In this document: piece by piece, positions 1-33,388 of the stretch | How the letters are laid out: each line of letters begins with the position of its first letter | Numbering within the stretch: position 1 is the first letter of the stretch | Source: Verrucomicrobiaceae bacterium | GTDB lineage: Bacteria; Verrucomicrobiota; Verrucomicrobiia; Verrucomicrobiales; Akkermansiaceae | Reading direction: 5' to 3' | NCBI GenBank assembly: GCA_027487355.1 | Contig: JAIYDT010000492.1 | Coordinates: 1 to 33,388 of the forward strand | Length of the DNA stretch: 33,388 nucleotides | The notes under the pieces: model-generated | Seen by the model: only the letters and a program-made list of their open reading frames with translations | Databases searched by the model: none | What the model was told of the DNA's origin: nothing | Program-made: the position numbers and the translations under genes

Positions 1-20
1 CCCGGATGAGAGTTGTCGGC

Positions 21-146
21 CCGTTAGACTAAACGGTCGGCTCGTCAGAAGCTGGATTCTCATCCTCTTCCGTTGGGCCGTGACAGGCTGGAAACCCTTA
101 CGTGTAAGGGTCGGCCGAAAAATCTTTGCCGATTTTCAAAAACGGC
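21..146 (+). promoter_or_regulatory. Dyad-rich control region upstream of HTH gene
   Basis: Several inverted repeats precede the HTH gene. CCGTT (21-25) pairs with AACGG (32-36). CCCTTAC (95-101) faces GTAAGGG (104-110) across 2 bp, giving a 16-bp near-perfect palindrome. A 19-bp near-palindrome with one mismatch spans 128-146, and AAAATC/GATTTT arms lie around 119-136. The last dyad ends 4 bp before the ribosome binding site. Closely spaced palindromes next to a regulator gene suggest operators and possibly a late promoter, but no -10/-35 pair is convincing. Confidence 0.4.
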
Positions 147-162
147 TTGGGGAGGTGCTAGG

Positions 163-471
163 ATGAGGCTCATGAATGGGCGAACTCATGAGCAGATGGA
201 CTTTTTTCCCCGGATGTCCTGGGAGGAGGATCGGCACCTGACTGTGCCTGGATCTGATCAGAAGCTGCGCCGGTGGGGCAGTGTGTCGAAAGCGCGGCGG
301 ATGCTGGACAACTGTGACCGGAAGGTGATTTACAGTCTGATCGAGCTGGGAGCGCTGCGTGCCTACAAGCTCAATCCGGAGGCCAAGAATTGTCATTGGC
401 GGATCGATCTGCTGAGCGTGTGGGATCACAAGCAGAAGCAGATGCGAGCGCGGCAGGTGATGGTGAAGTAG
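163..471 (+). CDS. Small helix-turn-helix DNA-binding protein (putative phage late regulator)
   Basis: A 102-aa protein starting at the ATG at 163, 7 nt after a clear GGAGG (151-155). The frame is open further upstream, but no other start has such a site. Residues ~40-95 resemble an excisionase/MerR-like winged helix (HTH_17 type): a VSKARRML helix, DRKVIYSLIELGALRAYKL as recognition helix and turn, then a basic HWRIDL wing. The N-terminal 35 residues are polar and not recognised. The gene sits directly upstream of the lysis module, the place where Mu carries its late activator C, and it follows a palindrome-rich region. I infer DNA binding with fair confidence; a role in late transcription is suggested only by position. 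An excisionase-like role is an alternative. Confidence 0.7.
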   Translation: MRLMNGRTHEQMDFFPRMSWEEDRHLTVPGSDQKLRRWGSVSKARRMLDNCDRKVIYSLIELGALRAYKLNPEAKNCHWRIDLLSVWDHKQKQMRARQVMVK

Positions 472-544
472 GGGTGAGTGGAGGTGAGTGGAGTCAAGCG
501 TGTGGGGAATGAGCGCATGGTGTGCGCCTCGACCACGCCACTCC

Positions 545-1042
545 ATGAACGATCCGATTCGATCCCTCCTCCGCCATCTCCTGACCTGGTTCGCCGGTCT
601 GGGAGCCTTCCTGTTTTCCCACGGCCTGATCGCCGAGGGTGATGTGCAAGCGGTCAATCAGGACGGGGCCACTCTTGGCGCGGCCGTGGTGGCAATCCTG
701 ACGGTGGTGATCACTCGGGGGCTGATGGGTCTGCTGGGCAATCGCTTCCCTGCCCTTTCGAAGTTTCTAGGAGGTCAAGGAACGGTTCAATCCTTGCTCC
801 TGGTCTGCACGGTGACAGCGTTGATCCTGGCTGGTGGTGCGCTGTCATCGTGCTCCTTTTTGGACGACTACGAGCTGAAGGGCTCCGCCTACGTGGGTGG
901 GCGTGACGCCAAGGCGGGTCTGAAGTTTGAGGACGGCAACGCGCTCCCGTTCGGGAGGTTCTCCATGCGTGATCGTGAGACAGGCCAGGTGACCGGCTCC
1001 GCCGTGATCGAGGCCCGCAAGCGTGTCCACGCAGATAAATGA
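545..1042 (+). CDS. Holin-like membrane protein with internal lipobox
   Basis: A 165-aa protein from the ATG at 545; in-frame starts at 488 (GTG) and 509 (ATG) exist but add a poorly hydrophobic Arg/Pro-rich stretch. Hydrophobic segments lie at ~11-30, ~43-65 and ~83-100. The third ends in LSSC (100-103), which fits the lipobox pattern exactly and is followed by a polar 60-residue domain. Two helices plus a neighbouring endolysin suggest a holin. The lipobox half looks like a small outer-membrane lipoprotein of the spanin type, either fused to the holin or made from an internal start near 811. The family is not recognised at sequence level, so the lysis role rests on topology and on the CHAP endolysin 260 bp downstream. 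Confidence 0.6.
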   Translation: MNDPIRSLLRHLLTWFAGLGAFLFSHGLIAEGDVQAVNQDGATLGAAVVAILTVVITRGLMGLLGNRFPALSKFLGGQGTVQSLLLVCTVTALILAGGALSSCSFLDDYELKGSAYVGGRDAKAGLKFEDGNALPFGRFSMRDRETGQVTGSAVIEARKRVHADK

Positions 1043-1103
1043 ACCAGCGGGGGCCTGAGCGATCGCCAGCGCGACGCATGGAAGGCCCTGCCTCCTCTCC
1101 TTT

Positions 1104-1142
1104 CGAAGTCCCAAGTTCCAAACGCCAAGTTCCAACGAAGAC
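1104..1142 (+). repeat. Heptad-phased intergenic repeat, copy 1
   Basis: Five 7-mers in register: CGAAGTC, CCAAGTT, CCAAACG, CCAAGTT, CCAACGA, then AGAC and the ATG at 1143. It fills the spacer between the holin-like gene and the 55-aa gene and is unlike surrounding coding DNA. The shared unit is AAGTTCC read in another phase. No SD is present between it and the start. Confidence 0.75.
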
Positions 1143-1310
1143 ATGCTCGCGATGCTCGATATCTCCAATCCGCTGATCGGCGTGGGCATCGGCCTGCTGC
1201 TGATGGTCTGCATGCTGGTAGCGATCGCCGGGCTGTTGGTCCGAGCGGTGGACCGGACGCAGGGGATCGAAGGGGAGCGCAAAGACCACGACTGCCACGG
1301 CCATGAGTAA
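1143..1310 (+). CDS. 55-aa single-span membrane peptide of the lysis module
   Basis: A complete small frame from ATG (1143) to TAA (1308-1310), overlapping the endolysin start at 1303 by 8 nt. It has one transmembrane helix at ~12-35 (rich in Gly, Leu, Val, Ile), a short charged stretch (RAVDRTQGIEGERK) and a His/Cys-containing tail (DHDCHGHE). Position between a holin-like gene and an endolysin, together with its topology, suggests a class of tiny holin/antiholin or an inner-membrane spanin-like peptide. The start has no SD and lies immediately after the heptad repeat. I do not recognise a family. Confidence 0.6.
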   Translation: MLAMLDISNPLIGVGIGLLLMVCMLVAIAGLLVRAVDRTQGIEGERKDHDCHGHE

Positions 1311-1821
1311 GCTGACCATTCCAGAGGCCGTGGCCCGATTCGCTGAGAGCCGGATCGGAGTCCGCGAAAGCGGCGGAGCCAACAAAGGCGAACGGCTCCA
1401 GGAGTTTTTCGACTCCGACTCCTACGATCCGAATGGGCCGCGTCCTGGTGACGATGGTTACGCCTGGTGCGCAGCATTTGTTTGCTGGGCGGTGTATCAA
1501 GCGGTGCGCGACCGCAAGATCGCCTTCAAACGTCCAACCACTCCCGGTGCCTGGGATTACGAGAGATGGGCACGAGAGCAATCCAAGGGCGTGGACCTTC
1601 GCAAGCCGCATTCTGGAGACATTCGGCGAGGTGACATAGTCGTTTTCGGTTTCTCACACATTGGCATCGCAGTCTCGGATGCCAAGAACGGCATGGTCCG
1701 CACCGTCGAGGGCAACACCAACGCCTCGGGTGGGCGTGAAGGCGATGGAGTTTACGAGAGGATCCGTCCGTTGGTCAGCATCCGCAGCCGGATTCGCTTT
1801 GTGGAAGGAGGAGAGCTGTGA
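1303..1821 (+). CDS. CHAP-domain endolysin
   Basis: A 172-aa cysteine amidase/peptidase expected to cut host peptidoglycan at lysis. The CHAP signature is visible: Cys56 in DGYAWCAAFV as nucleophile, His119 in DIVVFGFSHIGIAV as second catalytic residue, and EGN (136-138) following a short strand as the usual third polar site. The N-terminal ~45 residues (SKLTIPEAVARFAESRIGVRE) form the helix typical of phage CHAP proteins. No signal peptide or cell-wall-binding domain is present, so release depends on the neighbouring holin. The ATG at 1303 overlaps the upstream gene, and the next gene starts at its stop with a strong SD. Function is confident; exact bond specificity is not. Confidence 0.85.
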   Translation: MSKLTIPEAVARFAESRIGVRESGGANKGERLQEFFDSDSYDPNGPRPGDDGYAWCAAFVCWAVYQAVRDRKIAFKRPTTPGAWDYERWAREQSKGVDLRKPHSGDIRRGDIVVFGFSHIGIAVSDAKNGMVRTVEGNTNASGGREGDGVYERIRPLVSIRSRIRFVEGGEL

Positions 1822-2048
1822 AGGCCCCTCTCTCAACCACTCCAGCGGAGGCAGGCGAGACCGTCTTTGACAAAGCGGTCCGGGCGGATGACCTGGTCGA
1901 GTTCCTGAAGGATCTCTCCGGCCCATCGTTGCGGGATCTCTGCGGCTGGCTGGCGCGGGGTGGATGGATCAGTGGCATTCGAGGCCGCGTCCACTCGTTC
2001 GCGATCTATGAAGCCGCTCAGCGGTTCCTGAAAGGAGGGTCCAAGTGA
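1818..2048 (+). CDS. Small phage protein of unknown function
   Basis: A 76-aa protein starting at a GTG (1818) that overlaps the endolysin stop (GTGA). AAGGAGG (1805-1811) sits 6 nt upstream, so the start is well supported. The product is soluble. Around residues 24-60 it reads as two amphipathic helices with a conserved-looking DLCGWLARGGWISGIRGRVHSFAIYEAA core containing three glycines and two tryptophans. No transmembrane helix or known motif is seen. It lies between endolysin and the gp25-like gene, and tight overlap on both sides implies co-translation with lysis and packaging genes. Confidence 0.7.
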   Translation: MKAPLSTTPAEAGETVFDKAVRADDLVEFLKDLSGPSLRDLCGWLARGGWISGIRGRVHSFAIYEAAQRFLKGGSK

Positions 2049-2473
2049 TGGCCCTGGTGATCGCGGAGTTGATGATGGCGGACGTAAGCGGCGAGTCCGC
2101 GAAGTTCACAGCGGAGGAGCTGGGCAAGTGGGTGGCGATCCTGCTGTTCGTGACAGGCGGAGGCCTGGGCATCCGGAAGCTGCTTCAGAAGCCGGTGCCG
2201 GTGCGTGATCCGCTGACGGTGCAGGACATTTCCCCACCGGCTACCAAGGACGAGTTGGCGGAGGTGAAGGAAGACATCGACGCCCGGCTGGTGAAGATCG
2301 AGGCGGCGATGGACGAGCAGCGCCGTGTGGCGCGTGAGTCGCAGAGCAACGTCCACCGCCGGATCGACACCGTGGCCACGACGTTGGCGGAGGTGAAGGG
2401 GGAGCTGACCCAAATCAACAGCAACGTGCGAACGCTCTTGGAGCGATCCCTCAACAAACCTACCGGACGATGA
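2045..2473 (+). CDS. Mu gp25-like membrane/coiled-coil protein (DUF2730-like)
   Basis: A 142-aa protein. The GTG at 2045 overlaps the previous stop and lies 6 nt after AGGAGG (2033-2038); an ATG at 2048 is the alternative. One transmembrane segment (~residues 30-45, WVAILLFVTGGGLGI) is followed by a Pro-rich link and a long amphipathic helix rich in Glu, Arg and Lys (~63-140, with LAEVKEDIDARLVKIEAAMDE and a second LAEVKGELTQI). This N-terminal anchor plus coiled coil, located just before gp26- and gp27-like genes, is what Mu gp25 homologues look like. Its biochemical role is not established. Assignment is by architecture and synteny. Confidence 0.65.
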   Translation: MMALVIAELMMADVSGESAKFTAEELGKWVAILLFVTGGGLGIRKLLQKPVPVRDPLTVQDISPPATKDELAEVKEDIDARLVKIEAAMDEQRRVARESQSNVHRRIDTVATTLAEVKGELTQINSNVRTLLERSLNKPTGR

Positions 2474-2703
2474 CTCCCGAACTGCACATCCTTGAAATCC
2501 TTCAGCTCTGCCATCCACGCGGACTGCGTGAGCCCGTGCTGGGCAGCGAGCTGCGCGTGCGTGGCGTCACGCTGTCTGTGAGCGATCAGGCCCGGCATGT
2601 CCGGAACCTGGAGAGCAAGCACCAGGTCACGGTGACGGCCGGTGAGGATTACACGCTGATCAAAATCACTCCGGAGGGACTGAGCCGACTCGCAGAACAA
2701 TGA
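2470..2703 (+). CDS. Mu gp26-like small winged-helix protein
   Basis: A 77-aa protein with ATGA overlap to both neighbours and no obvious SD, so translation is probably coupled. The chain resembles a winged helix: helix 1 (LHILEILQLCHPRGL), helix 2 and turn (VLGSELRVRGVTL), helix 3 (SVSDQARHVRNLESKHQVTVT) and a beta wing (DYTLIKITPEGLSRLAEQ). Mu gp26 homologues occupy this same slot between gp25 and gp27 and share this size and helical pattern. A DNA-binding or packaging-accessory role is inferred only. Confidence 0.65.
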   Translation: MTPELHILEILQLCHPRGLREPVLGSELRVRGVTLSVSDQARHVRNLESKHQVTVTAGEDYTLIKITPEGLSRLAEQ

Positions 2704-3239
2704 TCCGGAAGCGCAAAGCCAGGGGCGATAGCAAGCTCGACAAGCTCAAACCCGAAAGCCGGGTTTTGGAGCTGCGCGACTTGTTGCTCGCAGGCGCGAC
2801 CTACAAGGAGGCGAAGGCCTGGCTGTTGGAAACGTGCAACACGACCACGACCGGCGATGCGCTGATGCACTTCTGGCACCGTCATTGCCAGCCAATCAAG
2901 GATGAGGAGATGAGTCTGGCCGCCGCTGCCGCCGAGGGTCTGGTGGACCGGGCCGGTGCAGTGGACTGGGACACGGCGATCACCGAGTTCATGAAGCAGA
3001 CGACCTTCGAGATCATCAGTGGTCAGGAAGTCGATGCGAAGACGAAGGCGATCTATGCGCGGAACTGGGTCAAGCTGAAGGAGAGCAATCAAGCCGCCGC
3101 GAAGGCGAGGGAGTTCGTGCGTTCCAAGGAGGAGGCGGGGATCGATGCGCTGTTGGATGCCGTGAAGGGCGACAAGCAAGCAGAGGATCTGCTGCGCCAG
3201 CTCAATGAGCGCCTGGCCAAGAAGGGAGGTGCCGCGTGA
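2700..3239 (+). CDS. Mu gp27-like terminase small subunit (DUF3486-like)
   Basis: A 179-aa protein with ATGA overlap to gp26-like and GTGA overlap to the terminase large subunit. It opens with a basic RKRKARGDSKLDKL stretch followed by a helix-turn-helix (ELRDLLLAGATYKEAKAWLLE, then TTTTGDALMHFWHRH). This is the layout of DUF3486, the small terminase subunit of Mu-like phages, which recognises the DNA to be packaged. Residues ~75-175 are almost wholly helical and charged, as expected for an oligomerisation domain. The adjacent large subunit and strict gene order strengthen the call. Confidence 0.75.
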   Translation: MIRKRKARGDSKLDKLKPESRVLELRDLLLAGATYKEAKAWLLETCNTTTTGDALMHFWHRHCQPIKDEEMSLAAAAAEGLVDRAGAVDWDTAITEFMKQTTFEIISGQEVDAKTKAIYARNWVKLKESNQAAAKAREFVRSKEEAGIDALLDAVKGDKQAEDLLRQLNERLAKKGGAA

Positions 3240-5245
3240 TCAAGCAGCGTGGTGCCGTGGCGAGATTGAGCGAGAAGCTCTCCGGATCGTCCAACGGAGC
3301 AGCTCCAAAGGTGGCGTCGTTCCGTGAGTTCCTTGAGCGTCATGCCAAGGTGAAGACTCCCGGTGGTGAGTATGTGCAGTACTCGCTGGTCGGTCGTGAG
3401 GCCCTTATCCCGATTGTCGAGACCTTTGATCTGGTGCTGGGATCTCACACAGGCGAACCGCTGCCTGACTCGACCATTGACCTCTGCGGCGGTGCTCAGT
3501 TTGGGAAAACGATTCTAGCCCTTAACTTTGGGATGTATCTCACGGCCTGCCAGTTCAGGAACTGGGGCTATTACCTTCCCGACGATGATCTGGTGGAGGG
3601 CATCGTTGACGCCAAACTTCGCCCGGATGTGATCGAACAGATCGACTGGCTCGGTCCTCTGATGCAGGTCGGCAAGATGGATGACAAGCGAGGCCGGTCC
3701 GTCAACCGCAAGGGCGCGTTCCAGGTCAGCGACGGCAAGCGCAAAGCTCAGGGCATGATCCGTGGCATGGGCAAGATTCCGACGTCATTCTCGATGGATG
3801 CCGTGATGGAAGACGAGAAGGACGACATTCCGGCGAAGCGGTCCAAGTATCTCACCGGCCGTATGACGGCCTCCGATCTGCGACTGCGGTCGTCGATCGG
3901 CACGCAGCGTCTCCATGCAGCGGGACAGCAGAAGCAGTGGGAGGATGGCTCCCAGGGCATTTACGTTTTCGATGTCGGCGGGGATCGCACGATCAACCTT
4001 GAGGAGAATTGGCCAGCCTGCTGCCGCCTGGCGGTGGATGGGAAGCCATCGCCGACCGATCCAAAGCTGACCAATGCCGGAGAGTTCCGGGATGACAAGG
4101 GAAACGCGTGGCCCTATCAGCCAGGTGCGAACTACTACTTCGCCGATCCAGATACGGGTCATGTGATCGACCGGAGCCAGCCGATCCTGAAGCATTTGAA
4201 GCCTGAGCGGATCAAGCTGCGCAAGTGGTCGTTCCGGATCTCGCAATTCGCGATCGGCGCGATGCCGATCAATCAGTTCGTCTCCCGGTGGCAGGACGCC
4301 ATCAAGGATCCGGAGATGATGGTTGTGTTCCGTTGCGATGTGATGGCGCTGCCATCGAACGTCGAGCAGGCGATCAATCCCGAGGTCATTCTCCGGGCCC
4401 GCACAGTGGAAGCGCCGTTTGATCTATCATTGGCTCCGGCCGCCGTTCCTCGCTTCGGTGGGATGGACACGGGCAACCGTTGCTGGTTCGTGAGCCGAGA
4501 CGTTTTCAGCGATGCAAGGAAACGCATCAACTGGGCGGAGCAGATCCCGCTTTCGCAGATGGTCGCCCGCGCCGAGTCGCTGTTCTACAAGCTCGGCCTG
4601 AGCTGCCTCTCGATCGATGCCAACCCGGCGGTCAATCAGGCGATCGCCCTTTGCTACAAGCTCAACGGCCTGGAAGATATCGACTGGCTGCCGTTCAATG
4701 GAAAGCCAGATGAGGCCCGCCTCCAGTTCCCTGGTGGACTGACATGGAACGGGGCCAGCAAGCGCTGGGAAGGCCTACGCTGTTTCGTGGTGGAGTTCTC
4801 GGTGAAGCAAGGCGGCGGCATCGTCCACAAGCTGGGCATCGATCCCCAGGGCGGGTTCAACAAGTTCTACCCGGTGATTCGCTGCAACCGCTTCGAGTCG
4901 ATTGACCGGGTGGTGAATGAGTTCCTCACACCCGCTGAGAACGTCATCCGGGTAGTGGATGGCAAGCTGCTCGAAGAGCCGGTGATGCGCCTGCCTCGAA
5001 AGGAGACTGGCTGCCTTCCGATCGTCGAGACCTTAGAAGCCCATCTCATCACCGGATCGAAGCGTGACAAGGGCAGCGACGGCGAGGCCTCCGACTACGT
5101 CGATAAATGCGAGAACCACCTGATGCTCGGCAATGCCTACTCGGCACTGTCGGAGCTGATCGGCGGGCATGCGGTGGTCGCTGCCCCGATCGAATCAGAG
5201 ACCATTGAACGCCCTCGTCGGGACCGTGGAAGGAGGGCGCTGTGA
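3236..5245 (+). CDS. Phage terminase large subunit (Mu gp28-like)
   Basis: A 669-aa packaging ATPase/nuclease. The GTG start at 3236 overlaps the upstream stop and follows GGGAGG (3224-3229) by 6 nt. The Walker A region is at residues 85-92 (GGAQFGKT) in a hydrophobic strand-loop-helix. The Walker B/catalytic acid region is at ~187-196 (MDAVMEDEKD), with a coupling-type segment after it. The C-terminal half carries RNase H-like nuclease elements: an acidic FGGMDTGNR strand (~402-410) and a second LSIDANPAV strand (~457-465). Length and order place it in the gp28/GpA-like large terminases, which in Mu relatives cut headful lengths from integrated copies. Its stop overlaps a previously hidden small gene. 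Confidence 0.88.
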   Translation: MIKQRGAVARLSEKLSGSSNGAAPKVASFREFLERHAKVKTPGGEYVQYSLVGREALIPIVETFDLVLGSHTGEPLPDSTIDLCGGAQFGKTILALNFGMYLTACQFRNWGYYLPDDDLVEGIVDAKLRPDVIEQIDWLGPLMQVGKMDDKRGRSVNRKGAFQVSDGKRKAQGMIRGMGKIPTSFSMDAVMEDEKDDIPAKRSKYLTGRMTASDLRLRSSIGTQRLHAAGQQKQWEDGSQGIYVFDVGGDRTINLEENWPACCRLAVDGKPSPTDPKLTNAGEFRDDKGNAWPYQPGANYYFADPDTGHVIDRSQPILKHLKPERIKLRKWSFRISQFAIGAMPINQFVSRWQDAIKDPEMMVVFRCDVMALPSNVEQAINPEVILRARTVEAPFDLSLAPAAVPRFGGMDTGNRCWFVSRDVFSDARKRINWAEQIPLSQMVARAESLFYKLGLSCLSIDANPAVNQAIALCYKLNGLEDIDWLPFNGKPDEARLQFPGGLTWNGASKRWEGLRCFVVEFSVKQGGGIVHKLGIDPQGGFNKFYPVIRCNRFESIDRVVNEFLTPAENVIRVVDGKLLEEPVMRLPRKETGCLPIVETLEAHLITGSKRDKGSDGEASDYVDKCENHLMLGNAYSALSELIGGHAVVAAPIESETIERPRRDRGRRAL

Positions 5246-5412
5246 TCACTCAATTCTCCTGTATGGCGGCGAGCGTCTCTGAGGCGATTTGCAGGGGGGG
5301 TCATGCGAAATGGCTCCATGTGGCCTCAGTCGGCCAGAAAACGCCCTGCGTGGGGTCTGCGGTCAATTCCCGGCGCAATTTTAGGCCTTTCACCAATCCA
5401 ATTTCACTCTGA
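5242..5412 (+). CDS. 56-aa hidden gene between terminase and portal
   Basis: A short frame with strong start evidence. GTG at 5242 overlaps the terminase stop as GTGA, and AAGGAGG (5230-5236) lies 5 nt before it. Its TGA (5410-5412) overlaps the portal ATG as TGATG. The same SD plus GTGA arrangement starts the genes at 1818, 2045 and 3236. The peptide begins MITQFSCMAASV and contains three cysteines, several Arg/His and no transmembrane helix; the composition is not that of a known family. It fills what would otherwise be a 166-bp gap in a tightly packed operon. It may be a true minor protein, or a translation bridge coupling terminase and portal synthesis. Confidence 0.6.
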   Translation: MITQFSCMAASVSEAICRGGHAKWLHVASVGQKTPCVGSAVNSRRNFRPFTNPISL

Positions 5413-7403
5413 TGGCACCCAAAGCTCAAAAGACCCCGGATCCTGTGTTCGGAGCCGACTCAATCAAGTCGGCTCGCCGGGCACGCTACAACCCGCTCCG
5501 GACTCTGACGCCTGAGACCCTGACCAGGGCTCTCGACGCGTTCGAGTATGGTGACCTGCGTGAGTTCGCCTTGTTGGCCGAAGTGGTCGCGGATCGGGAT
5601 GACACCTTGAAATCGGTGAAGCCGAAACGCGAGAAGGCCACGGCCGCCCGCGAGTGGAAGGTGCTGAAGCGGGACAAGTCCCCCGAGGCGGAAAAGCATC
5701 AGGAGATCCTGAAGGCGTTCTGGGACAATGTCCGCGCCGAGAATGCCTATGACCGCAACGAGCGCGGGGGCATGGGACGCCTGATCAAGCAGATGATGAC
5801 CTCCGTCTCGTATCGCTACGCGGTGCATCACATCGTGTGGCGGCCGGAGCCGGGCCGCCTCCGGGCGACGTTCGAGTTCGTGCCACTGTGGTTCTTTGAG
5901 AATCGTGAAGGCCGGCTGCGGTTCATCCGCGATGGCGTCGGCGTGATCGGTGAGGAAATGGACCCGAGCGAGTGGATGGTCACCTATGGCGATGGTCTGA
6001 TGATCGCCTGCCTCATTGATTACCTGGGCAAGAAGTTCTGCACCCAGGACTGGCTGGCATTTTCTGAGAAGTTTTCGATGCCGGGTGTGCTCGGTCGGGT
6101 GAGCGCGGGCAAGGACACGCCAGCCGGGAAGGCAATGAAGTCTGCCGTCGAATCCTTCGGTCAGGATTTCTCCGCCGTGGTCTATGGTGACGACGGCACG
6201 GCCAAGATTGAGCTGATCCAGCCGAATGGTTCACCGACCGCGATGCCGATGCCTGCATTCATCGAGCGGGCCGACCGCAAGATGGCTGCACTCTATCGCG
6301 GAGCCGACCTCAGCTCGATGTCGAGCAAGGACGGCGAGGGCACGGGTGCCAGCCTCCAATCGGACGAGACCGACACGCTGGAAGCCGATGACTGCATGAC
6401 GATCTCTGAGACCTTGCAGGAGGTCGAGCGCGAGGTCATCCGCTGGCACTTCGGTGAAGGGGTGGAACCGCTGGCTTACATCGAGGTGCAGCCGCCGGTG
6501 CGAGTGGACAAGAAGTTCATCCTGGAGGCGGTCACCGCCCTTCAGAAGCTGGGTGTTCGCTTGTCCGTTCAAGAGATTTTGGAAGCTCTTGGCTTTTCCG
6601 AAGCGGATGCCGGTGATGTGGCGCTCGGGGAGACACAAGACATCAAGATTCAAGACTCAAGACAAGATCCTGTGGCGAACGCGGCTCAGCCGGGTGCGAT
6701 GAATGAGCTGATCGACTCTCTCCAGGCGGATCTGCAACCACTGGGCAGGGCTCTCGAAGGTGCCTTGATGGCGGATGATTTCCCAGCGATGCAGACCGCG
6801 CTGCGGATGATCTCCGAACGCATGCCGGAGTTCATGGACTCCCAGTTGCTGGCGGCCGCGATCGGTGATGAGCTGGTGGCGGCTTTCACGGGTGGGGTCA
6901 CTGCGAACGCTTTCGATCCTTCCCAGTCCCGCGACATCCGTGGCCGCTGGTCTGAGGGTGGCGGCGGCGGATCTTCATCCGGAGATTGGAAATCGAACGG
7001 CCTGTTGCCAGGTGCCAAGATCGTGCCGGATGAAGGCCATGCTCCGGTGCCTTCCTACAAGGCGGCGGCGAGGCTGATGCAGGGGGAGACCGTTCTCGAT
7101 GACCGCTCATCCCCTGTGCTCTTCAATGATGAGCTGATGGATCATTGGAGCGACAAACCGCGACAGGAGATCAAGAAGCGTCTCAGTGAGCTGGATGACG
7201 CGGTGGGCGCGGTGAAGAACCCCCACGAAGTTTGGCAGAAGGCCAACCAGACAGTCTATCTCAGGAAATACAGCGGCAACGGCCCTGTGCGTTGGATGGC
7301 TGTGTATGTCCCGAACGGGAAGGGCCGGACCTACTATTCCTCGGATCGAATCAACAAAGCGGACGAATCCTTCAGGCAGGGGAAGCTCCTGCGAACCAGA
7401 TGA
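5412..7403 (+). CDS. Portal protein (Mu gp29/DUF935-like) with C-terminal toxin-like domain
   Basis: A 663-aa protein, about 150 residues longer than a usual Mu-type portal. Residues ~1-480 form the DUF935 portal: arginine-rich N-terminus, KREKATAAREWKVL, MGRLIKQMMTSVSYRYAVHH and the FVPLWFFENREGRLRF barrel. The portal forms the ring for DNA entry and tail docking. At ~507 comes RDIRGRWSEGGGGGSSSG, a Gly/Ser linker of the kind that precedes exchangeable tail domains. Residues ~525-663 resemble phage barnase/EndoU/colicin E5-D/RelE-like (PBECR) nuclease modules: an AVGAVKNPHEVW segment, paired strands VYLRKYSG and WMAVYVPNG, and a terminal YYSSDRINKADESFRQGKLLR. The portal call is firm. The nuclease call is inferred from fold-like pattern and linker. 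Confidence 0.82.
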   Translation: MAPKAQKTPDPVFGADSIKSARRARYNPLRTLTPETLTRALDAFEYGDLREFALLAEVVADRDDTLKSVKPKREKATAAREWKVLKRDKSPEAEKHQEILKAFWDNVRAENAYDRNERGGMGRLIKQMMTSVSYRYAVHHIVWRPEPGRLRATFEFVPLWFFENREGRLRFIRDGVGVIGEEMDPSEWMVTYGDGLMIACLIDYLGKKFCTQDWLAFSEKFSMPGVLGRVSAGKDTPAGKAMKSAVESFGQDFSAVVYGDDGTAKIELIQPNGSPTAMPMPAFIERADRKMAALYRGADLSSMSSKDGEGTGASLQSDETDTLEADDCMTISETLQEVEREVIRWHFGEGVEPLAYIEVQPPVRVDKKFILEAVTALQKLGVRLSVQEILEALGFSEADAGDVALGETQDIKIQDSRQDPVANAAQPGAMNELIDSLQADLQPLGRALEGALMADDFPAMQTALRMISERMPEFMDSQLLAAAIGDELVAAFTGGVTANAFDPSQSRDIRGRWSEGGGGGSSSGDWKSNGLLPGAKIVPDEGHAPVPSYKAAARLMQGETVLDDRSSPVLFNDELMDHWSDKPRQEIKKRLSELDDAVGAVKNPHEVWQKANQTVYLRKYSGNGPVRWMAVYVPNGKGRTYYSSDRINKADESFRQGKLLRTR

Positions 7404-7498
7404 AAAATCGCCGGACCACGGGGAGACCGCCCGTGCGGCGCTAACGGCTGACTTATGAGCGGCTCCTCAGTCAACCAAGCTGTGAATCAACCATTACC

Positions 7499-8632
7499 AT
7501 GAAACCAAATCTCTTCAACTTCCTTTTCCGCCGCCGTGATGTGGCCATCAACTCCGGCAAAGTCCGCGCCATCGGCGTCATTGCAAATGCCGCTGCCCTC
7601 AGCGGTGGCGAGTGGGAATTGATCGCTCCCTACGGCGATTTCCCGACTGCCGACAAAAAGAAGATCCAGCGATTCACCAAGGCTGAGGCCGATCAGATGG
7701 TCGCGACCTTCAACTCAGTCTTCCACAAGCTCGGCACTCTGTTCCGTGGCGTGCCGATCTTCCACGGCCATCCGGACGTCGATCCGAAGAACTGGCCCGA
7801 TGATCGTCGCCTCGGAAAGGTGACCGCTCTCGAAGCCCGTGCAGACGGCCTCTATGGCAAGCCGGAATACAACGCCCTGGGCGAGCAAAACAAGACTGAG
7901 GGCTGGTGGGTCTATCCCTCGCCCGCATGGCTCTTCCCGCGCACGGCCGCCAACGTAATCCAGCCCGACGAGCTGCTGTCCATCGGCCTGGTGAACACGC
8001 CGAACATCCCCGGCTCCGTGCCGTGGTCGCAGAACTCCGGTGAACCGCTGCCGGAGGACGAACCCGAATCTCCCACGTCTGAAACCGACACCATCATGAA
8101 AGAAAAACTGTGTGCCCTCCTGGGCCTCGATCCCGCGACTGCCACCGACGATGAAGTCGTCGCCGCCGTCACCACCATGAAGTCCGACGCTGCCGCGAAA
8201 GCGACGGCTGAGGAGAACGCCCGCCTCGCCACCGATGCAAAGAAGACGGCAGAGACTACTGCCGCCAATTCACGCAAGGTTGGTGCCGATGCGATCGCCG
8301 CCGTTGCCATCAAGGCAGGCAAGCTGACCGAAGCTGACCGCGAGGCCACCGTGAACAGCCTGATCGCTCCGGGTGCGGACATGGTCGCCCTGGCCACTGC
8401 CATCGGTGAAAAGAAGCCGACCCTCAACACCGGCGCGCTCGAAATCGGCGGTCGCAAGGTGGCGATCAGCAACAGCCGGGAACGCGCCGCCGCGATCCAG
8501 GTCGAAGTCAACAGCCGCATGCAGTCAAGGGGCCTGTCCTACGACGATGCTTATCGCTCGGTCGAAACGGATCCGCAGTTCAGCCAGCTCTTCGCGGCGA
8601 TGAAGAAGCCGGGCGAAGAAGGTGCCGAGTGA
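7499..8632 (+). CDS. Mu gpI-like prohead protease with scaffold C-terminus
   Basis: A 377-aa protein combining a protease and a scaffold. Residues ~20-170 resemble the Mu-like protease family: GKVRAIGVIANAAALSGGEWELIAPYG, a FHGHPDVDP motif (possible catalytic His region), and DGLYGKPEYNALGEQ followed by GWWVYPSPAW. Residues ~200-377 are Ala/Lys/Glu-rich, helical and probably coiled coil, fitting an internal scaffold that is cleaved and expelled during capsid maturation. A Pro/Glu/Ser linker (~183-198) separates the halves, and an internal ATG follows it. The ATG at 7499 has a G-poor leader ending ACC and no SD. It sits between portal and capsid genes, as in Mu. Confidence 0.78.
   Translation: MKPNLFNFLFRRRDVAINSGKVRAIGVIANAAALSGGEWELIAPYGDFPTADKKKIQRFTKAEADQMVATFNSVFHKLGTLFRGVPIFHGHPDVDPKNWPDDRRLGKVTALEARADGLYGKPEYNALGEQNKTEGWWVYPSPAWLFPRTAANVIQPDELLSIGLVNTPNIPGSVPWSQNSGEPLPEDEPESPTSETDTIMKEKLCALLGLDPATATDDEVVAAVTTMKSDAAAKATAEENARLATDAKKTAETTAANSRKVGADAIAAVAIKAGKLTEADREATVNSLIAPGADMVALATAIGEKKPTLNTGALEIGGRKVAISNSRERAAAIQVEVNSRMQSRGLSYDDAYRSVETDPQFSQLFAAMKKPGEEGAE
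8096..8632 (+). CDS. Nested in-frame scaffold protein (internal start, Mu Z-like)
   Basis: An in-frame ATG at 8096 (codon 200 of the protease) begins MKEKLCALLGL and would give a 178-aa product containing only the scaffold half. The bases before it (CCGACACCATC) resemble the SD-less, C/A-rich leaders before the true starts at 7499, 9096 and 9646, each followed by ATGAAA. Nested scaffold starts are established in Mu (I/Z) and lambda (C/Nu3). The evidence here is position after the linker and start context; expression cannot be seen from sequence. Confidence 0.5.
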   Translation: MKEKLCALLGLDPATATDDEVVAAVTTMKSDAAAKATAEENARLATDAKKTAETTAANSRKVGADAIAAVAIKAGKLTEADREATVNSLIAPGADMVALATAIGEKKPTLNTGALEIGGRKVAISNSRERAAAIQVEVNSRMQSRGLSYDDAYRSVETDPQFSQLFAAMKKPGEEGAE

Positions 8633-8640
8633 GTTTTGGG

Positions 8641-8675
8641 AAATCCTAAGCACTAAACTCTAAACTCGAAAGATA
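8641..8675 (+). repeat. Heptad-phased intergenic repeat, copy 2
   Basis: Five consecutive 7-mers in register: AAATCCT, AAGCACT, AAACTCT, AAACTCG, AAAGATA, followed by GACTC and the ATG at 8681. This is the A-rich subtype of the repeat family. It is the whole spacer between protease and the 123-aa gene apart from a few bases. The DNA is strikingly A-rich against a GC-rich background. Confidence 0.75.
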
Positions 8676-8680
8676 GACTC

Positions 8681-9052
8681 ATGAAAAAGGAAGACATCGC
8701 GGCCCGCTTGACGGCCGCAGGCATCGAGATCCCCGAGGGAGCGACCGTCGCCATCCTCACCGATCTGGCGAAGGCCAACAACGTCGATCTTAAAGAGACC
8801 ACGCCAACGGTTGACGGCGGCACGTCTCCATTGGATCAGCCGGAACCGGGCGAGAGCCCGATCGATGCTCAGGCCAAGAAGGATGTCGCCGAGCTGACTC
8901 CCGCCGCCGCGCCCAAGGGCATCACGGAAGAGGCCATCGCTGAAAAGACCCGAGTCGGTCTGACCCGCGCCCAGGCCATCGAAGTTCTCACGACTCAGGC
9001 CGCGCACGACGCGCAGCTTGCGAAGGAAGAAAAGGAAAAGGGCAAGGCCTAA
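8681..9052 (+). CDS. Small acidic phage structural-region protein, unknown function
   Basis: A 123-aa soluble protein. Residues ~1-40 (EDIAARLTAAGIEIPEGATVAILTDLAKANNVDL) look like a compact helix-extended-helix module of the SAP/LEM-like type often seen in small phage head-region proteins. The middle is a Pro/Gly/Ser linker (TVDGGTSPLDQPEPGESP). The C-terminus is an Ala/Glu/Lys helix ending in EEKEKGKA. The location between scaffold and decoration genes suggests a head-assembly or minor capsid role. No catalytic motif is seen. The start lies just after heptad repeat copy 2. Confidence 0.6.
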   Translation: MKKEDIAARLTAAGIEIPEGATVAILTDLAKANNVDLKETTPTVDGGTSPLDQPEPGESPIDAQAKKDVAELTPAAAPKGITEEAIAEKTRVGLTRAQAIEVLTTQAAHDAQLAKEEKEKGKA

Positions 9053-9095
9053 CAGCTGCGCCATCACAACGAACGAGACCAAACAGACTAGAACC

Positions 9096-9602
9096 ATGAA
9101 ATTCGAAATCATCGCCGGGTTGATCCTGGCCTCACTATTGGTGCTCGCGCTCGTCGCTGTCATGGCGAAGGCGTGGGCGTTTCGCCTCAAGGACGTCGCC
9201 TGGAATGGCGCGACTGACAAGGTGCTGGAAGACGGCCGCGCCACGTTGACCGCCGAAGCAGCCTTCTCCACGCGCTATCTGCTGGCAGCGAAGGGAACGG
9301 CCTCCGGGTCGATCATTCTCTGCACGGCCTCGCTGGTTCCGCTCGGCCCGTGCATCGACGAGCCGGCCAGCGGTGACACCGCGACGGTGCAGCTTCTCGG
9401 TGCTGTCGGCGGAACGATCAAGGTGATCGCCAGCAAGGCCATCGCTGAGAATACAAACGTCTATGCCACTGCGGGCGGCAAGGTCACGGATGCCGTGGTC
9501 ACCGGTGCTTACTGGGTTGGCAAGACTGCTCCGTTCTGCTCCGCCGCCGCTGACGGTGACCAGGTCGCCATCATTCCCCGGTTCCCAACCGTCAACCCCT
9601 GA
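9096..9602 (+). CDS. Capsid decoration-like protein (DUF2190-like) with N-terminal membrane anchor
   Basis: A 168-aa protein from the ATG at 9096; the frame is open upstream to 9018 but that part overlaps the previous gene. Residues ~55-165 match the beta-rich DUF2190 decoration/cement pattern: repeated short strands with GDTATVQLLGAVGGTIKVIASKAIAENTNVYATAGGKV, then a QVAIIPRF ending. Such proteins stabilise the expanded head. Unusually, residues ~5-26 are a strong hydrophobic helix (EIIAGLILASLLVLALVAVMA). The decoration call is by pattern and by position directly before the major capsid gene. The anchor could be a signal peptide, a membrane tether for the prohead, or a helix buried in the capsid. 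Confidence 0.65.
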   Translation: MKFEIIAGLILASLLVLALVAVMAKAWAFRLKDVAWNGATDKVLEDGRATLTAEAAFSTRYLLAAKGTASGSIILCTASLVPLGPCIDEPASGDTATVQLLGAVGGTIKVIASKAIAENTNVYATAGGKVTDAVVTGAYWVGKTAPFCSAAADGDQVAIIPRFPTVNP

Positions 9603-9645
9603 TCCTCTGATCCTCACCGACTGATTCATTCATCGAAATACTCCC

Positions 9646-10656
9646 ATGAAAAATCTGACCAAGAAGGGCATTGCCCTCAACGCTTACCTCGGTGGCCTCG
9701 CCCTGGCTGCCCATGCTCCCGCCGACGACGGCGCGTTCGTTCACGATCGCATTGTCGCCGCCAACTCCTCGCTCTTTACCGAGAGCTTCTTCAGCGAGCC
9801 CCTGACCAACTACGCGGTCGGCTGGCGCGACAGCAACGACATCGAGGCGACACTTCAGTTCTTCGCTCCCGAGGTCCGTGTGCCGCGCAAGTTCGAGTAC
9901 GCTGAAACGTCAAACCCCGAGGAGTTCTACTCCGAGGACAACGATGAACGCGCCCTGCGTGGTGATTTCGGCACCGTCGAATACACCCGTCTCAAGACCA
10001 ACGCGAAAACCGCGAACCGTGGTCTCAAGATCTGTGTGGACCTTGATGAGGTGGCTGATCAAACGGACTGGCAAAAGCAGTATGCCGCGAAGCTCCTCCG
10101 CCGCCTCCGCCGCAACAGCCTGCGCCGGGCGATTGCCCTGCTGTCTGCTGCCGCGACCAACACCGCGAAGACCTGGGACACCACGGCTGGGAAAGATCCG
10201 GATCAGGACGTAGTGAGCGATATTGTCACCGCGACGACGTCTTCGGGCGTTCGTCCAAACCGCGTGGGTTACGGTGACACGGCCTGGAGCAAGCGCTTCC
10301 TGGCACATCGCGCACAGACCTCTGCTGGCGGTTTTGCCAGTGCCGGTCTGACCTACGAGCAGCTGGCTGCAATCCTCAACGTGGATCAAGTGCTGGTCTC
10401 CAGGGAGCGCTATTCGACCGGCGGATCCAAGTCCGAGGTTCTCGGTAACCTGGTTCTGATGTTCATGGCTCTCGACGGTGCTGACACCGAAGATCCGTCG
10501 AACATCAAGCGCTTTGTCAGTCCCTGCGAAGGCGGTGGACCGGTGCGCGTTTACGAGCGCCAAATCACGTCGAAGCTCTATGAGATCGTCGTGGAGCACT
10601 ACGAACTGACCAAGATCACCAGCACCCTTGGAATCCGCAAGTTCACGGTGAGCTGA
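9646..10656 (+). CDS. Major capsid protein
   Basis: A 336-aa protein expected to form the HK97-fold icosahedral shell. Visible pattern: an N-terminal arm with ASLF-like stretch (NSSLFTESFFSEPLTNYAVGW), an E-loop-like basic region (APEVRVPRKFEYAETSNPEEF), a spine helix (KQYAAKLLRRLRRNSLRRAIALLSAAA), and a P-domain beta region with NRVGYGDTAWSKRFLAHR. The C-terminus is beta-rich (PVRVYERQITSKLYEIVVEHYELTKITSTLGIRKFTV). Position after protease/scaffold and decoration is canonical. The ATG at 9646 follows a G-poor leader ending CTCCC, without an SD. A perfect 11-bp hairpin lies 33 bp after the stop. Confidence 0.82.
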   Translation: MKNLTKKGIALNAYLGGLALAAHAPADDGAFVHDRIVAANSSLFTESFFSEPLTNYAVGWRDSNDIEATLQFFAPEVRVPRKFEYAETSNPEEFYSEDNDERALRGDFGTVEYTRLKTNAKTANRGLKICVDLDEVADQTDWQKQYAAKLLRRLRRNSLRRAIALLSAAATNTAKTWDTTAGKDPDQDVVSDIVTATTSSGVRPNRVGYGDTAWSKRFLAHRAQTSAGGFASAGLTYEQLAAILNVDQVLVSRERYSTGGSKSEVLGNLVLMFMALDGADTEDPSNIKRFVSPCEGGGPVRVYERQITSKLYEIVVEHYELTKITSTLGIRKFTVS

Positions 10657-10688
10657 ACCATTTGAAGGTCCAACCGCCTTCGATCCGA

Positions 10689-10724
10689 GCACTCCGGGGT
10701 TTTGCTTGTTTTCCCCCGGAGTGC
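10689..10724 (+). terminator. Perfect 11-bp stem-loop after the major capsid gene
   Basis: GCACTCCGGGG (10689-10699) pairs fully with CCCCGGAGTGC (10714-10724) across a T-rich 14-nt loop. Only TTC follows, not a T-run, so it is not a classic rho-independent terminator. It could be a partial terminator that lowers downstream expression, or a 3' stabiliser of capsid mRNA. The only gene-like frame through it is an upstream extension of the next gene. Confidence 0.65.
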
Positions 10725-10751
10725 TTCATCGAGAGCGCACCATTCAACCCC

Positions 10752-11192
10752 ATGTGGAGAGAAATCACAGAAGCCGATGTCCAGGGAGTCTTCAGCGCTC
10801 CGGAGCTGGCAGCCTACCAGGCGGCCGCGATCGCTGAAGGACAGGACCCAATGGCCGACCTCATTGAGGGCGTGGTCAATCAGGCCCGCGGCTACATTGG
10901 GGACAATACAGCGAATCGTCTTGCTGACGGCCTCACGCTGCCAGAGCGCTGCATACGTCCTGCGCTGCACATGCTACGTCCGGATCTGCTGACCCGGATT
11001 GATCTGCCGGTCAGTGATGACCGCCGGAGTGCTGCCAGGGAGGCCATTCGATTCTTCGAACGCGTCGCCGATGGCCGCGTGCAGATCGAACAGCCAGACG
11101 GCGCGACCGACGACAGTGGTGCAGCCCAGGCGATGGAAGTGCTGAGCGGTGCCGACCGCGTGTTTACCCGCCGCAAGCAGTCAGGGCTGTGA
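10752..11192 (+). CDS. Mu gp36-like head completion protein (DUF1320-like)
   Basis: A 146-aa protein from the ATG at 10752 (MWREITEADVQGVFSAPELAAYQ), the typical opening of gp36/DUF1320 proteins. An open extension to 10662 crosses the hairpin and is not used here. Residues ~35-95 are helical (MADLIEGVVNQARGYIGDNTANRL, then LPERCIRPALHMLRPDLLTRI), and ~100-120 contain SDDRRSAAREAIRFFERVADG, a segment very characteristic of the family. The C-terminus is basic and flexible. In Mu relatives this protein is encoded just after the major capsid gene and is thought to be a head-tail connector adaptor. Confidence 0.75.
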   Translation: MWREITEADVQGVFSAPELAAYQAAAIAEGQDPMADLIEGVVNQARGYIGDNTANRLADGLTLPERCIRPALHMLRPDLLTRIDLPVSDDRRSAAREAIRFFERVADGRVQIEQPDGATDDSGAAQAMEVLSGADRVFTRRKQSGL

Positions 11193-11237
11193 AGTTCCAA
11201 GGAGAGAAAATCCGAAATTCTAAATTCTAAATTCGAA
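11192..11237 (+). repeat. Heptad-phased intergenic repeat, copy 3 (both subtypes)
   Basis: The G-type unit AAGTTCC (11192-11198) overlaps the previous stop. It is followed by AAGGAGA and then the A-type series AAATCCG, AAATTCT, AAATTCT, AAATTCG (11208-11235). The next heptad would be AAATGAA, so the ATG at 11238 lies inside the repeat register. This copy joins the two subtypes in one spacer. Confidence 0.78.
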
Positions 11238-11564
11238 ATGAAGACAAAGATCAACGGCCTCCAGATGCAGCTTTCCAAGGCGCATGCCGATCTGGGCAGG
11301 ATGACCGCCAAGGCAGCGGATGAGGAGCTGTCTCCTCAGGAGCAGCATGATGCTCAGGTCGCCGTGCCGAGGCTGCGCGGGCAAGTGGCGGATGTGGGTT
11401 TGGCGATCCATGAAAACGAACAGATGATCGAAGAGATCGAGGCGCTGATCCGGCACATAGAAACTTCCAATCACCGCAGCGCACGGCGGACGCTCTGCGC
11501 CCGCAAACTGGAGGCCGCTTCCGACATCCTCCGCCGCGAGCTGGGGGATCATCCGGCGGGCTGA
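11238..11564 (+). CDS. Coiled-coil protein of unknown function
   Basis: A 108-aa protein, almost entirely helical by composition, with heptad hydrophobics through INGLQMQLSKAHADLGRMTAKAADEEL and VAVPRLRGQVADVGLAIHENEQMIEEIEALIRHIE. The C-terminus is basic (HRSARRTLCARKLEAASDILRRELG). No membrane segment or enzyme motif is seen. It lies between gp36-like and the MuF-like gene, where small accessory head proteins are common. The start codon is embedded in a heptad DNA repeat. Confidence 0.6.
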   Translation: MKTKINGLQMQLSKAHADLGRMTAKAADEELSPQEQHDAQVAVPRLRGQVADVGLAIHENEQMIEEIEALIRHIETSNHRSARRTLCARKLEAASDILRRELGDHPAG

Positions 11565-11605
11565 AGTTCCAAGTTCCAAGCGACAAGTTCCAACGAAGAA
11601 AGCCA
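11564..11605 (+). repeat. Heptad-phased intergenic repeat, copy 4
   Basis: Six 7-mers in register: AAGTTCC, AAGTTCC, AAGCGAC, AAGTTCC, AACGAAG, AAAGCCA, then CGC and the ATG at 11609. Three units are identical. The first unit overlaps the last base of the previous stop codon, so it occupies the whole spacer. Confidence 0.8.
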
Positions 11606-11608
11606 CGC

Positions 11609-11794
11609 ATGAAACTCACTTTCCACGCCTTTGAAGACGATGACTCGTTCTACCTTTTGCCGGGTGTGGCGGTGCGCGTGGGGCGTTGTGAGGACCTGTG
11701 CTGCGGACGCGTCCATGGCTACGCGCTGGAGTTCACTTGGCTGATGTGGGGCATGGCAATGACTCTCAACTTCTCACCTGAAGATTCTGTCTGA
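11609..11794 (+). CDS. 61-aa protein with Cys cluster, unknown function
   Basis: A 61-aa protein starting directly after heptad repeat copy 4. It has a CEDLCC cluster (residues ~27-32), several aromatic residues and a C-terminal half that is moderately hydrophobic (YALEFTWLMWGMAMTLNF) but not a clear transmembrane helix. The alternation of strands suggests a small beta protein; a metal site through the cysteines is possible but unproven. The neighbours are a coiled-coil protein and, after a palindromic element, the MuF-like gene. Confidence 0.5.
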   Translation: MKLTFHAFEDDDSFYLLPGVAVRVGRCEDLCCGRVHGYALEFTWLMWGMAMTLNFSPEDSV

Positions 11795-11800
11795 CTAACC

Positions 11801-11825
11801 GCTGGCGACAGGAATGTCGCCGCTC
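11801..11825 (+). repeat. 25-nt palindromic (REP-like) element, phage copy
   Basis: GGCGACA (11804-11810), loop GGAA, TGTCGCC (11815-11821): a perfect 7-bp hairpin with short conserved flanks. The full 25 nt occur again in reverse orientation at 25815-25839 in host DNA. It fills the gap before the MuF-like gene. A start codon proposed inside it (11814) is therefore unlikely to be used. Confidence 0.8.
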
Positions 11826-11828
11826 CTT

Positions 11829-12836
11829 ATGGCTGATCCGATTCCAGATCCAATTTACGATGCCCTGGTGAAAGCCCAGGAGCGGAAGGCGCTGCCGACG
11901 TCGCTCTCGACGGCGCAGCTCCGCGAGCTGTCGGCTGGGATCAGGGCGCGGGCGATCTTCACCGCGCGAGGTGCGAGCACGCTCTTCGCGGATGCGCTGA
12001 AGCGGATCATTGACGCGATGACCGATGGCGCCATCGACGAGGGCAGTGCAAGGGTGGCCATTCGGGAGACTCTGAAAGCGCTTGATTACACCCCAGAGCG
12101 GGGTTTTCCGGATGTGCCGGAAGGTGAGGTGCCGCCAGCGCTGAAGGGCACCATCGAGGACCTCAGCTCGATGCGCCGGCTGAATCTGATCGTGAACACG
12201 CAGCGCGATCTCTTCGCAGGGGCGGGGCAGCAGATGCGCGGGCACCAGCCCGAGGCGCTTTCCAACTTTCCGGCCTGGGAGCTGATCCGAGTGGGTGAGG
12301 TGACGGTGGCCCGTGACTGGCCTGCACGATGGGCGCTTTCCGGCGGTCAACCGATCCCTGAGAGCTATCCGCAGAACGCGCATCAGAGTCTCGGCAAGAG
12401 CACCGGCATGATTGCCCTGAAGGGTGACCCGGTGTGGGGTGAGCTGGGATCGAGCGCCAATTTCTCGGATGCCTTGGATGTGGATTTCCCTCCGTTTGCG
12501 TTCAACTCGGGGATGGGTTGGCGGCCGGTGCCGATCGAGCGTTGTCTGGAACTCGGAATCACTGGACCGGATGGGCAGTCGATCGAGGAGTTCCACGCTG
12601 GGATCGAACGGCCTCGGGTCATTCTCGGAAGCCTGCCACTGCCCACGCCGCAAGTGTCCCTGAAGGACGTGGATCCGAAGTTGATCGAGGCGTTCAAGAA
12701 GTCCACCGGCGCGAAGCCGGGAGCGGCTCCCAAGGTGGTGAACTACTCGGATATCCTGGAACGTTCCGTGGCCAGAAGCCGGGCGGCCTATGGTGCTGCC
12801 AATCCGGACTACAACCTGGAGGGACCACGCCGATGA
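11829..12836 (+). CDS. MuF-like minor head protein (divergent)
   Basis: A 335-aa protein. The ATG at 11829 is preferred because the in-frame ATG at 11814 lies inside the palindromic repeat. Residues ~10-165 are helical (KAQERKALPTSLSTAQLREL, then IRARAIFTARGASTLFADALKRIID). A beta-rich core follows with AWELIRVGEVTVARDW, GMIALKGDPVWGELG and FPPFAFNSGMGWRPVP. The last segments parallel the DPFW and PPNGWGCRC-type ends of Mu F/phage head morphogenesis proteins, although the usual Cys-X-Cys is missing. Such proteins sit on the portal inside the head. In Mu the F gene directly follows the portal gene; here it lies ~4.4 kb downstream. Family assignment is moderate. Confidence 0.55.
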   Translation: MADPIPDPIYDALVKAQERKALPTSLSTAQLRELSAGIRARAIFTARGASTLFADALKRIIDAMTDGAIDEGSARVAIRETLKALDYTPERGFPDVPEGEVPPALKGTIEDLSSMRRLNLIVNTQRDLFAGAGQQMRGHQPEALSNFPAWELIRVGEVTVARDWPARWALSGGQPIPESYPQNAHQSLGKSTGMIALKGDPVWGELGSSANFSDALDVDFPPFAFNSGMGWRPVPIERCLELGITGPDGQSIEEFHAGIERPRVILGSLPLPTPQVSLKDVDPKLIEAFKKSTGAKPGAAPKVVNYSDILERSVARSRAAYGAANPDYNLEGPRR

Positions 12837-13420
12837 GTGAGGTGGTGATCACTGTGAACCTGGATCAGGCGACCGAGGCGGTGCAGGCGCTGCGCAATGC
12901 CCTGGTGAACCGCCGTCCGATGCACCAACGAATCGCCGAAGATGCAGCAGAGTTCACGAAGGACTATCTCCGGGAGACCGGCCGCCATGCGACGGCGGAT
13001 CGTCTGGGTGCGAAGCCGACCGGCTTCCGCGCCAAGAATGCCCAACTGGTGGAAAGCGCTTTCGACGATGAGAAATCCTACGTGCGGATGCCGCGCCGGA
13101 CGGGACTGGGACGGGCCTTCGGAGAGATGGTCATTCTGCCAGGTGCCGGGCGGACATTTCTGACGCTGGCGGACTCTGCGCAGACCTATGGGAAGCGGGT
13201 GGGAGATTTTCCGGAAGGCACCTTCGAGTTCAAGATCGTGCAGGGCAGGTTCCCGGCGCTGGTGTTCAAGGGCACGGATGAAGTCGGCTATTATCTGGCC
13301 CGCAAGGTTCGCCAGAAACAAGACCGGACGCTGTTGCCCAGTGATGAGGACTACGTCGAGGTCGGCTCACGCTCCGGGATGACCTATCTTTCCAACCTTC
13401 TAGCCAACGAACCGACATGA
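12833..13420 (+). CDS. Virion morphogenesis/tail completion protein (Mu gpG-like)
   Basis: A 195-aa protein whose ATG (12833) overlaps the previous stop as ATGA. The frame extends far upstream inside the MuF-like gene without meaning. The N-terminus has a beta strand (EVVITVNLD) then helices with MHQRIAEDAAEFTKDYLRETG, a pattern shared by tail completion proteins that prepare the connector for tail joining. The C-terminal half has strand pairs around FEFKIVQGRFPALVFKG, and a late basic patch (YYLARKVRQKQDRTLLP). It follows a minor head gene and precedes a tail-terminator-like gene, the usual location. The exact family is not certain. Confidence 0.6.
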   Translation: MSEVVITVNLDQATEAVQALRNALVNRRPMHQRIAEDAAEFTKDYLRETGRHATADRLGAKPTGFRAKNAQLVESAFDDEKSYVRMPRRTGLGRAFGEMVILPGAGRTFLTLADSAQTYGKRVGDFPEGTFEFKIVQGRFPALVFKGTDEVGYYLARKVRQKQDRTLLPSDEDYVEVGSRSGMTYLSNLLANEPT

Positions 13421-13872
13421 GCAAAGCCCTGGACATGGCGGAACTGATCCGCACGCGCCTGCTGTCTGCTCCCACTGGCAGCGAGAGAACCACTCCCGTG
13501 GACCTGACGGATGTGGATGTGATCGTGGATCGTCAGAAGAACATTCTTTCGATGATCAGTCTCGCTGTCTCCAAGGCGAAAGGCACGGCCATCGTGATCC
13601 TCTGGGATGGCTTCCGAAGTGAAGATGGCGAACAGGCGTCCCCACGATTGGCGAACAGCTACCAGATCCGGGTTTACTCAAAGCCGGTCATCGCCGGGGA
13701 CAACCTGCTGGCAGATGATGTGATGGAATCCATCATTCTGCGTCTGTGGCAGTGGCGGCCGGTGGCGGGTGATGCCTATTTCAATGAGGCGCGGATTGTC
13801 GATGGAGGGCTGATCCCAGACAAGGCGTTCCTGGTTTACGACCTGCAAGTGACCCTTTCCCGCAATCTCTGA
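13417..13872 (+). CDS. Tail terminator-like protein (gp37-like)
   Basis: A 151-aa protein with ATGA overlap to the upstream gene. It begins with an amphipathic helix (ALDMAELIRTRLLSAP). Then come alternating strands and helices: VDVIVDR, GTAIVILWDGFRSE, SYQIRVYSKPVIAGD, ADDVMESIILRLWQW, and a last strand FLVYDLQVTLSRNL. This alpha/beta pattern and size suit the tail terminator/neck family that caps the tail tube and binds the head connector. The location between completion and tube genes agrees. Direct family recognition is lacking. Confidence 0.5.
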   Translation: MSKALDMAELIRTRLLSAPTGSERTTPVDLTDVDVIVDRQKNILSMISLAVSKAKGTAIVILWDGFRSEDGEQASPRLANSYQIRVYSKPVIAGDNLLADDVMESIILRLWQWRPVAGDAYFNEARIVDGGLIPDKAFLVYDLQVTLSRNL

Positions 13873-13892
13873 CCCTTCTCCTCATCACGAAC

Positions 13893-14132
13893 ATGAAGAC
13901 CAAAAGCACCGATAGCCCCGAATCTGAAACGCCATCTGCTGCCGCTCCGGCCGCACCGGCTGCTGCACCCGCGCCGGTGACGGCCGTCTATGAACTCACC
14001 ACCGCTCAATATGGCCCGATCACCGTGGGCCGGGTGTGTGCGCTGATGGGCGCGCGACTCAATCTCACGACCGATCAGGCCGCGAAACTGAATGATCTGT
14101 ATCCGAACGCCTTTCAGCTGAAGGGCATTTAA
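13893..14132 (+). CDS. Small Ala/Pro-rich protein of the tail module
   Basis: A 79-aa protein with a low-complexity N-terminus (residues ~10-30, Ala/Pro repeats: AAAPAAPAAAPAP) and a compact C-terminal part (YELTTAQYGPITVGRVCALMGARLNLTTDQAAKLNDLYPNAFQLKGI) resembling a small helix-turn-helix or helical adaptor fold. It starts without an SD after a C-rich leader. It sits between terminator-like and tube genes and may be a tail assembly accessory. The family is unknown. Confidence 0.5.
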   Translation: MKTKSTDSPESETPSAAAPAAPAAAPAPVTAVYELTTAQYGPITVGRVCALMGARLNLTTDQAAKLNDLYPNAFQLKGI

Positions 14133-14165
14133 TCCTGACCCGAACTCCTCAACCGAGAACCTACC

Positions 14166-14759
14166 ATGTCTGCTCCAAGCACCGATTCACTGGCCCTCGC
14201 TGGCTTCACGTTCTTCATCCCAGACGGCAGCAGTGTCGATGGGCAAACCACGTCCGAAAGCGTCTATCCGGACAACAATCCCACGACCAACTGGACCAAC
14301 TTCATCCTCGGCGATGTGCTGAAGCACAAGTGGGGCAAGAAGAAGGTTTCCGATCCCTACCTGGCTCCGCTGGCCAATGGAGACTTCATCGAGATGCAGC
14401 GTGAGAACGTGATCTCTGAATGGGTGGACGTGATGTATCGCCAGACCCATGAAATCTTCCAGCGCCTGCAATATGGCCTGGCGGCCGCGATCGACAACGG
14501 CACGGCACAGGGCATCGGTGAAAAGAGCGATGCGTTCGTGAACGGCTGGCTCTTGGAGCAGCAAGTCATCAGCGGCGGGCCGAATGCCGGCACTGCCCGC
14601 GTGATCCTCCGGATGCGTGCTCAGGTGCGTCAGATGGACGATGTGGAATACGAAGGCCCGAAGGTCAGCGGCACCTCGCTGCGCTTCTACAAGATCCCAG
14701 TCAAGAGCGCGGGCATCAACACGCTCAGCTCTGGCAACAGCATCGTCTTCGCGGGCTGA
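14166..14759 (+). CDS. Putative major tail tube protein
   Basis: A 197-aa beta-rich protein. It contains FTFFIPDGSSVDGQTTSESVYPDNNPTTNW, a loop-rich first strand pair, then helices near the middle (HEIFQRLQYGLAAAIDNGTA). The C-terminal strand series with ARVILRMRAQVRQMDDVEYEGPKVSGTSLRFYKIPV is reminiscent of tube subunits. It is followed by several tail proteins and, 2.3 kb further, the tape measure gene. Its leader is G-poor and ends ACC before the ATG. Size and location fit a tube protein. An alternative is another tail structural subunit. Confidence 0.5.
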   Translation: MSAPSTDSLALAGFTFFIPDGSSVDGQTTSESVYPDNNPTTNWTNFILGDVLKHKWGKKKVSDPYLAPLANGDFIEMQRENVISEWVDVMYRQTHEIFQRLQYGLAAAIDNGTAQGIGEKSDAFVNGWLLEQQVISGGPNAGTARVILRMRAQVRQMDDVEYEGPKVSGTSLRFYKIPVKSAGINTLSSGNSIVFAG

Positions 14760-14789
14760 TCCGAGAACCCCCAACCCTGACCTACCGCC

Positions 14790-15740
14790 ATGCCTCCTAC
14801 CGCTCCAGGTGCACCCATCCCCACGGTCTCCGCCTCGACACCGGCTGCACCTGGGGCCCCGATCGGGACGGTGTCTCCCTCCTCTCCGTCCGCGCCAGGC
14901 TTCACGTTGCCAGGCTCCGCGTTTCCATCTGAGCCGGACGCGGCAAGCTCCGTGGTGACCGATGCCCTGACGACGCTGAGGTTCGAGGCCTGCGTAGCCC
15001 CTGAGCTGGGGAATGCTGGCAATCTGCTGACGGTTCCGGGTTTGCAAATCAACGGGAGGCCCGTGGCCACGTCCAGCGGCACGTCGGCAAGCTCCCTGGT
15101 GGGTCTGGTGCTGCACCAGGAGAGCCCGCTTCCGGGCATCTGGTGCGCAGCCTACTACAACAACACGGTGTGGAGATTCGACATCTGGTGGAACGGTGAG
15201 CTGATGCTGTATTTCGTCTCCGCGACCTTTGCCTATGCCAATCCGGGGGCGGTGCCGGAGTGGGACTTCTCGGACAATCCGGGCAACTATCCGAGCGAGG
15301 AATGGAATCATGCGCAATCCAGCAAGTTCAGCCTCATTGCCAACAATGTGGGCTACACCGTATTGCCCAACTACGAGCCGACTCTCTACGAGGATCCGCT
15401 GCTGCCGCGAGGCGTGGTGAATGGGAAACCGGCCTGGTTCTTCGGCGATGATCTCTACTGGGATGCCGGGGCTGAGGCATGGACCGGCTACGATCTGGCC
15501 GTGGTGTGGAGCGTGGACGAGTACGATCAGCCGGGCTGGGCGTTCGGCGAAGTCGGCGGCGGCGCGACTTGGTGGTGGTATCAGGACACGCCGCTGCCGC
15601 CGCTGCGGACGGTGGCGGACAGCGGCCTGGGCGGTGCTGCTGGCAACGTGCGCCTGATCCCCGGTCCGCTGGATGATCCAGCTCCGGCCGTGCCGACCTA
15701 CTCACCCTCCAACCCCTCTGCGCCGGGATCGGTGCTCTGA
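14790..15740 (+). CDS. Tail-region protein flanked by proline-rich arms
   Basis: A 316-aa protein with a central globular domain (~45-290) rich in Trp, Tyr and Gly (GIWCAAYYNNTVWRFDIWWNGELMLYFVSATFAY, GKPAWFFGDDLYWDAGAEAWTGY, ATWWWYQDTPLPPL), typical of carbohydrate-binding or adhesin-like beta proteins. Both ends carry the same kind of arm: APGAPIPTVSASTPAAPGAP and SPSSPSAPG at the start, and PTYSPSNPSAPG at the end. These are collagen-like or linker-like, not transmembrane. No signal peptide is seen. The gene lies between tube and tape measure genes, so an exposed tail or fibre component is likely; exact function unknown. Confidence 0.5.
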   Translation: MPPTAPGAPIPTVSASTPAAPGAPIGTVSPSSPSAPGFTLPGSAFPSEPDAASSVVTDALTTLRFEACVAPELGNAGNLLTVPGLQINGRPVATSSGTSASSLVGLVLHQESPLPGIWCAAYYNNTVWRFDIWWNGELMLYFVSATFAYANPGAVPEWDFSDNPGNYPSEEWNHAQSSKFSLIANNVGYTVLPNYEPTLYEDPLLPRGVVNGKPAWFFGDDLYWDAGAEAWTGYDLAVVWSVDEYDQPGWAFGEVGGGATWWWYQDTPLPPLRTVADSGLGGAAGNVRLIPGPLDDPAPAVPTYSPSNPSAPGSVL

Positions 15741-15749
15741 GCTACGGCC

Positions 15750-16268
15750 ATGCCACGTGCGCTCTCCAGCCTGAAGATCACCTGGAATCCTGGTGGGCAT
15801 GTGCTCCTGGATTTCGGCAGCGTGTCCGGGGATGAGCTGGCCGATGACATCGAGTTCGGCGTGGAGCAGCAGACCAGCAGCTACTCCGCCATCGGTCAGA
15901 TCTTCGGCAGCGCATCCGCAGATGGCGGGGCGCGACGGCCGATCAGTTTCAGCCGACGCATCTTCCATGCCGACCGTGCGGCCGCGCTGAACTACTGCCA
16001 TGTCTATCCGGCGCTGCTGCCTCTGGCTACGGAAGGCACGCTGACGGTGGAGAATCAGGGCGGCGCGACCTTCGAATACCGGGATGCTGTCATCCTTTCC
16101 GGCACTCCCCGGCCCTCCTATCCCTCCGGCCATGCGACCGACACCGTCTATCGGCTGAGCGCCGGGAACATGGTGCCGACTGCCGGGCTGCCTGTCGCGC
16201 CGGGCTACCCGCTGGAGTGGTATCTCACGAACTGCACCGACATCGACACGCCCTGCGGGGACCTCTGA
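15750..16268 (+). CDS. Tail structural protein of unknown family
   Basis: A 172-aa protein beginning with strands (LSSLKITWNPGGHVLLDFGSVSGDEL) and continuing as a beta-rich fold (EGTLTVENQGGATFEYRDAVILSGT). It has several small-residue turns and a Cys pair in the last 15 residues (NCTDIDTPCGDL). The ATG at 15750 lies 9 nt after the previous stop with no SD. Surrounding genes are tail proteins, and the strand-rich pattern suits a tube-associated or minor tail protein. No motif defines it. Confidence 0.45.
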   Translation: MPRALSSLKITWNPGGHVLLDFGSVSGDELADDIEFGVEQQTSSYSAIGQIFGSASADGGARRPISFSRRIFHADRAAALNYCHVYPALLPLATEGTLTVENQGGATFEYRDAVILSGTPRPSYPSGHATDTVYRLSAGNMVPTAGLPVAPGYPLEWYLTNCTDIDTPCGDL

Positions 16269-16282
16269 TTGGAGAAAGCAAT

Positions 16283-16310
16283 AAATTCTAAATCCTAAAC
16301 TCGAAACGAA
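16283..16310 (+). repeat. Heptad-phased intergenic repeat, copy 5
   Basis: Four 7-mers in register: AAATTCT, AAATCCT, AAACTCG, AAACGAA, followed by CACTTCCC and the ATG at 16319. A-rich subtype, in the spacer between two tail genes. It is strongly A/T-rich relative to neighbours. Confidence 0.72.
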
Positions 16311-16318
16311 CACTTCCC

Positions 16319-16987
16319 ATGGGACTCTCACTCGCGACCAAGAAACTCGGCGGCACGGATCAGGCGTTTGCCTGGCTGCTGCACATGTCCGGCACCAACC
16401 TCGCTACGGGCGGGCAGGTGTCTCTCGGCAATGGCAATGACTCGCCGCTCTATCTGTCCTCGACCGGGGTGGGCATCAAGTCGGCAAGCGGATTCGTGGC
16501 GCTGCTGGTGAGCGAGGCGACGGCCGCCCGGACGGTGAACCTGGCCGACTATGCGGGGAAGCTCTATCCCGAGACGCGGGTCTATCTGGGCACCACGAAG
16601 ACGGTGACCAGCACGACGGCCGATCCCATCGCGGGATTCGGATTCACCCCGGAGATCAACGCGACTTATGAGGTGATCCTGGAACTCATCGCCACCTCCG
16701 CCGCGACGACGACCGGCGTGCAGCTCACGGTGACAGGCCCTGCGGTGGGGGCCTCGCTGACCCTTGTCCAGGACAACTCGGCGCTCTCGGTGGTGGCGAT
16801 CGGTGGCACCTACGCGGCGACGAGCTCGCCAGTGGCGACCACGCCCTTCGGCATCGTGCTGCGTGGCATCCTGACAACCGGCGGCGCGGTGAGCGCCGAC
16901 TTCGGCCTGAGTCTGAAGAGCGAGGTGAACGCCTCCCAGGTGCAGATCCTGGCGGGTAGCAAGATGACGTTCCGCCGCCGGGCCTAA
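16319..16987 (+). CDS. Beta-rich tail protein
   Basis: A 222-aa protein of Ser/Thr/Gly/Ala-rich short strands throughout (ATGGQVSLGNGNDSPLYLSSTGV, TYEVILELIATSAATTTGVQLTVTGP, GIVLRGILTTGGAVSADFGLSL), ending KMTFRRRA. The pattern is a jelly-roll/Ig-like shell, as found in tail decorations, fibre stalks or minor tail proteins. No transmembrane segment or enzyme motif is present. It starts just after heptad repeat copy 5 and is followed by copy 6 and the tape measure gene, so it probably belongs to the tail. Confidence 0.5.
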   Translation: MGLSLATKKLGGTDQAFAWLLHMSGTNLATGGQVSLGNGNDSPLYLSSTGVGIKSASGFVALLVSEATAARTVNLADYAGKLYPETRVYLGTTKTVTSTTADPIAGFGFTPEINATYEVILELIATSAATTTGVQLTVTGPAVGASLTLVQDNSALSVVAIGGTYAATSSPVATTPFGIVLRGILTTGGAVSADFGLSLKSEVNASQVQILAGSKMTFRRRA

Positions 16988-17027
16988 GGTCCGATTTCCA
17001 AGGGCCAAGTTCCAACTGAACAGACGA
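16986..17027 (+). repeat. Heptad-phased intergenic repeat, copy 6
   Basis: Six 7-mers in register: AAGGTCC, GATTTCC, AAGGGCC, AAGTTCC, AACTGAA, CAGACGA, then CACC and the ATG at 17032. G-type subtype. It begins within the previous TAA stop, so nearly the whole spacer is repeat. Confidence 0.7.
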
Positions 17028-17031
17028 CACC

Positions 17032-18600
17032 ATGGTCTCTCAACAAGTCATCGAGCTGGCGATCAAGACTGTCGGCGCTGAAAAGGCGGCGGCGGATCTG
17101 GACCGCGTGGCGAAGGCCGAGCGTGAGGTAGCGAGCGGCGGCGGTGGATTCGGCGGCCAGCTCGAAGGCACGACCACTCAGGGCCGACAGGTGGAAGAGA
17201 GTTTGGTCAGGGCGGTGAGCACTGCTCAGGATGAGCTGAACAACAAGCTCGCTATCGGTAAGGAGCACTCGATCTTCATGGTCCGCTCCAAGGAGCTGGA
17301 GCTACAAGGCGTCCGCGATGTCGAGCAAGCGACAGAGCGCCTGGTGCAAAAGCAACTGGCCCAAGCAGGCGCAGCCAAGCTCTCTCATCAGGGCATGATC
17401 GCTCTGGCAAAGGGGCTGGCTGCTGACGCTGCGATCGCAGGCAGCGCGATCAGTGCCGCGATGGGAGCTAACAAGCTGATCTGGGGGGAAAGCCTGGCCA
17501 TGGCAGATCGACTGGCTGAGCGCGATCGCGAGTTCGCGGCGGCGACTGAGAACTCCAGGTATGCGCTGTCACTGCTGAGTGGTGACTTTTCGAAGCTAAA
17601 GGACGATGCCGACTGGGCCTGGAAGGGCATCACTGAATACGCCAGCAAGCACGCGGACGTCTTGGGAGGCATCGTCGGTGGGCCAATCGGAGCGGCGGTG
17701 GGCAGCTATATCCAGAAGCTCAAGGACATCATGGGTGCGGCTGATGCCTCCTGGGAGGCGGCTGATGAATCACAGAAGAAACTGGCTGCTCTGGTTCAGG
17801 CCAACGCCAACGAACACGCCGAGATGCTCGCCAGTGGGAAGGCGTTCTTTGAGGCCTACACCGAGGCCGACAATGCTTACACGCAGCTAAGGCTGGCCAA
17901 CGCGGCGAAGATCCATCGTGCCGAAGCTGAGTTGAAAGCAGGTCGCGCCAAACGAGCAGGCGGAAGCGAAGAGGATTTAGCAGCGGGTTCGCTCGAAGCG
18001 AACGTTCAGGCTGCACAAGACACCAAGGCGATTGCGGAGGCCGTCGCGAAGTCGATGACGGACCGTAACAACATCGCCTGGCGCGAGGTTTTTGATAGAA
18101 CTGCCGCCGGTGCCAAGCCGGAGGAGATTGCCAGATTGACGACAGCCGCTCAGAAGGCGGCCGAAGAACTGGAAAGGGCGCAAGCGAATGTGAAGGCTAT
18201 TGGTGATGAAGCAGCTCCAAGGCTTACAAACCAATTAGAAGAAGTTGGCTTCAAGCTCAAGGATGCCACCGAAAAGAATTTGACTGACTGGGGTTCGAAT
18301 CTCGTGGCGGCTCTTGAGAAGGAGCAGGAGTCCGGGCAGTTGGACGCACGCGGCCTGGTGGCCGTGAAGAATGTTCGCAAGCTGATGGACGACGACCAGA
18401 AGATCACCGCCGATGAAGCGGAGGGTCTGAAGGAAGCTGCCAAGCTGCTGAGGGGAAGCGCCTCGGCAGCGTTTGGCGACGTTGGAACTGCCATGAACCA
18501 AATTCTCGGTAATGTTGATGGGTTGGTCGCGGTGCTGAAGACCCATGAACAGAAGATCGCTCAACAAGGCGTCCTCATTGAAAGGCTATCCGCTCAATGA
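17032..18600 (+). CDS. Putative short tail tape measure protein
   Basis: A 522-aa helical protein. The N-terminus (VIELAIKTVGAEKAAADLDRVAKAE) is the classic opening of tape measure proteins. Residues ~120-150 (HQGMIALAKGLAADAAIAGSAISAAMGAN) and ~200-225 (DVLGGIVGGPIGAAVGSYIQ) are Gly/Ala zipper-like helices suited to membrane insertion when DNA is delivered. Long charged coiled coils cover most of the rest. Tape length sets tail length at about 0.15 nm per residue (known for the family), which would give roughly 80 nm. The ATG follows heptad copy 6, and the stop overlaps the next gene as ATGA. Confidence 0.6.
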   Translation: MVSQQVIELAIKTVGAEKAAADLDRVAKAEREVASGGGGFGGQLEGTTTQGRQVEESLVRAVSTAQDELNNKLAIGKEHSIFMVRSKELELQGVRDVEQATERLVQKQLAQAGAAKLSHQGMIALAKGLAADAAIAGSAISAAMGANKLIWGESLAMADRLAERDREFAAATENSRYALSLLSGDFSKLKDDADWAWKGITEYASKHADVLGGIVGGPIGAAVGSYIQKLKDIMGAADASWEAADESQKKLAALVQANANEHAEMLASGKAFFEAYTEADNAYTQLRLANAAKIHRAEAELKAGRAKRAGGSEEDLAAGSLEANVQAAQDTKAIAEAVAKSMTDRNNIAWREVFDRTAAGAKPEEIARLTTAAQKAAEELERAQANVKAIGDEAAPRLTNQLEEVGFKLKDATEKNLTDWGSNLVAALEKEQESGQLDARGLVAVKNVRKLMDDDQKITADEAEGLKEAAKLLRGSASAAFGDVGTAMNQILGNVDGLVAVLKTHEQKIAQQGVLIERLSAQ

Positions 18601-20258
18601 ACGCTCTCTGGGAAATCCAAGGTGAAGCAGGCCGCACGCTCGATGCGACGCGGCGGACGGTGACCGACGTCGGCTTGCTGGGTGCGGTGCTGACTCTAAC
18701 CTCGCTGGACGTGGACACGCTGACGTGGACGCAGCGCGGCGGGATGGTGCCTGATGATCGCCAGGAGCTGTGGCTGTTCCGAAATGGCGAGTGCGTTTTC
18801 CAGGGCAAGGTGACGCGGCGGAAGTTCCGCTACGAGGCAGGCAGCGGAAGAGCCTACGCGCTGGTGGCGAGCGGCGGTCTCTATGAGGCCTCGATCGGGC
18901 AGATCGTGGATGAGGCGACAGATGGCAGCGGAGCCACGGCGACGCGGCCGTCGATACAGTTTCCTCCAGGGAGCCTGCGCTCGATGGTGAGCCGTCTGAT
19001 CGCGGCGATGCCCGGTGTGACCGAGGGCGACATCTCCGACATCGATCTGGCCACCGTGGCAGGTGAGTTCCTGGTAGGACGGCAGACTTTCACAGGCGGC
19101 ACCTACCTGAACGTGCTGATGGATCTCCTGAAGCCTGTGGCGGATGTGGCGGGTCGGATCGACTACTCTCAGCCGGGGCAGCGGAAGCTGTGCATCGAGC
19201 GCCGCCCTGGGATGGAAACCCTGACTCTGCAACTCGGGGTGGACGATGTGGGGGAAGTGGATCTGACGCCACGCTCGGAGCTGCGGCTGACCGGCGTGGC
19301 CCTGGCGACGACCGCGCGGAACGCCGAGGGCAAGACCGTTTACTCCGCGCAGGTCTCCGGCGATGGAGCGCGGCTGGTGCCCTACAGCGGCCCGGAGGTG
19401 GGGGCATTCGTCCCGCCGGACAATCTGCCGATGGTAGAGATCCAGACCGCACCGGTGACGGGGGCCTGGGATGAGGTGAAGGTGCTGGATGCCGATATCG
19501 CCAAGGCCATCGCCGAGTATGGAGATTTCACCCCTGGGGGACCTCGGGGGCTGTATTCATCCACATTCGAAACCTTCAGGTATGCCGACTGGGCGACGCG
19601 CTATGAAGCGCTGCCATTCGGAGTGAGTGTGAAGAATGAGAGCGGAGCGGTGGATACGGGCTACCGATTCGTATCCGGGCAGATGGTGGACTTCCTCAAG
19701 ACCGACTACAATGTGGTGGAGAAGACCCTGCAAGTGAGCGGGAACATCATCGGAGAGTGGCTGGGGGGGTTCGCTGATGCGCCGTTGTTGTTTCAGTCGC
19801 TGATGTCCAAGATCGGGGTGACGCGGACCGGCTTCACAGCCCCTGTCAACGGGATGCTGGTCACTCAATACTCGCTGTCCTTCAGCTACACGGTCCCGGC
19901 GATCAACGTGAGCTATCCGACGCTGCAAACACTCTACGCAAAGGCGGCGTATGAGTATCTGACGCCCCCTGAGAACCTCGCTGAAAACATGCGCCGGGCT
20001 GGGGACTTCACACCGTATGAGGGCGCGGCGATTCTGAACCCGAAATACCCGTGGCAGCAGTGGTTGTGCAAGCGCCTCAACGTGGTGAACGGTGACGCGG
20101 ATCTGGCCACGGCCGGAGCCCTGATCCAGAGCGCGACGGTGCCCCTTCAGTCTGGAGTGGTGACGCTGAAAACAGGAGCCCCGCCCCGAGTGCCGCTGAA
20201 CGCGGTGATCGGGCGATACGCTGGCAACAGCGCGAAGGACAACATCGTGGAACTATGA
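18597..20258 (+). CDS. Putative tail hub/baseplate protein
   Basis: A 553-aa beta-rich protein directly after the tape measure gene and coupled to it by ATGA overlap, the usual place of distal-tail or hub proteins. It begins with strands (TVTDVGLLGAVLTLTSLDVDTLTWTQRGGM), then DDRQELWLFRNGECVFQGKVTRRKFRYEAGSGRAYALV, a pattern common in gp27/gp44-like hub domains. A mid domain (GRIDYSQPGQRKLCIERRPGM) and a Tyr/Pro-rich C-terminal part (YTVPAINVSYPTLQTLYAKAAYEYLTPPENLA) follow. No peptidoglycan hydrolase motif was found. The function is placed by synteny and fold-like pattern. Confidence 0.55.
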   Translation: MNALWEIQGEAGRTLDATRRTVTDVGLLGAVLTLTSLDVDTLTWTQRGGMVPDDRQELWLFRNGECVFQGKVTRRKFRYEAGSGRAYALVASGGLYEASIGQIVDEATDGSGATATRPSIQFPPGSLRSMVSRLIAAMPGVTEGDISDIDLATVAGEFLVGRQTFTGGTYLNVLMDLLKPVADVAGRIDYSQPGQRKLCIERRPGMETLTLQLGVDDVGEVDLTPRSELRLTGVALATTARNAEGKTVYSAQVSGDGARLVPYSGPEVGAFVPPDNLPMVEIQTAPVTGAWDEVKVLDADIAKAIAEYGDFTPGGPRGLYSSTFETFRYADWATRYEALPFGVSVKNESGAVDTGYRFVSGQMVDFLKTDYNVVEKTLQVSGNIIGEWLGGFADAPLLFQSLMSKIGVTRTGFTAPVNGMLVTQYSLSFSYTVPAINVSYPTLQTLYAKAAYEYLTPPENLAENMRRAGDFTPYEGAAILNPKYPWQQWLCKRLNVVNGDADLATAGALIQSATVPLQSGVVTLKTGAPPRVPLNAVIGRYAGNSAKDNIVEL

Positions 20259-21667
20259 GCCGTCAATTCGAAGTGGTGAAGCTATCGGACGGGAACCTGG
20301 TGGCGACCGGGGGATGGGTGCGTGAGGCCAAGGGCACCGCCCGGATCTACGTGGCGGACGGCGCGACGGACACGACGCCAGGCGCGATGAAGATCCCCCT
20401 GGGGGGCTCCGGCCGCAACGTGCGGATCACGGGCTGGGACGGGTTGACTGGGATCTCGACGGCGGCGGACATTTTTCAGGCGATCGGTGAGCGTGAGTTC
20501 ATCGGACGGCTGCTGTCCGGATGGTCGCTGAGCTACGGTCTGGACGGCTCAGTGGAGCTGAGCGATGGGACGAATGTGGTGGCGACGGCCGCCGCCGGGA
20601 CAGTGCCGATCCCGAACCGCGTGGTGTGCTCTGCGACCGCCGAAAATGGGGGCGAGGGCGGCGGCGAATACACGGTGGATCTGGGCTCCGCGACGGGCAC
20701 GGTGGAGCTGGCGTTCGAGGCCTTCACGGTGCCGGATCGATTCATCGTGGAGTGGAATGGCAGCGAGGTGATCAATAGCGGGCTGCGAGGCTCCAATGGA
20801 ACCTACGATGGCAACGTGGTGGTGGTGGATGGACCGGGCACCGGGACGCTGTCTTTCAACAAGACGACGGCCTCGCCAGCGACCGCCCGCGTGACGGTCA
20901 TCACGCCCTACTCTGGGACGGCGTGGAACTTCACTCTCGGGTGTCCTGGGGGAGGCTCGCCCCCGTATCCAGTGAGCACTCTCGCGGACTGGGGAAGCTA
21001 CGATCTGGTAGCGACGACCTATGGCGAGGACACCTACCATTCCGGCACGACATTCACGCTGACGGCGCGGGTGGAAAAGGCGCGGGTGGCGATGCTGGGT
21101 GCGGAGATTTTCCCCCTATCCGGGACGGGGTTTTCCGGGACCATGAAGCGGGTGAGTCCAGGGCAGTTCGTGGGGGTATCCGATGCTGACTGGACCCTCG
21201 GAATCGACATCGATGGAACGGCCGCTCTGAGCGACGCGACCGACATCGTGGCGACCCGTCCGGCCGGCGATCTGAACGACCCGTCCGGCTACTACACGGC
21301 CACCCTCTATGGAGCCACCACCTACAACGGTGGAGTGGTCTATGGGACCCACGTTTCGCAGGCCGCAGGCACTCCGCTACAGGGCCGCGCCTATGTGCTG
21401 ATCGAGGAGTCGGAACCCGGCGAGATCAACACGGCAAAAGGCCCCTTTTTCGGTCCATCGCTGCCAAGTCCCGCCGACCCAGTGTATGCCCAGGAACTGG
21501 CGGAAGTGACCTCTGGCGGAGCGCTCATCCAGGTGCAGGATGGAACGCTGGTCTGGGCTCCGGCTGGAGGCGGCGGGACGGTCTCGATCGTGCAGATCGG
21601 ACTGGCTGATTTCATCGCTCTGGACCCACCGGATTCCGGCACAATTTACGCAGTCACAGGACCATGA
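20255..21667 (+). CDS. Tail fibre/adhesin-like protein with internal duplication
   Basis: A 470-aa protein coupled by ATGA overlaps on both sides. It contains two copies of one module: WSLSYGLDGSVELSDGTNVV (~91) and WTLGIDIDGTAALSDATDIV (~312), each followed by AT and a small turn. The central segment ~145-230 (YTVDLGSATGTVELAFEAF, PDRFIVEWNGSEVINSG, TARVTVITPYSGTAWNF) matches a beta-sandwich module found in many tail and fibre proteins, where it is thought to bind surface sugars. The C-terminus (IVQIGLADFIALDPPDSGTIY) is a short assembly motif seen in tail tip proteins. Role: host recognition, inferred. Confidence 0.55.
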   Translation: MSRQFEVVKLSDGNLVATGGWVREAKGTARIYVADGATDTTPGAMKIPLGGSGRNVRITGWDGLTGISTAADIFQAIGEREFIGRLLSGWSLSYGLDGSVELSDGTNVVATAAAGTVPIPNRVVCSATAENGGEGGGEYTVDLGSATGTVELAFEAFTVPDRFIVEWNGSEVINSGLRGSNGTYDGNVVVVDGPGTGTLSFNKTTASPATARVTVITPYSGTAWNFTLGCPGGGSPPYPVSTLADWGSYDLVATTYGEDTYHSGTTFTLTARVEKARVAMLGAEIFPLSGTGFSGTMKRVSPGQFVGVSDADWTLGIDIDGTAALSDATDIVATRPAGDLNDPSGYYTATLYGATTYNGGVVYGTHVSQAAGTPLQGRAYVLIEESEPGEINTAKGPFFGPSLPSPADPVYAQELAEVTSGGALIQVQDGTLVWAPAGGGGTVSIVQIGLADFIALDPPDSGTIYAVTGP

Positions 21668-22641
21668 TTTTACACCAAGGGAGCACGCTCGTGGATGATG
21701 TCCGGCTGGGCGCGGATCAGGTCGATTTCCTGGTCCATGGAGGGGTGCTGCTTTACTACCGCAGGGGCGCGTTTGACGGCGACATGGGGCAGTGCGTTTC
21801 GGAGGTGGTCGAGGACGGCGGCAACAAATACTTTGAGCTGACGTGGACGATGGACGCGCTGATGGATGGGGACGTGGAAGGCGGGCTGACGCACCCGGAT
21901 GACAGCCGCCTGACGTTCGTGGTGGAGAGGTCTGAGGACCTGACCACGTGGACGACGGATTTCGTCAATTCAGCCGCCCCAGAAGATCAAATGGACGGCA
22001 CCTGGCTTTATCGTGCGCGGTCGCCGTTTCCGGTGGCGAGCGAGACGAAAACCAGTCAGTTGGTGCTCGATCGTCCGCGCCCGGACCCGCGCTCGAATCC
22101 GCTGACTGAGGTCATCGTTGGTGGGGTATCTCTGGCCCTTCCGAACTACCCCTACGATCTGCCCGCCGACGCGGCGACGTTGGAGGCTGATCTGGTAGCC
22201 GCAGGATTCCCCGGCTCAACTGTGGAGGCCCTTTCCAGCGGTGCCTATTGGGCGCTCGTGACGAACTACGCCGGGCAGCTGCCCGCGTCCCCGGTGTCCC
22301 AACTGGTGATCGACAATGCCACTCAACCTCTTCCGAACTACCCTTACACGATCCCCGGTGATGAAGCGCTGCTCGTTTCCGACCTGGAGGATCTCGGCTG
22401 GACCGACGTGAGCCTCGTTTACCAGGGAGGCTACCGCATCGAGATCCCCGACGTGGAATCGACCGGCTACAATTCGGCAAACCGGGTCGAGTGGACTCCC
22501 TACCTGGTCGAGAACATGCTCGGCGAGCTCGTCAACTACGTCGGAACCTTCGCATTCGCCAGCGAGGCCGTGAATGAGGACGGGATCAGGACCAATGTGC
22601 CGTCCCAGTTTGGCAGGGTCAGAGCCGTATGGACGCCATGA
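21664..22641 (+). CDS. Tail tip protein with duplicated YPY module
   Basis: A 325-aa protein. Residues 1-32 carry the repeating LGS-type strand pattern of phage tail tips (LHQGSTLVDDVRLGADQVDFLVHGG). Residues ~165-265 contain two copies of a ~60-residue unit: LPNYPYDLPADAATLEADLVA and LPNYPYTIPGDEALLVSDLED, each followed by a short strand and a G-Y or G-AYWA turn. The module was therefore duplicated, which is common in receptor-binding tips. The ATGA overlap with the fibre-like gene and with the glycosyltransferase gene places all three in one translational chain. Confidence 0.55.
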   Translation: MILHQGSTLVDDVRLGADQVDFLVHGGVLLYYRRGAFDGDMGQCVSEVVEDGGNKYFELTWTMDALMDGDVEGGLTHPDDSRLTFVVERSEDLTTWTTDFVNSAAPEDQMDGTWLYRARSPFPVASETKTSQLVLDRPRPDPRSNPLTEVIVGGVSLALPNYPYDLPADAATLEADLVAAGFPGSTVEALSSGAYWALVTNYAGQLPASPVSQLVIDNATQPLPNYPYTIPGDEALLVSDLEDLGWTDVSLVYQGGYRIEIPDVESTGYNSANRVEWTPYLVENMLGELVNYVGTFAFASEAVNEDGIRTNVPSQFGRVRAVWTP

Positions 22642-23393
22642 TCCCAGTCTGCATTTTCACACATTCCGGGGCCGCCCTGCGTCTGCCGTGGGCGGTCCGT
22701 GGAGTCCTTGTGGTGGGATTGATTCCTGTGGTGTGTCAAGACGGCGGCGACCCATTGCCGCCGCACGTTCTTGGCTGGCTGGCGAGCGAGGGCGTGGAGG
22801 TCAGGACAACGAATTTCCCAAGGCGAGGGAACCTCAACGGGATCGAGTGCGCAGCCGGGATCTGCCGCGAGCTGGAGGCCGCGTGCATCCGTCATGGCTC
22901 AAGTCATGCGATCAAGCTCGATGACGACACGCTGATCGGCGATCCGCAGGTTTTCCTGAACTGGCTTCAGTTTGCGGCCATCGGATTGACCTGGTCTGAG
23001 GGATCGAGGCCGGGGGCGTATGGCTTGGCCTACTGCCTCAGCAGGCAAACCGCCGCCCAGGTAGCGGCCAGCCTTGAGGCATGGCCGGAGATCGACGAGA
23101 CCGCTCCTGAGGACCTCACGATCTGGTGGCTGGCCAAGCACTGCGGCCCTTGCCTCGACCAGCCCTTCGCAACTCGCAGCGGGGCTTGGTCAGCTATGCC
23201 GCACGGCTCTGATGCCCAGGACGCCCTCGCGAGATTCTCTGTTCTCACGGTCGGCAATGTCCCGGCGGGCGGATGGAAGGACCGGGATCGGCAGATCGCA
23301 GGTGAGCTTCGCAGGCTGGTCGAGCACCTCGCCCAACGTCGGCAACGGGGCAGGAACGCCCGGCGCACAGGCCGGGCACAAATCAGAGGCTGA
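22638..23393 (+). CDS. Phage-encoded GT-A glycosyltransferase
   Basis: A 251-aa enzyme. The ATG at 22638 overlaps the tail-tip stop as ATGA; an in-frame ATG at 22629 is the alternative. A Rossmann-like first half (IPVCIFTHSG, GVLVVGLIPVVCQDGG, EVRTTNF) leads to a DDD metal/sugar-nucleotide motif (residues 95-97, HAIKLDDDTLIG). Later come AYGLAYCLSRQTA (~127-139) and TAPEDLTIWWLAKHCG (~155-170), whose ED pair (158-159) resembles the catalytic acid region of fringe/GT31-like enzymes. The last ~40 residues are basic and Arg-rich. Sugar donor and acceptor are unknown. Coupling to the tail-tip gene suggests modification of tail proteins or of the host surface. Confidence 0.7.
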   Translation: MIPVCIFTHSGAALRLPWAVRGVLVVGLIPVVCQDGGDPLPPHVLGWLASEGVEVRTTNFPRRGNLNGIECAAGICRELEAACIRHGSSHAIKLDDDTLIGDPQVFLNWLQFAAIGLTWSEGSRPGAYGLAYCLSRQTAAQVAASLEAWPEIDETAPEDLTIWWLAKHCGPCLDQPFATRSGAWSAMPHGSDAQDALARFSVLTVGNVPAGGWKDRDRQIAGELRRLVEHLAQRRQRGRNARRTGRAQIRG

Positions 23394-23396
23394 GGC

Positions 23397-23440
23397 GAAA
23401 GTTTCTAAAACCTCTACCACTTTTTTCCAAAACGTTTTTG
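23397..23440 (+). other. Candidate prophage right end (two repeats at 22-bp spacing)
   Basis: An A/T-rich stretch in GC-rich DNA with TTTC-T-AAAAC at 23402-23411 and TTTC-C-AAAAC at 23424-23433, exactly 22 bp apart. The 22-bp blocks 23397-23418 and 23419-23440 agree at about 12 positions. Mu transposase binds adjacent ~22-bp sites at the right end (known for Mu). A CA dinucleotide ends at 23429, a possible terminus. The left end is not in the window, so this is a hypothesis. Confidence 0.3.
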
Positions 23441-24317
23441 CGCCCTACGGAGGACCGGCACGACCCTGCTCCACGAGTTGCTGGCACTCGATCAGCGCTT
23501 TGCCTGCCCGACGTTCTACGAGTGTTCCTTCCCGCATCATTTTCTTCTCACCGAGACCCTGATGACTCGCCTGACCAGTCGCTTCTTTCCCATCAAGCGG
23601 GCTCAGGACGAAATGATGGTCACTCTTTCATCTCCCGGCGAAGATGAGATTGGCCTTTCCTGCCTCGGGGCCGGATCGATTTATCAGGCTTCGATGTTTC
23701 CAAGCAGGACCCAGGAAAAGGTGGCCTACCTTGACCTTCTGGATCTCCCGCCCGCAAAGCTCGACCGTTGGAAGCGGGTCTTTCTGCGTTATCTTCGAGA
23801 ACTGGATTACCGCCACGGCAAGCCCCTGGTCTTGAAATCTCCTCCCCACACCGCCCGTGTGAAGACTCTCGTGTCGATGTTTCCCGAGGCGAAGTTCGTG
23901 AACATCGTCCGCGATCCGAGGGTGGTGTTCTCTTCAACGCTGAAGATGTGGAACAACCTGACCCGCATGCTCAGTCTGGAGCTGATCGGTGATTGGAACG
24001 TCGAGGACCCGCTGATCGAGAACTACCGCAAGATGCATGAGCGCCTGCGCGAAGCCCGACCGCTGGTGCCGGCGGGACATTTCAGCGATGTCCGCTTCGA
24101 GGATCTCGTGCGTGATCCCATTGGGGAAATGGAGCGGATCTATCGGGAGCTTGAGCTGGGCGGATTTGATGAGGTGCGTCCGGCGATCGAGGCCTATTTC
24201 GCCAGAAATCGCGAAGTGCGTGGGGGCAGATACGAGCTCACTCCCGATCAAAAACTGAAGGTCGATCGAGGCCTGGCAGAGGTCATCGAGGAAACCGGAT
24301 ACGCGGCCCGGGGCTAG
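23409..24317 (+). CDS. Sulfotransferase without a start codon (5'-truncated, probably broken by the prophage)
   Basis: The open frame has no ATG or GTG before the family's first motif; the first usable start is a TTG at 23478. Directly upstream of that TTG, in frame, is FCALRRTGTTLLHE, whose RTGTT is the 5'-phosphosulfate-binding loop of PAPS sulfotransferases. LVLKSPPHTARVKTLVSMFP and the 3'-phosphate motif VNIVRDPRVVFSSTLKMW follow further down, with a normal C-terminus (DQKLKVDRGLAEVIEETGY). The family moves sulfate from PAPS to a sugar, lipid or protein. The gene body therefore looks intact but its beginning is missing. The most likely cause is prophage insertion near 23.43 kb. A moron gene with a damaged start is possible. 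Confidence 0.72.
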   Translation, partial: NLYHFFPKRFCALRRTGTTLLHELLALDQRFACPTFYECSFPHHFLLTETLMTRLTSRFFPIKRAQDEMMVTLSSPGEDEIGLSCLGAGSIYQASMFPSRTQEKVAYLDLLDLPPAKLDRWKRVFLRYLRELDYRHGKPLVLKSPPHTARVKTLVSMFPEAKFVNIVRDPRVVFSSTLKMWNNLTRMLSLELIGDWNVEDPLIENYRKMHERLREARPLVPAGHFSDVRFEDLVRDPIGEMERIYRELELGGFDEVRPAIEAYFARNREVRGGRYELTPDQKLKVDRGLAEVIEETGYAARG

Positions 24318-24409
24318 TCCTGAACCATCCTTGCCAGCTGCCTTGATTCCGCTGGCCCAATTGTTGCTGGAACTTGCGGAGAAGCAGCCTTACATCCAGC
24401 GCACCCTCC

Positions 24410-25813
24410 ATGAGCGACGAAGAACTCGATACCCACCAGAAAGCCCTGCGCATCAACCTCGATCCGCGCTGGTATGGCACGTTCGCCGAAATCGGAGCTG
24501 GCCAGGAGGTCGTCCGCTGGTTCTTCCGGGTCGGCGCGGCCGCTGGCACGGTGGCGAAAAGCATCTCCGCCTACGACATGACTGTCAGTGATGCCATCTA
24601 CGGCTCAGGCGATCGCTACGTCTCCCGCACCCGGCTCCAGGCCATGCTCGATCGCGAGTTTTCCCTCAACGTCGAGCGCCTCAGCGAACGCCGCGGCGAT
24701 CAGACCGCCTTCTTTGCCTTCGCCGACACCGTCGTTGCCCGCAGCTACAAGGGCGGCAACGAATGCCACGGCTGGATGGGTGTGAAATTCCAGTCCCGCC
24801 CGCATGATGAGCCCAGTCAGATCCTGATCCATGTTCGCATGCTCGACACCGAGGCATCCCTCCAACAGGAAGCCCTCGGCGTGGTCGGCGTTAACCTTCT
24901 GTACGGTGCCTTCTTTTTTCATCACGACCCCGAAGCCCTCCTCGAAAGCCTCCTCGACAAGCTCACCACCGGCCGCATCGAGATCGATGTCATCGAGTTC
25001 CGCGGCATCGAGTTCCGCTCGGTGGACAACCGCCTCATCAGTCTCAAGCTCGTCCAGCTCGGCCTCAGTGGAGTCGCCATGTTTGGCCCGAACCACGAGG
25101 TCCTGCAACCCTCCGAGGCACTCTACAAAAAGGCCGTCCTTGTCGAGCGCGGCAGCTTTCGCCCACCCACGCACGTCAACTTCGACATGCTCGAGTGCGC
25201 GCTGGAAAAGTTCAAGGCGGACCCCGCCGTCGAGGGCAAGGAGGTCCTGCCGCTCTTCGAGCTCACGATGCGCAACCTCCTCGCCGGTGGAGACGACATC
25301 GACCGCCGCGACTTCCTCGCCCGCGCCGATCTCCTCGCCGCCTGCGGCATGACCGTGCTGATCTCCGACTACTTCGAATACTACCGCCTCGCCGCCTACC
25401 TCGCCTGGCGGACCAAGGAGCGCATCGGCATCGTCCTCGGCGTCCCCAGCCTCACCGAACTCTTCGAGGAAAAGTACTACACCCAACTTCCCGGCGGCAT
25501 CCTCGAGTCCTTCGGCCGCCTCTTCAAGAACGACCTCAAGCTCTACGTCTATCCGCTGCTCGACGCGGCCACCAGCAAGCTCACCACAGTCGAGAACCTC
25601 GACGTCTCTCCCGAACTCCGCAAACTCTACGGCTACCTCGCCGACCGCGGCAGCTTCGTCGGGCTCGACAACTACAACCCCGAGTATCTGAAAATCTTCT
25701 CCCGCGACGTCCTCAAGAAAATCGCCGCCGGCGACGAAGCCTGGCAGGACATGGTCCCCGCTGGCGTCTCCGATCTTATCCGGAAACGAAAGTTCTTCGG
25801 CTGCAAAGGCTGA
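24410..25813 (+). CDS. Conserved ~470-aa protein of unknown function (often mislabelled in databases)
   Basis: A 467-aa protein from ATG 24410 (MSDEELDTHQKALRINLDPRWYG); the upstream TTG at 24374 adds 12 unconserved residues. I recognise the family from memory by AEIGAGQEVVRWFFRVGAAAGTVAKSISAYDM, DAIYGSGDRYVSR, ECHGWMGVKFQ, TVLISDYFEYYRLAAYLA and FSRDVLKKIAAGD. Members are sometimes labelled TonB-dependent receptor or nicotinate-nucleotide adenylyltransferase. The absence of a signal peptide, beta-barrel strands or HIGH motif argues against both. It is predicted cytosolic. The gene is host-type, starts without an SD and is followed by a palindromic repeat. The function is not known to me. Confidence 0.75.
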   Translation: MSDEELDTHQKALRINLDPRWYGTFAEIGAGQEVVRWFFRVGAAAGTVAKSISAYDMTVSDAIYGSGDRYVSRTRLQAMLDREFSLNVERLSERRGDQTAFFAFADTVVARSYKGGNECHGWMGVKFQSRPHDEPSQILIHVRMLDTEASLQQEALGVVGVNLLYGAFFFHHDPEALLESLLDKLTTGRIEIDVIEFRGIEFRSVDNRLISLKLVQLGLSGVAMFGPNHEVLQPSEALYKKAVLVERGSFRPPTHVNFDMLECALEKFKADPAVEGKEVLPLFELTMRNLLAGGDDIDRRDFLARADLLAACGMTVLISDYFEYYRLAAYLAWRTKERIGIVLGVPSLTELFEEKYYTQLPGGILESFGRLFKNDLKLYVYPLLDAATSKLTTVENLDVSPELRKLYGYLADRGSFVGLDNYNPEYLKIFSRDVLKKIAAGDEAWQDMVPAGVSDLIRKRKFFGCKG

Positions 25814-25814
25814 C

Positions 25815-25839
25815 GAGCGGCGACATTCCTGTCGCCAGC
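25815..25839 (-). repeat. 25-nt palindromic (REP-like) element, host copy
   Basis: GGCGACA (25819-25825), loop TTCC, TGTCGCC (25830-25836), with the same short flanks as the phage copy at 11801-11825 but reversed; 25 of 25 nt match. It begins 2 bp after the stop of the 467-aa gene, so it may act as a transcription end or mRNA stabiliser there. Confidence 0.8.
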
Positions 25840-26101
25840 AACCTCGCGCAGAAGGCCCAGTCTCATCGCTTGGTCCGGGCCTTCGGCTTCGGATACAGAA
25901 TCCGCTTCTCCGTTTTTCCACAAGCTCGCGGTAAGTCTCTGAAGACAACCTTTCCGTAACCAGCTTCCGGATTGCCGAGGTCACGGAAAACAGTCGTCAT
26001 CCGGAAGAGATCCGCTAGCCTTCAGGCGATTTCGTTTTGTTTGTCCATGTTGACCAGTCGCCGGAAGAGCCGGTGGGCTGGCTGTTCCATTGTTTCCGAT
26101 C
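25840..26101 (+). promoter_or_regulatory. Intergenic region upstream of the giant secreted protein
   Basis: 262 bp without a convincing gene. CTTCCGGAT (25964-25972) and ATCCGGAAG (25999-26007) form a perfect 9-bp inverted repeat 26 nt apart. CCGGAAGAG at 26001-26009 recurs at 26061-26069, exactly 60 bp on. These could be operator sites. No SD precedes the ATG at 26102, and no clear -10/-35 pair was found. Confidence 0.35.
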
Positions 26102-29100
26102 ATGAATGCTCTCAAACCCATCCGCGCCTTTTTGAAGCTTGCCGCCACTTGGCTTTTCCCGGGCCTGGCACTCGCCCAGTACAACTACTTCAATGTTCCG
26201 AGCAATTCGGACTGCATCATGCAGGACTACCGCTCGCCGAACGTGCCCGGAGGGATTTATGATGCGATGCATCAGGATTATGTGAGCAGTTCGGACGGTG
26301 GCTCTGGTTATTTCTACGGCGGGTACACCCACCAGAACAACGGCGGCACCAACACCCTGGTGCAGTATGTCTGCTGGCCCGCGAGCGGTGGTTTCGCCCC
26401 GTATTCGCAGCAGATTCCGACTTTTGCCGGAACCAACATGGTCGGCTACGCCCAGATCGGCGAGGGCAGCAGTTGCGCGATCAAGGGCTACTGGCCGCAG
26501 TTCAGCTCGAACCTCTGGACCCGCGAGGTGGTCCGCTACTGGCAACCGGCGGATGGCACGCCGCACGTCGGCTATCAGGGCATGTGGATGAAGGATCCGA
26601 CGACCGGTTTCTGGCATCATCTTGGCACCTTCATGTATCCCTTCGCCGTCACCGGGGTGAACGGCATGGCCGGCTGGCAGGAGAACTTCGTTGGCTACAC
26701 CGGAGATTACAAGGTCGCCCGGGCCGGCGGCTACTATCACAAAAGCGGGGCCTGGCAGCGCGCCAACCAGATCAGTTTCACCTCGAACGGAAAGACCTAC
26801 TCCACCACGGACGCCACCTATCCGACCAGTTTCGCCCAGTCCGATGTCGGGCCGACGTTCTCGGCCCAATACAACAATCCGAACACCGTCACGCTGGCCG
26901 ACCAGCCCGCCCTGCCGACCTTTGATCCGATCGTGATCAACAGCTCGACCGCCACCGTCAGCGGCTCGCAGCTTCTCGTGCAGTGGCAGATGCCGCTGAC
27001 CAGTTCGCCGCAACTCAGCTACAAGATCGAGGTCTTCAACAACTCCGCCTACACCGGTTCGGCGGCGATCACCTTCACCGACAATGAGCCGGACACCCGA
27101 CAGAAGCTCCTGAACATCTCCGGCGTCGCCACGCCCTATGTGCGGCTGACCATCACCGATATCTTTTATAACAACAGCACGCCAGTCCTCATCACCCCGA
27201 CCACCGCCACCCTCAGTCCGGCGACTTCGGTCTCCGGCGCGGTCGCGGGATTGAACTACAAGTACTACCAGGCCGCCTCCGGCACCTGGACCGTGCTGCC
27301 GGATTTCACCGCTCTTACCGCCACCCGTCAGGGTGCGGTGAACTTCCCGGATGTGACACCGCGGTTGCGGCGCACGAATTATGGGTTCACCTACACCGGT
27401 TACTTCAATGCCGCCACCAGCGGTCTGTATGCGTTCACCCTGCGATCCGGGGATGGCAGTGCGCTGGTCATCGATGGAACGACGGTCATCGACTTCGATG
27501 GCCTGCATGACTCCACCCAGTTCAAGAGCGGTGGCATCGCCCTGGCCGCCGGACCCCACACGCTCACGCTGCGCTATTTCAGGGGAAATCCTCCCGGAGT
27601 GAACACCACCGTTTACAACGACGGCATCGGCCTTTCCTACGAAGGTCCGGGAATCAACGCCGCCGATGTGCCCGCCTCCGCCTTCACGCGGGTGGCCGCC
27701 GGCAGCGAGCCGAGTGTCGCTCTAACAGCTCCGGCCAACAACGCATCGGTGATCAACTCCAGCACCGGCGTCAGTGCCGCGGTCACCGCCAACGGGGCCA
27801 CGATCAACAGCGTCCAGTATTTCCTGACCGACAACTACTCCTACTACCCAAGGCCCAACAAGGCACCGGATTACTTCGTGGGCCAGGATGCCACGGCTCC
27901 CTACGACCTGAGCTCGATGGTCTGGACGTCGGCCAGCAACCCGATCCGCGCCCGCGTGGTTTACAACGGCACGAACACCATCGACTCGCCTGCCATTTCC
28001 ATCACCACCACGAACCCCTCCCTTGGCGACTGGATCTGGAATCCCCTGGAAATGCACAACTATCCATCCGGAGCCAGCGTGCAGGGAAACAAGGTCTCCA
28101 TGATCGGTGACGGCATGAACCTGATGAGTCGTCAGGTCACCGGCGATTGCACCTTGATCGGCCGGCTCGCCGACATCACTCCGAACACTGCCGGGCCCGA
28201 CGGCATTTTACCGGAAGGCGATTGGCGCGGAGGGATCATCCTCCGCAGCAATGCCAACACGACCATCGGCGAGCCACTCGGCAACGGCAGCGGCACCCGA
28301 TTCGTGGCGCTCTTCAGCTCAGTGGACGGCGGCACCTATTTCCAGGACGATTCGATGACCAACGGCAACGGCGATGCCAACCGCTGGTCCTCGAATCTCG
28401 GCGGCAGCAACAAATGGTACAAGATCCAGCGGGTGGGAAACCTGTTCACCAGTTATGTGTCGGCGGACGGCGTAACCTGGAATGCGGTCAACAGCATCAC
28501 CATCGCGAACTTCGGCGCCACGATCCATGCCGGTGTCTTCATCCATGCGGTGCAGTCCTTCAACCCCAACCTCCATCGCGCCAGCTTCGATGGCTTCAGC
28601 CTGACGGGCGCGGCCGTCGTCGGGCCGGCCAGTGTCTCCATCAGTCCGCAATCCACGGCCGTGGTTAAAGGCATGCCGGTCACCTTCTCGGCATCTGTCA
28701 TCGGCCCGGTGCCGACAGGCTATCAATGGAAGTTCAACGGCACCGACATTCCCGGTGCCACATCTTCCACCTACACGATCCCGTCCGTCGCCGCCGCGAA
28801 TGCCGGCAGCTACTCGGTCGTGGCCAATGCCGTGACCAGCTCCGCCGCGGACCTGACGATCAGCACTCCGCCTGGATCCGGTGTGTGGACCAATGCCGCC
28901 GGCGGACCCTGGACAACGACCGGAAACTGGAGCGGCAACTCCATCGCCAGTGGCACGGATGCGGTGGCCGATTTCAGCACCCTGAGCTTCACGGCCAATG
29001 CCGCCGTCACCCTCAATGGTGCGAGGACCGTTGGCGCGATGGTGTTTGATGACCTCGATGCCACGAAGAACACTTGGACGGTCAGCCAGAATACCAGCGG

Positions 29101-32100
29101 ATCCCTGACCCTCGCCACGAGCAGCGGAACGCCCGCGATCTCGACCAATGTTCCCACCACGATCAGTGCGGTGGTCGCCGGAACCCAGGGGATGTTCAAG
29201 AATGGAACGGGAGCGCTGACGCTTTCCGGAGCAAGCACGATTACCGGAACCGTGCAGGTGACGGGAGGCACCCTGGAGGTCTCCAACAAATCCGGCGACT
29301 GTCCCTACAGCGTGAGTTCTGGGGCGACCCTCAAGATCGGCTACAACACCGGTGGTGGATACGCGAACACCAACCTGGTGATCAACGGCGACGGGGTGGC
29401 GGCGACCACGGGCTTCTACCTCGCGGGTGGAAGGACCTACAATGCCAGCGGCCAGATCATCCTCCAGGCCGCGCCGACGACGATCCGTCAATACGGCAGC
29501 GGACTGGCAAAGATCGGCACCTTTGATGTCAACGGCAACGGGCTCTGGTGCACCGCCAACGCCTCGGGTTCCGTCATCGATGCCAACGTCCAGATCGTCA
29601 GTTCGGGATTCGGCATGTCGATGGACATCGATCCCGGTGCAAGCACGCTGACCGGTGACCTCACGATCAACGGATCCCTGAACATCGGAAGCCTTGGCTT
29701 TTACAAGCGTGGACCCGGTTCCGTCCTCTTGAAAGGCGCGGCAACCACCAGCAACACGGCTGTCAGGGCGCTGGAAGGATCCGTGCTCTGCGGAGCCACC
29801 AACTGCCTGGGAACCGCGGCCGCAGTCCCGGTCTCCTCCGGTGCGAAGCTTTCCTTGAACGGCTACAGCCAGACCGTGGCCTCGGTCACCGGTTCGGCGG
29901 GCGGAACGATCTCGTTCGATGGCGCGAACACCCTCACCGCCACCACGGCGACCCTCGGCGGAGCCTTGCAGATGACGGTCAACAAAGGCGCAACGCCAAG
30001 CAGCAGTCGTCTGGTCAGCACCAATGCCCTCGCGTATGCGGGAACACTTTCGATTGCAATCCAAGGGGCCACTCCCCTCGCTCAGGGCGACTCCTTCCAG
30101 CTCTTCAGCGCCCCGAGTTACAGCGGATCATTCACCAGCATCGCCCTGCCCAATCTGCCGGTTGGTCTCGCGTGGGACACCAGCGCGATCGCCACCACCG
30201 GGTCGATCAGCATCATTTCCGCAGGAAACAGCCAGTGGAATGGTGGCGGAGCGGACACCAACTGGAGCAGCGCCCTGAACTGGAATGGGGTGGCACCCGC
30301 CAACAACCAGGTGCTGACCTTTGCCGGAACCACCCGTCCGACTTCGGTCAACAACCTCCTGACCTCCGTGGGCCGGATTGTGTTCAGCAACGGCGGCTTC
30401 TCGCTCTCTGGCACGGCGGTCACGCTTCAATGGGGCATCGTCCACCAGGCGGGAAACAACACCTGGGGAGTGCCCACGACATTGCTCGCCCCGCAGTCCT
30501 ATACCAGCGACGCAGGCACCCTGACCATCAGCGGAACCACCGCGAACGGCGGATTCGATCTCACCCTGGATGGAGCAGGAAATCATACGGTCTCGGGCGT
30601 GATCTCGGGCACGGGCGGTCTGGTGAAAAGCGGCACCGGCACGGCGGCGCTCTCCGCCAAGAACACCTACACCGGCCTCACCACGATCAACGGCGGCGTC
30701 CTCAATCTAACAGGCAATGGCGGCAGCACCGGCACCATCCGCGGCACCGCCACCGTCAACTCCGGAGGAACCCTTCGTCTCAGCACCGGTGACGCCACCG
30801 GCTACAGCGGGGGATCCGCGGCGCTGACCGTGATCAATCTAACAGGTGGCACGCTCAACGTGAACACCACCTCCAACCAGACGCTCGGCAGCGCCGTCAT
30901 CAACATGACCGGCGGCACCATCAGCGGACTCAGTGGCGGCAACATCGACTTCTTCGGCGGCGGTTCGGCCCTCAACACCTTCGCCTCCAGCACCACCTCG
31001 GTCATCAGCGGCGTCCAGCTTTCGCCCCTGCGCCAGGGCAGCACGACCTTCAACGTGGCCGCCGGGACCACGGCCTCGGGCATTGATCTCGACATCTCCT
31101 CCGTCCTGAAAGGCGCTGCCGCCGGCGATGCGGTCGGGGGCGTGCTGTTCAAGGATGGAGCCGGAACGATGAGGCTTTCCGGTGCCAATACCTACGCGCG
31201 GGCCACGACGGTCAGCGCCGGAACCCTTCTCGTGAACGGATCACTCGCGGCGGGCAGCACGGTGACGGTCTCGACGGGCGCGACGTTGGGCGGAAGCGGC
31301 ACGATCAATGGGCCCACCACCGTGTCCAGCGGCGGAGTCATCGCCCCGGGAAGCCTCGGACTGGGCACCCTGACCCTCAACAACACGCTTTCTCTTTCCG
31401 GAACAGCAAGGATGGAGATCGGCAAGACCGGCCCGACTCTGACCACCGACCGGATCAGCGGACTGACCACCGTGACCTACGGGGGAACCCTTGAGGTAAC
31501 GAAAACCGGAACCACCGATCTGGTGGCGGGGGATTCGTTCCAGTTGTTCAGCGCGACCACCCGCACGGGTTCCTTTTCAACCATCAGTCTCCCGGTTCTG
31601 ACCACAGGGCTGGTCTGGGACACCACCGCGCTTTCCACCACCGGAACCATCGTGGTGGCAAAGGGCCCCCAGACCATCAGCTTTGATGCCCTCGCCGGGA
31701 AAACGTTTGGCGATGCGGCTTTCATCCTGACCGCCACGGCCAGCTCCGGACTTCCCGTTAGCTATTCGAGTTCCAACACCTCGGTCGCCACGGTTTCTGG
31801 AAGTACGGTGACAATCGTAGGTGCGGGCTCGACGACGATCACCGCCTCGCAGTCGGGCAATGCAAGTTACCTGGCCGCCACAAGTGTCCTGCAGACCCTC
31901 ACGGTCGGGAAGGCCGCGCAGACCATCAGTTTCGGAATCCTGGCGGCAAAGACCTTCGGGAATGCGGCCTTCAGCCTCACTGGGACCTCAAGCTCCGGTC
32001 TTTCCGTCAGCTATTCGAGTTCGAACACGGCCGTCGCAACCGTTTCCGGCAGCACCGTGACCATCGTCGGTGCCGGTTCGACCACGATCACCGCCTCCCA

Positions 32101-33388
32101 ATCCGGCACCACCAACTACCTCGCGGCGACGAGTGTTCCCCAGACGCTCAGCGTGGGACAGGCATCCCAGACGATCACCTTCGGAACCCTCGTATCGAAG
32201 ACCTTTGGCGACGCCACGTTCAGTCTCGGCGCGACGACGACCTCCGCTCTGCCAATCACCTATGTGAGCTCGAATCCTGCGGTCGCGACGATTTCGGGAA
32301 ATACGGTAACTCTCGTAAGTGCGGGCTCGACCACCATTACCGCCTCACAGCCCGGCAACACCAACTACCTCGCGGCGACGAGCGTGCCACAAACCCTGAC
32401 CGTCAATCAGGCGTCGCAGACGATCAGTTTCAGCGTCCTGGCCTCAAAGACCTACGGCGATACCTCCTTCAGCCTTGGTGCCAACGCCAGTTCAGGTTTG
32501 CCCGTCAGCTACGCGAGTTCCAACACAAGCGTCGCAACTGTTTCCGGAAGTACGGTGACCATCGTCGGTGCGGGCTCGACCACGATCACCGCCTCACAGC
32601 CCGGCAACACCAATTACCTCGCGGCAACCGGTGTTCCTCAGACGCTGACGGTCGGTCAGGCCTCGCAGATCATCACCTTCGGGACGCTCGCTTCAAAGAA
32701 CTTCGGCGATGCCGCCTTCAGCCTTGGAGCAACCTCGACCTCTGCACTGACAATCTCCTATGCCAGCTCAGACCCGACAGTTGCCACGGTCATCGGCAAC
32801 ACCGTCACGATCGTCGGCGCAGGCTCAACGACCCTCACCGCCTCACAGCCCGGCAACACCAACTACCTCGCGGCGACGAGTGTTCCCCAGACGCTCAGCG
32901 TGGGACAGGCATCCCAGACGATCAGCTTCGGCGTCCTGGCCTCAAAGACCTACGGCGATACTTCCTTCAGCCTTGGTGCCACCGCCAGTTCTGGTTTGCC
33001 CGTCAGCTACGCGAGCTCCAACACCAGTGTCGCAACCGTTTCCGGAAGTACGGTGACCATCGTCGGTGCCGGTTCGACCACCCTCACCGCCTCACAGCCC
33101 GGCAACACCAATTACCTCGCAGCAGCAAGCGTCCCACAAACTCTAACGGTAAATCCGGCAAGCGCCCAGGTAAGTCTCGGCGATCTCACCTCCAACTACG
33201 ATGGAAGCGCCAAACCGGTGTCCGTCACCACCACTCCGGCCGGTCTGTCCGTAGAGGTGACCTACAATGGGTCTTCAACCGTTCCGATCAATCCAGGCAC
33301 CTATGCAGTGAACGCCGTGGTCACCGATCCAAATTACACAGGCAGTTCTTCCGACACCCTGGTGATCGTCAATGTCCTCACCGTGGTC
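26102..33388 (+). CDS. Giant secreted multidomain protein (PATR repeats, tandem 83-aa repeats), incomplete at window edge
   Basis: An uninterrupted frame of 2429 codons that runs off the window. Residues 1-25 are a signal peptide (cleavage after ALA, before QYNYF). Order: ~26-300 resembles DUF3472 ([11 protein letters not shown]); ~420-515 PA14-like ([20 protein letters not shown]); ~533-636 Ig-like; ~640-836 LamG/DUF1349-like (GDWIWNPLE); ~840-922 Ig-like with [14 protein letters not shown]; ~923-1853 beta-helix with PATR units such as [17 protein letters not shown] and [18 protein letters not shown]; 1857-2354 six 83-aa repeats; then an MBG-like domain ([11 protein letters not shown]). It is probably cell-surface or exported, with a sorting signal or autotransporter barrel beyond the window. 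PA14 and DUF3472 hint at glycan binding. Substrate unknown. Confidence 0.92.
31670..33163 (+). repeat. Six tandem 249-bp (83-aa) repeats in the giant protein gene
   Basis: Repeat starts at 31670, 31919, 32168, 32417, 32666 and 32915, every step exactly 249 bp. Each encodes QTISF or a close variant, a variable middle, an SSN/SSD-VAT turn, a G-STTxTASQ strand and a YLAA end. Units 3 and 5 share one variant (TSALxIxY) and units 4 and 6 another ([22 protein letters not shown]). Stretches near 32119-32175 and 32866-32922 are almost identical at DNA level. Confidence 0.9.

What the first reader, a model, noticed from the sequence alone, without database searches (positions are those of the whole stretch)
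5412..7403. Portal protein ending in a toxin-like (PBECR-type) nuclease module
The chain is ~150 aa longer than a Mu-type portal. The extra part follows a Gly/Ser linker (RDIRGRWSEGGGGGSSSG) like those before polymorphic toxin domains. Its last ~140 aa have the short NPHEVW segment and strand pattern of barnase/EndoU/RelE-like phage nucleases. Known MuF toxin systems put the toxin on the minor head protein; here it is on the portal, and the MuF-like protein (11829-12836) carries none. No dedicated antitoxin gene follows directly. A nuclease delivered with the DNA is an attractive idea.
Basis: partly seen in the sequence, partly recalled or inferred. Interest (0 to 1): 0.72.

Follow-up and report, generated by a model that had tools for sequence, protein, structure and literature searches.

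The report
Swappable nuclease tail on phage portal
A phage of an Akkermansia-family bacterium carries a probable RNA-cutting toxin on the end of its portal, the ring through which DNA enters and leaves the head; related phages swap this tail for other nucleases or lack it, and a conserved hairpin, not a protective gene, follows it.

Summary
ORF 5412-7403 (663 aa) is a Mu-type portal (Portal_Mu, E 7.5e-51), 151 aa longer than Mu gp29. Its tail (residues 525-663) is a PBECR2-type nuclease domain. Alone it scores weakly (E 5e-4, below Pfam's cut-off), but 11 of 12 aligned sequences hit PBECR2 (best 5e-12). Active-site His578 and Thr640 are present. A good model (pLDDT 85) most resembles RNase toxins, at low Z.

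The tail is swappable cargo. Portals of the same lineage end bare, or carry PBECR1 or PBECR3. PBECR2 also sits on other Akkermansia portals and, in a viral contig, on a homologue of this window's MuF-like protein. Portal-PBECR fusions were already reported (Iyer 2017), so the architecture is not new. In Mu the portal's last 124 residues are missing from the virion, probably cut by the maturation protease; the equivalent piece here carries the toxin.

No immunity gene follows. Instead, 43 nt after the stop, lies a covarying 31-nt hairpin. It recurs after 8 of 24 PBECR2 domains (shuffled mean 0.09), is absent from Rfam, and is the model's only hit in 145 related genomes. An RNA control element replacing an immunity protein is possible but unproven.

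The parts
5412..7403 (+). portal-toxin fusion gene, 663 aa
5577..6593 (+). Mu-type portal domain (residues 56-394)
   Evidence: Pfam Portal_Mu PF06074, E 7.5e-51; up to 50-55% identical portal bodies in relatives
6594..6923 (+). portal C-terminal region (residues 395-504), equivalent to the part of Mu gp29 that is missing from the virion; bare relatives end about here
   Evidence: alignment to Mu gp29, Mu 388 = residue 381; PMC11915804
6930..6983 (+). Gly/Ser linker (residues 507-524), where bare and toxin-bearing portals diverge
6984..7400 (+). PBECR2-type nuclease domain (residues 525-663)
   Evidence: Pfam PF18810; alignments A1 and A6; AlphaFold model
7143..7145 (+). predicted catalytic His578, invariant in 12 aligned sequences
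7329..7331 (+). predicted catalytic Thr640, in the fourth strand (119-123) of the main sheet; Ser or Thr in 11 of 12 sequences
7409..7440 (+). first hairpin after the stop (11-bp stem with a 3-nt bulge), almost unchanged in the remnant of genome G038
7446..7476 (+). conserved 31-nt hairpin: 8-bp stem (one mismatch here), UAU bulge, 3-bp stem, 6-nt loop
7499..8632 (+). Mu I-like head maturation protease, proposed to cut the portal tail
   Evidence: Pfam Mu-like_Pro PF10123, E 4.5e-15
11814..12836 (+). MuF-like minor head protein without a toxin; its homologue in viral contig L066/L067 carries PBECR2

Best explanation
The end of the portal is a cargo slot holding an interchangeable metal-independent RNase of the PBECR2 family. 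Shown here by sequence: homology of the tail to PBECR2, an intact His/Thr active-site pair, a model that most resembles RNase toxins, and tail swapping among relatives. Inferred: the portal is built into the prohead with the tail on the inside; the maturation protease encoded next door cuts off the portal C-terminus, as proposed for Mu gp29; the freed nuclease is packed with the DNA, enters the next cell on infection, and cleaves host or competitor RNA, or RNA of a defence system. Because it is made late and bound to the portal, the producing cell may need no immunity protein. The conserved hairpin after the gene belongs to the same cassette and may control it.
For: Family: tail hits PBECR2, 11 of the 12 aligned sequences hit it, invariant G, H, R, L, P, E, W, R, G columns including His578. 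Fold: model pLDDT 85.2, pTM 0.81, with Thr640 in the fourth strand; the four best structural matches are all bacterial RNase or CDI toxins, and the best viral matches are mostly large polyvalent phage proteins with Foldseek probability 0.84-1.00. Swapping: portals with about 33-55% identical bodies carry PBECR1 (L006), PBECR3 (L008, L014; L024 weaker) or no tail (L007, L010, L012, L013, L015, L019). PBECR2 sits on other portal lineages (L003, L122, L040) and on a Phage_min_cap2 protein (L034). It also sits on L066, whose N-terminus is 29% identical (E 3e-24) to the window's MuF-like protein. Release: Mu gp29 lacks its last 124 residues in the virion, read as protease I cleavage (PMC11915804); Mu 388 aligns with residue 381, so the tail lies on the removed piece, and the protease gene is adjacent.
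Against: Nuclease activity, cleavage of this portal, packaging and delivery are all untested. The tail alone is below Pfam's cut-off. Structural Z scores (3.4-4.5) are in the range that can mean only a common arrangement. The missing 124 residues in Mu could partly be disorder. No immunity gene was found although MuF toxins usually have a small ORF downstream.
Confidence: 0.6

Rival explanations
1. The PBECR2 domain works inside the virion-producing cell, not after injection: once cut from the portal it trims host or phage RNA late in infection, or binds RNA or DNA during packaging, as suggested for the inactive PBECR domain of Mu gp30.
For: No immunity gene is needed in a cell about to lyse. 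Iyer and colleagues allow host or phage mRNA as targets and an RNA-binding role for Mu gp30.
Against: Swapping of different PBECR families on the same portal lineage and movement of PBECR2 among several head proteins look like an arms race over a delivered effector rather than a fixed structural job.
Confidence: 0.25
2. The tail is a decayed or inactive toxin kept as a structural extension.
For: Some toxin relatives are clearly remnants (G038).
Against: The frame is open and all columns that are invariant in 12 sequences are kept, including His578; Thr640 is kept too.
Confidence: 0.1
3. The hairpin at 7446-7476 is an ordinary operon element (RNA processing or termination) that sits in this intergenic gap whatever the portal tail is.
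For: It lies between portal and protease genes of one operon; other gaps are also somewhat structured.
Against: No T run follows. The model does not hit the gaps after bare portals or after PBECR1 and PBECR3 portals. It is the model's only hit in 145 related genomes. It also follows PBECR2 on other portals, and is even found inside a longer reading frame (L078).
Confidence: 0.2

Closest known systems
Portal-PBECR and MuF-PBECR fusions (Iyer, Burroughs, Anand, de Souza, Aravind 2017, PMC5512222)
   Same: PBECR nuclease domain fused directly to a portal; [quoted passage not shown] proposed to be packaged and injected.
   Different: Here the tail is shown to vary on one portal lineage, and a conserved 3' hairpin is linked to the PBECR2 type. 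In the passages read, the paper reports the fusion but not these two points.
MuF polymorphic toxins of temperate phages (Jamet 2017, PMC5576092; Bxa, PMC11699363)
   Same: Variable C-terminal toxin on a conserved head protein, predicted delivery with phage DNA.
   Different: The carrier is the portal, the MuF-like protein is bare, and no small immunity ORF follows.
Phage Mu portal gp29 and protease I (PMC11915804; Grimaud 1996)
   Same: Same portal family, protease gene in the head operon, C-terminal part of the portal missing from the virion.
   Different: Mu gp29 has no toxin tail.
Type III toxin-antitoxin systems (ToxIN, CptIN)
   Same: An RNase toxin gene with an adjacent structured RNA and no protein antitoxin.
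   Different: From general knowledge, type III antitoxins are tandem repeats upstream of the toxin; here a single hairpin lies downstream, on a virion protein gene, and neutralisation is untested.

Membership tests
PBECR2 (Pfam PF18810, BECR superfamily) | sequence homology to the family | tested here: met
   E 5e-4 for the isolated tail, below the curated cut-off (20.7 against 27.1 bits); 11 of the 12 sequences of its alignment hit PBECR2, best 5.3e-12; relatives L003, L122, L066, L034 are above the cut-off
PBECR2 (Pfam PF18810, BECR superfamily) | histidine in or at the N-terminal helix | tested here: met
   His578 invariant in 12 sequences, one residue after the short helix 53-56 of the model
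PBECR2 (Pfam PF18810, BECR superfamily) | Ser/Thr in strand 4 | tested here: met
   Thr640 at the start of strand 119-123, the fourth of the main sheet; Ser/Thr in 11 of 12
PBECR2 (Pfam PF18810, BECR superfamily) | BECR fold (N-terminal helix, then four or five strands) | tested here: inconclusive
   helix-strand order fits; the best matches are RNase toxins, but only at Z 3.4-4.5
PBECR2 (Pfam PF18810, BECR superfamily) | endoribonuclease activity | not testable with these tools
   needs an assay
Mu-type portal (Pfam PF06074) | portal domain and place in a head operon | tested here: met
   E 7.5e-51, followed by a Mu I-like protease
MuF polymorphic toxin | N-terminal MuF domain | tested here: not met
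   the carrier is Portal_Mu
MuF polymorphic toxin | small immunity ORF directly downstream | tested here: not met
   95-nt gap, no credible ORF
Polymorphic toxin (general) | conserved N-terminal part with variable C-terminal toxins among relatives | tested here: met
   PBECR1, PBECR2, PBECR3 or nothing on related portals
Polymorphic toxin (general) | delivery into another cell | not testable with these tools
   needs virion and infection experiments
Type III toxin-antitoxin system | RNA antitoxin of tandem repeats upstream of the toxin | tested here: not met
   the model's only window hit is a single hairpin downstream
Type III toxin-antitoxin system | the RNA neutralises the toxin | not testable with these tools
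   needs co-expression

The most novel reading that the evidence does not exclude
The hairpin after PBECR2 genes is an RNA that holds this class of virion-packaged RNase in check in the producing cell (a decoy, an antitoxin, or a cleavage site in its own mRNA), and takes the place of the missing immunity protein.
Probability: 0.15. Interest if true: 0.82.

Novelty: new variant of a known kind. Interest (0 to 1): 0.52.

Why it matters
It shows that the toxin slot of phage heads is not tied to MuF: one nuclease family moves between portal, MuF-like and other head proteins, and one portal lineage swaps nuclease families. The Mu precedent gives a concrete, testable route (protease release into the head, then injection). 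The conserved hairpin, if it controls the nuclease, would answer how a phage makes a virion-borne RNase without an immunity gene.

Tried and rejected
PHROGs, NCBIfam and PDB sequence searches of the tail gave nothing useful. Phage records hold no homologue of the tail. A first model from four sequences was too poor to use (pLDDT 39); the second, from five more diverse sequences, is used. Foldseek against PDB gave no match below E 0.001. A protein antitoxin between portal and protease: no credible ORF. Rfam: nothing convincing. An integron attC site for the 3' element: considered and rejected by reading the sequence, as no GTTRRRY end follows in the window. Unusual folding energy as evidence for structure: z-scores of the gaps are mostly modest, so covariation and genome-wide specificity are used instead. 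The 7 hairpins used to build the model were picked for good pairing, so their pair counts are biased upward; the shuffle test, whose descriptor was also fitted to these cases, and the genome searches are the fairer controls.

Full report
What is there. The window is a whole 33,388-base contig of a 4.97-Mb draft genome. The ORF at 5412-7403 encodes 663 aa. Pfam finds a Mu-type portal at 56-394 (E 7.5e-51) and a weak PBECR2 match at 559-659. The next gene (7499-8632) is a Mu I-like head protease, and a MuF-like protein without any toxin lies at 11814-12836.

The tail is a PBECR2 nuclease domain. Alone it scores 20.7 bits, below the curated 27.1. Its relatives settle the matter: 11 of the 12 aligned sequences hit PBECR2, best E 5.3e-12, and no other family. 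Columns invariant in all 12 include His578, Arg590, Pro604, Glu606 and Trp608 of the NPHEVW segment, Arg655 and Gly657. Thr640 is Ser or Thr in 11 of 12. [quoted passage not shown] both are here. With five diverse sequences AlphaFold gave pLDDT 85 and pTM 0.81. The four best re-aligned PDB chains are two CDI toxins, BrnT and a sequence-specific ribonuclease domain, at Z 3.4-4.5. That agrees with the family but would not prove the fold alone. In the viral library the best hits are mostly large polyvalent phage proteins.

The tail is cargo. Close relatives were found in the same genus and order. L007, L010, L012, L013, L015 and L019 end about where the linker would begin. L006 carries PBECR1 (37.4 bits) and L008 and L014 carry PBECR3 (39 bits), all above cut-off; L024 is a weaker PBECR3; L005 and L011 have unassigned tails. 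Bodies in this set are about 33-55% identical to the window's. PBECR2 itself occurs on other Akkermansia portals (L003, L122, L040), on a Phage_min_cap2 protein (L034), on MuF-like proteins and in polyvalent proteins. The clearest case is viral contig L066/L067: its MuF-like protein is homologous to the window's bare one (29%, E 3e-24) and ends in PBECR2 (36 bits). The same toxin family thus sits on the portal in one phage and on the MuF-like protein in another.

The joint. Toxin-bearing portals share short linkers that recur before different toxins: GNxxGARKGWETRRxNGW in L005, L011 and L014, GTSEGARKGWDKRGRG in the other lineage L003, GHPFRGNQHxG in L006 and L008. A search with L122-like sequence found nearly the same linker before a RelA/SpoT domain (E 3.4e-19) in large phage contigs L125-L127. 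The window's own linker (RDIRGRWSEGGGGGSSSG) is of a different type.

How it probably works. In the cryo-EM structure of phage Mu the last 124 residues of the 512-aa portal gp29 are absent, which the authors read as cleavage by protease I, citing Grimaud 1996. Mu residue 388 aligns with residue 381 here, so everything after that, including the nuclease, lies on the piece that would be removed. The simplest inferred route is: the tail sits inside the prohead, the adjacent protease frees it, and it leaves with the DNA. The target is unknown; host or phage mRNA and CRISPR RNAs have been suggested for PBECR domains.

No immunity gene, but a hairpin. The gap to the protease gene is 95 nt; toxin-bearing portals mostly have gaps of about 76-120 nt, bare ones -24 to +55 nt. 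In the window the gap holds a hairpin at 7446-7476. The same design (8-bp stem, 3-nt bulge, 3-bp stem, 6-nt loop) occurs about 19-45 nt after 8 of 24 PBECR2 domains, with mostly different stem sequences. Dinucleotide shuffles of the same regions gave a mean of 0.09 and a maximum of 2 in 300 trials. All eight stem pairs change on both sides, with the caveat that instances were selected for pairing. A covariance model hits only the window's copy in 145 related genomes. In 76 Akkermansia genomes it has 11 hits. Six are model members or their near-copies beside PBECR2 domains, and one (L114) follows a PBECR2 end not used in the model. Three (L106, L113, L115) are orphan copies, which share a 68-nt core homologous to the sequence just after the stop codon of L095; one (L116) is at a phage gene end. 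The model also finds L097, which was not used to build it, and L123, a close relative of L003. It has no hit near PBECR1 or PBECR3 portals. In polyvalent gene L078 the hairpin lies inside the reading frame, 36 nt after the PBECR2 domain. The element therefore appears to travel with the PBECR2 cassette. Whether it acts as RNA (regulator, antitoxin, target) or as DNA (recombination site) is open.

Compared with what is known. Fusions of PBECR to portals were reported in 2017, and MuF polymorphic toxins are well described. So the headline of the finding is a known architecture. What goes beyond the passages read is the direct demonstration of tail swapping on a portal lineage, the match between the toxin's place and the cleaved part of the Mu portal, and the linked hairpin.

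Noticed in passing
L054:4160-4410 (genome G038, contig C83, same genus): At one end of a long CRISPR array (61-nt period) lies a roughly 200-nt stretch homologous to the last 26 codons of the window's toxin and the non-coding gap after it. The first hairpin is nearly identical, more conserved than the coding part. It could be an aberrant long spacer or an inserted phage fragment.
   Followed up: partly
L106, L113, L115 around position 1501 (371 in L113): Orphan copies of a 68-nt element, homologous to the sequence just after the PBECR2 stop codon of L095, sit in Akkermansia contigs without a toxin gene; they may be remnants or a mobile element.
   Followed up: partly
L125-L127:2001-2045: The portal linker GT(S/P)EGA(K/R)KGWD(K/T)RGRG also precedes a RelA/SpoT domain in large phage contigs, so it may be a general toxin joint, perhaps a cleavage or packaging signal.
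   Followed up: partly
window 1303-1821: Small ORF with a CHAP amidase/peptidase domain (E 4.6e-8), a likely endolysin.
   Followed up: no
L045 and L030 (genome G219, contig C10): Two PBECR2 genes in tandem: one is the end of a MuF-type protein, the next a solo domain, each with its own structured 3' sequence.
   Followed up: no
window 26090-33388: Open frame of at least 2433 aa that runs off the contig end, probably a giant tail protein.
   Followed up: no
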